From NCBI GenBank assembly GCA_019925095.2, contig CM034412.1, positions 9,628,501 through 9,692,500 on the forward strand: a stretch of 64,000 bases of DNA, read 5' to 3'. Below are positions 1-64,000 of this stretch, piece after piece. The notes under the pieces were generated by a model. That model was not told the origin of the DNA. It made no database searches and was given only the letters and a program-made list of their open reading frames with translations. This DNA is from Dendrolimus kikuchii. Its lineage: Eukaryota; Arthropoda; Insecta; Lepidoptera; Lasiocampidae. A program made the translations under genes and the position numbers. Numbering within the stretch: the stretch's first letter is position 1; the number at the start of each line of letters is the position of its first letter.

Positions 1-136
1 TAGAATTATGATGGAACATTTTTAGTGAATATATTTTGCTGAAAAAGCAACTTTTATTTTCGTCTTGTCCGTATGTATTGTATTTATATGAATGATATTT
101 GACAAGAAGGTACAGTCTCTAGTTATATGGCGCTAC

Positions 137-522
137 ATCATCATCATCATCATACGGGCGATAAGTCCTGATTGGATTCGGAGCGTTCGCTTCGACGCCC
201 AGTGTCCGCTTCTCTACTTTTTTTTCCACTTCGCGCGACCTCAATAAAAGAAGACCGAATACGTCTTCTTTTATTGAGACCAAGCCAGCATTTTTCTTTC
301 GACCGAGACTTGGTGGAGGCTGTATGACTAGACACTTGTTTCCCAAGTAACTAGCCGGTTTTCGTAAAACGTGGCCGTACCAGCGTAAACGACTCTCTTG
401 CAGTTTGTCTGCTGTGTCACGGAGATGAAGACTGCTGCGTATGCTGGAGTCCTTAACGCGGTCCTTCCGCGTCGCACATCCATCCATCGCAGCATATTCA
501 TTTCCGTGACGCTTCATTGCCA
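137..522 (-). pseudogene. RTE-type LINE ORF2 C-terminus, 5'-truncated
   Basis: Read on the minus strand, this encodes the C-terminal tail of an RTE-like endonuclease/reverse transcriptase, with the landmarks RKDRV, LRWYGHVLRKP and GNKCLV. The same tail occurs in the longer copy at 11943-14134. Codons after the GRKK region are scrambled relative to that copy, so it is a pseudogene. The 3' end on this strand is a short GAT-repeat tail (plus-strand ATC repeat at 137-153). A near-identical 12-bp pair, 125-136 and 523-534 (11 of 12 match), flanks the piece and fits a target-site duplication. Only the last ~130 codons were ever inserted. Confidence 0.75.
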
Positions 523-534
523 ATATGGGGCTAC

Positions 535-774
535 GCAATAGAGTCGTACAATCACAAATAAAAAATTAAAATAGAATCGGCGACAGACGTAACTGAGTAG
601 ATTTTTTTTCATGTACATAGTCGGTATTCAAATTTAGAAAAAATAAAAAAATATCAAGATGTCTTTTTTATTTAAATCAATATGTAGAGGGAGAAATGTT
701 AGCTTCCAAAGCTTTTTAGTACAAAGTTGAAAACTCTAAAATAAAGGAGATAGTAAAGCTTCAAAAATATTAAA
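535..774. other. A+T-rich stretch without recognised gene
   Basis: No convincing ORF, RNA or bounded repeat was seen. It may be the body of the Helitron-like piece that follows. Confidence 0.4.
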
Positions 775-911
775 AAAACCTATATGTTACTCTGATGTGT
801 AAGCTATATTATTGTAAAGTTTCATCAAAATCCATGCAGTAGTTTTTGCGTGAAAGAGTAACAAACATACATACATTCTTACAATCTTTCGCGTTTATAA
901 TATTAGTAGGA
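775..911 (-). mobile_element. Helitron-like repeat terminus (family A)
   Basis: The plus strand ends in GCGTTTATAATATTAGTAGGA. Its reverse complement begins TCCTACTAATATTATAAA, the same start as the copy at 42659. The line AGTAGTTTTTGCGTGAAAG and a CATA-rich stretch precede it. The TC start plus CTAG-T ends in sister copies fit a non-autonomous Helitron, but no helicase is present, so class assignment is an inference. Confidence 0.45.
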
Positions 912-1385
912 TAAATTGGTTTGAACAGAATCCGTTGTGTAGTTTATAAGACATGAGGAGTTATTTTGGTTTAAATACTTTTTTTTATATGGTTCCATTT
1001 ATCACAAAGAGCAACGGTACAGACTTGAATAGGTACATTTTATAAAGAAAACGTTATTAAGCTTGACGGTACTACTTGGTTAATTAACAACGACTTTTTC
1101 TTTGCAGTTTTTTACTAACTTAGAATACTGAATGTCAGAAAAGTTCTTCATAAAGTTATGATGTTATTCTTGTATTTTACATAAATATGTATTTGAGAAA
1201 GGTTTAAGAACGTATATTATTTTTTTATTTCCAACTTAAATAATGCTTTTAATGAAAATTGGTTTGAACAGATCCATTGAAAGTTATTTTTTGAGGGATA
1301 AGGTATTTACGACTAAATGTTTGTTTTGGTTTCGCAGACAAAAATCAAAAACAATCAAGTGACGGCATAGCTCATTCAAATGTAA
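912..1385. other. A+T-rich stretch without gene
   Basis: Only a short repeated motif was noted: AAATTGGTTTGAACAGA occurs at 914 and again at about 1257. It is likely debris of the same repeat family. No coding signal. Confidence 0.35.
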
Positions 1386-1612
1386 AGGCTCTGAGCTCGG
1401 TTCCTGGTATGGTAATTTTGTAAACGAAATTTGGTTTATCTACTATGGTCTGGGTGTCTGGAATCAGCTCCAGAGTGGTCCGTTATATATTACCCATAAC
1501 ACCAGCCTGGGTGTCTGGGATCAGTTCCAGGTCCGTTATATATTACCCATAACACCAGCGTAACATACTTTGCTTGGAGATATAAAATGAGTGTGTTTGT
1601 CTGCCAATTATA
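1386..1612 (+). mobile_element. tRNA-derived SINE, family SA, 5'-truncated
   Basis: This matches the non-tRNA body of the SINE seen complete at 8482-8698 (GGTCTGGGTGTCTGG, ATTACCCATAACAC, GTTTGTCTGCCAATTAT). The promoter part with A box is missing and the B box is degraded. The stretch CTGGGTGTCTGG to CATAACACCAG is present twice in tandem (about 1448-1503 and 1506-1558), a duplication not found in the other copies. Confidence 0.65.
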
Positions 1613-1618
1613 TTATTA

Positions 1619-1945
1619 CTAGCTGATGCCCGTGACTTCGTCCGCTTGTTATTTATTATTCCTTCAAAGCTGTTTAAGCAATTAAAGTTTTTTTAACTAT
1701 CCCACGGGAACTCTTTAATTTTTCGGTATCAAAAGTATCCTATATGTTGACAAGGGATATAAGCTATCACCATACAAAATTTCATTTAAATCGTTCCAGT
1801 TATTTCGGAGATTAGCCCGTACAAACAGACAGACAAACAGACAAACAAAAAATTTGAAAAAAATCTAAATTAGTTAGACTCGGTTTTTAGCATTTTTTTC
1901 ATTGTACAGAAATTCGACCTCTACAGTTTTATTATATGTATAGAT
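1619..1945 (-). mobile_element. Helitron-like repeat (family A), complete-looking
   Basis: The plus strand starts ACTAGCTGATGCCCGTGACT, so on the minus strand it ends in CAGCTAG-T, the CTAG-T end expected of a Helitron. The inner part has the family's landmark of ATTTCATTTAAATCGTTCCAG followed by CAGA/CAAA repeats. The other end, near GTATAGA at about 1940, would supply the TC start. Non-autonomous, no ORF. Confidence 0.45.
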
Positions 1946-2049
1946 TACTAACATATGCGAGTAACACTTCATTGGCGTTGCCATGACGACAATTATACTT
2001 TATGTCATATTTGTAAGTTTTGCAGTTCAAAAGCGGCAACAACAACAAA

Positions 2050-2340
2050 ATTGACCCGGGGTATAAGCTAAGTCTATGTCGAGTTTCATTTAAATCTGTT
2101 CAGTAGTTTTCACTTGATGCTGTAATGCTTAGCGCACACGGGCCACCGACCACAGCCACCTGTGGCCAGCGACAAGCAGTTGACACGCTTTTTCATACAT
2201 TTTGTAGTTATTCGCCGCACACGTGTGGCCGGCTACACGCTACCACACGAACAAAAGTGGCGATGGCGCGTGACCCATTTGCGCCCACACTAACAGACAA
2301 ATAAACAGATGGATAGACAAACGCACAAAAATTCTAAAAG
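2050..2340 (-). mobile_element. Helitron-like fragment split by a MITE
   Basis: The left part (ACCCGGGGTATAAGC to CACTTGATGCTGTAA) and right part (CAGACAAATAAACAG to TTCTAAAAG) join into one family-A fragment if 2126-2290 plus one TAA is removed. Confidence 0.45.
2126..2290. mobile_element. PIF/Harbinger-like MITE, 165 bp
   Basis: It is flanked by TAA at 2123-2125 and 2291-2293, a TWA-type target duplication. Near-terminal inverted sequence is seen at equal offset from both ends: GCGCACACGGGCC against GCGCAAATGGGTC (reverse complement of the right end), 10 of 13 matching. Removing the insert restores the host Helitron-like sequence. The interior is G+C-rich against its surroundings and non-coding. 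Confidence 0.5.
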
Positions 2341-2429
2341 TTGTATTTTCGGTTTCTTTTTCTCTATAGAGACGTTTTTCTCCTCAACGGAATCATTTGA
2401 TATGCGTGATTCATAATCCACTTCGCCAA

Positions 2430-2695
2430 TTTTTGCTTCTTCTTCTTCAGCCAATCAATGTCTACTGCTGGACGTAGGCCTCCCCAAGTCTGCACCACAC
2501 ATCCAGGTCTCTTACGCAGGCTGTCGTTCCACCAGGCTGGAGGGCATCTACATTACGCTTACCGAGACGCGGTCTCCATTCCAGGATAGGTTCGCTCCAT
2601 CACCTGTCGGTCCTGCGACAGACGGTACCGACCCACTGCCGCTTCAACTTTCCAATTTTATGAGCTATGTCGGTTACCTTGACTCTCTGTCAATT
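2430..2695 (-). pseudogene. LINE ORF2 C-terminal fragment (family E)
   Basis: The minus strand carries the end of a LINE polyprotein related to that at 52890-53170: the lines before its stop read like TVDIDWLKKK after a P-R-L-G-K-R-type basic stretch. The plus strand shows the complementary landmarks CAGCCAATC, GGACGTAGGC and CGAGACGCGGTCTCCA, shared with the 53-kb copy. No open frame survives along its length. Confidence 0.5.
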
Positions 2696-2755
2696 GTCGC
2701 TATTTGGTTAAAAACCTTTAAAACAGTTTACGAAGCACCTGTAAATTATTAACTC

Positions 2756-2948
2756 CCTACCTATGCGCGCAGAAATGGAGAAAAAAATGTCCTGCAGCCG
2801 CGCGGCCTGTCATAAGGCGCCAAAGCAACCCATAGCCAGGTCGTAGGGCATTTGCCCGCCTGGATGGCCACCGCCCATGGTCTAGAGTATGCGGCCATAA
2901 CAACCTTGCTGCCTTTCTGCTGAACTCATGCAGTAAAAAAATCAAAAC
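2756..2948 (+). mobile_element. Jockey-type 3'-end repeat (family J), internal deletion
   Basis: It matches the full copy at 26638-26957 from GCGCGCAGAAATGGAG through GGTCTAGAGTATG and CATAACAACCTTG, then jumps to CTTTCTGCTGAACTC and ends GCAGTAAAAAAA. About 115 bp of the reference copy is missing. The poly(A)-type end fixes the orientation. Confidence 0.65.
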
Positions 2949-3951
2949 AACATGATATATTTATTTATATACCAAATTACCAGAACGATGACTAAAATTA
3001 ATATGTTTATGCAGAACATTATGATGGCATAATACGTAGTGTATGAATTTTAATCAACGCGGTAAAACGATTCCAGGCTACCAAAACGTTAATTATTCAA
3101 CACATATTAATGACAGACATTCAGGATATGGGATTGTTTTGCTAATTTGAGAGTGAATTGAATGGAATACGTACTCATAAGGTGGTTTTCAATTATACGC
3201 GTTTCGGAGTAATTACTACATTCATAATGCATGCAATTTTATGTGTATTAAAAAATTCAAAATCGTTTATTTGCATAAAAAATGGATGCTTAAAAGACGT
3301 TTTAGTTTAAAATGTATAGTTTATTCTTGGCAAATTATGTTAGTATGTAAAGTAATTAATTTTCTTTCTTTTACACAGATCAGAGAAAATGTTTACAATA
3401 AAATTTATTGTTTATCAATAAATTAATTTAATTACTAACTAAATGTCATAATTTTACAATAAGCAAATATATATGTAATACGAAATGTCATTATTGTTCT
3501 TTAATAATAATAATATGATTCATTAAAATATTTTGCACGTAAAACAGCTAAGAAACTTAGCTAACAGCTTAAGTAATTTCATTCTAAACTGTTTATTAGG
3601 TAACTCTCTAAGCCTTTTTATTAGAAAACAAAATGAACTCATGACAGCCACATACTTTCATATACCTATTCAATTTAATTGATTTAACTAAAAAAAAAAC
3701 CTTAAAATAAAAATTATACCCTAAAAATAAATTACACGATGAATTTTTCAAATAGGCCTTTAGGGCCAAATCTACGCCAAAAAGCGCCAAATATACGAAA
3801 AACACTCAAATGACTCTCGGTGCCTATTTTGAAGAAAACTAACGTGGTATCATTAGGTTTTTCAATAATCAATTACCTTGCCAGAAATGAAATGGGCTGA
3901 TTTTGAAAAAAAAGACATAAGTACTGTATTATTACACCAAATCATAGTGTA
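2949..3951. other. A+T-rich unannotated stretch
   Basis: About 1 kb of A+T-rich sequence. Short ORFs at 3241-3426 (+), 3608-3805 (-) and 3862-4110 (-) have the low-complexity composition of the DNA and no recognisable motif, so I do not call them genes. Confidence 0.45.
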
Positions 3952-3966
3952 AGCCTTTAAGGACCT

Positions 3967-4991
3967 TTTTTTACGCACAGTACCGGGTCCTTTGCAAGGG
4001 ATTAGACCATAGTCGATCATGGAGGCATTCCCAGAAGGGGCAATCCAAACAGTAATCGACCGGCTTGTGTGGAGACTCGAACCTAAATGGCTAATACCCA
4101 CTAAAACCACCCTCCTCCGACGGCCCCGCGCTTATGGCAGGAAAGGCATGAGACTTAGAACGTAGTTACGCCCACACCGATCCTAGCGCAATAAGTGCCT
4201 GAGAAAGCCCCTGGAAAGGGCTAACTCACTTCGACGACAGGGGTGAAGACTCCTCTGCTCCCTTGATGCAAGAGGGCCCCTGAAGCGGTATTATTTTAGG
4301 GAGGGAAATCATGCGCATATCTGCGTCTCCGGGCTCCCGGCTGACGCCGGCGCCCGTGAGGAGGCGCATAAATACGCGCAATTCCACTTCTCTCCCTATC
4401 TCGTTCCGCGGCCTCCTTTTGAGACATCACTGTCTCGCAGAAGTTGGCCGCACCCACCCAATGATCATCGCTCTGCAGCACGGCTTGCACCAGGCTGCCA
4501 AGCGAATCAATCGGATCTACTATTGTCTCGAATTCAAACCTCTGTGGTGCCCAGGCTGCACACTCGACTAGCGTATGAAACGCCGTGTCAAGCGCGCCAC
4601 ACTGGTGGCATTGGGGTGAAGGCTGACAGCCCGCAATCTGAAGGTCCGAGTCCCGCGTTTCCGCGAGAGCCATCGCAACAGCTGCGGTCGAGTCGCTTCC
4701 ACCGTATCGACGCCGGCCACAGGGTTTTCCAACTCTACCGACCAAGATTAGCAGAACCGCGCTGGGCGGAGCCGAGCTCGACGCTGGCGGTCGTCGTCGG
4801 AAGGGAGGGATGTTTGGGGAGGAGGTTTGGAAGGAAGGGGAAGGAATACAAGTATTTGGAGTGGATAGGTGGGACACCACTGTCATAGGGTGAAGGGAGG
4901 AATGTGACAGTTGCCGCTAAGGGCTCCGGGGACGCATCCCCTTGTACCGCTTCCTGGATGGAGACGATTCCAGGGCGGCACCCCCTGAGGG
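3967..4991 (-). pseudogene. R1-clade LINE, internally deleted, TSD-bounded
   Basis: On the minus strand an ORF (4886 to 4296) ends with the C-terminal region of an R1-clade ORF2: a CCHC knuckle (CHQCGALDTAFHTLVECAAW), the segment FCETVMSQKEAAERDRE, and an Arg-rich tail. The 3' UTR runs to 3967 and ends in a run of seven A. The first ~75 residues of the ORF are Pro/Ser-rich and do not look like RT, and no RT domain is present, so this is a short element with a large internal deletion joined to 5' sequence. A perfect 15-bp direct repeat (AGCCTTTAAGGACCT at 3952-3966 and 4992-5006) bounds it. R1 elements proper are rDNA-specific; this copy is not in rDNA, so it is a dispersed relative. Confidence 0.75.
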
Positions 4992-5006
4992 AGCCTTTAA
5001 GGACCT

Positions 5007-5440
5007 ATATCAAGTAACGTCAAACGGCAAACAATGTTGATGTACGAATCGTGAGCTATGTGCTGCATGTACGTAGTAGATAGATATAAGTATATATATA
5101 TATATATATTATAGTTCGCGTTCCGCCAGTCACAGCACGGGTGTCTGTTATATCGTGTCTTCTAAATAAAATATAATAAATACGTGTAAACAGCATGTTT
5201 TCTTTCCACAGCCCAAGAAACAAGAGTGTTGTTGTTGTGGAGATAACCCTAGAAATGATAAACTTTTGGATAATGAGTGTATTTATTGAATAAATGGTAA
5301 AAAATACAATGCAATCTTTTACAATGTGGCAGACAGAGAAAATATTATTGATAAGTCAACTTCAAAGTAATTAAAAAAAAATATAAAACAGTTGCAGATA
5401 AAAAGAGTACGCAACAGTTGTTATAGCGCCATAGTCTTGA
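5007..5440. other. A+T-rich stretch with short (TA)n
   Basis: It contains a (TA)n run at about 5091-5110. No gene seen. Confidence 0.4.
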
Positions 5441-5676
5441 CCAGGCGATGAATGAATATGCTGCAGTGGATATGTGGAAGTCACGCGGATGGACCGCCTC
5501 AGGAACTCCCGCATCCGTGACAGTCTTCATGTCCGTGACATAACAAACTGCAAGAGATCCGCTTACTCTGGTATGGCCACGTTGTACGGAAATCGGCTAA
5601 TTACGTGGGGAACAAATGTCTAGTCATGCCTCCACCGCCAGGTCCAGGTCGAAGGGGTCGGCCCAAGAAAATTAAT
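5441..5676 (+). pseudogene. RTE-type LINE C-terminal fragment
   Basis: Plus-strand copy of the tail found at 137-522 and 11943-14134. It runs from AATGAATATGCTGCAGTGGA (NEYAAVD) through GATCCGCTTACTCTGGTATGGCCACGT (RLLWYGHV-like) to GGGAACAAATG and a proline-codon run (CCTCCACCGCCAGGTCCAGG). Frameshifts interrupt it. It stops abruptly at GGCCCAAGAAA. Confidence 0.65.
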
Positions 5677-6152
5677 GACAACAACAACCATACTCTTTAT
5701 TCCACAGTCGTGGTATGAAAACGTTCGTCAGTTTTCAAAATGATTCATTTAACGTCCGCGAACACAACTTTTCAAACTAAGTCACAGAACAGACTGTTCC
5801 ACAGAAAATTATATTTAACTGTTTTACAATAAATTTGAAAATTATTTAGATTAAAGGTATTTGATTTTCTATCTTGTCTAAAAAGATTATTTAGAGATGG
5901 AAAACCATTTTATTGCTTTTAATGTTTATGATAATTCATATCATCTTTGTTTCCGATGATTAAAACTATTGTTAAGCTCAGTGTCTGCCATTGTCAACAT
6001 TGCAGTTTCCTTTTTAACGTTTCTATAATTTCGGCAGTACTGTTCCTTGTACTCGTGCAAGCAAAAATCGACTTTAAGGTGACAAACCTTTTTATACCGC
6101 GACTGTACACCAAAATAAGAAAAATAATACACTTACTTATGGTCTTTAATAC
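5677..6152. other. A+T-rich stretch without gene
   Basis: ORFs at 5947-6285 (+) and 5994-6254 (-) overlap each other and run into the LTR; neither shows protein-like composition. Confidence 0.4.
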
Positions 6153-6558
6153 TGTTACAACTTGGACCCCGACAAAGACAAATTCCACGTACAGAACTGT
6201 AAAAGCACATTTTATTACCTGTAGGTATTTGAAGATTAGTTCAAATGCCGACAAAAAAGTAGATGATCATAAAAGGATTACATAACTGTAATCCGTAATC
6301 GTAATCGTTTACTTTTGTTCACTTATTTATTGCCATACGTTTCTAGGTTATGGTGGAGAATAGCCTATTGTTCTATTGTACTCGCTCATTAGCATCATTA
6401 GCCAGGTGTTGCGGATTACGATTACGACCTCCTGCATTATTTTTCGATTTGTTGTGTTCGGTTATATTTGTACCTGTGTTATACGTGTTTGTATAGTTCT
6501 AATAAACTCTATAATAATTCTAATGGCATTTTAATTCTAGTCCCGCTAACTCGTAACA
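6153..6558 (+). mobile_element. Solo LTR, 406 bp
   Basis: It starts TGTTACAACTTGGACC and ends ACTCGTAACA, giving TG...CA with short inverted ends. An AATAAAC polyadenylation-like signal lies at about 6502-6508, which fixes the orientation. The 4-bp repeat ATAC at 6149-6152 and 6559-6562 is the target duplication expected for a Gypsy-type integrase. No internal region is attached, so it is a solo LTR made by LTR-LTR recombination. Relatives are at 25717-26216 and 59992-60457. Confidence 0.75.
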
Positions 6559-6627
6559 ATACTATAAGGTAGTATAATGGCCAGCCTTATTGCTTAAAGC
6601 AATGTAATCCAGGCACCAACGGCCTTA

Positions 6628-6757
6628 ATACAAGGGATGCCCAAGGCCGCGCAAAGTGGAGAATTAAAGTAGGAAAGCGAACGTTCCGAACGCAACCGGG
6701 ATTTAACGCTCAGATGATATTGACTCCTTACCAGGTGTGGTAGCCATCCAGAAGGGC
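6628..6757. pseudogene. RTE tail fragment plus jockey-type scrap
   Basis: 6628-6722 (+) encodes the last residues of the RTE protein (GRAKW, then a basic stretch, ending just before the element's GAT-like tail). 6730-6757 is a minus-strand piece of family J (GGTGTGGTAGCCATCCAGA). Confidence 0.5.
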
Positions 6758-8112
6758 ATACTGCTACTACTACCTGACTAAAAGATGGTAGAATTTTGTA
6801 TCAGAACAATGATTTAGTAAATTCAAAGCAAGAAACTTAACCCCTTGCAAACTCGTTACGACAGTTTATTGACAAAACTTTAACTTGCTAACAAGTTGTT
6901 CTCTGTAAATCTGATATAGATTTACCAAGGAGGGACTCATGGAATTGTAGTTAATTTAATAGTTTACAGCATGTTTACTAAGTATATTAAAATTATTAAT
7001 TGCTCGAGTTATCTCCTGTTTTTCTGATAAGGCTAGTGGTAATAGTTGATTGTTAAACAAAATGGCGTAGTTAGTAATGCTGATATTATTGGAACGATGA
7101 ACCAAATTGAGTCAATTGGTTGGACTATACAGAATTGAAAGGACACGGCCGTATTTGACGACGTTGAATTATTTGAGTTTATATTTAAATGGATCACTTT
7201 GCTTCATTCGTACAAATTAAAAGACAGAAAGGAACCGTCTATAGACGGTTATAAGTCGTGCGAAGAAGGTTTGCCGATGGTCGCCCCTCCCGCTTCCTAC
7301 GACTGGTACCGGGGCTTACCTAAGTAGCACTAAGGACTTCTGCGAACGACTTATAATGCTGATATTAGATGGATCAACCAAATTGATTAAATATGGTTGA
7401 AAGACGCAGAAAGGAAAGGACACGACGAAATTTAATGACATTGAATGACTCAATTTTAAGTTTACATGGATCGCTTCAGATGCTTCATCAAAATCAGAGT
7501 TTTCCAAACTATTTAGGCAAGAGACCCCTTTTCGAAAATGAACTAATACCTCAAACCCCCATAGCCAAATTACTTTAAAAATGCTATCTCTGGTTTTTTT
7601 TTCATGTTGATGCAAAATACTTACCAATTTAAAACTTTGCGGTTTGTTAAGCAAGTGAGCTTGACATCATTTTCTCATAAAAATTTAGCAAAATAAATAG
7701 ACTTAAAATACAATTTATATTTATTTTAATAATATTGAGAAATAAAACATTAATTACATATAATGAAAGAAAACTTAAGTTATTTGTATTGTATTCTACT
7801 CATAGTCCCTTAATACTATATATAAGTAGAATACTAAGCCTAGATCACCGTCTTCTATGCTTAAAATTACTTAAAATTCAGTAAATATCAAGTGTTATTA
7901 ATATATTCCTAAGTGTTCACGACTAGTATACATAATAAAATTTATATTCAAATTAATGTATATAAAGCAGAGCAAGACAGTTTATCATAGATATTTGCTT
8001 ATAGCCGATTCCTATATTTTACTATTCATTCACTCGCTTTACCATCGGTTTAAATTTGACATCACTTGTAGGGATTTTATGTCAAATTTTAACCTATAGC
8101 AAGAAAAATTTC
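6758..8112. other. Unannotated stretch with a diverged tandem duplication
   Basis: 7076-7210 and 7352-7495 are diverged copies of one ~135-bp sequence (shared landmarks AATGCTGATATTA, CCAAATTGA, AAAGGACACG and TGGATCACTT/TGGATCGCTT). The ORFs here (7316-7654 minus, 7393-7578 plus) are overlapping and lack motifs. The rest is A+T-rich and featureless to me. Confidence 0.4.
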
Positions 8113-8350
8113 GCCAGGTGGTAGGGCATTTGCCCGACTGGATGGCGACTTTAGACCCCTAGTCTAAAGCATGTCGCCATAACAACCTTGAGTTGTGTTC
8201 CGGCATTAGTGACCAGGTTCCAGTTTGCCTTAAGAGAGCAGCAGCGTATTTGTAGCACCTTCGGTGTTGCAAATTTCCATAGGCGATGGTGACCGCTCTC
8301 CATCAAGTGGGCCGTCTGCCTGTTTGCTGAACTCCTGCAATAAAAAAATT
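8113..8350 (+). mobile_element. Jockey-type 3'-end repeat (family J), 5'-truncated
   Basis: It starts within the family consensus at GCCAGGTGGTAGGGCATTTG and runs to CTGCAATAAAAAAAT. The end is poly(A)-like. Confidence 0.75.
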
Positions 8351-8481
8351 AAAAAAAACAAATGAACGGTTGGTAAGATATTTAAGCCGGCCAGTACTTA
8401 GTGTATGAAAAACGCATGTTTGTCCGTACGTCAAACAATCAAACATACATATTTAAATGTATATAACATCCTAAGGCTGCC

Positions 8482-8698
8482 AAGTATTCTCAGTGTACAT
8501 ACACTAGTACGTACGTTACGCTTGTGTTATGGGTAATATACAACGGACTACTCTGGGGCCGATCCCAGACACCCAGACCATAGTAAATAACGGAGAAAAT
8601 ACGTTTCCGAAATTTACTATACCAGGAATCGAACCCGGAGCCTCTGCGTTGAAGTGAGGTAGGCCGGCAAAGGCTTAGCCCGCTCAACCACAGAGGCC
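8482..8698 (-). mobile_element. tRNA-derived SINE, family SA, complete head
   Basis: The minus-strand head is GGCCTCTGTGGTTGAGCGGG. It holds an RNA polymerase III A box (TGGTTGAGCGGGCTA, 8676-8690) and a canonical B box (GGTTCGATTCC, 8625-8635), with the spacing of a tRNA gene. The following body has no tRNA fold and is shared by five copies in the window. This is the reference copy for the tRNA-like head. Confidence 0.8.
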
Positions 8699-8699
8699 G

Positions 8700-9554
8700 A
8701 CTAATATACCGTCTGACGGACATAAGGAAAACAAAGATTTCGCGAAACCTTAAAAAACCTAACAGATAAACCTTAATGTATACAGATACCTAGTCACAAA
8801 GGGAAACAGTGGTATAGGTTCCATTAGAGGTGATATTTTTCCGAACCTCGTCTTATGGAGCACGTAAGACAATAAACCTTTTTTACGGCTTGACCACACA
8901 TTAGCCAGGTCGGCCCACCGAGATAAGAATAAGTACAGTAAAAACTATTTTATTGGCCGGAAGTTCCCTTTAATGTTTTCTATATAAACTGTTCACACTA
9001 ACAGTCGGCCCGCGTAATATTACATATTCCTATTCTTCACTATTTATGGTCTCCTAATTAGGGACTTGTCCCCAAAAATTTTATTTTGCGTCACAAAATT
9101 TTGCGGTAGGTATAAAACCTATTATTGACGACGTGTCTGAATGCCACATTACTTATTGCGTATGGGGGCAATAATGGTATGGTTTCTGCTATAGGTGTAA
9201 TAAAGACACGCCAAACTTGGGGATGATTTCCATCAAACGGCTCGCATCGCATCCGATCGAAACGGATTTTACAATCTTAAACGATATTAAATCATGTGCA
9301 TAGTATTTAAAGTCTATTTTACCAACTCGCAGACAGCAGCTTGACCGCGGGTCTTTTTAACCAACTTCAAAAAGGCTCCTCCGTTTTCAAGTCAGTTGTC
9401 AACTTGATTGGTATTTTTTTTGTGTATGTACATCGATTACGCTGAGATTTATGATCCGATTTACGTGATTCTTCTTTAGTTTGATGCGGAATAGTTGCCA
9501 TTTGGTCACCTAAAAATTGAACATAGTTTGGCCCGGTAGTTTTTTTTTATTTTT
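8700..9554. other. Unannotated stretch with repeat scraps
   Basis: 9226-9260 (GATTTCCATCAAACGGCTCG onward) matches the complement of 10795-10835 and is probably one end of a MITE family. 9358-9425 (ACCAACTTCAAAAAGGCTCC) looks like a dispersed repeat end. No gene. Confidence 0.35.
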
Positions 9555-10018
9555 TTATTGCAGGTGTTCAACAGACAGGCAGACGGCCCACTTGATGGAA
9601 AGCGGTTACCATCGCCTATGGACATTTGCAACACCAAAGGTGCTACAAATGCGCTGCTGCTCTCTTAAGGGAGAATTTTTTTTTTTTGTTGCCCGGTCTC
9701 TCCATCTTATGGCATGACGGAGTTATCGTTTCTTTATCTTTATTGCTTTCTTTATTACATGCATTAACTTAACTTTTACTACTTATTCTAGAACAAAATA
9801 AATCTTTGCTACTTGGGATTCTTAAGGGAGACTGGAACCTGGTCACTAATGCCGGAACACAACTCAAGGTTGTGATGGCGACATACTTTAGACCAGGGGT
9901 GGTAGCCATCCAGTCGGGCAAATGCCCTACCACCTGGCTGTGGGTTGTTTTGTCGCCTCTTACGACAGGCCGCCCGGCCGCAGGAAATTGTATTCTTTCT
10001 CCGTTCCTGCACGGATAA
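9555..10018 (-). mobile_element. Jockey-type 3'-end repeat (family J), split by an insertion
   Basis: Minus-strand, near-complete copy. Part one is 9555-9674 and part two is 9820-10018, together running from ATCCGTGCAGGAACGGAG to TGCAATAAAAAA. A 145-bp insertion with a 12-bp target duplication separates them. Confidence 0.8.
9675..9819 (-). mobile_element. Poly(A)-tailed retroposed insert, 145 bp
   Basis: It is bounded by the exact 12-bp repeat TCTTAAGGGAGA (9663-9674 and 9820-9831). On the minus strand it ends GAGAGACCGGGCAACAAAA followed by a pure A run, so it was made by reverse transcription of a polyadenylated RNA. The line ATAACTCCGTCATGCCATAA looks like a LINE 3' end; the source element is not identified. 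Confidence 0.7.
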
Positions 10019-10138
10019 ATTAAATAAGTTTTCATTTTATGAACATTTTTTATGAAAATTTTCCGTTCCCGTCAAGACACGCGGCACCTTTCGTAGACCT
10101 ACCCAGATAGATACTAAAAAGTAACAAATATAAAAAAA

Positions 10139-10540
10139 ACCGACTTCACAAACTAAAAAGTATAAAACAACTTAATAAACTATATAAGAATTTTTGACTA
10201 AGAATTTATTTAGTTTATTAAGAAACAAAATAATATTCTGTTTTTCGTGCATACCCCGCAAGGGAACTGGCTCGAAGTTATTGTATGTATGTATGTACAA
10301 AATAATATAAATTTTTTCTATATCTTGAAATCGGTGCCAAGTAAACCTTAAAAAATTACAATATTTTGCAACATTTTGTTGTTATAACAGTGTATATGGT
10401 AAATTTTATGGTTTGCTCGGCAGCGACTTCAAGATGTAGAAAATTTTATATTATTTTGTCTCTTAATAAAAGAAATAAATTCTTAGTCAAAAGTCTTTAT
10501 TAAGTTATTTTATACTATTTATATTTTTTGAAATCAGTTT
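10139..10540. mobile_element. Fold-back (large inverted repeat) element
   Basis: The left arm (10139-10236 continuing at 10309-10350) is the diverged reverse complement of the right arm (about 10410-10540). Shared landmarks include TGACTAAGAATTTATT, AACAAAATAATAT/AGACAAAATAATAT and ATCTTGAAATCGGTGCC/ATCTTGAAGTCGCTGCC. The arms are about 130 bp each with a short loop. No ORF. A related fold-back is at 59320-59530. Confidence 0.65.
10237..10296 (+). mobile_element. 60-bp LINE 3' tail insertion (family T)
   Basis: It carries the end of the family-T LINE (CCCCGCAAGGGAACTGGCTC then GAAGTTATTG and TGTATGTATG), bounded by the exact 12-bp repeat ACAAAATAATAT (10225-10236 and 10297-10308). This is an extreme 5' truncation. 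Confidence 0.75.
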
Positions 10541-10544
10541 TTTA

Positions 10545-10900
10545 TTTGCGACACGCGATCGTAGCCGAAAGTATGTTGCAACACGCGATCGGCTCCGTTC
10601 GCCTGTCATCGTATGCGATCGGAAACTAGAATTAATTAATCCGGATATTAATAATTAGAACATGTCAACATGGTAGGAATGGAACTATTGTTATGATTAT
10701 TATGATATGTTCGCAAGCGACGGTACGGAGCCAATCGTATACTTCGACATCCTGCCGGGCGCGATCGGCTGTCACCGCATTCGACCGTGTCCTTTCCGAT
10801 GCGATGCAATGCGAGCCGATTGGTGGAAATCGTCCCTTAGGAAATAAACATGTTTGACTGTCTATTATAAAAAAAAAATCCATAGCACGATTGTATGCCC
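10545..10900. repeat. Candidate MITE, G+C-rich patches
   Basis: It contains GACACGCGATCG, CAACACGCGATCGGCTCCG and GCGATGCAATGCGAGCCGAT. Part is repeated in inverse at 9226-9260. I could not fix termini or a target duplication. Confidence 0.3.
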
Positions 10901-11924
10901 GTGAGCGGCTATCCTAATAAAACTTATTGATCGACAGTAGTGATCAGAAATGAAACAACCAGTAATCAGATCTAATTCAATTACAGATCACAACGGGGCC
11001 GAAACAAGATTATCTAGCGAAAGTCAAACATCACATCGGTTTTATTTCTTTTGAAATCTTTATCTGTCAACATCGTTTATTCGAAACCGGGTTGTTTTCC
11101 ATTGAATTTCAAAAAATACTTGACGAATATTATTCAATCAATTATGCCTTGGTTGTAAGTATATTTGAACCTTGATTTTTTTCCACCTGATAATATAAGC
11201 TATACGGAGGAGGGAAATATACATTTTTTACGACTTTAGTAGATATCTCGCCACCTATTGCGTTGATTAATAACATCTTTAAGGAACATGATGGATATAC
11301 AAACTTTTTGTATATGTTAAATTTGAATTTAATATTAGAATGCGTGGCTGTCTTAAGTTGTTTCTGCCACCATTGAAGTAACACTCGAAAATATATCTCG
11401 TAACAACGTAGACCTTTCGTGGATTTATTAATCGCGACTTCTTAGCCCCCAACAGGCTCGATATGTCTCTTCTCTATTTTGACATTTCATTGGTAACACC
11501 ACAAACCATCACATCATCCTTTACACAATACATTACTTTCATCTCTTTTATGGGTTTAATACAGCATAATAAATAATAATTTCGTTAAGCTTTCAATACC
11601 ATTTCATTAATTATCAATATGACCCGAGGATAAATAGGATTAAAATGAGTTCAATAATAATTTTATTCGTTTCATACGTAATGAAACATTCTGACTAATT
11701 GCCACACACATTTTCACATTAATTAAATCGTAGCTCTTATGAACAGTTGGTAGTAATTACGCATCGCCCTTTATTGGCAATAAATTGACTGTTATTACAA
11801 ATAATTTTACGCTTTATATATAGCGCTAATTGACGTTACACCGGACAATATTATTATTTTTATTTTTATTAATATTGTTTTATTTATAAACCAGGTCGGA
11901 AATTAATGAAAATAAATGAAAATT
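10901..11924. other. A+T-rich unannotated stretch
   Basis: No gene or bounded repeat recognised. The 80-residue minus ORF at 11142-11384 lacks motifs. Confidence 0.4.
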
Positions 11925-11942
11925 TGTATTATAAATGAGAAT

Positions 11943-14134
11943 CATCATCATCATCCGAGCGTTAAATCCCGGTTGCGTTCGGAGCGTTCACTCCGACGCC
12001 CAGGATCCGCTTTCCTACTTTTTCTACTCCACTTCGCGCGGTCTTCGGCATCCCCCGTTTTGAGACCATTGGCACGCATGTCATCCTTCACAACGTCAAG
12101 CCAACATTTCTTGAGCCTTCCCCTTCGACCGGGAGCTGGCGGAGGCGGCATGGCTAGACATTTGTTCCCCACATAATTAGCTGGTCTGCGTAAAACGTGC
12201 CCGTACCAGCGTAAGCGACACTCTTGCAGCTTGTCTGCTATGTCATGGACATGAAGTCTGCCGCGGATGCGGGAGTTCCTGACCCGGTCTTTCCGCGTCA
12301 CTCCACAAATCTAACGCAGCATATTCATCTCCGTAACACGCAGTTCTTGCTTGTGTCGCTCAAGTACAGGCCACGGTTCACTGCCATACAAAAGGACAGG
12401 TCTAATGATGGATTTATAGACCTGTCCTTTTAATTTAATCATCATTTTGGGGTCACAAATGACACCTGTCACCTCACGCCACTTGGCCCAAGCTGCAGTG
12501 ATACGGGCCTTGACGTCGTGGTCGATATCCCCGGATGCACTAAGTACAGATCCCAAGTACTTAAACTGATCCGTGCGCTCGACCGTGTCTTCGCATATGC
12601 GCACGGATGTGGGATCTGTAGTATTCCAGGCCAAGTACTCAGTCTTCGCCACATTTAGTTTCAGACGGCCGTTCTCTAGCGACCTTTTCCACGCATTTAC
12701 ACGTCGCACCAGGCGCCCCCTGTCCGAATCTGCCAGCGCGATATCGTCAGCATACATGAGCAACTATGGAGGTTGCTCATGCGCATCTCTGATGCTGTTC
12801 TACACTTCGTCTAATATCACGCTGAACAGAAACGGGCTAAGGACAGATCCCTGGTGCACTCCTACGGTTATGGGGAAGGGTGTGGTGTCGCCAACAGCGG
12901 TCCGAACTATGGAATCGGAATCACGGTACATGTCCCGAATAATGACAATATAGATTTCTGGCACCCCTTTGGACCTCAGTGCCCATCAGATCATCACGCG
13001 AGGAACACAGTCGAAGGCCTTCTGCAGATTCAAAAACAGGAAATGCAGAGGCGTATTCTTCGTCCTGTATTTCTCCATGATGATCCTTAGGGCAAAAACA
13101 GGGTCCATGGTACCATGCCCTGAGCGAAACCCATATTGACATCCCGAGACAGTGCACTCCTGCCGGATCCGAGAGTCGATTATGTGCTCAAAGAGCTTCA
13201 TGGTGTGGAACATTACCTTTATTCCGCGGTAATTTTCGCACTTCTGCACCGATCCCTTACCTTTGAAGACTAGGGCGATAAAACTCAGTCTCCATTGGCT
13301 CGGGATTTTTCCGGTGAGGAGTATGCGGTTAAAAAGGATTGTTAAAATGCCCACACCACGAGGACCCATTGCCTTCCAGGCTTCGATGGGGACCCCATCA
13401 GCTCCGACAGCTTTCCGATTCCTCATGGGGCAAAGAGTAGGGCTCTTCAGGCTTCTTCAGGCGTTATCGGTGGTACTAGTCCTTGATTCGGAGAGAGGTT
13501 CGGTGGCTGTACCTCTTTGTGCTGCTTATTCAGCAGCTCGTGGAAGTACGAGCGCCATCTCTCCTTCACCGCGAGGTCCTCGCATAACAGGTTACCGCAG
13601 GATCTTTAAAACAGCGGCACTTGCAAATATCCTGTTCCACTTTGATCCTGGAACGTACCAAATTATAAATGAGCTTCTGCCCCTCAGACGATTCCAACTT
13701 ATCGTACATCGATCGAGTGTGGTCTCGTCTGGCTCTGGCTACAGGTCTTTTAGTGGTACGTTTTGCGGCCCTGTATGCGTCGCGGTCTTCAGGAGATGTG
13801 GACGCTTGCCACTTTTTGAAGAGGGTTTTCTCCATCCTAACCTCTCTCTGGACTGCGTCGTTCCACCACCAAGTCTCCTTATCACACTTGCGTCCACCCT
13901 TAGACACACCTAGCACTGCCTTTGCTGCTTTAGTAATGGCTGCCTGGATCTTGTCCCAGTGATTCTGGATTAATTCACTGTCAGCTCCGACACAGATCTC
14001 GACGGATGCTGAAGCGAACTCCTGGGATTTGCCTTCATCTAGCAGCCACCACCTAATTTGGCGTCGACAATGCTCAACGGATTTGTCTTTGGGTTTTACG
14101 CAGAGATCCATGACAAGGAGACGGTGTTGTGCCG
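11943..14134 (-). pseudogene. RTE-type LINE, 5'-truncated, 18-bp TSD
   Basis: The minus strand reads, in order: the linker between endonuclease and RT (13566-14111, WWWNDAVQREVRMEKTLFKKW), RT core (13426-12986, RKAVGADGVPIEAWK, NYRGIKVM, YGFRSGHGTMD, LQKAFDCVPR), the RT thumb side (12763-12311, YADDIALADS and KYLGSVLSASGDI) and the C-terminal tail (12301-11951, TRKDRV, LRWYGHVLRRP). The AP endonuclease is missing. Frameshifts split the frame into at least four pieces. The 3' end is a short GAT-repeat tail. The exact 18-bp repeat TGTATTATAAATGAGAAT at 11925-11942 and 14135-14152 bounds it, so it is a single target-primed insertion, dead on arrival. Confidence 0.88.
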
Positions 14135-14152
14135 TGTATTATAAATGAGAAT

Positions 14153-14760
14153 ATTATTGGAAAATAATTAGGATAAATTTTAGATTATAATTTTAACAGA
14201 TTTTTTTATATACAAAAGCGCAATACATAGTATAAAAACACAAATATTACCTAAAATGCAACAGTTATAATGTAACTGAGAAACATTAATTTGGCTATCT
14301 GAACTACAAGCCTAACAGACGTACAGCACCGTTGCCGCCACTACTACGTTCACACCACTCAAATGATGTCAACGATAGACTTCTTTCTGGTAGATTATTT
14401 ATAACAACTGGTTATTAAGAAACAACAACTGTAATAAAAACGGAATTAACACCCTTTGTACGTCACTCATTTTTCTCAGTAACTACAAATACTTAGTGTA
14501 TTTAGATGAAAGATAAGAAAGAATATTATTATATGGCAACGTCATCACTAAGGGGTTAATTTTTTTTCTACTCATGAGGTCTTCAATAATCATAACAATA
14601 TTTCTTGATGATTTTTTATTAAAATCAATACTTCGAAATTGAAATTGGGAGATATTTACTTACAGATTATTTAAACTTCTAATACTAAGGAAAACATGCC
14701 CCATAGTTAAAAAAAAATATACCTCACAATAATAAATAGTTCATTAAACATATGATACAC
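14153..14760. other. A+T-rich unannotated stretch
   Basis: No gene or repeat boundary recognised. Confidence 0.4.
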
Positions 14761-14761
14761 T

Positions 14762-15005
14762 AGCGGTCCCGGTAGAAGTTGACTTGTCCTGAAAAAAAAT
14801 TACCCATTTTTTCTTCTAATAAATATAGTATAATAATAATTTTTAAAACTTTTGAGATATACGTAAATATAGCCTATGTTATTTAGGGGAAAAATAGCAT
14901 TCTAATGATGAAAGAATTTTTGAAATCGGTCCAGTAGTTTTTGAGTTTATTCGTTACAAACATACAAAAATACAAATATTTCCTTTTCATGATATTAAGG
15001 TAGAT
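14762..15005 (-). mobile_element. Helitron-like repeat (family C)
   Basis: The plus strand starts ACTAGCGGTCCCGGTAGAAG, the complement of an end in CCGCTAG-T. Inside are GAAATCGGTCCAGTAGTTTT and a CATACA-rich end, as in copies at 37379-37698 and 43160-49398. Confidence 0.45.
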
Positions 15006-15013
15006 ATACACAT

Positions 15014-15140
15014 ACATACATACACAAACTATTACATTAAGCATCATGGCTTGGATATTATCCACGCTAAATTATACAGCAAAAAGCGTGTATTGTTATT
15101 TTAGGTTATTGAATTCTAAATATATGCCAGGGGTGAACGT
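15014..15140. repeat. Unclassified repeat shared with 23510-23612
   Basis: Starting at CACAAACTATTACATTAA, about 75 bp (through GGCTTGGATATTATCCACGC and AAAAAGCGT) is nearly identical to 23510-23595. Class unknown. Confidence 0.55.
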
Positions 15141-15844
15141 TAACTAACGATAGGGGTGGTCCGACCTCACGACCTGTTTGCTCAGTGGATTGGAGAAGCC
15201 TGTCTGAGAAATCATTTATGGCAACGGCATAATGGCCATGCAAATACCTAAGCATAGACAAAAGTGACAAACAAGAATATATCATCATATGTTGTTTTGT
15301 TTGTTTGAAAAAAAAATAAAAGAAATATTTAAAGAAATAGCGACGAACTATAACGGCCAGCGGTTTCAGAGCTGACCGGGATCTTTAAGAGACTGGTTTA
15401 GAATATAATATTATATAGCAACGAAGAGACACTTTTACTTAGACGTGTCCTGCTCACGGCCCGATAAAATTCTATCGTCTCTTGTTTTGGGAGGCTATCT
15501 ACGATTTTATTTCTTGATATATATGACTGCTAAGGAGGTTAGTCGTTACAATACTTACATTGCTGACATGTATCTTAAAAAAAACATATTTTAAGAATTT
15601 GTACGCCACATTTTTAACAAACAAGGTTTGCATTCAGCTTATTGCGGTGCCGACATAATATTCGACACAATTAGCTCACAGTTAACCATTTCTCGCCGAC
15701 ATGCTGTGAGAGCATAGTATCACACCGATCGAGCAGGCCCCAACAGTTGTAATCAAGATAATAATGATTCCAGCATTCATGTCAAAACGTTCTTAGCTAG
15801 GTAATTGGTTTTCTGTAGGAAAATTAAACAGGCCATGTATAAAG
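15141..15844. other. Unannotated stretch
   Basis: About 15700-15800 carries a scrap (ATCACACCGATCGAGC, ATGATTCCAGCAT) that also occurs near 34270 and 56750 beside family-J repeats. It is probably jockey-type LINE 3' UTR. No gene. Confidence 0.35.
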
Positions 15845-16245
15845 GTACTGAATAGAATCCGAGCAGATCATTTCCCAACAAGAAGTTTTGGCCACCTCAT
15901 GGGCAAAGTTAATTCTCCCAACTGCCTACTATGTGGAACTTGTGCATTCTTTCCATTCTGGAAGCTGACGAACAACCCCGAGACTTCTTAACCTCTCTCC
16001 AAAAGAGTTTGATATTCGCCTCGAAGTTCTCCGTCAGCTTCTAGGATGTCCAACATCTTTTAATGGAATTCAGCAAAATAAAGATGGCAGAGAACAACTG
16101 ATGAGGGCGTTGGGACTGCATCGTTTTGATGTAGGTATTTTAATAGAAGTTCTATCAGAGCCAGCCTCAAAGGAGACTAGTTTGTTGGCCAGCTCATTAT
16201 TTAAAATTTAATATATAAATTATTATTATATATTATTATTATTAC
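15845..16245 (+). pseudogene. LINE ORF2 C-terminal fragment with (ATT)n tail
   Basis: The conceptual translation has RIRADHFPTRSFGHLMGK followed by PNCLLCGTC, a C-terminal Cys-rich region typical of LINE ORF2. After a frameshift it continues FDIRLEVLRQLLGCP to a stop at about 16211. An ATTATT-rich tail follows at 16218-16245. It is 5'-truncated. Confidence 0.55.
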
Positions 16246-16249
16246 ATAT

Positions 16250-16385
16250 TGTAGCTATTGAAATCAAAAAACACCCAAATTTCAATAGAGAAAATGGTTG
16301 GCAAGTACCACCTGTTTGGGATCCAATCATCAAAACTATTAAGACCCAAACCCAGCAAAAATCAGCTGCCAGATTTAATATATAA
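16250..16385 (+). pseudogene. Penelope-like element C-terminal scrap
   Basis: It encodes AIEIKKHPNFNRENGWQVPP and DPIIKTIKTQTQQKSAARF, nearly the same as the end of the Penelope-like protein at 30350-30480. It joins directly after the (ATT)n tail of the previous fragment. Confidence 0.7.
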
Positions 16386-17279
16386 GGTATTGTATGATTA
16401 AGAGATGATCGGGCTGACATAACTCTGTAGCAAAAGTCCCACATAATTAAAGAGAAAAAAAAAGCTAGGTATTTGATATATTATATTGATTTGTATATTT
16501 ATCCTATTGAAACTTCTAGAACAAACAGAGTATAGTAAAATGTGGTATAAATCAATATGGTGTAGACAGACATGAAACATATCTAGTATATGTATACATA
16601 AATCTGTACAACAAGCTTAATTGGGAGTTACTGTTGTTGTTACTAATTGATTGCCGTACAAACAAGACTTTCCATGCATACGTCTATGATTGGCCTACCA
16701 GCATCGTTCACTCTCTTGTCACCATAGGGTCCAAGGACATGGTTTATAGTAAATAATTAAATTGATTTTTTATTTAATATCCTTAGCCTAATAAGGAAAC
16801 TTTGTCCGTATATTATAAAAAAATCTATATTGGATACCTGTTGAAGATTCGAATTTTTAATTAACATTAGTGAATAACTTTAACACATTTCTGAATATTC
16901 CTTAAATATATTCAAAACAATAAAAAACCACACATTATAGAACACATTTGTTTATCTTAACTTATTAAAACTTTAGTATAAAGTTAGTTTCTTTGTGCAA
17001 AACTAGATGTCTCTGTACGGAAATAAAACATGGTATAGTTAACAATACACAAAAAATATACTTTGTTGTCTAATAATATACTGGTTAGCTCTGGTTTCCC
17101 TTCATAACGTATAAATCTTTCGCCTTTTACTAAAGATTTCCGTGGAGGGGAACACTCAAATGAGTCTATAAGAATTTTTGATTGCCCCGCATTGCGGGGT
17201 TTAAAATACTGAGTATGCACAACTACAAACACTATTGGCACACTGGACGGTAGCATGGGAAAAATCACTCACCAAGAAG
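16386..17279. other. A+T-rich unannotated stretch
   Basis: No gene seen. The 94-residue minus ORF 16984-17268 has no recognised motif. Confidence 0.4.
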
Positions 17280-17328
17280 AAAAGAGTGATATATATCTTT
17301 TTGATACAAAGATATATATCACTCTTTT
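17280..17328. repeat. Perfect inverted repeat, 21-bp arms, 7-nt loop
   Basis: Arms 17280-17300 and 17308-17328 are exact reverse complements around TTGATAC. The core GTGATATATATC recurs, more diverged, at about 17371, 17705 and 17860, so the 17.28-17.90 kb region may be a cluster of MITE ends. Confidence 0.7.
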
Positions 17329-18690
17329 ATATCTTTAACTCTATCTTTATCAATTCCAGACAAGACGAGTTATTATTTGTGAGTGATATACTGATAAACT
17401 GATATGGAAAAAATATAAACAAATAGAGTGAAAAAGTATAATAAAATTAATTACATTAAAACAAAATTACACCATAAAATGATAGTGGTGCGATTTATTT
17501 TGCCTTGCTATTATATTCGGTTTCCTCGTTCACTTATTAGGTTTGCGCAGTGCGCGGGCTAATTATTCTTTCTCTTTTCTGTCTAGTTTCTTCTCATTCG
17601 GATCTTTAGTCATCGCGTGGAACAGGAATGAACTAAAGAGTTAAAGATATAAAGACACATTTTGAATGCAAGTGATATACAAATCTAATCACTCTTCGCG
17701 TCGGATATATATCTTTTGAGTTAATCACTCAGGAGTTACACACCGCTACTGGATGGGAAATCGGGGCGACGGCAAACAACACAGATAATAATTGACAGGG
17801 ACAATATTAACCAGACTTATACAAAACGGCTTACTAAAAAGAAAGATATATTTCGCTCTAAAGATATGTATCACTCCCATTCAGAGAAGAAATTGGAAGA
17901 CGTCTCTCGCTCTAGCTCTTTCAAAAGCTAGAGCGAGCCGTGTTGTGAGTTGTAACGCTCACGGCGAAAATAAAGATGATTATGCAATATTTTTATTGTT
18001 TTATATCAACGGAAATTGTCAACTAGTATTCTCATCTTTATTTTTTTCGGCACTAAGATCTATTTACACTGTAAGTATTAACGACATTGTGCTCTGCGTT
18101 GGCAACTGACGCGATTGAGCCGTTGAGGTATGCGTTTACTGAGTGAATGAGAGATAAGTTTTAAAATGCGATATAGTTCATTGTGATCTCTCTTTCCCGA
18201 GCTAGGCTACTCAAGACTGATGTCAACTGTGACATATATAATTGTGTTTCTGTTTTAAGTAAATCGAGGTGTATAAATAGTTACTACTCACTCATAGTCA
18301 GATTCAAATAATGAATATGGACCGATAGATAATACTTTAATACTCACCAAAATATCAAACACAATACAATACTTAAAATGTTTTTAGATTTTTAAAGTGA
18401 AACTTCTTTAGAATCGTTGTGATTTGAAACTCGATGAAACGGAAAAGCGACACTATAAAGAGATAAACATATAAATCTATAGAACTAAGCCTGCAAGAGA
18501 ATGAGGTAGAATACACTATATTTAATAATTTAAGCACTATACTCATACAGACAGAGTTGGAAATGTTTTGAAGTTTTTCGTTAATACTTCGAATTTCGTG
18601 TTTTAAAGCTTAAATATATTATAACGATATATTATATGAAATGTGATGACACGAAATTTAAAATCCTTCCCACCCCTTATTTCATTTCTA
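17329..18690. other. Unannotated stretch with a second hairpin
   Basis: 17906-17917 and 17926-17937 (CTCGCTCTAGCT / AGCTAGAGCGAG) form a perfect 12-bp hairpin with an 8-nt loop. The ORF 17792-18109 has no motif. No gene called. Confidence 0.45.
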
Positions 18691-19371
18691 CTGCGTGTTA
18701 TGGTGTTTGAAACAGAAGAAACCAGAACGAATGCAAGGATAATGGTCGATGATGTTATGCTGGATCAAGTGAATGAGTTTGTATATCTTGAATGTGCTTT
18801 TAGCAGGGATGGAAGATACACCGCTGATATAGAAAGAAGAGTGAATTTGAGGAATAGTGTGAATGGAGCGTTAGGTAAACTTCTAGGCGCTAAGAACCTC
18901 AGGCAGAAGGCCCAGCTTGCCGTACACAACGCGGTGCTGGTACCTACGCTCACGTATGGAAGCAAGAGTTGGGTATGGAAGAGAGAGCATGAAAGTAGAG
19001 TAAACGCGGTCGAGATACGAGCACTGTGCAAAATCTGCGGAGTGACGCTCGCGGACCGCGTTCGTAATACCGAAGTAAGAAAGAGAGTTGGTCTGAAAGA
19101 GAGTGTCGGGATGAAGGTAAGGAAAGGAATGCTCCGGTGGTTCGGGCATGTGGAAAGAATGCATGATGAAAGAATGACTAAACACATATACAATGCAAAA
19201 GTGGATGGATGCAGTAGTCGTGGAAGGCTACGACACACCTTCCATGATCAAATTCATCGTGTACTAGCAGAAGGTGATGTCAGGGTGTGGAAGAATAAGC
19301 CTAAATGGCGCTCTGCTGATCGTGCCTACCCCGCAAGGGAACTGGCGTGAAGTTATGTATGTATGTATGTA

Positions 19372-19380
<9 letters not shown>
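18690..19380 (+). pseudogene. LINE ORF2 C-terminus (family T)
   Basis: The open frame to 19350 encodes the post-RT part of a LINE ORF2: DQVNEFVYLECAFSRDGRYT, LVPTLTYGSKSWVWKREHES, VNAVEIRAL, KGMLRWFGHVERMHDERM and the ending AYPARELA. The catalytic RT is not included (5'-truncated). Against 27699-27986 it lacks the segment SLKNRRACITRVMNVKEASE, an in-frame deletion. The 3' end runs into TGTATGTATG and then a (TA)n tract. The upstream ~15 residues in the frame belong to flanking DNA. Confidence 0.75.

Positions 19381-19430
<50 letters not shown>
19368..19430. repeat. (TA)n microsatellite
   Basis: Nearly pure TA run that grew from the TGTATG tail of the LINE just upstream. Confidence 0.9.
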
Positions 19431-19431
<1 letters not shown>

Positions 19432-19479
19432 CATTATTCACATACATACAATTATATAATGTATGTAAGTCCTTAAATA

Positions 19480-19714
19480 CTTTTTTTTTTTAAAAATTGG
19501 CAGACAAACACACATATTGTATATCCCCAAATTAAGCAAGTTACGCTTGTGTTATGGGTAATATACACTGGACTACACTGGGGTCGATCCCAGACACCCA
19601 GACCATAGTAAATAAAGGAGAAAATACGTTTCCGAAATTTACTGTACCAGGAATCGAACCCGGAGCCTCTGCGTTGTAGTGAGGTAGGCCGGCAAAGGCT
19701 TAGCCCGCTCAAGA
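19480..19714 (-). mobile_element. tRNA-derived SINE, family SA
   Basis: Minus strand. The B box GGTTCGATTCC is intact (complement at about 19651-19661). The head is truncated inside the A box (TTGAGCGGGCTAAG remains). The tail is a T run at 19480-19491 on the plus strand, that is poly(A). Confidence 0.78.
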
Positions 19715-19734
19715 CTTAAATTATACTTTTAAAA

Positions 19735-20043
19735 GTCGTGGTAGCGTAATGGCTAGCTAGCGCACGCGTCCCAAGCACAAACGGCGCGGGTTCGATCCTG
19801 GCCGGAACGCATGCACCACTTAATCAGTTTTCTGATCTAATGTGCATATTGTTCCATAAATCACGTGCTAACAACGGTGAAGGAAAACATCGTGATGCAA
19901 CCTGCACATCGAGATAACCGATGTGTCAAGCCTACCAAGCCTCCTTGGACAAGCGTAGCGGGTACACTGTCCGTACCCCCCTATAATGGGTGGCCCGAGC
20001 CCAGCAGTGGGACATTTATGGGCTGATATTATATTATTATTAC
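19735..20043 (+). mobile_element. tRNA-derived SINE, family SB, complete
   Basis: The head GTCGTGGTAGCGTAATGGCT resembles a polymerase III A box region; the B box GGTTCGATCC is at 19789-19798. The body includes GAAAACATCGTGATGCAACC, ACCTGCACATCGAGATAACC and GCCCAGCAGTGGGACATTTA. It ends GGGCTGATATTATATTATTA. These body lines are characteristic of a SINE group common in moths and butterflies. Confidence 0.8.
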
Positions 20044-20269
20044 TTTATTATGCTTTTATAAATTGTTTAAAATTGTAACTAAGTGCAATATAAGAGTAAT
20101 CGTGAACTGTTTGTTTCTTTTGGCTGTGCATCAAACAAGACGATGCATAAGTAAATGTGAGGTGGGTACATACTAGATTTTCATCCCCCACATTTCTAAG
20201 TATTTAAAGTAAAGTATTTGTGAACTTACATTATATAATTGTGTGTATATGTATAATGTATAATAAATA

Positions 20270-20317
<48 letters not shown>

Positions 20318-21312
20318 ATATATGGGTCAGTTTTTGCATGTGTGTGTTTTATGTAATACACCCATAAATATTTATCGCTTTTTATTTGAATTCGGTTTTG
20401 ATGTTTGTTAAAATTTTACTTATTTAGGTTTATGGTTTGGCAGCTAGGTCGTTACGCCAGACCTTAGATTATTTTATAGTGTCTTTATTTTATTAAATTT
20501 ATGTATAGCTCAGCTAAACTGATAGGTTATCAACTGACGACACTCAGCGGGGTTCTTGTGACAACTCGAAAGACCATATTTAACTATGCAGTTCGCATGT
20601 CTCACAAAAACAGATCATTACTACTCAAAAACTGTCAATATCCTACAAATACTGTTAATTTTAGAGTAATTTTACACATTTTTAGAAAATAAAACTGCAC
20701 AGTGCAACATCTCCTTTGAATTCCCGCAATAAATCCTTTTTTTATATTTACATCTTACTTTGTACATACAAAGCTTGAGAACACTACCTTAATATTCGTA
20801 GAAGCAATAACATCGTTGAAAATCGGTAGCCGAAATTCCTTTTGTGCCTTTACAATACACCGTTCCCAACAAGATCCCATGCGAGCATGCATACATTGAA
20901 CGCTTGCATATGCATGTGCGGAAATGTTTACATATGCAAGTGGATGTTTGCATATGCTCTTCAATCTATGGTCTTCTACAAGACACTGTTGGAAACAAAG
21001 ACGGCATGTGGAGTGATCGAATGTTGCACAAACGTTTACTGAGTACTTTGAACAACTTGATTGGTCTCAGGATTTGATACTCAAAGTAAATTTAGTCGTT
21101 ACTCAGTTTACTACACTTCATCGAATTGGTGTCTGAATTCAAACTGATTGTGCAAGTTGAGTGCGAAGGATTCAAATACTATTGAAACTGGATTCTGGTT
21201 TCTGTCTATTGTTCATTATCAGACGGTTAATTACGTGGTAAGGGTGCATGCTTATCAGCAACAGAAAGCATGAAAGTGACATCGAAAGAAGTGTAATATA
21301 AAAAAGTATTTT
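20044..21312. other. Unannotated stretch with (AT)n
   Basis: A (AT)n microsatellite lies at about 20270-20314. The rest is A+T-rich. ORFs at 20501-20692, 20755-20964 and 20842-21077 overlap on opposite strands and show no motif. Confidence 0.4.
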
Positions 21313-22345
21313 ATGAAAAGCCAAAAAGTGTCTGTAAAGCCACGCTTGGCTGTCCATCAAGGGGTGTTGGTGCCAACAATTATGTATGAAAGTGAAAGTT
21401 GGGTGTCGCAGAAGAAGCATGAAAGTAGAATTAACGCAGTTGAAATGAGAGCTTTGAGAAGTATATGTGAGATAAGCATGAGTGATATGATACCGAATAG
21501 TGTAATAAGGGAACGTTGTGGATTGAAGGGAGATGTAATAACAAGAGTTGAAAAAGGAATGTTAAGGAGGTTTGGACATGTACAGAGGATGGATGAAAAT
21601 AGAATCACAAAACAAGTCTATGATAGTATTGTGAATGGTAGAGTTGGTATCTGTAAACCGCGACGTACACATCATGATCAAATAGTAGATAGAAGTGTTA
21701 AAACGTTAAAACGAAGTCAGGTAAAAAAACATCACAAATAAACGTACATATATGAAGAGGTTAATGAAGGTAGATGAAGCGGGTCCTTCGGCCACAGTAA
21801 ACGGGCGGTACGGTTGTGGCTTCTTGGGGTATAGAGGTTCTCACTCACCTGCACATGCCGTCGAGATGAGGGCGCGGCGTGTTCCGCGCGCTCTCGCCTC
21901 TCCTCCCGTGGGGCGAGTTACAGACCACCCCACGCCTAGAGAGCTTGAAGATGCCGGAGGATAAAAGTAGTCTCCTGGCAGTGGAAGAGGCCTCGTGAGG
22001 CCCACGCCTGCCACGCTGCCGAGATACTAGGTCATATACCCGTAGCCCTGGCATAAGGCGAAGGACGGAACACCCAGGGGTTTTAGTGGGTATCCCTAAC
22101 TGGCGAGTGGCAATAGCATGGCACCAGTTCTAACTGAGTATGCTAGTGCGACCCCCGATCTGGCGAATCCCACTCACGGGTCGAGAATTTCTACCCTTGT
22201 CGCGGCTTAGGCCTCAATCGGATTTCCCCTGGTAAAAAAAGGTAGATGAAGCGAAAGTTGTTTGTCAGGATCGTCGCCAGTGGAGATCTATAGTCTCTGC
22301 CTACTCCCATGGGAAATAAGCCCAATAGTTTTTACGTGAATCCCG
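21313..22345 (+). pseudogene. LINE ORF2 C-terminus split by an R1-type insertion
   Basis: 21313-21741 encodes a relative of the family-T tail (LAVHQGVLVPTIMYESES, KKHESRINAVEMRALRS, KGMLRRFGHVQRMDENR). After the insertion at 21782-22238 the same frame picks up at 22254 with VVCQDRRQWRSIVSAYSHGK and a stop at about 22317. The domain order matches the copies at 18690 and 27699. A frameshift near 21700 separates the two halves. RT core is absent. Confidence 0.7.
21782..22238 (+). mobile_element. R1-clade LINE 3' UTR insertion, 15-bp TSD
   Basis: It is bounded by AAGGTAGATGAAGCG at 21767-21781 and 22239-22253 (exact). It ends GGATTTCCCCTGGTAAAAA. It matches 62832-63182, where the same 3' UTR follows an R1-type C-terminus, which assigns the family. 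Confidence 0.8.
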
Positions 22346-22846
22346 AACACATAGACAAACGGTCAAGAAATCCCAAAACAATTGTATCGTGTTCTCCATC
22401 GTTTATATATAAGTAGTCTATTTCAGTTGTTCTTTTTTTAAATAACTTTAATGTACAGACACGGTATGTTTAGAATTTGATAATATTATAGACAAGAAAA
22501 TACTTTATTAAAATGTATGTAAGTGTTTAAGTGTGTGTTTTTATTATATAACAAGTTTAAGTACTACCTGTAATTCAAATGTTTAGTCCATGTCGTTATC
22601 TGCACATCAACAAAGAATTTCTTTAAAGATGCCGCCATTGTACAAATCTTAACGGTCTGTTTGAAAATAAAACTGCTCAACAAAATATTACATTGAACTC
22701 CCACCAAAACTCTCGATCCAAATCAGCTGTGTAATTCTAAAACAAAATATATATAATAATAAAACAAGTTATTGCGGGCAAAATCTCCCTCTATATTGTC
22801 CAACTGAATTTCCATTCCTAATGTAATGTAATTCCTAGTTTAGTCT
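22346..22846. other. A+T-rich unannotated stretch
   Basis: No gene or bounded repeat recognised. Confidence 0.4.
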
Positions 22847-22912
22847 AGGCGGAGGCGGAGGTGGAGGCGGAGGCGGAAGCGGAGGCGGAGGCGCAGGCGG
22901 AGGCGTTCTACG
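22847..22912 (+). repeat. (GGCGGA)n minisatellite
   Basis: About eleven G+C-rich hexamers with few variants (GGTGGA, AGCGGA, GGCGCA) in an otherwise A+T-rich setting, at the edge of a family-C Helitron-like fragment (22913-23030). Confidence 0.85.
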
Positions 22913-23030
22913 CCACCTACCGTTTCCAATTGTGAATCTAAACCATCCGGGGACCCAGTTAAATACGCACAACAATTTTATCAAAATCGGTAAAGCCGTT
23001 CTCAAGTTATTTGCGCCTATATACATTAGC
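22913..23030 (-). mobile_element. Helitron-like fragment (family C)
   Basis: CCACCTACCGTTTCCAATTG through ATCAAAATCGGTAAAGCCG matches the interior of the copy at 37440-37650. Its terminal part is replaced by the hexamer array. Confidence 0.45.
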
Positions 23031-23104
23031 TAAACAGCGATCATTTTATTTCACCCGTCGATTAAATGTCTAAACTTTACTAGTCTTAGAATTGTACTTC
23101 AACT

Positions 23105-23222
23105 CATGCTTCTCCGCGGAGAAGCAAGAAGGCTGTAAGGACGTCGATGTCTACATAGACATCAAAGTCCTTACGGCGTTTATAGGAGAACCCAGCAACA
23201 CCATATCATCTGCGTAACTTAT
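23105..23222 (-). pseudogene. LINE reverse-transcriptase scrap (YADD box)
   Basis: The minus strand reads YADDMVLLGSPINAVRTL, the catalytic RT box of a LINE, then loses frame. The same DNA holds an 18-bp palindrome (23108-23125) and an imperfect hairpin (23135-23174). Confidence 0.5.
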
Positions 23223-23509
23223 GTTAATAAGTTCAATAAGGAACCAATTGTTAGGTTTTAAAATTGCCTATTTGTTCCAACAATTTCAAAAGCGTAATGA
23301 AGAAACTCAACAACGACGATACGTGTACTACGTGTTAAACAACAGTTTCTCAACTGTCGAACAAATACCTCACGAGTCAAACTCACACGGAAAGTTGAAA
23401 GTTGTTATGCTTTGTGCTGCTCGTATTATCTGCGGTGCACGTTATCGTGGTCTTTCCTTTTCAAGCACATTCTTGAAATGTTTGTTTCAAAACTCATAGT
23501 CAAAAACAC

Positions 23510-23612
23510 ACAAACACAATACACAAACTATTACATTAACCATCATGGCTTGGATATTATCCACGCTAAATTATAAAGTAAAAAGCGTAAATATATGCTA
23601 GGGATGAATTAT
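23510..23612. repeat. Unclassified repeat shared with 15014-15140
   Basis: ACACAAACTATTACATTAAC through GGATATTATCCACGCTAAAT and the AAAAAGCGT box are nearly the same as at 15 kb. Confidence 0.55.
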
Positions 23613-23708
23613 ATACCTGCTTCTGCTGACACAATATCAAAGTGGGTAATCTTTGCATTAAATTAAGCCTAAGAAGTTTCAATTCTGTTACGTATCTCCA
23701 GTGCGTTA

Positions 23709-24080
23709 GGCCGTGTCCGTATTAGGCGAACGGTGAACGGCTGATAGTTCGCTGGCTGATTCTAAGCGGCGTATCGGTCACTAATTCAATGCCGAGTTAG
23801 TTAGCCGCCAAGCGCTAATGCTCAGAACTCTTGGGAGGGAAGGTAAACGGTAAGTATATGTCAGTGTTACCGCTCCGGTGTAGTAAGCGAACTGCGCCAC
23901 CGACAGCGCTCATCTTTTGCTGCTAATCGGCCGCTCACTTAATGAGTCGGCAGTCAGCGTAACGCCGCAAACTGCGTATATACAAGCTATATGGACACTC
24001 CATTTAAAAATTATAGAGAGAGAAACTGGAAGCAAACAGTTAGTTAGCCGCTGATTGTTCGTCTAATGGGGGACACAGCC
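23709..24080. mobile_element. PIF/Harbinger-like MITE, 372 bp
   Basis: Terminal inverted repeats GGCCGTGTCCGTATTAGGCG (left) and GGCTGTGTCCCCCATTAGAC (right end, complement) start with GG. TTA at 23706-23708 and 24081-24083 is the 3-bp target duplication typical of PIF/Harbinger. No ORF. G+C content is above its surroundings. Confidence 0.7.
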
Positions 24081-24083
24081 TTA

Positions 24084-25072
<989 letters not shown>

Positions 25073-25716
25073 CAGCTATATATAAAATATCAATTACCAG
25101 TATAATAAAAAGTATTGTCTTATATACTATAATATGGTAGTACATACGTAGTAGTAACATTCTACTTATCGCTATATTTTTCGGGCTTTTGGATGAATAC
25201 TTCGACATCCTGCAGAGCTCAAAAGGTATGAAAATAATTGAATCTAAATTCCACGAACTGGCGCCCATAACTAGTTGAAAATGGATCTAAAATAACCAAA
25301 TAAAATGCAAATAAAATCCTCGGATGGACAATTTTCAAGTCGACAGTTTTTGATGGAGCCCACATTCAATTGAATTGGATCGCAAAAGTCAAAGCGTGGA
25401 GAAAACGTTATAAAAGCAATTTTAAAATGCAATACTGTTTTTCTAGACACTACTGTATTCTTTATTGAGAAATTGTTCAATACCTTGTGAACGTTTGAAA
25501 GAGTACAATAATATATCTTTTGTTCTATGAGAAAAAGTATTAAAAGTTTTAAAATAATTTTATATAATAGAATTCTTTGTTACGTATTTCATTTCATTCG
25601 TACTAAGGCCATGAAGTAAAAGTACAGGATTATACAAATTACAATTCCGATCGGCCGCGGCAGTTGTCGTTTGCGCAGATAAGGCAGATCGGTTGTCGAC
25701 ATGTCAACAATTATAT
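25073..25716. other. A+T-rich unannotated stretch
   Basis: Small minus ORFs at 25038-25268 and 25271-25480 lack motifs. Confidence 0.4.
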
Positions 25717-26216
25717 TGTTACGAGTCGCGAGACTCGAATTAAAATGCCGTTAGAATTACTATAGAGTTTATTATAACTATACAAACTAGTATAACACAG
25801 GTACAAATATAACCGAACACAACAAGTCCAAACGTAATGCAGAAGGTCGTAATTCAGTAAAATGCGCAAAGTCCGTCACTTATTAGATTCCCAATTGTAG
25901 TACACACGTCTTGCTTCGCTCGTGGTTATCACTCGACTGTCTGTTCCCTCAATCGGTCCATTGCTTTATACTGCACAGATGCAATATGTTAGCCTGGCAG
26001 CGTGGACCGAATTTCCTAAAATTAACTTGTACTTTAAATCCGTAACACCTGGCTAATTATCACAATACAGCAATAGGCCGTATGCCAATAAGTAAACAAA
26101 AGAAGACGACCATAAAAGAATTTAAATGGTATTAGTTCAAATGCCGACAGGTAATAAATGTGCTTATTTTAAATATGCAGGTGGATTTTGTTTTTGTCGG
26201 GACCCGAGTCGTAACA
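25717..26216 (-). mobile_element. Solo LTR, 500 bp
   Basis: On the minus strand it starts TGTTACGACTCGGGTCCCGA and ends CGACTCGTAACA. ATAT at 25713-25716 and 26217-26220 is a 4-bp target duplication. It matches the LTR at 6153-6558 along its whole length, including the AATAAACTCTATA signal near the end. No internal coding region. Confidence 0.78.
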
Positions 26217-26637
26217 ATATATTGAACTTTACTCGCAAGCGCAAAAGGCAGAATGTTACTTGGTACGCGTTCTTAGCTCTGTCCCGCTTACACGATTCGT
26301 ACACTTGGTCGTCTATTAAAACTGATGTACTGTGCATATACTTCGGGAAGTATTATTTTTTGTATAAAGCTGTACTATGATTAACAACTCCAGTATCTTA
26401 AACTGTTACTTATTCTAGTGACATCTAATGACGCGGCTTCATCTCCATTTATGTTAAAGATTTACTCTATGGCCGAATGCATCTTATTTAAAGCGTTAAA
26501 AAATACCGCAGCGCTGTTAACGCATAGCTACATTAGTGTATATACATATAATGTTATCTGTCAATATTTAACGTCATTAACAATGTTAAATCTTAAATAA
26601 TGCATTAAACCTATCACTATATCTCCGTGAAACGGCT
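26217..26637. other. Unannotated stretch
   Basis: Short ORF 26418-26600 without motif. No gene seen. Confidence 0.4.
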
Positions 26638-26957
26638 TTTATCCGTGCAGGAACGGAGAAAGAATACAATTTCCTGCGGCCGGGCGGCCTGTCGTAAGAG
26701 GCGACTAAACAACCCACAGCCAGGTGGTAGGGCATTTGCCCGACTGGATGGCTACCACCCCTGGTCTAAAGTATGTCGTCATAACAACCTTGAGTTGTGT
26801 TCCGGCATTAGTGACCAGGTTCCAGTCTCCCTTAAGAGAGCAGCAGCGCATTTGTAGCAACTTTGGTGTTGCAAATGTCCATAGGCGATGGTAACCGCTT
26901 TCCATCAAGTGGGCCGTCTGCCTGTCTGCTGACCTCCTGCAATAAAAAAAAAAAAAA
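26638..26957 (+). mobile_element. Jockey-type 3'-end repeat (family J), full reference copy
   Basis: It starts TTTATCCGTGCAGGAACGGA and continues through GGCATTTGCCCGACTGGATG, GTTGTGTTCCGGCATTAGTG and CCATCAAGTGGGCCGTCTGC to CTGCAATAAAAAAAAAAAAA. At least eleven other copies in the window are parts of this ~320-bp unit. The GTGGGCCGTCTGCCTGT line resembles 3' ends of jockey-like LINEs of moths; it could equally be a SINE using that tail. Confidence 0.8.
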
Positions 26958-27684
26958 TATATGTAACATTATCCCAAATGAAGCTTCCTACTACCTTCCT
27001 TTCTTCCTTCCTACTAGCTTCCTACTAAATGAAGTCCTACAATATTATATATGGCTACAAAATAATAAACAAACTACTTATTAAGGTTTTCAACAAAATA
27101 ATAGAGTACCATGCATTGTAATTATACTTATATAGTAGAAATTATACTGTTTCTACTATATAATTATCATCTACTCAATTTTAAGTTCACAAACCGCCTG
27201 TGAATATACTATTTGTATAACATCATAATACCGTTAAAATAACAACTCTTGTTATTTCTAATTATATTTAATACTGTCTAAAATACAAATCGACTTCTAA
27301 GTAGATAGATACAGAAAATCGAAAAACAACATTTGAAATATTCAGCGAATCAAAAAATTGAAATTTCGGAAAATAACAAAGTATTGTTGAAAATAACCCC
27401 GAGCTAGATTTAAAATCTCCTATAAAATTCGCAGAAATATTATTCCAATATCCGTTCAGTTTACAGTCATGTGAATGCTTCGTTGCATTTTAAACGACAA
27501 AAATGTAATACATATATTAGGCCATTGAAAAGTTACATTTAGGGGTGCATTTCTCAGAGGACGCAATTTTTTTTTATGTATGGGGGGTTTAATTAAATTA
27601 AATTATATTAAACCATAAAAAATAAAAATTAACAAATGTCCATCAATCAGTCGATTAGTCCTTTACTGAGGAATTTCATTTACA
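26958..27684. other. A+T-rich unannotated stretch
   Basis: No gene seen. Confidence 0.4.
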
Positions 27685-27698
27685 TATATTTTACATTA

Positions 27699-27986
27699 GA
27701 AAGAATGCATGTGGAAAGAATGCATAATGAAAGAATGACTAAACAGATATACAATGCAAAAGTGGATGGATGCAGAAGTCGTGGAAGGCCGCGACACACC
27801 TTCCATGATCAAATTGATCGTGTACTAGCAAAAGGTGATATCAGGAGCCTTAAGAACAGACGAGCGTGCATAACAAGAGTTATGAATGTCAAAGAAGCAA
27901 GTGAGGTGTGTAAGAATAAGCCTAAATGGCGCTCTGTTGTCCGTGCCTACCCCGCAAGGGAACTGGCGTGAAGTTATGTATGTATG
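27699..27986 (+). pseudogene. LINE 3' end (family T), TSD-bounded
   Basis: It encodes MHNERMTKQIYNAKVDGCRS through VMNVKEASEVCKNKPKWRSV to AYPARELA and a stop, then a TGTATGTATG tail. The exact 14-bp repeat TATATTTTACATTA at 27685-27698 and 27987-28000 shows a single, heavily 5'-truncated insertion. The upstream residues in the same frame are host DNA. Confidence 0.85.
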
Positions 27987-28000
27987 TATATTTTACATTA

Positions 28001-28539
28001 AATTAATTATTCTATGCAGCAATTTGCAACCGGTCCCAACACATTTTTGTTTGGAGTAGCCTGCTAGCAATGGCCGCAATTATACTGTTTTTACATCTTT
28101 CAACCCTGTTAGTTTAATCTTAAGTTTAAGTTTGTGGGGCCGCCGCTCTTGTCCCCCGGCCGCCTTCTTGAAAAAAGGGGTGCAAAGGGTTTTCGAGATG
28201 TATCTCATAATCTAGAAACCCTACAGAAATTTTTATAAGGCATTATTTGTAGCAAATTAAATTGTCTACAACTTTTTTCTTATTACTTCTTATCGTAAAA
28301 TGGAAAATAAAAAAGTTATAAACAAAAATAACTGAAGATTTTTCAATGAATTTTCTTTTGAGCGTTGTAATTTTTTTCTGGTCACTTTATAAATTGTTAT
28401 TTTGCTTCTTGCATTATCATAAACACATTTTTTTCAGAGCATAATAATTACAAATAAACTAAATTATAAATAAATTAAACTATACAATAAATTAAACTAA
28501 AAAGAAGCTATATATACAAACTAAAATTAAAGTACAAAA
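28001..28539. other. A+T-rich unannotated stretch
   Basis: Only a short G+C-rich patch (GGGGCCGCCGCTCTTGTCCC, 28136 onward). No gene. Confidence 0.4.
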
Positions 28540-29130
28540 TCTAGTTCTAGACCGCTGTCAGGCGGAAACGTGCCCAAAAGACTGGCCACATTGCATCTCT
28601 GAATGGCAATGCTGATGCGTTGTCCGAGTTATAAACCAGTCTTTTGGTCACGTGAGATATCCACCAGACGTTTGACTATGTCTCGATAAAGCTTGTGGGC
28701 CTCAGGCCCATAACGATCCCATGGTCTCGACCCCAAAAACCGCAAATATGTAGCCATTTCCGATGGCCGAGTATTTGCGGCGTTTTAGGGCCTACTGTTG
28801 TGCAGCAGCTGTACCGGCAGACATGCTAGTAGCTGGAAGATGGGACGCTGCCAAAGTATCGACGCAAGACGCGTCCCATACTAAGGGGCGACCCATCCTC
28901 CAGGGCACCAATGACATACCATCGGGTATCCTGCCATCGTCGCGGCACAGGCCGTTTGGTTCTAGGACGGCAGGTACCCCGGCAGTGACAAGAGCCCGAC
29001 GGATTATGTTATTAAATGTTGCATGACACGTGAAATTCTGCCGGCACTCCTGCTACACGATAACCCGTGGTGACGGAGGCGCTCGACCTTATCTCCGCAC
29101 TGACGGCGGTGTGGAACAACACTGGCCGCC
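28540..29130 (-). pseudogene. Retroelement C-terminus with Cys/His finger and restriction-like signature
   Basis: The minus strand encodes, in pieces: a finger-like HRRQCGD...[15 protein letters not shown], then [89 protein letters not shown] and QRISIAIQRCNVASLLGTFP. This combination recurs in uncharacterised RT-associated proteins of many invertebrates. The PDG...VWDASCVD spacing recalls a PD-(D/E)XK nuclease; that is inference. At least three frame breaks and two in-frame stops make it a pseudogene. The RT region upstream is missing. Confidence 0.6.
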
Positions 29131-29385
29131 CCTAGGCGAATAATAAAATGACATCAGAGCAATCTTATAGAGGGTTTTTTAACAAATAATTTCCACTACA
29201 AATATGTTTAATTTCATTAATTTATCTGGGTTTTATAGCGCTCCGAAGTTGACCGGGTTCAATACTCGTAAGAATACGATGAAATCAAAGCATTCGGCTT
29301 AGTGTTCCATTATATATTTTTTTATTCATATAATTTATAATTTTCTTAACATGCCTATGTTATCATTAATTTACTAACTTCTGCC
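29131..29385. other. Short A+T-rich stretch
   Basis: Nothing recognised. Confidence 0.35.
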
Positions 29386-29426
29386 TGCGACTTCGTTCGC
29401 GTGGAATAGTTAAAAAAAAGTAAGTT

Positions 29427-30875
29427 AAAAAAAAACCGTGTGGGACTACGGCTTCTACGACCTAATCAACGGTGTAGCCATGGATTCACCGGTGTCTCCT
29501 GTCGTGGCTGACATTTTTATGGAAGACTTCGAGCTGAAGGCACTAGATACCGCTCCGGCTAAGCCGAAGATGTATAAAAGGTACGTAGACGATACTTTTA
29601 CCGTCCTCCCAAACGATAGAGTCTCTGCATTTCTAGATCATCTCAATTCCATTAGCAGTAATATTAAATTTACTATGGAACTAGAGGCAAATAATAAATT
29701 AGCTTTTCTGGATGTGCTCATCCTAAGGAACCCTGACAATACTCTTGGTCATACGGTGTATAGGAAATCTACCCATACAGATAAACCTTAATGGTTCGTC
29801 TCACCACCATCCTAGTCAGTTAGCTACCGTGGGCAAATCTTTGTTTCAGAGAGCACAGAAAATTTGTGATGAGAACCACATAGCTGGAGAGCTTCAGCAT
29901 GTCAAGCGAGTTCTACAACGCAATCAGCTGAAGACTCCACACCAACGTCACAAAGCCCCCAAACCATCTTCAGTTGAGCGGTGCCCTGCTACCCTACCCT
30001 ACATCAAGGGGGTCACAGACAGAATTGGCCACATCCTCAGGCGAGCTTCAATCAAAACATATTTCAAGCCGCAGAAAAAGATTACCCAATTTCTGAGACC
30101 TGTGAAATGCAATATCCCACTCCAGGATGCAGGGGTCTACAAGCTTGATTGTGAGTGTGGATTGTCATACATTGGACAAACAAAGAGGAGCATAAAAACA
30201 CGAGTAAAAGAACACATTGCTGACATGAAACACACAAGGTCTACGAAGTCTGCGATCAGTGAACACACGCTGGATAAACCCAACCACTACATCAGATTCG
30301 ATAACCCACAAATCCTCGCGAAAGAGAATCGTTTCATACCTAGAATGATGCGTGAGGCTATTGAAATAAAAAAACACCCAAATTTCAATAGAGAAGATGG
30401 TTGGCAAGTACCACCTGTTTGGGATCCAATTATCAAAACTATTAATACCCAAACCCAGCAAAAACCAGCTGCCAGACCTCAAGACACTGTGAGCTCTTTC
30501 TGCGTACAACGGAACACAAACCAACTTGACTGATAATTACTTTTATTTTTACCCTTCCACCCATTTTAATATTATATAAAATTATTAGAGCTAGGCATGT
30601 TTGCTGAAGAGTTTCTTGCGCCGCTTCTTCTCTTCAAGCCATAACATGTTGCGAAGCGGTAGTAAATTAGATTAGGATAGAGTAAATAATAACCATAAAA
30701 AAAAAATTAAAATTAAGAAGTTGGCGGTAGGCTAAATAAAACTTTAAGAATACTCGTTGACACTTGACATCTTTGTCTTCCGTGATCACGGCCACTGAAA
30801 AGTGGCCGAAACGTCGGAAAAACCAAAATCAAATAAAATTACCGCGCTTAAAACCGTTAAAACGTAGTTTTATTA
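29427..30875 (+). pseudogene. Penelope-like element, RT plus GIY-YIG endonuclease, 5'-truncated
   Basis: The first frame (29438-29788) holds the C-terminal RT motifs GVAMDSPVSPVVADIFMEDF, YKRYVDDTFTVL and KLAFLDVL. A one-base frame change at about 29784 leads to the second frame, which runs from LNGSSHHHPSQ to a stop at 30533. This frame contains a GIY-YIG nuclease: GVYKLDCECGLSYIGQTKRS, then RVKEHIADMKH and KENRFIPRMMREAIEIKKH. RT plus GIY-YIG is diagnostic for endonuclease-bearing Penelope-like elements. The start of the RT is lost, so it cannot be active. The MDSP box has D where relatives have G. A conserved 3' region follows to about 30875. Confidence 0.88.
30781..30820 (+). ncRNA. Hammerhead-like hairpin remnant in Penelope-like 3' region
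   Basis: A perfect 7-bp stem GGCCACT/AGTGGCC with a GAAA loop (30790-30807) is followed at once by GAAACGTC (30808-30815), as stem II and the GAAAC box of a hammerhead ribozyme. The expected CTGATGA box before the stem is not intact (GTGATCA). Penelope-like elements are known to carry hammerhead motifs in their terminal repeats. Likely inactive. Confidence 0.45.
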
Positions 30876-31075
30876 TTTAAAAAAAACCCCGATTTTGAAA
30901 CATTCTTCATTGGTGCTCCGCTCCTATTGGTCTTAGTGTGATGATATGTAGCCTATAGCCTTCCTCGATAAATGGGCTATCTAACACTGAAAGAATTTTT
31001 CAAATCAGACCATTAGTTAGTAGCAAACAAACAAACTCTTCAGCTTTATGTATTAGTATAAGATTATCCACCCTT

Positions 31076-33220
31076 TTCCCCACCATGATGTGTTTTGATT
31101 TTGATTGAGATGTTGTGGGTTTAGACATTTTTGACAAATTTTCAGAATGTCGCTTAAAACAAATAGCCTTTCATCCCTCCATTTTTAAAATATGAAATAA
31201 TTATCAAGTTTTTCTTGTGTCAGAACTTGGAAAAATATCACGTGGTAATATTATCACATATCTTATACGAAAACTGTTTACTTATTAACCGATACCCTTA
31301 AAAGGTCAGATTTGATACAATGCTGGAGGGCAGAGAAACCCATTAATGAAGCGAAATGAAATATTGGTCAATGTTATGTGATTTGGGAACCAATATGGCG
31401 TTACGAGAATTTTTCATTACTTTTTTGGGTATATTTAGAATTTTGCGTAGTAGAAGATTAATGTGAGTCGTGGTGGTTTAGTCATCCGAATTTGATTCTA
31501 ACAAAGTCTGTTATATACTGTATGTACATATATACTGTATACTTACTACTATTTACTAGACTATTGTATATTATATTTAAAAAAAACTTTTTTTTTCTTT
31601 CTACTAAGAATTAACAAAAAATCTTTTTGTTAATTCATAGTATGTTGATTTGTTGTTGCTGTTGTTGATTGTTGAGTGCTAAAAGATAAATAACATAAAA
31701 CTAATTCACCAAACACTACACAGACGTCATATTGTTAAAAAATACTTTTTATATTGATTAAGTTCGCGTCTAACCGACATTAAACCTGATGTCAGGTAAG
31801 AATGCAATCTAATATGGAGCACGCTCATCTAGAAGATACCTGTTCGCACGAGACTTGAAGACACCTAAATTGTATGTTCTCGTACATCTATTTGTCCGGC
31901 TGTAAAAAGATGATACCTCGCCGTGTAAGTGGGAAATAATCTGTACAATTACACGGCACATTCACCGAAGTATATCCTATACAATACCGATAAACTTGCG
32001 ACTCTGCGTCGATGATCCAAGCTCTGAAGCCTCTTATCGACTAGCCGGTTGTCACCTATCAGCTTCCTAGCACTTCTCTCAATTGACTCGAGTGCCTCGA
32101 GCTGGTATATGGACGAGCCATCCCAGACATGGTAGCAGTACTTCCAACAAGAACATACTTGAGCTTAGTAAAAATTTAGCCACCGAAGTGGTGTGAAGTA
32201 CAGTCTCACCTTTGATAGTATTCCTCAGGGCCGAATCTTCAAGCCAATACCAATTCAGAGGATGGCAAATTCAAACTTCGTAGACAAATAGACAACTCAT
32301 CATTAAAACAACTTTGATCAATGAGACGTCCAGTACTTTAAATACATAAATTACTTTTCGCGGAGGCAGTCGTGTCCATCAGGGGGCGTCTGATGGCTGA
32401 AATGATGATGATGATTAAGGTAAAATATAGGCGAGCGGAGGCGGCATTTTCAGTTTTTGCCCCCTCGAAAAAATTCAAGATCCAAAGGCTGGTGTCTCTA
32501 GCTTTTTAGCAGCCAGCTGAGTCAGAGACTCTATTGTTCCCTTCTAAATCTGTATTAAAGTTATTAGTTTTTAAGAAAAATGTCTGTGACATACATAAAC
32601 AAACCTAGATGAAGAAATTATGTGGATTCTATTTTCCTCATTTGGCTACGAAATTTTATAAATCAATAGTCGGTCCAATCAGACAAATGTACCACGGAAC
32701 AGGACATTCGATATCACACCAAAATTCGCTAGGGAGCTGTGCACTTTCAACGGATAAAAATTTCGAAAATTTAATTTCGTATTGGATAAAATATAGAGTG
32801 GCATGAGGAGTGGAAATCTGCACGTAACCCGTTCAGTGCTCAAAGGGAACTTTAAAGCTCATTCGATCGATGTTGAACGAGACAAATTCTATTTCGATAG
32901 GGTTAGACCCGGAGGCAAATTTGTTCATCGAGTTATGTGTACGATCTTCAATTCCTTCGCAAATATTTCTGAATATTCTAGTATACATTTTATTTACTTT
33001 AATTCAAATAATGTGTTATGGTCTTCTTCGTCTTTGGCCATTAGAGGCGGTGAAGAGGTTGGAGCTTCGACGAAAACCTCTTTGCCCAGATTTCCACTCG
33101 GTGGGCGAGTACTCGTCGGTGGGGGTGTTTAGAGCCTTTGGGGCATTCCTGCATAAGGGTGGTCTCCCGACGTATCAATTCAAATATCCAGTTTTTGCTT
33201 TCCAATCCAATAAGTAATTT
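31076..33220. other. A+T-rich unannotated stretch, ~2.1 kb
   Basis: 32803-33132 and 32870-33217 are overlapping plus-strand ORFs in different frames with no recognised motif. Near 31780-32200 there is a less A+T-rich patch without an open frame. No gene called. Confidence 0.4.
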
Positions 33221-33221
33221 T

Positions 33222-33848
33222 ATTTGCGTAGCTGGCAAACAGACAGACGGCCCATCCTCAAATTATGTCACACGAATTTCATGATATTTGACCCCTCCTC
33301 TCCCTATTAAATTAAAACAGCATTTCCGTAATAAACTTAAATATATTAGATTTTGAAATGTGACGTCACAAAATTTTGGACCCCTTGTCACACAATGTCA
33401 CACTTCGGCTACGTTTCACAAGGGACTTACTTACAACGACCACGTTTGTTACGTTCACGACTGCGATTTTTCCCGTTCCACTTGCTTGCGTACGTTACAA
33501 TCATAAACTCTAGTGGAACGGATTATGGGGCGTAGATGTCATAAATGACGAAATACACAAATGTCATTTGGTTGATTTGAATATCGCGCCTTTTTCAGTG
33601 GCTCTGTGATCAACGTCCATTTCGACTCACATCTTGATATGGGTCGTTGTGAGCGCTGTGTGATCGAAAATTATGATATCATAAGTGACGTTTTCGCCAC
33701 GACCATAACGACCGAGGTCGCTTTGTGGAACGGCAGACGGAGCATTTTGGACGTTGTGAGATACTAAAGGAACGCGTCCTTTGTCGACCCCTCCCCCCTT
33801 AACGTGTGACGTAATTTATGAATGGCCCCTGATGGAAAGTGGTACGTA
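33222..33848 (-). mobile_element. Family-J scrap split by a TIR element
   Basis: 33230-33249 (GCTGGCAAACAGACAGACGG) and 33830-33845 (TGATGGAAAGTGGTA) are the two sides of one minus-strand family-J copy, interrupted at CGGCCCA/TGATGG. Confidence 0.6.
33250..33829. mobile_element. Non-autonomous DNA transposon, ~580 bp
   Basis: Left end CCCATCCTCAAATTATGTCA and right end (complement) GGGGCCATTCATAAATTACG align over about 25 positions, both followed by CACACG and a C/T-rich (or G/A-rich) stretch. No ORF. Superfamily not fixed because the target duplication is unclear. Confidence 0.55.
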
Positions 33849-34440
33849 CCGTCGCTTATAAGACATATGGAACGTCAGATGTGAAGCCAACGCATTTCCA
33901 GCCTTTTTTATTAATCGCCATCCTCCGCTATACTACATAGTAGAGTTCTTATTGTTATTTTTTTCTTTTGGGGAAAATAGGTGTGGGCGTCGCTTTTTTT
34001 TGGCTTTTTTCTTTTTACATATGTCGTTGCAAGTATTTGGAATAGAATGCGATGGACGTGATAAAGGGGTTGGGATAAAAGTGATAGACGAAAGGGATAG
34101 AAAAAAGTACATAGAATAGTGGAATGGAATTGAGAGACGAGATAGGGAGGGGATAGTGGGTCATAGGAACTCTTACTCATCGTACAAAACACGGTTAACT
34201 CAAGGTTTACCGTTACTCCGATATTCTGTAAAACCGTGGTATCGAACGAGCCGGTCCTAAGAGCTGTAGTCAAGATTATGATTCCAGCATGTTTCTTTTT
34301 CTTATTGCAGGAGTTCAGCAGACAGGCAGAAAGCCCACTTGATGGAAAGTGGTTACCATCGCCTATGGACATTTGCAACACCAAAGGTGCTACAAATGCG
34401 CTTCTACTCTCTTAAGGGAGACTGGAACCTGGCCACTTTA
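33849..34440 (-). mobile_element. Jockey-type LINE 3' UTR remnant with family-J end
   Basis: 34290-34440 is a clear family-J end (TTATTGCAGGAGTTCAGCAG to GGGAGACTGGAACCTGGCCA, minus strand). The preceding 33904-34280 shares scraps (GATATTCTGTAAAAC, TCAAGATTATGATTCC) with 51715-51900 and 56745-56930, so these belong to a related 3' UTR. Confidence 0.55.
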
Positions 34441-34989
34441 AACCTCTGTCGATAAAATTTACGTAACATTCTCCAGATATAAAGTACTGCAGATTTTAAG
34501 TCCAGAAATTTACTTTCGAAATTGACCTCATAGTTTTTAAGTGAATTCCGAACAAACAGACAAACACAAAAAAATATAAGAAACAAAAGACTACAATTTT
34601 ATAATTTTCTAATATTATAACTATAGATAAGTAAGTACCTCACACCTATATAGCGTGCACACTTCGTGTAAGTGTTTTATCCAAGTTATATGCTAAGTCG
34701 TCTGGCAAAGTTCAAATTCACGTTTTCCAGACAGGAAGCTACGTTAGTATAAAGTTTTGACATGAAAATCCAATAAAAGTTGGCGACATCAGCTATTTTC
34801 TCTATGAATTGACAATTCGAAACTTATCTATACAAAGAAAAAACTTTGAGGAGACGGGGAAAATGGCTACTTTTAAAATGACGAATTTGAAATATGCTGA
34901 ATTATTCTTAGAGATAACCTTTATTATATATATATAACGTTATATATGTATGTATAATATTATATGTATATGTTATATATATATATATA
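34441..34989. other. A+T-rich stretch with (TA)n
   Basis: A TATATA-rich run lies at 34928-34996. No gene. Confidence 0.4.
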
Positions 34990-35310
34990 TATATACTAAT
35001 ATATAGATAACAAAGGTAATCACGTATTAATGTGAAGCAAAAACTTTGTACCCCTTTTGACGAAAATTGCGCGGACGTAGGAGTATAAAATTTCGCACAC
35101 TTGTAGTTTATATAGAGAAGAAGCGACGAAACTAATATTTTTTTAAATTATGCATATAAAATACAATAAATCAATAAAAAATGTACACGCATATATACTC
35201 TTTTATTTATTGCTCAAGTCAAATTAACAGTGTAGCCTTGGCGAAATTTGTGATTATAGAAGTATAGTCTTTGACATTCATTATTATGATCGAATTTCGA
35301 GCACGGGTGA
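34990..35310 (+). mobile_element. Helitron-like repeat (family D)
   Basis: GAAGCAAAAACTTTGTACCC, TTGCGCGGACGTAGGAGTAT and CGAATTTCGAGCACGGGTGA match the reverse complement of 39711-40073, which supplies the ends. Confidence 0.55.
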
Positions 35311-35404
35311 CCACTACTTTTCATAATTCTATTACGAATCCAAAGAATATATTTTAATTATCTTCTAGGTAAGCGTGCAGACTGCATTTCTACTTTAGAC
35401 CATT

Positions 35405-35765
35405 ATTTTTTAATAACGCAGGAGGAATGTCTTTGGACACCGTCCTCGGCCTCTTCGGGGGAAGAACCTAATGCAGCACAGAAGCATGCATCGACGGTGT
35501 GTGGGACTCTCAGCGACCGGTTCTCCACGCTAGCTTCAAACAGAAGCAGTCGCGAGAAAGCTATCCAAACCACCCACTAAACATAAAGCTGCGCCCCCGT
35601 ATCCGCGCTTTTACGGGGCGTCACAGGATTTGGAATAGAGTTGCTCCACCGTGACGCCCCTACTCTTGGTAATATTCCACCCCGGCGACAGAGTGACCCA
35701 CTTCATCAAACGGGGGGGGGGGGAGAGAATCCGCTGATACCCCCGTAGCAGCGGCCTCCTGTGAC
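35405..35765 (-). mobile_element. R1-type LINE 3' UTR fragment
   Basis: It shares order and landmarks with 63286-63560: AGGAATGTC, ACACCGTCCTCGG/ACACCATCCTCGG, GTGTGGGACTCT, CACCCACTAA/TACCCACTAA and CGCGCTTTTACGG/TGCGCTTTTATGG. An oligo-T on the left end suggests a minus-strand poly(A). It contains a run of twelve G at 35712-35723. Confidence 0.5.
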
Positions 35766-37378
35766 GGTAATGACGTTCTGCTTTAGACGAATCTATATAA
35801 TATAAAATAACTACCTTCTATTATTATTCTGTTAGTAAATAAACTCGTTCAAATAATGCAGTAATTTAGCAATTGATTCTTCAAAATTGAAAGAGAGAAA
35901 TGAACCGTCTAATATCTGCTTGCTGCTGCCCGTATATATAAATAAATCGTGTAGTAACGATAAAGGCGAGGTCGACTGACAAATGATATATTGCTTGCTC
36001 AAAATAGGCGCCACGAAGCATTTATCATAATTTGTTCCTCATTACTTACTCGATATTCATACTTTTATATATGAAACGCTTAGATTATATCATAGGATAT
36101 ATGCAGTTAGAAATTGTGCAAAAATATGTCGATAAATGCCCAATACCCCAAGTACGGACTAGTTTTGCCCAAGAACATCAATTTTACAGCTCCTTTTATG
36201 TCCAACAAATTACCTGAAATAAAAAAATTTTTTAAAGTAAACAAATAATGATTTCAAAAGAAATTTTTCCTAAAATAGACATATAATATTATACAAGATA
36301 TCTATAAAACTTTTTTTATGTTAAAATGTAATGTTAAATGTATTTACTGTTCTTGTATTTACATTAAGGGAAAGAACAATAAAATAGGACCATGGGCGGT
36401 CCCAGCTTTTCAATTGAGTTTCTTAAGCCGTGTCTCCCGCGCTTGTTTGCCCTACACGCAACATGAAACACCTACAAAAAGCATTAAGCGCATACATACA
36501 TGTATTGCGCAGGAGAAACATCCACAGGAGAGCCTGATTTATAGGTAGTCAAATAAATAAACATAAATATGCACATAAATGTATTTATTTAATAATAACA
36601 TATCAAAAACTTGTTATGTGCGGTAACACTACGGTTTTCAACAAATACGAGGCAACCATGTTACTTCTCACACAGCTTTACAAAATTCATAGAAAACACC
36701 TCATTCAAGACCCTTGTGGGTGACTCATGCATGAGCGTGAGAAAGTGCTAAGTGAAGACTTTCCTGGGATGCCTCGGAGCCACCCTGCCGACAGATGGAT
36801 GGAACAGACTGGCTCAAATCGCGGCAGTATGTAATCTCGTCAGATCATCGTGATCGTATTTTTAGGTAATTATTGTAATAACTGATTTAACTAAAGTTTC
36901 ACTAATAAGTATAGTTTTTAAAACTTCCTCCGACGGCCATCTTACATAACTAACCTCAAAACAATAACATGTCAAATAAATGCAAGCCGCTCTCAACCCC
37001 CTCCCACTCTCATAATGTATGAACGTCGTAGTCTTAACATGACTCTGCCATAACTTTTATCAACAACAGTAGGTACGTAGGCATAAAATCCAGGGGGTCC
37101 AACTGCCCTCCCCTGGCTCCATGGATACGCCCTTGTATAGGACAAAAGTACCTAACATCCAAAGAAAAATAATGTTCCCGAGGAATAGCATATGTGACTA
37201 TAGTCGAAGAGATTGCGCTGCGACTACGTGTTATTGGCTCCACCGTTGCAATTCAACAAACAAATACATCATCAGGGCAACGCAAATGTGTTGCTCTCAT
37301 GGTTGTTACCAACTTCGTTAGATGGTGTTACGGGTCTTCATTCATAGTGTTCCCGAAGGATAGAAAATTGTTATTAAA
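35766..37378. other. Unannotated stretch, ~1.6 kb
   Basis: 37085-37135 (CAGGGGGTCCAACTGCCCTC and GGCTCCATGGATACGCCC) resembles a dispersed repeat end. ORFs here are short and overlapping. No gene. Confidence 0.4.
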
Positions 37379-37698
37379 ACTAGCGGTCCCGGCAGACGTT
37401 GTCTTGCCCTGAAAAAATAATATTCTAAGACTCGATTCTAGTGTTTCATACCGGTTCCAATTATTGTGAATCGAAAACCACCCGGGGTGCCACTCAAATA
37501 CACAAAAAACATCAAAATCGGTCCAGGAAATTAGGACGCTCCTAGAAACCGATCCCAGCGCCATCTACCGGTTTGAATTCTGAATCTAAATAATGCCCAT
37601 TCAAACACACACACAATTTTTTTTATCAAAATCGTTAAAGTCATTTTCAAGTAATGCGCGTGCAACATTTCTACGATTGATTTTTATTTATATAGAAG
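37379..37698 (-). mobile_element. Helitron-like repeat (family C), complete-looking
   Basis: The plus strand starts ACTAGCGGTCCCGGCAGACG (minus end CCGCTAG-T) and ends TTTATTTATATAGAAGATA. The interior has ACCGGTTCCAATTATTGTGA, ATCAAAATCGGTCCAGGAAA and the CACACA run. It serves as the reference for the copy split by the LINE at 43-49 kb. Confidence 0.55.
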
Positions 37699-37739
37699 AT
37701 AATACGTATTGCTGTTTTGATTATTGTTAAAAAAGAAAT

Positions 37740-38000
37740 TCCAAGAGTATACATATACTCGTACCCATTTTTACTGGAGCATTTATACAGAAAAACACAT
37801 AGAACGGTTTGTTCAACTTCTGAACAAGGAATGCCGATCTAAAGTACAATTTATTGTAAGATATGTTTCCCGCACAATAATTAACTGCCCTCGAGCTCTA
37901 TTATGACATATGCATCTGACGAAATAATCGCAACTACCCGCGCTATTATAATAGTACAGCAAGTAAGTAGGTGGCACTACTCGGAAAGTTGGGACTAATG
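37740..38000. repeat. Unclassified repeat shared with 51235-51440
   Basis: GCCGATCTAAAGTACAATTT, CTATTATGACATATGCATCT and TAGGTGGCACTACTCGG recur with some changes at 51.2-51.7 kb. Confidence 0.5.
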
Positions 38001-39007
38001 TTATTAAAACTACCTTTATAATTATTGTTTATGTGTTTTTCAAAATAAAACACTGTTTGATCTATCTAACTGTAACGAAAAAGGGACAACGTAGAATGTA
38101 AAATATTGCCGGAATTTTCGTTCGAAATGTGTTGACTGTAGCAATAAATAAATGTCAAACGACATCGGGACCTTTATTGAAATGCGTTGGAATCCAAATG
38201 CAATAATGTAGCTTTCATTGTATTTGTAGTTTCTTTGATGTCTGTCCACTATAGGTAATGAACGCTTGTAGTGGAACACTTATAAGCCAATAGATGGCGC
38301 TGTGCAATAATTGAAGTGGCAAACGTTTCCCGAAACATATAAAGAATATATACAAATTTTCAACAATGACAAATGGGCCTAGGACTGCGAGGAACAACAT
38401 TGGCCTGGCTGGAAGATCTACCTTTGAGACGAAGGAGCATTCCATCTCGCTCCTCCACCTTATCGGAGCACCCCCCCTACATGCTCAATAATGAGGTAGA
38501 CGACAATGATGCCCGAGGTAGGTAACGATACGGTAGACCAACTGGCGAGAACGGGATCCAACCAGTCGCACCCGATAATTATATCTCTCGCTCAACGACC
38601 ACAACAGCCCATGTCCTGCTAGAGTACAAAAGGAGTGACCCGATAGAGGGCAAATCTGGACGCCCCGGATAGCCTTCGAGATGTATTCGGTAACGTTAAA
38701 AACCTGGATGACTTCGTGTGAAGGAGCTGGGCTGAATTTAAGTAACCCCTCATTCACCCGCGTACGCAAAATAGTCGCTATGGCGTCGAGTTGTAGAAAT
38801 CGGTCGCTTACAGAAGATGAAAGTAGTTGACTGTCGAGTAAACATAGATATTATCTGACAAAAAGCCAGCTACGAGATGTTCATCCCCATTTCCTTGAGC
38901 TCCCACGCTCAATTACGCAACGGTTCTCTCTCAAACATTTATTCGGCGTACAAAATGATCTCTGGAGGGAACTTCTCGTTGCGGTTTTCCCTTGCGCTAT
39001 TATGACA
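38001..39007. other. Unannotated stretch with a G+C-richer block
   Basis: 38370-38880 is richer in G+C than its surroundings and may be old LINE coding sequence (minus ORF 38485-38769, 94 residues, no firm motif). No gene called. Confidence 0.35.
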
Positions 39008-39152
39008 TGAGGATTTTTAAGGGTTAATAAAAAAATTGAGGTCGGCAACGCGTTAGTGACACCCCTGGTGTTGCAAACTTCCATAGATGACGGTAACTGT
39101 TTTCAATCAGGTGGGCCGTCGTCCTGTTTGCCGGCTTCAGGCAATAAAAAAA
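39008..39152 (+). mobile_element. Jockey-type 3' end, divergent subfamily
   Basis: GAGGTCGGCAACGCGTTAGT, GGTGTTGCAAACTTCCATAG and CAATCAGGTGGGCCGTCGTC, ending GGCAATAAAAAAAA. It is closer to a classic jockey/BMC1-like moth LINE end than the main family J. Confidence 0.65.
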
Positions 39153-39710
39153 ATTAGGGTTTGCCGTCATAACTTAAACACATCAAAAAACACATCGAGA
39201 GTTTATTTCTCAAGTGAAAGTATATTAATCAAAATTATATTCACAGCTTGGTAAGTTGGTTGGAAAATTCTTTTCGTCCGTCTTTCGATTTTAATATGCC
39301 TTTCATCCGTCAGTCTTTCAATGTATCGGATTTTTCCTCTATCTGTGCTTAGCAGGCAGGCTTTGTTTGGGGGTGAGAAATGCCGCATACCTTAACAGCG
39401 GGTTGTACACAGTCAATATTGGTCTTTTTCAATTTTGTTTTCTTTGAAAATCAAAGAGTGAAATTTAAAATGTTTTTTTACAGCCTTAAGCCGATATTTG
39501 ACAATTTGTGTGTCTTTTTATTTGAACTATATGGCACTAGAACCAAATACCTCGGAACAGGACGTCACCACTCCAATCACGCCGCTAGATAGATATCCCC
39601 GCTAGAATATTTCTTACAAATAATTTGTGAAATTAGGTTTTAAAGTGAATTTCTTAAATAGACTTCCTGACATGCTAGAGCCATGCTTTTTTATGGTGAA
39701 ATTATTACTA
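39153..39710. other. A+T-rich unannotated stretch
   Basis: No gene seen. Confidence 0.4.
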
Positions 39711-40073
39711 CTAGAGGTCGCCCAGTGGTCGAAATTCGAGCATAATTAATTTAAATTATAAGTTTGAACATTATTAAAGTTCTGTTGTCAAAGACAGATT
39801 TCTCCAAGCCTTCACTGTCAATTTGACTTTAATAATAAACAAAAGAGTATATTTGCGTGTGTGTGTCAAATACATGGTAGTGTGTATAATGTTTTGTTAA
39901 TTGTTTATTGATTTAATGTATTTTTTATGTATAATTTAAAAAAAAATTAGCATTCTGCACTTCTTCTCTATGTAAACTATAAGTTGCGAAATTTCATACT
40001 CCTCCGTCCGCGCAATTTTTTTTAAAAAGGCGTACAAATTTTTTGCTTCACCTATTAATATAATGATATAGAT
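39711..40073 (-). mobile_element. Helitron-like repeat (family D), both ends visible
   Basis: The minus strand starts TCTATATCATTATATTAATA and ends GGGCGACCTCTAG followed by T, that is TC...CTAG-T. The central part matches 34990-35310. Confidence 0.55.
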
Positions 40074-40074
40074 T

Positions 40075-40270
40075 ACAGCTCAGAATACAGAATATCGACA
40101 TGAAACGGTTAACAGTTATCCTTGAGCTTCTATCCTATTTCCATGGTCCTATTCGCCTGTCCCAACTTTATTCCATCTTTTCTATCCCTCCGTAAATGCT
40201 GGCATCAAGTTTGACCATTGTTACCATTAGATCGGTCGTCTGCCTGTTTCTCAGCTTCGTAATAAAAAGA
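40075..40270 (+). mobile_element. Jockey-type 3' UTR fragment
   Basis: ACAGAATATCGACATG, TTAACAGTTATCCTTGAGCT and GATCGGTCGTCTGCCTGTTT, ending CGTAATAAAAAG. Confidence 0.5.
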
Positions 40271-40551
40271 AAGATTATAGATATTATCATTTAGATTTTA
40301 AAATTGTAGCTGCTTTGATCGTGTATAAGGCCCTTTATATAAATATCTCGGCAACATCGGCATCCAGTCATTTATTTCGGAGAATATTGAATTCTATTGT
40401 CATTCTGGGCACCTTCACATTAAAGCTTTTATCTAAATAATTGATGGCGAACGTGATTGACTGTCTAATCGATGACAAATTTATAACTTTTATGCTTGAT
40501 TAATTATAAACTCGAAGAAGTTGAGTTAATAACAGCACAGTTAGCTATTAA
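40271..40551. other. Unannotated stretch
   Basis: Nothing recognised. Confidence 0.35.
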
Positions 40552-40706
40552 TAACAGCCCATAATTGTCCCACAGCTGGCCACGGACCTCCTTAAAGAAA
40601 CCCACAGTATACCCACCACGCTTGTCTGAGGCGGATTAGCGGGTTTGATACATTGGTTATCTCGATGTGCAGGTTTCATCATGATGTTTTTCTTCACTGT
40701 TAGCAA
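40552..40706 (-). mobile_element. tRNA-derived SINE, family SB, 3' part
   Basis: The plus strand CAGCCCATAATTGTCCCACA and GGTTATCTCGATGTGCAGGT are complements of the SB body at 19890-20030. The head is missing. Confidence 0.7.
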
Positions 40707-40709
40707 AGG

Positions 40710-40948
40710 TATTTTTTTTAATAATCGGCGACAAGCACCCACATTGTATATACCCAAATTAAGCAAGTTATGCTTGTGTTATGGGTAATATACAACGGAC
40801 CACTCTGGGGCCTATCGCAGACGGGTGTCTGACCATTTATACAACAGAAAGTCCGTGTAAAAAAATTACCATGCTATGAATCGAACCTGGAGTCTCAGCA
40901 TTGTAGTGAGGTCGTCCGGCAAAGGCATAGCCCGCTCAACCGCAGTGA
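40710..40948 (-). mobile_element. tRNA-derived SINE, family SA
   Basis: A-box and B-box complements are readable (TAGCCCGCTCAACC near 40930; GAATCGAACC near 40877, one change in the box). The body is diverged, and the tail is a T run at 40710-40717. Confidence 0.7.
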
Positions 40949-41395
40949 TCATAAAATAACTAAATAAATAATTATTATAACAATACGCTTCAGGCCAGAA
41001 AATCGCCAAGTGGTGCAATCTTTCCAACCAATATTTGAACCCGCGCTTTTGAGTTTGGGACGGCTACCATAGATACCCCTACTTTTATCATATCTTTTTA
41101 CCCTCATTTCCTTAATGTACCAAATCTCTCAAGTACGAAGTGTTTCTATAGAACGTATATTCCGCACACAATAGCGATCTAGAAGGAATGGAATGGTTTT
41201 CTATAAAATTTCCCTCTGCGTGAGTCTTTTTAAGAAGGTCGTCGTGAAATTTATAGGAAGCAGGTAATTCGTCGGATATGTACTGGTGTTGCCGAGATCT
41301 ATAGACGCTACAGTGATCTCTTCTTAGCATTCCAATGGTCAAAGGTGTTGTAATAAAACCATTTTATGGCTAATACATAATATTTTTTTATTATA
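40949..41395. other. Unannotated stretch
   Basis: No gene seen; the ORF 41112-41342 has no motif. Confidence 0.4.
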
Positions 41396-41826
41396 TGTAT
41401 ATATATAAATCAGTTGCTGTTCTTTAGTCTCGCTAAAGCTCGAGAACGGCTGGACTGATTTGGCTAATTTTGATTTTGAATTATTTGTGGACGTCCACGT
41501 AAGGTTTGAAAGGTGAGTAAATATGAAAAAAATGCTTGGAATATAGTAAAATCAAAATTTCGCTTTCCCTTAGAAACTATTCCTACCTGTCAAACATTTA
41601 ATGTTCCTCCCGTCGTTTAGAAATCAATTAAATTTATAAGTCGTTCAAAAATCAAATTAAACTTAAAATTCTTTTTCATTTTTTTGGTTTTGAATCTCAA
41701 ACGTTTGATGTCGGTTCCGGTTAAGTTTTGACCACATTTTTTACTAAAGTTGAAACATTCTGCAATTATCATTCAGCTTTTTTATTTATTGATTCTGAGG
41801 CAGTACGAAGTTTGCCGGGTCAGCTA
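41396..41826 (+). mobile_element. Helitron-like repeat (family B), complete-looking
   Basis: It runs from TATATATAAATCAGTTGCTG through CTCGAGAACGGCTGGACTG to TTTGCCGGGTCAGCTAG followed by T. Confidence 0.55.
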
Positions 41827-42656
41827 GTATAGAATATAATTTAAAATTTCTTCAATAAAAAATATCGAACTAAAAGCACAATCTTTACTTTAAAGGTTTT
41901 TCTAACATTCGTTATTCGAAAAAATTGTGCTTCTAGTACGACATTTTTTAATGAAGTCATTTTAAATTTTAAATGAGGTTTGACAACAAAAGGTAATAAA
42001 GAAACTATGAACTCATTCCTGTACCTCTGTCTATGTCAGATCTGATTATATCGAGAACAACCTATTAAGGCCAGATCTAACATTTGGCAAACATGTAAAG
42101 ATTTCATGTGTTTACAAAATGCAGCGTCTTTGTAAAAATATATTGTTACAAATTTGTGATATTTGAATTTAAAATACCATTGGAATTATCTCAAAAGTTA
42201 TTGGAAGTACACACACGTAATTCGCTGTTGTTACAAACACAAACAATATAACAAGTGCAAACCATAAAGCAGAAGATCGTAACAACATAAAATACGCTAA
42301 TTCCATAGATGAGATTCGCGTTCCGAATGTGCACTTAGCAACGCCTCTATCGCAGTTGAAACTCTATTAACTCTATCTCAATCACAAAATAGATATAAAC
42401 CATCTCGCAACATGAACACAATTCATTAGAATTCTCAAACTCGTAACTTATTGTCTTCTAAGAATCTCAAACTACATCGAAATTTAAACAATAAAAAGGT
42501 TTATGATGTCTTTGACTGGAATAGAACACAAAGACTTTCCCAATAGCGAATAAATTTCATTACTTAAAAGAGTTACAGATAATTTAAATTCCAATGAGTA
42601 ATAAAAGACGTGTTGCCAAAGGATTATATGAATTTCGTCTTCTCGCCCTCTTGTAA
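41827..42656. other. A+T-rich unannotated stretch
   Basis: No gene or bounded repeat seen. Confidence 0.4.
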
Positions 42657-42658
42657 TC

Positions 42659-43080
42659 TATACTAATATTATAAAGAGGAAAGATTTGATTGTTTGTTTG
42701 CATTGAATAGGCTCCGAACTACTGAACCAATTGGAAAAATTCTTTCACTGTTAGCAAGCTTTTTTTTTAAGGCGGGGGAAATGCTATTTACGCACAATAC
42801 TGGGTCCTTTGCAAGGGATTAGACCATAGTTGATCATGAAGGCTTTCCCCTTTGACGAGGGGCAATCCGAACAATAATCAAGCCAGCTTGTGTGGAGACT
42901 CAGAGAAGTTGCACGGGCAACACCCACTACCCACTAAAACCACCCTCCTCCCATGTGCCCCGCGCTTTTTATGAAGGAAAGGCTGAGACTTAGAACGTAG
43001 TTACGCCCAGTCCAAACTGTTGGCAAGCTACACTATCCCCGGGTGACATAGGCTATATTATATATTTAAAAAAAACTAGG
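42659..43080 (+). mobile_element. Helitron-like repeat (family A) with a nested insertion
   Basis: It starts TCTATACTAATATTATAAAG and continues to TTCTTTCACTGTTAGCAAGC, then resumes after the insertion at ACACTATCCCCGGGTGACAT. The host reads through if 42761-43029 is removed. Confidence 0.55.
42761..43016 (-). mobile_element. R1-clade LINE 3' UTR insertion, 13-bp TSD
   Basis: The near-exact repeat CTGTTAGCAAGCT/CTGTTGGCAAGCT (42748-42760 and 43017-43029, 12 of 13) bounds it. Eight T at its left join are the minus-strand poly(A). The body matches 3970-4165 (GGGTCCTTTGCAAGGGATTA, CTTGTGTGGAGACTC, CTTAGAACGTAGTTACGCCC), so it is the 3' UTR of the same R1-clade family as 3967-4991. Confidence 0.8.
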
Positions 43081-43499
43081 GATCCTTACAAAAACTCCAA
43101 TAATGTAACTCGAGGCGTACAAAAATTACCTAAAATCGCGTGCGCTGCGAAAACTATTGATGATGAGCTGTATGTACCCGGCAGACGTTGTCCTGCCCTT
43201 AGAAATAGAAATCTAGAACCGGATTTCAGCGACATTTACGGGGACCAATAGTTAATTATTTCATATACAATTTAATTCATAAACATTGTTCAAAGTGCTA
43301 ATTCTTTAAATATTTCGCATTAAACGTAAAGTATAAACAGTGTGCAATATTTTTATGTTATTGGATTGAATAGTAAGACAGTTTATAGTGAATTATTTGT
43401 GATAACAGTTGCTACCTGATTCTTCATATTCATATTTTGTAAGACCTACCTTCTTGTCGGTAACTGTTTTTGATAAAAGGTTTACAATACAGTAACAAA

Positions 43500-44420
43500 A
43501 TGCTTGGAGGAGTATTACACCCTCAAACTCGCAAAGGGGGAACGCCATTATCTGCGTCTGACTCAAATATCGCCCAGTCAGTTAATCCAGAGGAAGAATT
43601 TCCTGAAAGCAACAATTTAAAGCGTCGCCGAGTTGGTGATAAGAAATCTTCAGATGAGTTCATCGAATTAAAGCAATTTATAAATAATCTGATGCTTAGT
43701 CAAAATAAACGCTTAGATCTCTTGGAAAACCATATAAAAGAAGTGAAAGGCTTAAATACAACCTTGAATACTTCATGTCAAGAAATAGAAAAAAGTCTCA
43801 ATATTATGTCAGATCAAATGAGAAGTGTTGAAACGAAAATTGATTTATTAGAATCGGAGAGGAAATCCATGGCAAATCACGTATTGGAATTAGAAGAAAA
43901 AATTGATAACTTAGAGAGAAATTCTGTTAAGACTAGTATTGAAATTAGAAATATTCCAAAGTTCCCACAGGAAACTAAAGAAATGTTGTACAACATGGTT
44001 CAGAACCTGGCACAATATCTTAACATTAACATTTCTAAATCCGATCTAAGGGATGTCCAGCGCTCCCTTAGTAAACAAGATAAGAAATTTTCTTCAGTTA
44101 TTGTAGAATTTCATAACACTTTTATTATGACAACATTATTAAAGGAGGCAAAAAAGCACAATAAAGAGAACATCTCCAGTCGTCTGAATTCAAGTCATAT
44201 TGGATTGAGCCCCCATAACAATCCCATTTATATATCAGAATATCTCACTGCAAAATCAAGAAGACTTTTTTATATGGCTCGAGAATTCGCCAAAAAACAA
44301 AATTATGCATTTTGCTGGTGTTCAAAAGGTCGGATTTACTTACGAAAAGAACTAGGCTCGGAATATATACTTATAAAACATGAAACTCGTCTAGAGGAAC
44401 TTAAAAATAAGACTAAGTGA
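43500..44420 (+). CDS. LINE ORF1: coiled-coil, baculovirus FP-like RNA-binding protein
   Basis: 306 residues from the first ATG (an upstream in-frame TTG at 43470 is not used as a start in animals). A basic, NLS-like NLKRRRVGDKK lies at 39-49. A long coiled coil spans about 55-140 (heptads such as LLENHIKEVKGLNTTLN and ELEEKIDNLERN). A folded domain begins at SIEIRNIPKFPQETKEML (146-163) and continues to FSSVIVEFHN (197-206). The C-terminal part IYISEYLTAKSRRLFYMARE to YAFCWCSKGRIYLRKE (243-284) resembles the C-terminal domain of baculovirus FP proteins, which occurs widely in insect LINE ORF1s. Probable role: RNA-binding chaperone of the retrotransposon RNP. It ends in TGA followed by CTA. 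Confidence 0.85.
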   Translation: MLGGVLHPQTRKGGTPLSASDSNIAQSVNPEEEFPESNNLKRRRVGDKKSSDEFIELKQFINNLMLSQNKRLDLLENHIKEVKGLNTTLNTSCQEIEKSLNIMSDQMRSVETKIDLLESERKSMANHVLELEEKIDNLERNSVKTSIEIRNIPKFPQETKEMLYNMVQNLAQYLNINISKSDLRDVQRSLSKQDKKFSSVIVEFHNTFIMTTLLKEAKKHNKENISSRLNSSHIGLSPHNNPIYISEYLTAKSRRLFYMAREFAKKQNYAFCWCSKGRIYLRKELGSEYILIKHETRLEELKNKTK

Positions 44421-44424
44421 CTAA
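44418..44424 (+). promoter_or_regulatory. Candidate leaky stop codon (TGA-CTA)
   Basis: The ORF1 stop is TGA at 44418-44420 and the next codon is CTA. UGA-CUA is a known readthrough-promoting context in viral and animal mRNAs. The same frame then stays open to 45542. Function here is inferred. Confidence 0.45.
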
Positions 44425-44525
44425 CCCTGAATTTGATTTTCTTAACTCAATATGTGTCACCCTTAATATTAAGTTTGATTTTTTTCCATCAATTTGTTTA
44501 TTCTGTATTAATAAACTCTCTTATT

Positions 44526-45542
44526 ATGTTAAATATAACATACCATAATACTATTGTAACAAATACTACATATTATAATGATTTTAAATATAGATTTAAC
44601 CAAGCATACATAACTACCCACACATTAGGATACATAATCTCATATACTTATACTCTTTCAAACTCAAAGCCATTCCGTACTTTAAACTATAGCAACACTA
44701 CAGTTAAACTAATTTATGATAATCATCTTAAATATTTTTTCTCTTTCTTGTTCCGGTTTCCATACTCAGCCCAGAATGTCAATATAATATTCTATACAAT
44801 ATGCCTAAGATTTTTAGAATTTTTGTGCTATATTTTTCTGCTTGTGCATTATTTATTAGTTATTATTGTTTATATTGTAACTTTTGTTCAACACAATTTG
44901 AAGCCATTGATAGTATATCTCTGTTACACTAGTATATACACAAAACTTACAGGTCAAACAGGTAAATACCATACCTGTATCTTATTTTTAACCCTCAATT
45001 TAATAATAAATTTTCATTACTTACATATTTATAGTCCAGTAGTAATAGACATGTTTATTATAAACAATATTGCACAATATCATTGTTTATGTATTGTGTT
45101 ATACCTATCTATTAATATTTTATCTAACATCTTTTATTTGTCAAACTCAATATATGTATATATTTACATTTATGTACCTATTTTAAAACACTTCTTCTAT
45201 TATTTTTCTAATTGCTTTTATTTTTTATTTTATATTTCTGTCATTTTTATGCAACAAATGAACAACATTATCTTTTATTTACACAAAGGACCTAAGACAT
45301 ACCTGTATATTATCATACATATTTTGCTTTACTATCTCTTACCACTTTACATGCTTTTGATTAATACAAAGTTCCATAATGTTACACTCATATATAAATT
45401 AATCAAAATAGCCAAAATATTTTTCACAAATTTTTATTTTATTCTTTATATCTCTATTAGACACACCGTACTTAGTTTGTACAACTATAATGAAGATTTA
45501 TTAACAGAAGATTATAACCTGAATATAAATGGCTACACATGA
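44526..45542 (+). CDS. Hydrophobic multi-spanning ORF between ORF1 and ORF2
   Basis: The frame of ORF1 is open from just after the ORF1 stop (44421) to TGA at 45540-45542; the first ATG is 44526, which would give 338 residues. From 44421 it is 373 sense codons. It is rich in Ile, Leu, Phe, Tyr and Asn, with repeated strongly hydrophobic runs (YIFLLVHYLLVIIVYIVTF; FYLFFYISVIF-type segments) suggesting many membrane spans. I recognise no family. It overlaps the ORF2 start by 14 nt. Two readings are possible: a real membrane protein (alone or fused to ORF1 by readthrough), or a spacer kept free of stops so that ribosomes reach the ORF2 start. T-rich DNA encodes hydrophobic residues anyway, so the composition alone does not prove a membrane role. 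Confidence 0.5.
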   Translation: MLNITYHNTIVTNTTYYNDFKYRFNQAYITTHTLGYIISYTYTLSNSKPFRTLNYSNTTVKLIYDNHLKYFFSFLFRFPYSAQNVNIIFYTICLRFLEFLCYIFLLVHYLLVIIVYIVTFVQHNLKPLIVYLCYTSIYTKLTGQTGKYHTCILFLTLNLIINFHYLHIYSPVVIDMFIINNIAQYHCLCIVLYLSINILSNIFYLSNSIYVYIYIYVPILKHFFYYFSNCFYFLFYISVIFMQQMNNIIFYLHKGPKTYLYIIIHILLYYLLPLYMLLINTKFHNVTLIYKLIKIAKIFFTNFYFILYISIRHTVLSLYNYNEDLLTEDYNLNINGYT

Positions 45543-48462
45543 TATCCTCACGGCCGATATTGATGCTTTAACTATTGCTAATACCTTTACATGTTTACCA
45601 GAAAAATGCCTTAAATATATACAGCCGAATAATACTAAGTTAAATATCGTACACCAAAATATACGAAGTATTACTAAAAATCTTGATAGTTTATTGGCTA
45701 TATTAGAAACTACAAATCTTAGCTATGACATTATTACATTATCCGAATGTTGGTTAAATAAGGTACACATAGTTCCTTCACTAACTGACTACACATACTA
45801 TTGTACCGAAAATAACAGAAATCAAAATGATGGTGTAGTAGTGTACATAAAAAATCATCTCAATTTTTTAGTGTCCAAACCGGTATTTTCAGAAGCCAAC
45901 TGCCTACTTTGTCAAGACAATAACGTTGCAATTATAACAATGTATCGTTCTCCTTCTTTCAAAAATTTAGATGTGTTCTTTAATGATTTAAATATACTTC
46001 TAGAATCGCTAAAAAAACTTCAAACGATTATATTGGTAGGAGATATAAATATTAATATTGCTTCTAATAATTTTGATAGTAATCGAGACACATATCTTAA
46101 CTTATTGGCTTCTCATGGTCTGCTCCCAGCTTATGATACAGCTACAAGGAATGACAGTTGTTTAGATCATGTGTTTCTTAGAATAAAAGACAAACCTACT
46201 GTTCTTAAGCTTGAATCTACAATTACTGATCATATACCAGTAATTGCATCTTTAAATTTTACTAATCAAAAAGTTTCTAATAAAACCAAGCGTGTTGTTA
46301 TTGATTATGGCACTGTAGCTAACGATATTAATAATATTGACCTTTCTAGTGTTTTAAAATGCAACGATGCTAACCAAGCGGCTAATATTTTAATTAATAA
46401 AATTCAATCTATAATAATTAAAAACTCGAAGGAAAGTACAATCTCTAAGAAAAAAGTTATATTAAAACCTTGGATAACCCCAGGTTTGCTTAGGTGTATC
46501 CGGCATAGAGACAAATTGCATAAAAAAAGTAAAATGAATCCTGAAAACGAAATTTTATCTCTAAGTTATAAACGTTATAGAAACTTTTGTAACAATTTAC
46601 TGAGAAAAATTAAGAAAGATTATGAAGAAAATGAATTTTTAAAAGCCAAAAATAATCCTAAACAAACGTGGGCAGTTATTAAAACAATTGCCGATTTGCA
46701 TAGTAAATCTTCAACTGCACTAAGTTTAACGCCCTTCAGGTCTAACCCAATGTTAACGATCAATGCTCTTAACAAATTCTTTGTAAATATTGGTAAACAA
46801 TTAGCACAAAAAATTTCATTCATCAATGATTTTTATAAACCTTCCCCCGATAAAATTAACTGTCAGTGTAATTCCTTGGTTTTACTTGATGTAGATGAAG
46901 CTGAAATCGAATCTATAATTTTAAATTTACGTAATGACTGTGCAACAGGTGCTGATGGTATTCCTGCTAAATTTATTATAATGTTCCGTAACATTCTGAT
47001 TCCTTCTATTGTTCACATATGTAATTTAGCTCTTTCTTCTGGTATCTTCCCTGCTTCGTTCAAAGTAGCTCTTGTACATCCCCTCCCAAAAAGTGGTCCA
47101 TCTGACTCTTTTAATAATTTCAGACCTATTTCTGTACTAACTACGCTGTCGAAAATTTTGGAGAGAGTTATAAATAAACGTCTACACAATTATTTGGAAA
47201 CGTATAGAATAATAGCCCAAAATCAGTTTGGTTTTCAACCTGGGGTATCCACTGAAGATGCTGTGCTTAGCTTAACTAATAAAATCGTAGATAGTCTAGA
47301 CAGAAAAGACAAATGCATTGCAATATTCTTAGATCTCTCCAAGGCTTTTGACACCGTATCAAAATCTTTACTTTTAGGTAAATTAGAAAATATGGGAATC
47401 AGAGGAACTTGTTTGAACCTATTTCATAATTATTTATCGCATAGATTACAAAAAGTAAAAATAGAAAACCATTTAAGTAGCGAAATGACATTAGATTACG
47501 GTGTACCACAAGGCAGTGTCCTTGGACCTACCTTGTTTAAAATATACATTAATGAGCTCTGCAAACTACAAATACCACATTGTGAAATAGTGTGCTATGC
47601 AGATGATACAGCACTTTTTATAACTGGATCCAGTTGGGATGATGTAAAGGTTCAGGCTCAGAATGCACTCAAAACAGTCATGGGCTGGTTAAATAATAAT
47701 TTACTCACCTTAAACATCGACAAAACTAAGTTTGTAACGTTCTTTTTATCGGATTCTAGTAAACCCCCTGAAAACTTTTTAATTAAAGCACATACTTGCC
47801 TGTCCTCAACCGAGGGCTGTTCCTGCTTAAGCATATGTAGAGCGGACAACGTTAAATATTTGGGTGTTATTATAGATGAAAATCTGAATTGGCACAAACA
47901 AATTAATAGTGTCTGCGCTCGCGTACGCAAGCTCATATTTGTTATGAAAAAGTTACGTAACTCAGCAGGTAACAAAATTTTAAATCTGACGTATGATGCC
48001 TTGTGTAACTCCATAATAAGATATTGTATACCTGTCTGGGGAGGGTCACATAAAACACATATGCTTAAACTTGAAAGAGCCCAAAGAGCCGTTCTGAAAG
48101 TTATGACGTTCAAACCTTTCTTGTACCCTACAATTCAATTATACCGTGAATGTCAGGTTCTCAATGTAAGACAGATTTATATTTTATGCACTACCCTTAA
48201 AAAGCACTGTGATGTAATCTATCCCTTACCTGATTCCAATTCAATCCAGAGAAGAAGAGAAAAACCATGTCCAATCTTATCATTTAGAACCACTTTTGCA
48301 AGTAAACAATATTCGACAATGAGCTCACATTTATACAACAAAATCGATCACCTCATCAAGATAGTCTCGCTAAGTAAATTCGAAATAAAATACAAATTAA
48401 AACATTGGCTTCTAACTTTCAATTATACAGATACAGAAGAATTCTTATGGATTGGAGAGTAA
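45529..48462 (+). CDS. LINE ORF2: AP-like endonuclease plus reverse transcriptase
   Basis: 977 residues, intact. The N-terminal endonuclease (about 38-242) keeps its catalytic set: QN at 43-44, E73 (LSECWL), YRSPSF at 139-144, GDININ at 171-176, CLDHVF at 211-216 and TDH at 233-235. The RT (about 470-770) shows ATGADGIPAKF from 472, FLDLSKAFD at 600-608, GVPQGSVLGP and YADD at 690-693, then TLNIDKTKF and KYLGVIIDENLNW. A C-terminal region of about 200 residues follows with no RNase H recognised. It nicks target DNA and copies its own RNA at the nick. The start ATG lies 9 nt before the stop of the preceding frame (ATGGCTACACATGA), which suits termination-reinitiation. Confidence 0.93.
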   Translation: MATHDILTADIDALTIANTFTCLPEKCLKYIQPNNTKLNIVHQNIRSITKNLDSLLAILETTNLSYDIITLSECWLNKVHIVPSLTDYTYYCTENNRNQNDGVVVYIKNHLNFLVSKPVFSEANCLLCQDNNVAIITMYRSPSFKNLDVFFNDLNILLESLKKLQTIILVGDININIASNNFDSNRDTYLNLLASHGLLPAYDTATRNDSCLDHVFLRIKDKPTVLKLESTITDHIPVIASLNFTNQKVSNKTKRVVIDYGTVANDINNIDLSSVLKCNDANQAANILINKIQSIIIKNSKESTISKKKVILKPWITPGLLRCIRHRDKLHKKSKMNPENEILSLSYKRYRNFCNNLLRKIKKDYEENEFLKAKNNPKQTWAVIKTIADLHSKSSTALSLTPFRSNPMLTINALNKFFVNIGKQLAQKISFINDFYKPSPDKINCQCNSLVLLDVDEAEIESIILNLRNDCATGADGIPAKFIIMFRNILIPSIVHICNLALSSGIFPASFKVALVHPLPKSGPSDSFNNFRPISVLTTLSKILERVINKRLHNYLETYRIIAQNQFGFQPGVSTEDAVLSLTNKIVDSLDRKDKCIAIFLDLSKAFDTVSKSLLLGKLENMGIRGTCLNLFHNYLSHRLQKVKIENHLSSEMTLDYGVPQGSVLGPTLFKIYINELCKLQIPHCEIVCYADDTALFITGSSWDDVKVQAQNALKTVMGWLNNNLLTLNIDKTKFVTFFLSDSSKPPENFLIKAHTCLSSTEGCSCLSICRADNVKYLGVIIDENLNWHKQINSVCARVRKLIFVMKKLRNSAGNKILNLTYDALCNSIIRYCIPVWGGSHKTHMLKLERAQRAVLKVMTFKPFLYPTIQLYRECQVLNVRQIYILCTTLKKHCDVIYPLPDSNSIQRRREKPCPILSFRTTFASKQYSTMSSHLYNKIDHLIKIVSLSKFEIKYKLKHWLLTFNYTDTEEFLWIGE

Positions 48463-48748
48463 ACACATCATACACTACACCACATACATGCGCACACACA
48501 TACATACATGAATAAACATACACACTTGCACATTTTGGGTCTAAATTTGTATTGTATGAGTAGATAATGCAGCAGAGTACACTAGTAGCTCCAAAGATAC
48601 AGTTAATACTAGTTTTGGAGCTAGTAGAAGCATGAACAATTATTTAGATTATAAGACTGCAAATTGTAATGTGTCTTCATTTTGTATTTAAGATTGTTAC
48701 TTATTTTTGAGGCAAATAAATCATTTTATTATTATTATTATTATTATT
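48463..48748 (+). other. LINE 3' UTR with stem-loop and (ATT)n tail
   Basis: TAGCTCCAAA (48586-48595) pairs with TTTGGAGCTA (48614-48623), a perfect 10-bp stem with an 18-nt loop. The element ends GGCAAATAAATC then an ATTATT run at 48727-48748. RT recognition of a 3' stem-loop is known for several LINEs; its use here is inferred. Confidence 0.7.
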
Positions 48749-49398
48749 AATTGATACCATTCTCGAATCCACTTTAATAAAAACAAAAAAATCATCAAAA
48801 TAGGTCCCAGCGTTTAGGAAGACTTTAGCGGTACTACCTACCGGTAGATCTAGATATATACATATAATCTTAACCATTTCGGGACCCACTTGAACAGGCA
48901 CAAAAATAATTTCACCTAAATATTGTAACTCGATTACAACGCCATCTACCTGGTTCAAATTTGAATCTATACCATCCCGGAACCCATTGGAACACACACA
49001 AAAATAATTTCACCTAAATATTGGAACCCGATTACAGCTGAATTAATTATTTTACATGTATTTTATCAATAAAATAACTCCGACCGAAGCATCTGTTTTA
49101 AACGATATTCAGTTTTTTTACATCCTCTTTGACAATATTTGCAGTCATAAGGTTACATTAAAAAAGTTTATATTGTCCAAAGCGCTAAGGTTAGATCAGA
49201 AAATATTTTATATGGTGGTTAAGTATTCTTGAATTTTCTAATTTTCCGCGCAATTTTCTTATTTTTTTCTTTCATAAGAACCATCTCCTGGCAATAACAA
49301 ACACAACAAAAAAAAAATTGCGAAATCGGTTCAGCCGTTCACGCGTGATGGCGTGACCAAAGGAAATAGGGATTCATTTTTATATACTTATATATAGA

Positions 49399-49743
49399 TA
49401 GAATAAAATAATATACTACGACTTTGCAGAACACATCATTATTTACATAATAAATAAATGCTTCCACTAGAAACGGCTCTTTATTTGAATCTTGGTATTC
49501 ATCGTTATCAAAATAAATTATTTCATATTCAAGACTATTTCAATACCTTTATATAACTTTGTAAATTATTCAATTCTGACATTCTATTCGAAAGATATCA
49601 CGAGTTTAAAAATGTAAGTATTAAAAAAAAGTTGCGTGGTCGCCGCTCATCCTGCTCGGCTAGCTAGATAACATCTTATGCGATGTAGGCATCACTGGGG
49701 TACGGGCCGTACGGGAGGGGAGTCATTGAAGTGCCGCGCGCCT
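49399..49743. other. Unannotated stretch, G+C-rich at its end
   Basis: 49630-49743 is G+C-rich (GGTACGGGCCGTACGGGAGG, CCGCGCGCCTCG) and continues after the hAT element at 50524-50570. It may be a fragment of a host regulatory or exon region, but no ORF or splice pattern can be supported. Confidence 0.35.
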
Positions 49744-49751
49744 CGCGCGCC

Positions 49752-50515
49752 CAGCGATGCCAGGTGCACTGTAATTACAGTAGATTTACTGTAATTTTAC
49801 TGCTTTTGCTGTACAATGTATTCCAGCCATACAGTATACAGTGAACAGCGAAAAAACGTAGTTTCTTTTAATATTAACCACCAAAAAAAGTAGATTCACC
49901 ATTCACTGCGTGAAACGAACCGCACTGTGTTCTACTTCAAGTAAGCATTCCATCTTGGGCCGGGGAATTCCCACAGTGCGGGGAACGGATTATAGGTGAC
50001 TATTATTTGAGAAAATTGAGATGTTTATATTTAACATAGTCTTTGTTTACTGTAAGCTACCCTTGTAATGTTGCCGATAATAGTAGGTAAGTTTATAAGT
50101 TTATTTGGAAATAGTGGCTACATTGTTGGGATTAATTGTAGTATAATTAGTATTACTTTTAAAATTGTCCTTAAAAAAATGTCTACTCGTGAAAGCGACG
50201 ACGAAGGACCCTGCACGCCGAAAACAAAGTGGACTTATAAGCAGAAGTTTCGTGATGAATGGTTACACCATGAAAACATCAAAAAGTGGTTGCGACGTGA
50301 TTTGAAAGATCCATATATATAGATATCGATTGACAAATTATATGTAAATTATAATAGTCATTATTAAATACATTGATAATTCCAATAAAAGTATGATTTT
50401 TTTTCACTGTAAAAACACTGTAATGAGTTTTATGATTTACTGTATTTTCCTACCGATCTACTGTAATTTTACATGCGGAACACTGTAATTTTTTCAATCC
50501 AACCTGGCAACACTG
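49752..50515 (+). mobile_element. Non-autonomous hAT transposon, 764 bp, 8-bp TSD
   Basis: Ends CAGCGATGCCAGGT and (complement) CAGTGTTGCCAGGT, 12 of 14 identical, fit hAT-type termini. The exact 8-bp repeat CGCGCGCC at 49744-49751 and 50516-50523 is the hAT hallmark. Subterminal regions on both sides repeat TACTGTAATTTTAC-like motifs (49765-49850; 50400-50490), as in transposase-binding subterminal arrays. It contains a truncated BED-like coding piece but no transposase. Confidence 0.85.
50179..50322 (+). pseudogene. Truncated BED-finger-like N-terminus in the hAT element
   Basis: 47 residues from ATG 50179: an acidic start (MSTRESDDEG), then KWTYKQKFRDEWLHHENIKK and WLRRDLKDPY, and a stop. 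This looks like the lead-in of BED/hAT-associated proteins, which normally continue into a C-x2-C zinc finger. Here the frame stops right before the first expected cysteine. A polyadenylation-like AATAAAAG follows at 50383. It could be a remnant of an ancestral first coding exon. An upstream ATG at 50068 is in frame, but its extra residues look like non-coding DNA. Confidence 0.5.
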
Positions 50516-50523
50516 CGCGCGCC

Positions 50524-51234
50524 TCGCTCGCGCGGTCGGTTTCCTACTCAACGGTTGTGTGCGAAATCGATTATTTTAGCATGAAAATATTTTTAATTTG
50601 GTTAGTGAGGTACCAATTAAACTCAACAAAAAAGTTATTTTTAGAGACCCGTGCGAAACCGGGGCGGACCGCTAGTAATACATATTTTCCAAAATAGAAA
50701 AAGGGCTCTGAAAGAGAAAATTGAAATATAACTTGATCGTAATCTCTCTTTCCTTTCACCTTCTCTCAATTATTTGGAAGAAAAATACATGTCGCTTCGA
50801 CGAAACACTACACTGCAGGTGAATTGATACACATTACGACTTTTACCTCAACGTGATAGTGTCCTAAAGTTAGTAGAGGATCGCTATACCATATATCGTA
50901 TATCAACAACTCAGAAAGCCTCTTATGGCCAACGTGACAAATCTGAAGAGACTATCCAACACAGAGCCATCACAATCAGATATAGACCTCAATCCGACAT
51001 CTCCAAGACAATTGTCAACAACTATTGTTCAGTGGACCAACGCCATTGATAGACTGTGCTATTGTTAGAGAAGTAAGATGCTTAATGGATTTGCATTGAA
51101 TGCAGAAAGCAAGAACTTACTATGCACTTGTTTCTGTTTTTGCAATTTTGTTATTTTGACGTGAATAATATAGTAGCCTAAAAATATTCCGCATCTAGTC
51201 TCGGTTTCCCCATCCCCGGGATTTATGTAATGAA
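50524..51234. other. Unannotated stretch with a Helitron-like end
   Basis: 50640-50675 ends GGGGCGGACCGCTAG followed by T, a plus-strand family-C end. No gene otherwise. Confidence 0.4.
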
Positions 51235-51714
51235 ACACGTAAAACTTTGAGAACTGTTTTATTTGAACTCAGAAGGTGGAATGTTGATCTAAAGTACAAT
51301 TAATTATACATTATTATTCTCACACGCTAATTAAGAACCCTAGAGAGCTACTATGACATGTGCATCTGACAAGTCGAAGTGGGAATGATCTTTCGCTATT
51401 ACGCCCGCTCGCTTTTATAGCCGATTAGTAAACACAAATACCCGCATTTTTTTTTTATTATCGCCTTCCTCCGTCATATGTCAGGGCAGAGCTTTTTTTT
51501 GGTCTTTTATTATATACATTATATACATTTTCTTATAATCTATCCTATCCTAATTCTTATATTCTTATACATCTTCTTATGATCTATTTTATTTATATCT
51601 ATTTCTTAAAAATCTAATGCTTATTATACATAAGGTTTTTATTTCTTGTCCTAATACCCGTAAATATTACAATAGTACAGTAGTAATAGGTGGCAACTGG
51701 GAACAAATATTATT
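51235..51714. repeat. Unclassified repeat (as 37740-38000), interrupted
   Basis: 51235-51440 matches the 37.7-kb repeat; it resumes at 51655-51715 (AATAGTACAGTAGTAATAGG). The 210 bp between begin with eight T and include CGCCTTCCTCCGTCATATG, like 33912-33930. Confidence 0.45.
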
Positions 51715-51910
51715 ATCTTACAGCTCTTAGCACCGGCTCGTTAGGTGTGATACCTGTCTTACAGAATATCGGTGTGATACGGTTAATCTTGAGCTAATTG
51801 TGTTTCGAACGATGAGCGAGAGTTTCGAAGGCCCACTCCTGCCTCACCCTATCCCATGCCTCAATTCTATTCATCTGTCCCATCAATTGTACACCATGTC
51901 TCGTGTATGC
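51715..51910 (+). mobile_element. Jockey-type 3' UTR fragment
   Basis: TACAGCTCTTAGCACCGGCT, TACAGAATATCGGTGTGATA and AATCTTGAGCTAATTGTGTT are shared with 56745-56930 and, in complement, 34190-34280. Confidence 0.45.
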
Positions 51911-52481
51911 GCGGATCCGTAGCTCGGATATTCTGGACACATGTAGCCGCTGAAGCGAATAGTATAATTTTGTTGCTTTCAGTTGTTATGTAGGTGTTTG
52001 TCAAATAATAATAGATAAATACAATAGACTATTATATAGACTTACTCAAACCCCGTTGGCTAAGAATGTCCACCTTGGTTTCCCAATAAAAATCACTTTT
52101 GAGGGCGGTCGCCATTTAATTTGTTTCAACAACTCACTTGCCAAAAAACTTATTATTTCTTACATGTCTGTGTATTTAACACCGCAATAAAATCCGTCAA
52201 CACAATGGCGACATCTTCCATAAACCAAAGAGAAATTGGGGGGACAGAGATTGATCTACATACATACCAGTATACAAAAAGAGAAGGAAATATGTATGTA
52301 TGAAGAATGTGTGTGTGAAGTTGTGAAGTTTGAACAAGAGAGGGCGGTACCATGACTTAAAAATCATTGTTCAACATTAAATAATAAACACCTTTTACCC
52401 TACAGGCTGACAACACATAGGCTTGGCTCGTGATGTTGCATACGTCTTCAGGCCACGATGACTTTTCCACGAATTTCCATC
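51911..52481. other. Unannotated stretch
   Basis: The short ORFs 52121-52303 (+) and 52153-52353 (-) overlap and lack motifs. Confidence 0.4.
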
Positions 52482-52776
52482 CGTGCAGGAACGGAAAAAA
52501 ATACAACTTCCTGCGGTCGCGCGGTCTGTCGTAAGAGGCGACAAAACAACCCACACACACAGCTGGATACTTGGCTATTTGTCCAGCTGGATGGCTACGT
52601 ATGCCGCCATAACAACCTTGAGTTGTGTTCCGGCATTATTGTCCATGTTCCAGTCCCGATTTAGAGAGCGGCAGCACATTAGTATCACCTTCAGTATTCC
52701 AAATGTCCATAGACGATGGTAATCGCTTTCCATCAGGTGGGCCGTCTGCCTATCTGCTGAACTCATGCAATAAAAA
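52482..52776 (+). mobile_element. Jockey-type 3'-end repeat (family J), near full length
   Basis: It runs from ATCCGTGCAGGAACGGAAAA to CTCATGCAATAAAAAAC, diverged, with small internal deletions (the GGTGGTAGGGCATTTGCCC line is altered). Confidence 0.78.
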
Positions 52777-52889
52777 ACTATAGAACGATATTTGTATGCT
52801 TCTACGTGAACAAAACATGTAATACTATCCGTATATCCATGTTTTAACAAATAAATTTTGATTTTCTTTGAACGATTTTCCATTAGATG

Positions 52890-53170
52890 TCGTTTGCTTC
52901 TTCTTTTCCTTCAGCCAATCTCTATCCACAGTTGGACGTAGGCATCCTCAAATACGCGCCACATATCCCGGTCTCTCGTCTTCTTCATCCAGCCCTTACC
53001 GGCCGGCCTTACGCAGGTCGTCAGTCCACCGGGCTGGCGGGCGTCCTACGCTACGTTTGCCGAGACGTGGTCTCCACTCCAGGACTCGTTTGCTCTATCG
53101 GCCATCGGTCCTGCAACAGACGTGACCGACCCACTACCACTTCAACTAGCTAATTTTGCGACTTAATGTT
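52890..53170 (-). pseudogene. LINE ORF2 C-terminal fragment (family E)
   Basis: The minus strand encodes RVLEWRPRLGKRSVGRPPAR, then WTDDLRKAG, and after a frame change GWMKKTRDRDMWRVFEDAYV and a stop near 52910. These lines are the end of an RTE-like LINE protein, distinct from the RTE at 11943-14134. Confidence 0.65.
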
Positions 53171-53543
53171 TTCATCATGTGTGTCTTTGAATATCACAGT
53201 ATTTTTTCTCAGGAAATACCAAATACTAAGTATTACTTAATTCAGGCGCCCTTTATTTTAACATATCCTCATGGAAATCTCTAATAAGAAAATATAAACG
53301 CAAAATATCTTACATAAATATCCTTTGTATAATTTTTTTGAACTTCTTGCTTTCGTTAAGAAGTTTCGAGAGTAAAAACATTTTGCTATTTAACTTTATG
53401 TATTTTGATGAGTTCGGCATATTTATCTGTTATATCTAAAGAAATTTAATGATAATAAATGTACATTGTTATACATTTTATCTAACGAGGTAAGTGAATT
53501 GATAGACGTTATTATAGTATTTAAGCCTTTAATTCGTATTGAT
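53171..53543. other. A+T-rich unannotated stretch
   Basis: No gene seen. Confidence 0.4.
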
Positions 53544-53651
53544 TGGTAATAAAACACACACAAGTACTTTCCGTGATCAGACTGATTTTATTACTGAACT
53601 ACCTACATATATGCATTATTATATTCTCACATAATATATTCATACATTACA
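53544..53651 (-). mobile_element. Candidate very short LTR (108 bp)
   Basis: The plus strand starts TGGTAATAAAACACAC and ends CATACATTACA, so TG...CA on either strand. Directly inside it on the minus strand lies TCAGGAGGGAGG, a purine tract as expected next to a 3' LTR. The integrase frame follows at 53791. It is unusually short for an LTR, and the 5' partner is absent. Confidence 0.45.
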
Positions 53652-53790
53652 CCTCCCTCCTGAATTCTTACTCTACTGCAAATCTTACAACGGGTTTACG
53701 TTGGCGGCTTGGGTAATGGCTATGGGGTGAAACCGACTTCGTAACATGACTTGTTGGAGGTAAAGCGCTACCCCCAGGATTAGCTACGTT

Positions 53791-54639
53791 TTAATTACCA
53801 TTCATTCCACCATCCTCCTCCAACGGCAATTCTTTCGAAATATCGTCGGTATTGTGATCATCAGCTTGAGGAACGACACCTTCCACCCCATTATTATCGT
53901 TATTCATGGACTTTCTTTTAGGACTTTTATTTGGACTAGTAACATTAGATAATAATGATCTGCGCCGTACCTGATCTATATGTCTTTTAAGAAATCGACC
54001 GTCACCACTATCTATTATATATCTACGGGATCCTTCTGCTTTCCTAACCGTGCCTTCTACCCATTTATCGGTTGAACCATAATTTCTAGCCCACACAGTA
54101 TCACCAATATCTAAGGTTCTAGGTGTTCTATCAACATACCCCGATTGACGGCGCTGTGTATCAAATACCTTGTTTTCTAATGTGTGTTGATTTCTTAACA
54201 AATCCAATCGACTGCGCAGAGCTCGTTTTTGGAGCAACATCGCGGGCGTCTCCCCCGTGGTGCCATGAATAGAATTGCGGTAGGCAAGTAAAAAGGTGTG
54301 TAACGCGGCATCTATATCAACCTTATCCCTATAAGCCTTCTTAATTGCCCTTTTACATAATTTGACTGCATTCTCTGCGGCGCCATTAGACGCTGGATGA
54401 TAAGCTGGAGAGAAAAGCTGCCGTATACCATTACGTTTTAAAAATTCACTGAACTCAAAACTAGTGAACGGGGGACCTTGATCTGATACAAGTTCAATAG
54501 GTAAGCCAAAACGTGCAAAAATTTCTCTTAACACCTTTATAACGCTACTCGCAGTCGTCCGATTCATCTCATAGATCTCTATCCACTTGGAGCTCGAGTC
54601 GATCAAAACAAAAAACGTTCTTCCTTTGAATGGCCCCAA
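53791..54639 (-). pseudogene. LTR-retrotransposon integrase, N-truncated
   Basis: 282 open codons on the minus strand. The catalytic core has D in FVLIDSSSKWIEIYEM (residues 9-24), D in ELVSDQGPPFTSFEFSEFL (about 54-72) and E at NGAAENAVK, a DD35E-type integrase with the HPASNG line common in Gypsy/Ty3 elements. A C-terminal SH3-like segment (DIGDTVWARNYGSTDKWVEG) and an acidic tail follow. The zinc-binding HHCC domain, RT and RNase H are missing: upstream (higher coordinates) the sequence breaks into a tandem repeat at 54698. It could not integrate by itself. Confidence 0.85.
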
Positions 54640-54697
54640 AAAATCGACGTGCGTACAGTTATAACGTGTGTTAAGCTTGGACTGTATACAAATTATG

Positions 54698-54909
54698 AGA
54701 ATAAATTGGTTTCAAACCGAAGAATCAATTGGTTTCAAATCCAAGAATAAATTGGTTTCAAATCGAAGAATAAATTGGTTTCGAACCGAAGAATAAATTG
54801 ATTCCAAGTCGAAGAATAAAGTGGTTTCAAATCGAAGAATAAAAAAATTGGTTTCAAACCGAAGAATAAATTGGTTTCAAATCGAAGAATACATTAGTTT
54901 TAAAGACGA
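54698..54909. repeat. 23-bp tandem repeat, about nine copies
   Basis: The unit is AGAATAAATTGGTTTCAAATCGA with small changes (CCGA/TCGA, one copy with an extra AAAA). Contiguous, no spacers. Confidence 0.9.
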
Positions 54910-55399
54910 AAGAAAGGAAGTCTAGTAGGTTCTAATTGCCTTTATGTCCCAATGTCGACGGAACAAAGGACTAACAGCAACCTACCTTTCCCCTTTCTTG
55001 TTAGGGATATGATACTCAGGTACACTCCAGCTTAGTTCCTCGCTAAGCATTAACGGCTCTAAAATAATAGTCACGAAAAAGTACAGTACAATTGCTACAG
55101 TACGATATGAAAATTAATTATCAACTGTTTCATAATTTGAATTAAAATCGGTTTGATCATAGATCATGTATGTTTAATACGACCGTGGTACTACAAACGA
55201 CAACTATTTGGTCCGCAGTGTTTAACAACGATTAAACATTCGTTATGTAGGAGAAACTATACCATTGTTAACACCCCCCTAAATATTTGGCATTATATTA
55301 ATTTATTTATAACATTAATAAATTTTAATACTTATTTTATTTTGTAGTCATACAATGATAATAATACTATTTACATACATTATTACTATATATTTTTAT
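54910..55399. other. A+T-rich unannotated stretch
   Basis: No gene seen. Confidence 0.4.
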
Positions 55400-55505
55400 T
55401 GAAAGTGGATCAAGCAAAAGTTATTTGTCAGGATCATCGTAAGTGGAGACCCATCATCTCTGCCTACCCCTATGGAAAACATTTGTGATAATATGTATGT
55501 ATATA
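55400..55505 (+). pseudogene. LINE 3' end scrap (family T relative)
   Basis: It encodes VICQDHRKWRPIISAYPYGK and a short non-coding end, then TATGTATGTATA. It matches the end of the copy at 22254-22320. Confidence 0.65.
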
Positions 55506-55591
55506 GACACTATACTAATAAACAACAGAGGGCCTAGAGGTCGTTTTCGCATATTCGTATGATGAACATGACAAGTATCAACAAAACAACT

Positions 55592-55712
55592 TAGTGACAG
55601 GTGTCAAAATAAAATGGAACTAACTTCGTGCCAAGTGTCAAAATAAAATGGAGCTTCGTGACAAGTGTCAAAATAAAATGGAGCTTGGCGACACCTGTCA
55701 AAATAAGGTGAA
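55592..55712. repeat. ~30-bp tandem repeat, four copies
   Basis: The unit is like GTGACAAGTGTCAAAATAAA plus ATGGAGCTTC. The GACA(G/A)GTGTC core is itself a near palindrome. Confidence 0.8.
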
Positions 55713-56279
55713 ACATCATTATACCTACCATGTTTTACACCTACCAATACAATTATCTAAACACGTGTCAATTTCACTAAGTGATTTATCTAAGACGACG
55801 ACTTTAGGCCTAGAATTTCCGTAGTACGTTCGAAAATGGCAATTCTCATATTTCCTCCAGAGGACGAAAGGACATTACCAACTCGAAATAAAAATTTAAA
55901 TTATGCAGATAACCCTTTTGCACAACACGAATTGGGAATAAAAAGGGTTTAATTTACACCTTTCCGATTCGCTACAGGGATCCCGAAGAACGACGATAGT
56001 CATTTCCTCAGAGATTAATAAATAATAGATTTGTGTGAAATATAAGTTTAATTTCGGTTCTGTAGCCGGTTTGACAAAAATGAGAACCTTTATGAACGAT
56101 GGCTGATAGAGCAGGCGGGTTCTGTATTGGAGATGGTGTCTCTGGTCTTGCTCGAGGTCATTGGTAGTAGCTGCATAATAAAAACGGAGGACCGGGACAT
56201 GTGGTGCAAACTTTTTTTATGTTTGCTTAGAGGTATTGACATGTAAGTAAGTAATATAGGTTACATATAAAATCCAGTC
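55713..56279. other. Unannotated stretch
   Basis: No gene or bounded repeat recognised. Confidence 0.4.
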
Positions 56280-56398
56280 CCCCTTAAGAGAGCAGCAGAG
56301 CATTTGTAGCACCTTTGGTGTTGCAAATGTCCATAGGCGATGGTAACCGCTTTCCATCAAGGGGCCGTTTGCCTATCTGCTGAACTCCAGCAAAAATT
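56280..56398 (+). mobile_element. Jockey-type 3'-end repeat (family J), 5'-truncated
   Basis: CCTTAAGAGAGCAGCAGAGC to CTGCTGAACTCCAGCAAAAA. Confidence 0.75.
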
Positions 56399-57094
56399 AC
56401 TAAAATACAGAGAATAATAGAAATGGTGTCCCAAAGGAAACTTTTTCCCGTGCTAGGTCTCCTTAGAGCCTGTGTGGCGGGCATCAGTAGGATTCACTTC
56501 GGTCTTAGAGTTCTTATCATAGATGAAAGTACAGTGGCGGAATGAAAAATCTCGCCAGTTTTCAAATTGATTCATTTATGATGCATGTTTATTTGTATAT
56601 TCGAGCATGCATGAGAGTGCATGCATATGCGTAGTATCTGTGTAGATGTTTATAGTAGTGTAAGCAATAAAAGTAACTATTTTCAAATGACGGCCAGTAA
56701 AAGGTCTTCAGCATCTTTATTATTGATGTAATACAGCCCTGTTGGAATCACTATCTTGATTATAGCTCTAAGGCCCGGCACGATCGGTGTGATACGACCG
56801 TCTCACAGAATATCGGCGTATTAAAACAGCCTTAAGCTAATCGTGTTTCGATCCCATATCCCATCCATCCCCTCTATCCCATTTGTCCTGTCTGATCATC
56901 CCCCTATCTCCCTCCTCTTTACCTAGACTTAATGCTGCTAACGCTTTGGCTTTGCCATTGGTGTTTAAATCGTCTGTAGGCGACGGTAACCATTCTTCAT
57001 GAGCTGGGCTGCCTATTTGCCAACTTCAAACTTCAAACAACAAGGCAGCTGATACGTTATCTACCTCGTCGTGATTTTAAATGAGACAGACGGC
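56399..57094 (+). repeat. Mixed stretch with jockey-type 3' UTR pieces
   Basis: 56745-56930 shares CTCACAGAATATCGGCGTAT and AGCTAATCGTGTTTCGA with 51.8 kb; 56970-57025 (TCTGTAGGCGACGGTAACCA) is a scrap of a jockey end. No gene. Confidence 0.4.
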
Positions 57095-57330
57095 TTCTGT
57101 GCTTGAGCGGGCTAAGCTTGGCTGGCCGAACTCGCTGTAACGCACAGGCTCCGGGTTCGATTCTTGGCATGATAAATTTCGGAAACGAACTTTCTGTTTA
57201 TATTTATTATGGTCTCTGGAATTGACCTCAGAATGGTCCATTGTATACTACCTATAACAGAAGCGTAACTTGCTTAGCTTGGGGTTATACAATGTGTGTG
57301 GATGTCTGCCGATTATTTTAAAAAAACAAA
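57095..57330 (+). mobile_element. tRNA-derived SINE, family SA
   Basis: Head CTTCTGTGCTTGAGCGGGCT (A-box region), B box GGTTCGATTCTTGG at about 57154 (one change after the core), body and ATTTTAAAAAAAC tail. Confidence 0.75.
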
Positions 57331-57342
57331 CGAAAATAATAA

Positions 57343-57380
57343 CAGCCCATAATGATCGGCTCCTGGGCTCGGACCTCCAC
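57343..57380 (-). mobile_element. SINE SB 3'-end scrap
   Basis: AACAGCCCATAATGATCGG and GGGCTCGGACCTCC, the complement of the SB end, right after the SA tail. Confidence 0.5.
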
Positions 57381-58302
57381 ATTGATTTATTTTTATTAAA
57401 AAACAAAATATCTGTTTACGCCTTTTTTAAAAAGCCCCATACACGCCCCGTATTGTAGCGCTTTGAAGTGCTTGGAGCTTTATGGCTGACGATGATGTTT
57501 ACAAATCCTTATAAAATCCTCATGTTTTACCGTCTGATTATTACAGTCGCAGCCATTTTTGAAATAACGAAAAAAATACATTTAATTAGGAGTGGCAGCC
57601 ATACACGTAAACTCTGGGGTATTTTTTATGTATATAGTCGTGTGTACCTTTAGTCAGGGTTTGACAAATAATACGGATGTTTCTTAAGAGAGTTAAATTG
57701 AAATTAAATTTATTAAAAAAAAAACTACTTTTGTCAAAATTATTTTTACTTTACCTGTTCATAGCAGTAGTTTTTTCTTCATGATGTTACATTTTAATTC
57801 TGTAAATATTTCAAATTGAATCAATATTTCAAAATTTCATTAAATACACATCATATCTAAATTGTATTTAAAAGGAACCCTTCATACGCGAGTTCGTCTC
57901 TCACGTGGCATCTTGCTTTAAACTACCTGAAGTCACGTACAGTCTACAAAATTCACTCACATACAAATGTATCCATAATACCAACATTAGAACGATTGCC
58001 TTTATGAAACTCAGCATTTCTACACAAACAGCTTACCCGCAGGTATAATGGTCCATACATAATCGGATTTTGCACGACCGCCTTCGGAACAGAGCTACCT
58101 CACTTTGTAGTATTAAGGTGGAATGTGTACGCGCTCTTAGACCTTACATAAACCGATTTTATGAGCAATTGCACAAGCGGCGTTATTTATTGCTCGTTAT
58201 ACAGGGATCTGGTTACAATTCATACTGCTACTTATGATTTGTTTTTAAGATGATAATTGTGGCAGCTAGAGAAGCCACAAGACGGAAAGGTTTAACATAT
58301 TC
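57381..58302. other. A+T-rich unannotated stretch
   Basis: No gene seen. Confidence 0.4.
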
Positions 58303-58540
58303 TGCCAGGTGGTAGGGCATTCGCCCGACTGGATGGCTACCACCCCCGGTCTAAAGTATGTCGCTATAACAACCTTGAGTTGTGTTCCGGCATTAGTGGC
58401 CAGGTTCCAGTCTCCCTTAAGAGAGCAGCAGCGCATTTGTAGCAACTTTGGTGTTGCAAAGGTCCATAGGCGATGGTAACCGCTTTCCATCAAATGGGCC
58501 GTCTACCTGTCTGCTGATATCCTGCAATAAAAAAAAAATA
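58303..58540 (+). mobile_element. Jockey-type 3'-end repeat (family J), 5'-truncated
   Basis: GCCAGGTGGTAGGGCATTCG to ATCCTGCAATAAAAAAAAA. The 5' break point (CCAGGTGG) is the same as in the copy at 8113. Confidence 0.78.
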
Positions 58541-59319
58541 ACTTTAATGACATCTTTCTGTTGAAATTTTTAACAAACTATCTATTGACCTAAAGTTAAA
58601 TATATACAAAAAGCATTCTTTTAACCGTAAGATTAAAGCATTTCTTCTCAAACAAGCATATTAATTCAGTTGATGAACTCTCATGAAGTTTCGTATTTTA
58701 TTCGCTAAATTGTATTACCAATAATGTCATACTTTTATTATGAGTATCTTCTTCCGAGTATATAAATATTTACATGACGAATAAAAATACTCTCCTAATT
58801 CTCCTAATAATAAAAGAAAATAATCTCCTCCCTTTTTAATCAAGTTCTAAAAGAAGATTCTCAATTCAACTCTGTTTTTTTTATATGTCCGTTACGCGAT
58901 TTCTCTATCAATTGTGGACCGATTTTCATTTTTATTTCTTTATTCGAAAGAGTAGGTATATTCCACGGGTGGCTACCCGTTGTCCCTAACTCGGGACCCG
59001 ATGAGTGTATCTCAGGGAAATCGAGAGCAACATAGTATAGCGGAGCGGCGTGCCGTTCCCGCGGACTTCTGGACGTAGCGGCCGGTGGAATGCAGCGCGA
59101 GTGTGCGGTGACGCAATAAGCGCTGTGCTCGCGCTGCTTTCATTGCAGTCCGGCGAAACAAGACTCATGACGTGGGTTTGCTCGTCCAATTCAATTTAAT
59201 CATATTTTCATCAATTTTGATGCGATTCCCACAATAGAAAGACAAACTTGTATAAGCGTTCCAGTGGTACAATTTCTGCGGGCGTTAAAATATTATTTCT
59301 AAAGCTATTCAAACGACTA
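58541..59319. other. Unannotated stretch with a lone CpG-rich block
   Basis: 58970-59190 is G+C- and CpG-rich (CGGAGCGGCGTGCCGTTCCC, GACGTAGCGGCCGG, CAGCGCGAGTGTGCGG) between A+T-rich flanks. No repeat copy of it exists in the window. No credible ORF; it could be a host promoter or untranslated exon. Confidence 0.35.
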
Positions 59320-59530
59320 GAAAGTAGGGAATTTAAAAAAAGAAGCAAAATAGACTTCAATCTAAAAAGCAAAGTATTTTCTACATCTTGAACTCGGTGC
59401 CAAGTAAAAAATAAAAAACAACAACAACATTGCAAAATGCACCTACTTCAAGGTGTTGTAGAAAATATTTATTTTTTGCTTTCAATATAAAAGTTTATTT
59501 TGTTTTTGATAAAAAAAAATTGAAGTCGAT
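59320..59530. mobile_element. Fold-back element related to 10139-10540
   Basis: AGTATTTTCTACATCTTGAA and TTCAAGGTGTTGTAGAAAAT are diverged inverted arms around GCCAAG...CACC, extended outwards by TAGACTTCAAT / ATTGAAGTCG. Confidence 0.55.
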
Positions 59531-59991
59531 TAAAAAACAATTTGGAAACTAACGTCATACATATTGTAAATCTGTGCTTTTGATACAATATTTAATCTAG
59601 AAACTGCAATCTATGCTCCAGACCAAATGCAAGTTTATTGTTAGTTTAAGCTGGCGTTAGTTAGTGCCTTTCGAACCCGTCTCACAAAGCTAGCATCGGT
59701 ACTGAAATTCAGTTCGTTTTTGTTAGCATATGAGCAAGTTCTGTGCTAGTTTCAAAGCCTAAATTTAGTTTGAGAACTAGGTGCTATAACAAACTTTCAA
59801 CCTTGTTTTTATTTCAGTACGAAGTGAAATCTGTGTTCAAACAGTCCATATATAAATTTTAAGATAATATATTTATTTTATATGTATGGTACTTATTAAC
59901 AATTCAGTAATATTAATTATTATGACTGTAAGAAAATTGTTACAAATTGGTTATTATTGAAAACATATAAAGAATGTGAAGAATTTTTAAG
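59531..59991. other. A+T-rich unannotated stretch
   Basis: No gene seen. Confidence 0.4.
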
Positions 59992-60457
59992 ATGCCGTTA
60001 GAATTACTATAGAGTTTATTAAAACTATACAAACAGGTATAAAACAGGTACAAATACAACCGAACACAACAAGTCCAAGCGTAATGCAGAAGGTCGTAAT
60101 TCCATAAAACGTGGCAAAGTCCGTCACTAAAAGTTTCCCAATTGTAGTACACACGTCTTGCTTCGCTCGTGGTTATCGCGTTATACTGCACAGATGCAAT
60201 ATGTCCGCCCGGCCGCGTAGACTGAGTTTCCTAGAATCAGTTTGTACTTTAAATCCGACACACCTGACTAATGAGTCGACCGCAACGTCCATAAACAAGT
60301 ACAATAAAACAATGGACTGTTCTCTAGAATAATTAGTAAACGCATGTCAATAAAAAAGTAAACAAAAGAAGGCCTAATGCCGAAAGGTAGGTAATAAAAT
60401 GTGTTTTTACAGGTATGCAGATGTGAATTTGTTTTTGTCGGCGTCTAGGTTGTAACA
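59992..60457 (-). mobile_element. LTR fragment, same family as 6153 and 25717
   Basis: The minus strand starts TGTTACAACCTAGACGCCGA. Its far end stops at CTAACGGCAT, about 30 bp short of the CGTAACA terminus seen in the other copies, so it is truncated and has no usable target duplication. Confidence 0.7.
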
Positions 60458-60461
60458 GTAT

Positions 60462-60738
60462 GTTATACCCTGAGTATAACAGCGAATTGCTGAGTAAGCC
60501 CACGTGCTCATCGCAAAATAGGCAATCTAGGTAATTGCTGACGATGCAGCACGAGGCCTCGCGGCCCTGGCAGCCGCGGCGGACACGAGGCACTTCGTTC
60601 CTAGCATCGCGGACTCATATATCACGCGGAATCATATATTTTAGTTAGTTGTAATTATTAATATTAATAAATTCGTGTTAAGAAATTTGTTTTTTTTTTG
60701 AGTTCTCCTGCGTCCGTATACGTAATTAGTATATTACA
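60462..60738 (+). mobile_element. Candidate second LTR family, ~277 bp
   Basis: It starts TGTTATACCCTGAGTATAAC (inverted GTTATAC/GTATAAC) and ends ATATTACA, with AATAAATTCGTG at about 60665. CAGTA before and TAGTA after match at 4 of 5 bases. It abuts the previous LTR. No copy elsewhere in the window to confirm the ends. Confidence 0.35.
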
Positions 60739-61502
60739 TAGTATTCTTAGTTTGTAACATAAACACAAACAGTCTCATACATCTATACACACATACACAG
60801 ATATAGGTACACAACACATGAAAATTATTTGTATAAGAACTATTGTAATAAAAGTTATCTTTTAATGTTTAAGCTAATTGAAAGCGGGTCACAACCACAA
60901 AAATTCTTGTATGTATTTTTGGAACCAAATAACCAATTATTATTTTGTATGTCTTTCTCTTACCACGGACTATAAAATAGTGGAGCCATGGGAAGGCCAA
61001 CACGTAGAGGCCCCTTGACAAATTTAATGTAAATGTGGCGTGACACTGACCGGCGATTGTCCCTGTCTACACCATATAATAATGCACCCAAGGACAAGCC
61101 CCGGCCAATGTAGGACTATTGTGGGAAATGAGAAAAAAAGTACCGGGCTATTTGGGAGAACTGCTAGTGGTTCTAGGGGTCTGGGAATACGGTGACTATA
61201 GAGTCTGCGTGTCGCAATGTTCGGAGAACATGGAAAAATGGACAGACAGTGACTCACCACTCCCGGCATGGGCCCCAAAAAATGCCATAGAAGACAGGGA
61301 CAACATGGGTCAGAACTCAGTCATCACAATTATTATTAACAAAATTTATCTCTGTCAGTCATCCTTATTAAAATTAAGGAACCATAATAGTTGATAATAA
61401 TTGATTACTGCAATAAACAGATTTAACCCTATTTTTTACAAACATTATTATTTTATAAAGTAGTACAATGAAGGAAACTACTACATTAATATTTTCTAGT
61501 TT
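60739..61502. other. Unannotated stretch
   Basis: 61020-61330 is less A+T-rich and contains overlapping ORFs on both strands (61024-61278 minus, 61119-61394 plus), probably an unrecognised TE end. No gene called. Confidence 0.35.
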
Positions 61503-61516
61503 AATTTTAATTTGTA

Positions 61517-61929
61517 CATACATACATACATACATAACTTCACGCCAGTTCCCTTGCGGGGTAGGCACGAACAACGGAGTGCCATTTAGGCTTATTCTTA
61601 CACACCTCACTTGCCTCTTTGACATTCATAACTCTTGTCATGCAAGCTCGTCTGTTCTTAAGGCTCCTGACATCACCTTCTGCTAGTACACGAGCAATTT
61701 GATCATGGAAGGTGTGTCGTGGCCTTCCACGACTTCTGCATCCATCCACTTTTGCATTGTATATCTGTTTAGTCATTCTTTCATCATGCATTCTTTCCAC
61801 ATGCCCGAACCACCGGAGCATTCCTTTCCTTACCTTCACCCCGACACTCTCTTTCAGACCAACTCTCTTTCTTACTTCGGTATTACGAACGCGGTTCGCG
61901 AGCGTAATACCGAAACTGTTTATATATAC
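61517..61929 (-). pseudogene. LINE ORF2 3' end (family T), TSD-bounded
   Basis: Minus strand: KGMLRWFGHVERMHDERMTK, CRSRGRPRHTFHDQIARVLA, NRRACMTRVMNVKEASEVCK and the AYPARELA end, then a CATA-repeat (TGTATG) tail. The exact 14-bp repeat AATTTTAATTTGTA at 61503-61516 and 61930-61943 bounds it. The 5' join carries a 12-nt inverted copy of adjacent LINE sequence (TTCGGTATTACG / CGTAATACCGAA, 61876-61914). Confidence 0.85.
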
Positions 61930-62029
61930 AATTTTAATTTGTATATATAAATAATTATATAGTTTATTTTTAATGTATAATTTGTATATATATATAATTT
62001 ATTGTGGTTTATAAGATTGATTATTGCAT

Positions 62030-62262
62030 ACTTTGAGCAGACAGGCAAAAGACCCGGCTGATGGGAAGCGGTTATCATCGCCTATGGACATTTGTAACAT
62101 CAAAGGTGCTACCAATCTGCTGCCGATCTCTAATGAGTGACTGGAACCTGGCCCTAATGCCGGAACACCACCAAATGTTGTTATGGCGACATACCTACTC
62201 TAGACCAGCGGTGGTAGCCATCCAGATGTAAAAATACCCTACAAAATGGCTGTGGGTTGTTT
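62030..62262 (-). mobile_element. Jockey-type 3'-end repeat (family J), diverged
   Basis: GAGCAGACAGGCAAAAGACC to GGCTGTGGGTTGTTTTATA, minus strand, with many substitutions; an older copy. Confidence 0.72.
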
Positions 62263-62650
62263 TATAATCACAATACACTGGTTACTCAGTGAAATTTATT
62301 AGTTGAAATGTAATATATTTCATAATGCATGTATATTCTCACATAATACAAATATTTAATATAGTAGAAATATTATTGTAAAATGATTGTGAGTTAACGC
62401 TACGGAAGTTATTCCAAATCAAATATATCGATTACAACTTGGTTACGTACTTTGGAAACCCTCTTGAGACCCAAGAACGACCCAAACTCATAAATCCATT
62501 ATACAACTTTATTGAATCACGGAAAGGTCAGAACTTATTCACTTTTTTGGCTAATGAGGTGTCAAGTTTAAAAGTTTATATACATAAAAATCGTGCTTGT
62601 GTGTGTGTCTGCCAAGCTATGAAGAATTCCGTATACGGGACCAAAGATTA
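62263..62650. other. A+T-rich unannotated stretch
   Basis: No gene seen. Confidence 0.4.
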
Positions 62651-62669
62651 CCTTTTTATTTCTGGAGGT

Positions 62670-63182
62670 TGGAGTTGGTACAGTCTCCTCCTTCTGCGAA
62701 CCTCCTCCTTCTGCGAGCACGTCATGTTTGCGAAGAAGGAGGCGGAGCGTGAGCGGACTTCCTTGCTCCGCGTCCGCCAAAGGAGGACGCGATGGCACCG
62801 GAGGGCGCGTATCGACCTTCGGCCGCCGTAAGCGGGTGGCACGGTTGGGGCCCCTTGGGGTATAGGGGTTCTCACTCAGGAGAGTGAGAGGAGTGTGCAG
62901 GAGCACATGCTGTCGAGATGAGAGCGCGAGTGTTCCGCGCTCACTCACCTCTCTTTCCGTAGGGTAGCCTATAGCCCTGTCATAAGGCGCATCAAGGAAC
63001 ACCCAGGGCTTTTAGTGGGTACCCCTAACTGGGGAGTGGCAATAACGTGGCACAAGTTCTCACTGGGCGTGCTAGTACCACCTCCGATCTGGCGAATCCC
63101 ACACACGGGTCGCGAATTATCCCCCCAGGCTTCTGTGTCTGTCGCGGCTTAGGCCCTCAAACGGATATTCCCTGGCTAAAAA
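62670..63182 (+). pseudogene. R1-clade LINE 3' end: ORF2 C-terminus plus 3' UTR
   Basis: From 62700 the frame encodes SSFCEHVMFAKKEAERER, then RVRQRRTRWHRRARIDLRPP and a stop at 62829-62831. This corresponds in position and character to FCETVMSQKEAAERDRE plus the Arg-rich tail at 4296-4450, the C-terminus of an R1-clade ORF2. The 3' UTR runs to CCTGGCTAAAAAAA; part of it is repeated at 21782-22238. CTCCTCCTTCTGCGA is locally duplicated near 62687-62718. Everything upstream of the last ~40 codons is absent. Confidence 0.68.
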
Positions 63183-63194
63183 AAGGCACAGTAA

Positions 63195-63705
63195 ACAGAT
63201 TGAGGGCTTATGGATATTTGCAACACCAAAATTACTAAAGTGCTGGCCGCATTGAAGGGGGCATTGGAACCTTATCACTGATAATTTTTTTTTAACGACG
63301 AACAGGAATGTCCGGAACACCATCCTCGGGCCTGAAAGGAAGGCTTTACACCGAGGGATGTGTGGGACTCTTAGTCGGCCGTATGCCTACCGTGGCCTCC
63401 AAGCGGAAGTGCGGGAAGGGTCGGCCATCAAACTACCCACTAAGCCTAATCTGCACCCGTCTCCTATGCGCTTTTATGGAGTGCCACAAGAACTAGACCA
63501 TAGGTACTACATCTGTAACACCCCGACGCCTGGCTATGTTACTTGGAGCACCCCCTACGTACGAAATACAATTCAAGGTTGTTAAAGCGACATTCTCTAG
63601 ACCAGGGGATATAGACATTTGTGGATTGTTTTGAGGAGTTGTCGCCTCTTATGACAGGCCGCTCGGCTGCGGGAATTAGTCTTCTTTCTCTGTTCTTGCA
63701 TCGTT
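63195..63705 (-). mobile_element. Family-J repeat split by an R1-type fragment
   Basis: Left part 63205-63285 (TTATGGATATTTGCAACACC, GGAACCTTATCACTGAT) and right part about 63560-63705 (ACAATTCAAGGTTGTTAAAG to CTTGCATCGTTAGAT) are one minus-strand copy. Confidence 0.65.
63286..63560 (-). mobile_element. R1-type LINE 3' UTR fragment, nested
   Basis: It starts with a T run (minus-strand poly(A)) and has AGGAATGTCCGGAACACCAT, GTGTGGGACTCTTAGTC and AACTACCCACTAAGCC, as in 35405-35765. The host gap is a few bases and no clean target duplication is seen. Confidence 0.55.
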
Positions 63706-63867
63706 AGATAACGAATGCTAATCAGAATTGTAAGTGTTATTTAATATATCTAATTTTCTTCAGTATTTGTCACCTCATTTAAAAATGAAGAACAACATAA
63801 TTTTTATGACTTTCGAAGTATAGAGGGATATAAAATACACCATTCTGTCATATTCCGTTCATATATT

Positions 63868-64000
63868 TTTATCCGTGCAGATACGGAGAAAGAAAACAAT
63901 TTCCTGGCGCCAGGCGGTCTGTTATGAGAGGGTATAAAACAACCCAGTGCCAAGTGGTAGGGTTTTCGCCTATCTGGGTGGCTAACCGGCTACCACCCCT
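63868..64000 (+). mobile_element. Jockey-type 3'-end repeat (family J), cut by window end
   Basis: It starts TTTATCCGTGCAGATACGGA and is still in the family unit at the last base (GGCTACCACCCCT). Confidence 0.75.

Follow-up and report, generated by a model that had tools for sequence, protein, structure and literature searches.

A LINE of the moth Dendrolimus kikuchii probably obtains its second protein in two steps: recoding at the end of ORF1 would carry some ribosomes over a sequence-indifferent open frame, here called the bridge, to the AUG of ORF2, where they would terminate and then reinitiate. The element lies in a window of 64,000 nucleotides of contig CM034412.1, and it was compared with other LINE families of the same, single host genome. 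Across the families we observed conserved putative recoding contexts and open bridges, indels that mostly keep the frame, no constraint on the amino acids and, in most of them, a bridge stop close to an ORF2 AUG; from these patterns we infer the readthrough or frameshifting itself, the start of ORF2 by reinitiation and the stoichiometry. Translation of the reverse-transcriptase ORF of two-ORF LINEs is a long-standing question for which few cases have been worked out, and the bridge architecture offers an answer in two steps that is concrete, can be tested and covers many LINE families together.

The LINE in the window and its open frame

The window holds a young copy of a two-ORF LINE, a non-LTR retrotransposon (Table 1), identified by the C-terminal FP-protein domain of ORF1 (Pfam PF25298 Baculo_FP_2nd, E 9e-12) and the reverse transcriptase of ORF2. 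The nearest named record to ORF1 is K1T71_013620 of Dendrolimus kikuchii, and its relatives also include records from Plutella, Colias, Helicoverpa and Chilo; a coiled coil in ORF1 was judged by look alone. Pfam gave no endonuclease family at E ≤ 1, endonuclease-like motifs being recognized by eye only, and a search for relatives of ORF2 in viral contigs found none. The sequence-only reading of this DNA had described an ORF1 ending in TGA-CTA whose frame stays open for 373 codons, and we found the same length, coordinates and stop context.

Table 1. Features of the LINE copy in the window
Feature	Position	Strand	Remarks
LINE copy (young)	about 43264-48750	+	ends approximate: 5' end where near-identical copies L002 and L003 start matching (from 43264 onward); 3' end taken as the (ATT)n tail at about 48727-48750, read by eye
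ORF1	43500..44420	+	306 aa; ATG at 43500, TGA at 44418-44420
Recoding site (putative) TGA-CTA	44418..44423	+	readthrough context; TGA then CTA ACC CTG
Bridge frame	44421..45542	+	ORF1 frame, 373 codons without stop, closing TGA at 45540-45542
Stop-start junction ATG-N8-TGA	45529..45542	+	ORF2 AUG and bridge stop
ORF2	45529..48462	+	977 aa, reverse transcriptase; Pfam RVT_1, E 5.2e-41

The openness had also been called improbable by chance, and our estimates bear this out. The bridge contains 0 stops in its own frame and 41, 26, 35, 35 and 38 in the other five; with the off-frame stop frequency of 0.090, the chance of finding it open is about 5e-16. An open frame could arise by chance on a T-rich, G-poor strand, and TGA and TAG are indeed rare in the bridge because G makes up just 8% of it. 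However, no fully open sequence appeared among 100,000 simulated with the composition of the bridge under a first-order Markov model, nor among 100,000 under a second-order model, and the bridge recurs in all 29 families of the clade (with one interrupting stop in L068), the P values for openness ranging from 5e-16 to 3.5e-3 per family. Given the simulations and the family comparison, chance openness was rejected as scarcely credible.

Besides the window's own copy there are three near-identical young copies; a single inserted base lies in the bridge of two of them and in ORF1 of the third. The earlier reading had counted stops or frameshifts in other young copies against itself; two of the four copies do have the bridge insertion, yet across families the open frame is held.

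Putative recoding at the end of ORF1

An in-frame bridge follows ORF1 in 26 of the 29 related families, counts that are not independent as the families are mutually related. ORF1 ends in TGA-C in all 26 and in TGA-CTA in 22; the others have TGA-CAA, TGA-CGT, TGA-CTG or TGA-CCA. In the excerpted text of PMC4359377, UGA CUA is the high-readthrough consensus, and the TGA-CAA-TTA of L037 matches the CARYYA motif named there; UGA CUA is also an alphavirus readthrough context in the passages available from PMC3542737. A conserved UGA followed by a stimulatory 3' codon is the pattern expected of programmed UGA readthrough, and predicted readthrough at UGA-CUA is strongly supported by the conservation of the context. 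RNA structure 3' of the UGA was no stronger than in shuffled sequences under a model without pseudoknots (mean z 0.15, 0/25 below -2).

Bridge length varies from 85 to 373 codons across families (63 in one damaged copy). L053, with wrong coordinates, was left unused and replaced by L072; L080, which is a damaged L087-family copy, and L082, a copy with an internal deletion, were set apart; and L068, an old copy with one extra bridge stop, counts among the 26 and stands outside the junction table and the composition test. At the outgroup loci L085 and L089, ORF2 comes directly after ORF1.

The remaining three of the 29 families have a bridge in a shifted frame, chosen as the longest among the alternative frames, which overlaps ORF1, and their ORF1 stop is not TGA-C. 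The bridge is at -1 in L060, with in-frame A_AAA_AAC twice, and in L077, with A_AAA_AAA and T_TTT_TTA, and at +1 in L063; L060 sits inside the readthrough families as sister to L070 (support 98/93). In a second clade, 13 of the 20 fetched loci had a bridge, 233 nt or longer, seven at -1, five at +1 and one in frame; the shifted ones were chosen in the same way, L101 and L111 being weak taken singly (P 0.003 and 0.006). With the in-frame heptamer T_TTA_AAC in L101, and A_AAA_AAA and T_TTA_AAA in L109, a candidate X_XXY_YYZ heptamer precedes the 0-frame stop within the overlap in L060, L077, L101 and L109. The classic slippery heptamer was absent from the last 60 nt of ORF1, with overlaps reaching at most 127 nt, in five of the nine -1 families (L092, L096, L102, L105 and L107), and no shift site was established among the +1 families; L108 has an in-frame A_AAA_AAC and no -1 bridge.

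Six of the 20 second-clade loci (L093, L094, L100, L106, L108 and L110) have a short spacer and no significant bridge, in line with a route like that proposed for L1, in which ribosomes terminate where ORF1 stops and get to ORF2 by scanning or reinitiating over the spacer, and the open frame is incidental. In the 29-family clade, however, the spacers in which an AUG was mapped measure 226-1108 nt and contain 0 to 15 AUGs, and neither the openness of the individual families nor the conservation of the recoding contexts fits such a route, which we regard as very improbable.

Probable selection on the bridge and its stop

In three pairs of families, divergence by codon position was.156/.096/.362 in ORF1 and.380/.372/.351 in the bridge (L027/L034),.168/.133/.345 and.387/.400/.373 (L081/L087), and.208/.075/.396 at the ORF1 end and.356/.384/.365 in the bridge (L105/L109). 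The codon positions of the bridge being equal in all three, whereas ORF1 is constrained, no protein-level constraint on the extension was detected. The dN/dS comparison that the sequence-only reading had called for gave a divided answer: in the two most useful pairs the extension is relaxed (0.65 and 0.54, vs. 0.11 and 0.17 in ORF1), and the frame is still held open across families. Bridge gaps were multiples of three in 14 of 18 cases (8/10 in L027/L034, 0/2 in L081/L087 and 6/6 in L105/L109), the two gaps of L081/L087, 5 and 7 nt, summing to 12. L027 and L034 are stop-free at 37% divergence, whereas neutral simulation of L027 to the same divergence gave 15.3 in-frame stops and no stop-free run in 1000, which argues for selection on the open frame. 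The corresponding simulations gave 9.8 stops for L105, with a minimum of 2 in 1000 runs, and 3.6 for L081, with 21 of 1000 runs stop-free.

A readthrough ORF1 product with a membrane-like C-terminal module and a job of its own, as the sequence-only reading had proposed, would account for a long, open and hydrophobic frame behind a conserved readthrough context. In 28 families pooled, acidic and basic residues were also rarer than expected (Stouffer z -4.2 and -2.8) and the highest 19-residue hydropathy window was above expectation (+2.4); weak selection on the make-up of the peptide is possible because of these deviations. Mean bridge hydropathy, however, equaled the value for stop-free codons drawn at random with matching base composition (mean z 0.14, 28 families), the number of membrane-like windows was as composition predicts (z 0.16), and the hydrophobicity of the bridge comes mainly from its base composition. 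Such a protein is also at odds with the equal divergence of the codon positions and the range of lengths given above, and it leaves the position of the bridge stop at the ORF2 AUG unexplained; for the window's 373-aa extension, a protein search over 5277 candidates gave no hit at E ≤ 0.01, and Pfam gave none at E ≤ 1. We consider a functional extension protein unlikely. The membrane module was set aside as unsupported on the codon-position rates and the composition-matched simulation; what stands of the proposal is the predicted readthrough at UGA-CUA. The bridge may illustrate that a frame can be long and open while its peptide is apparently irrelevant, and it may serve as a caution that an open frame and a conserved readthrough context alone do not imply a functional extension protein.

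In 31 of 42 families, the bridge stop is no more than 17 nt from an ORF2-frame AUG (30 with the first AUG for L103). The nearest ORF2-frame AUG was used for L092 (-14, -5) and L103 (-32, -11, locus L116), and the 42 do not include the junctions of L094, L099, L100, L106, L108 and L110, where the spacer is short or ORF2 is in frame. Eleven of the 42 have no such AUG at that distance: the ORF2-frame AUG is farther away in L043 (-29), L061 (-28), L098 (-53), L076 (+23) and L052 (+56), and none was found near the junction in L034, L060, L071, L111, L095 and L102. Where the AUG precedes the stop (24 of the 34 tabulated families), the two are on average 2.2 codons apart (2.3 if L092 is entered with its first AUG) vs. 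10.8 expected, a closeness reached in 0 of 100,000 simulations. AUGA, AUG-N2-stop and UAAUG recur among the junctions, the last being exact in L027 and L105 (read in L112). Stop and start overlapping or a few nucleotides apart are consistent with coupled termination–reinitiation, for which the excerpts of PMC5972666 give the spacing class of the window's junction. These junctions bear on another reading, by which translation of the bridge protects the long bicistronic RNA, clearing decay factors (e.g., nonsense-mediated decay) or RNA-binding proteins, and ORF2 is started otherwise. An open frame of indifferent sequence, with recoding where ORF1 stops, would follow from it as well, but not the proximity of stop and AUG or the recurring forms, and we give it little credence.

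Under recoding followed by reinitiation, the reading that we prefer, the majority of ribosomes would halt at the UGA and yield the ORF1 protein. A minority would read through the leaky UGA-CUA or, in sister families, shift by -1 or +1; these would translate the bridge and end a few nucleotides from the ORF2 AUG, where some would reinitiate, and ORF2 output would be the product of the efficiencies of recoding and of reinitiation. The peptide encoded by the bridge would be a by-product, selection acting on the stop-free frame, the recoding site upstream and the stop adjoining the ORF2 AUG. We lean toward regarding bridge frames as a class, selected only for translatability, that ferries recoded ribosomes 0.2-1.1 kb to the next start codon in two moth LINE clades, and in which the entry (UGA readthrough, -1 or +1) was switched at least once and the bridge kept. 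This suggests that recoding mechanisms may replace one another while the outcome stays.

Comparison with known systems

None of the matches listed from the open-access literature, judged by title and opening of the abstract, describes a LINE with stop-codon readthrough, and we did not find two proteins made from one RNA via a leaky stop and a stop-free bridge described there; an earlier description is possible, most subscription papers lying outside the search.

SART1 resembles the present elements in being a moth LINE with overlapping stop and restart, the UAAUG form being exact in two of our families. The overlapping stop of SART1 is reportedly understood, after Kojima et al. 2005, as ORF1's own; here it belongs to a separate bridge that would be reached only by recoding, and in the 29-family clade it lies 226-1108 nt beyond ORF1. 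ORF2 of this silkworm non-LTR retrotransposon is expressed by UAAUG translational coupling, as cited in the excerpts of PMC5972666. Human LINE-1 is likewise bicistronic, but has a short inter-ORF spacer of 63 nt, for which unconventional reinitiation was proposed, and no recoded bridge in the same excerpts. Among other non-LTR elements, HeT-A requires frameshifting for gag expression and TART has an unexplained spacer, according to the part of PMC5009743 available.

The alphavirus replicase and human LDHB, among others, share the six-base UGA-CUA context conserved across our families (PMC3542737 and PMC4359377, in excerpt). Their extensions have a known protein role in these passages, whereas no peptide constraint was detected here, and an extended stem-loop accompanies the alphavirus site, in contrast to the lack of 3' structure in our data. 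Coupled termination–reinitiation in victoriviruses and caliciviruses uses the same geometries, AUGA, AUG-N2-UAG/UGA and UAAUG, and in victoriviruses it serves a polymerase required in low amounts; the portions of PMC3542737 and PMC5972666 that describe it have no recoding step upstream of the coupling. Gammaretroviral readthrough and -1 frameshifting at gag-pol likewise give a minor recoded product after a structural protein (excerpts of PMC5009743 and PMC3542737). There, recoding gives a pol fusion, whereas here the recoded frame would stop at the start of ORF2.

The window LINE and its closest copies

A young LINE lies at about 43264–48750 in the window (see table), and the open frame described by the sequence-only reading, running from an ORF1 stop of TGA-CTA for 373 codons up to the ORF2 start, was confirmed. 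The other five frames of this stretch, here called the bridge, contain 26 to 41 stops each, and an open bridge was found in 0 of 100,000 sequences simulated at each of two Markov orders. The ORF2 ATG (45529) stands just ahead of the bridge TGA, giving ATG-N8-TGA, and the bridge contains 15 AUGs ahead of it. With 8% G and 42% T, the bridge is markedly poor in G and rich in T; its composition approaches that of the ORF2 third positions in the same element, which is what free drift would give. G makes up 7–11% of the bridges of other families examined for composition, except L052/L072 (16–17%). The public gene model of ORF1, K1T71_013620 (383 aa), shares its end with ORF1 and begins with a different N-terminal stretch; in it, a transposon ORF has been given as a protein of the host.

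Features of the window LINE, and ORF1 stop contexts or putative entry sites of bridges in other LINE families (L-numbers)
Feature	Position	Strand	Assignment or motif
Window ORF1	43500–44420	+	FP-protein C-terminal domain, PF25298, E 9e-12 (Pfam)
Window bridge	44421–45539, then TGA 45540–45542	+	ORF1 frame, 373 codons without stop
Window ORF2	45529–48462	+	reverse transcriptase, RVT_1, E 5.2e-41 (Pfam)
L037, ORF1 stop context			TGA-CAA-TTA
L052, ORF1 stop context			TGA-CTG
L070, ORF1 stop context			TGA-CGT
L068, ORF1 stop context			TGA-CCA
L060, -1 bridge			heptamer A_AAA_AAC, twice
L077, -1 bridge			heptamers A_AAA_AAA and T_TTT_TTA
L063, +1 bridge, 185-nt overlap with ORF1			ORF1 stop context TGA-GAT
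L101, -1 bridge			heptamer T_TTA_AAC
L109, -1 bridge			heptamers A_AAA_AAA and T_TTA_AAA

The check in other young copies proposed by the sequence-only reading gave a mixed result. Three further copies, about 99.8–99.9% identical to the window LINE over the sequence compared, all keep TGA-CTA. The bridge is open in L004, whose match begins only at 43850 and which has one base inserted in ORF1, but it carries a one-base insertion in L002 (at 45243; ORF2 match limited to residues 1–607 of 977) and in L003 (at 45427). The insertions in the three copies resemble routine decay or assembly errors, but they count against a simple claim that all copies are open. Older partial copies are decayed.

Bridges and their proposed entry in two clades

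The ORF1 search of the genome, in which the best candidates were scored, gave at least 129 places; we chose 47 loci from the matches to cover apparently different families, and clustering their ORF1 ends at 80% nucleotide identity gave 30 families. With two clusters split at 80–81% joins, and with L082 (a deleted copy) and L085 and L089 (the outgroup) left out, the clade of the window LINE comprises 29 families; all family counts are lower bounds from one host genome and, the families being related, are not independent. The bridge lies in the ORF1 frame past the stop in 26 of the 29, among them L068, an old copy whose bridge is interrupted by one extra stop; where copies are undamaged, it spans 85 to 373 codons. 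All 26 end ORF1 in TGA with C as the next base, and 22 of them in TGA-CTA, so that the stop context and open extension, for which conservation in related copies had been suggested as a check, hold across families. Among the nearest families, 29 re-read loci showed TGA-CTA or TGA-CAA in 28 cases and a full-length bridge in 23.

The three seeming exceptions (L060, L077 and L063) are also bridged, in a shifted frame. In L060 and L077, ORF1 stops with TAA and a -1 bridge with in-frame slippery heptamers overlaps its end. The ORF1 tree, poorly resolved in its deep branching order (9 of 28 inner branches open), places L060 within the readthrough families, adjoining L070 (support 98/93), which indicates that the mechanism of entry into the bridge has switched at least once.

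For a second clade, we took 20 loci, one per apparent family, from a Pfam search of the genome with at least 150 scored places. ORF1 ends in TAA in 15 of these. Bridges of at least 233 nt were found in 13, seven at -1, five at +1 and one in frame after TGA-CTT, two of them individually weak (L101, P 0.003; L111, P 0.006). Among the seven -1 families, L101 and L109 have classic heptamers near the stop; in the other five none was found in the last 60 nt of ORF1, no shift site was identified in the +1 families, and a heptamer is also present in L108, which lacks a -1 bridge. L099, with ORF2 in the ORF1 frame past TAA and no bridge, is a possible candidate for direct ORF1–ORF2 readthrough. Six loci have a short spacer and no significant bridge. 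Spacers in this clade are long where bridged and short where unbridged, a pattern that fits the route across the bridge proposed below: post-termination scanning may cross short spacers and would not cross long ones.

Conservation of frame and peptide

Divergence at the three codon positions was.156/.096/.362 in ORF1 and.380/.372/.351 in the bridge for L027/L034,.168/.133/.345 and.387/.400/.373 for L081/L087, and, for the -1 pair L105/L109,.208/.075/.396 at the ORF1 end and.356/.384/.365 in the bridge; six more distant pairs aligned too poorly to be used (in-frame fraction 0.38–0.73). A simulation in which selection acted against stops and nothing else reproduced the flat bridge rates. Bridge gaps were multiples of three in 6/6 cases for L105/L109 (9, 12, 3, 3, 3, 3), 8/10 for L027/L034 (the others 13 and 1) and 0/2 for L081/L087 (5 and 7, sum 12). 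Simulated neutral evolution to the same divergence produced a mean of 15.3 in-frame stops in the L027 bridge (none in 0/1000 runs), 9.8 in that of L105 (minimum 2 in 1000 runs) and 3.6 in that of L081 (none in 21/1000). The dN/dS proposed earlier as a check on the extension was 0.65 and 0.54 in the bridges of the two diverged pairs, against 0.11 and 0.17 in ORF1; pairs with few changes gave bridge values of 0 to 0.77. Protein-guided alignment biases these values down. These comparisons indicate that the bridge frame is conserved and the bridge peptide is not.

The sequence-only reading had proposed a hydrophobic, membrane-like extension protein. In 28 families, mean hydropathy (mean z 0.14) and the number of membrane-like windows (0.16) were about those of random stop-free codons of matched composition, so the membrane-like look is mainly compositional. 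However, pooling these families, the best 19-residue window was somewhat above expectation (Stouffer +2.4), and charged residues were somewhat rarer than expected (-4.2 acidic, -2.8 basic); weak selection on the make-up of the peptide is thus conceivable.

The junction with ORF2 and the proposed route

With AUGs assigned mechanically as the first ATG in the ORF2 frame (the second clade read from translations; the nearest AUG used for L092 and L103), an ORF2-frame AUG lies within 17 nt of the bridge stop in 31 of 42 families; the count would be 30 with the first AUG of L103. Among 34 tabulated families, the junction is AUGA in seven and AUG-N2-stop in seven, including L092 with another AUG nine bases upstream; UAAUG is found in L027 and L105 (locus L112). 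In the 24 of the 34 with the AUG ahead of the stop, the stop follows 2.2 codons later on average, compared with 10.8 expected for the next chance stop, a mean reached in 0/100,000 simulations, which is indicative as the families are related. According to a review (PMC5972666), coupled termination-reinitiation takes such forms as AUG-Nx-UGA (x = 2, 5, 8, 14), UAAUG and AUGA; the moth LINE SART1 is named there.

The other eleven families have no AUG that close. In six of these, L034, L060, L071, L111, L095 (locus L114) and L102 (locus L115), ORF2 homology or its conserved N-terminal motif starts around the bridge end, and the junction showed no nearby AUG in the ORF2 frame; they may have non-AUG starts or be decayed copies. 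By eye, L027, L034, L043 and L049 share nine bases, AAATTCGAT (K-F-D in the ORF2 frame), just ahead of or at the ORF2 start, although their bridges have diverged; the nine bases may belong to ORF2 coding sequence ahead of its first AUG, or to an RNA element that serves reinitiation.

At the level of sequence, recoding contexts and the open frame are conserved, constraint on the peptide was not detected and stop and start adjoin in most families. We infer that a minority of ribosomes would get past the ORF1 stop, translate across the bridge and reinitiate at ORF2, giving a low ORF2:ORF1 ratio, and we regard this whole route as probable. Bridges contain 0 to 15 AUGs ahead of the ORF2 start, so that in most bridges scanning would be impeded. 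We found no bridge of this kind described among the papers listed by searches of open-access full text, a coverage outside which most subscription journals fall. Bridge LINEs would work like viral UGA readthrough and coupled reinitiation joined: they share the stop context and open frame of programmed readthrough, but not its protein constraint or 3' structure, and most bridge families have the geometry of coupled reinitiation.
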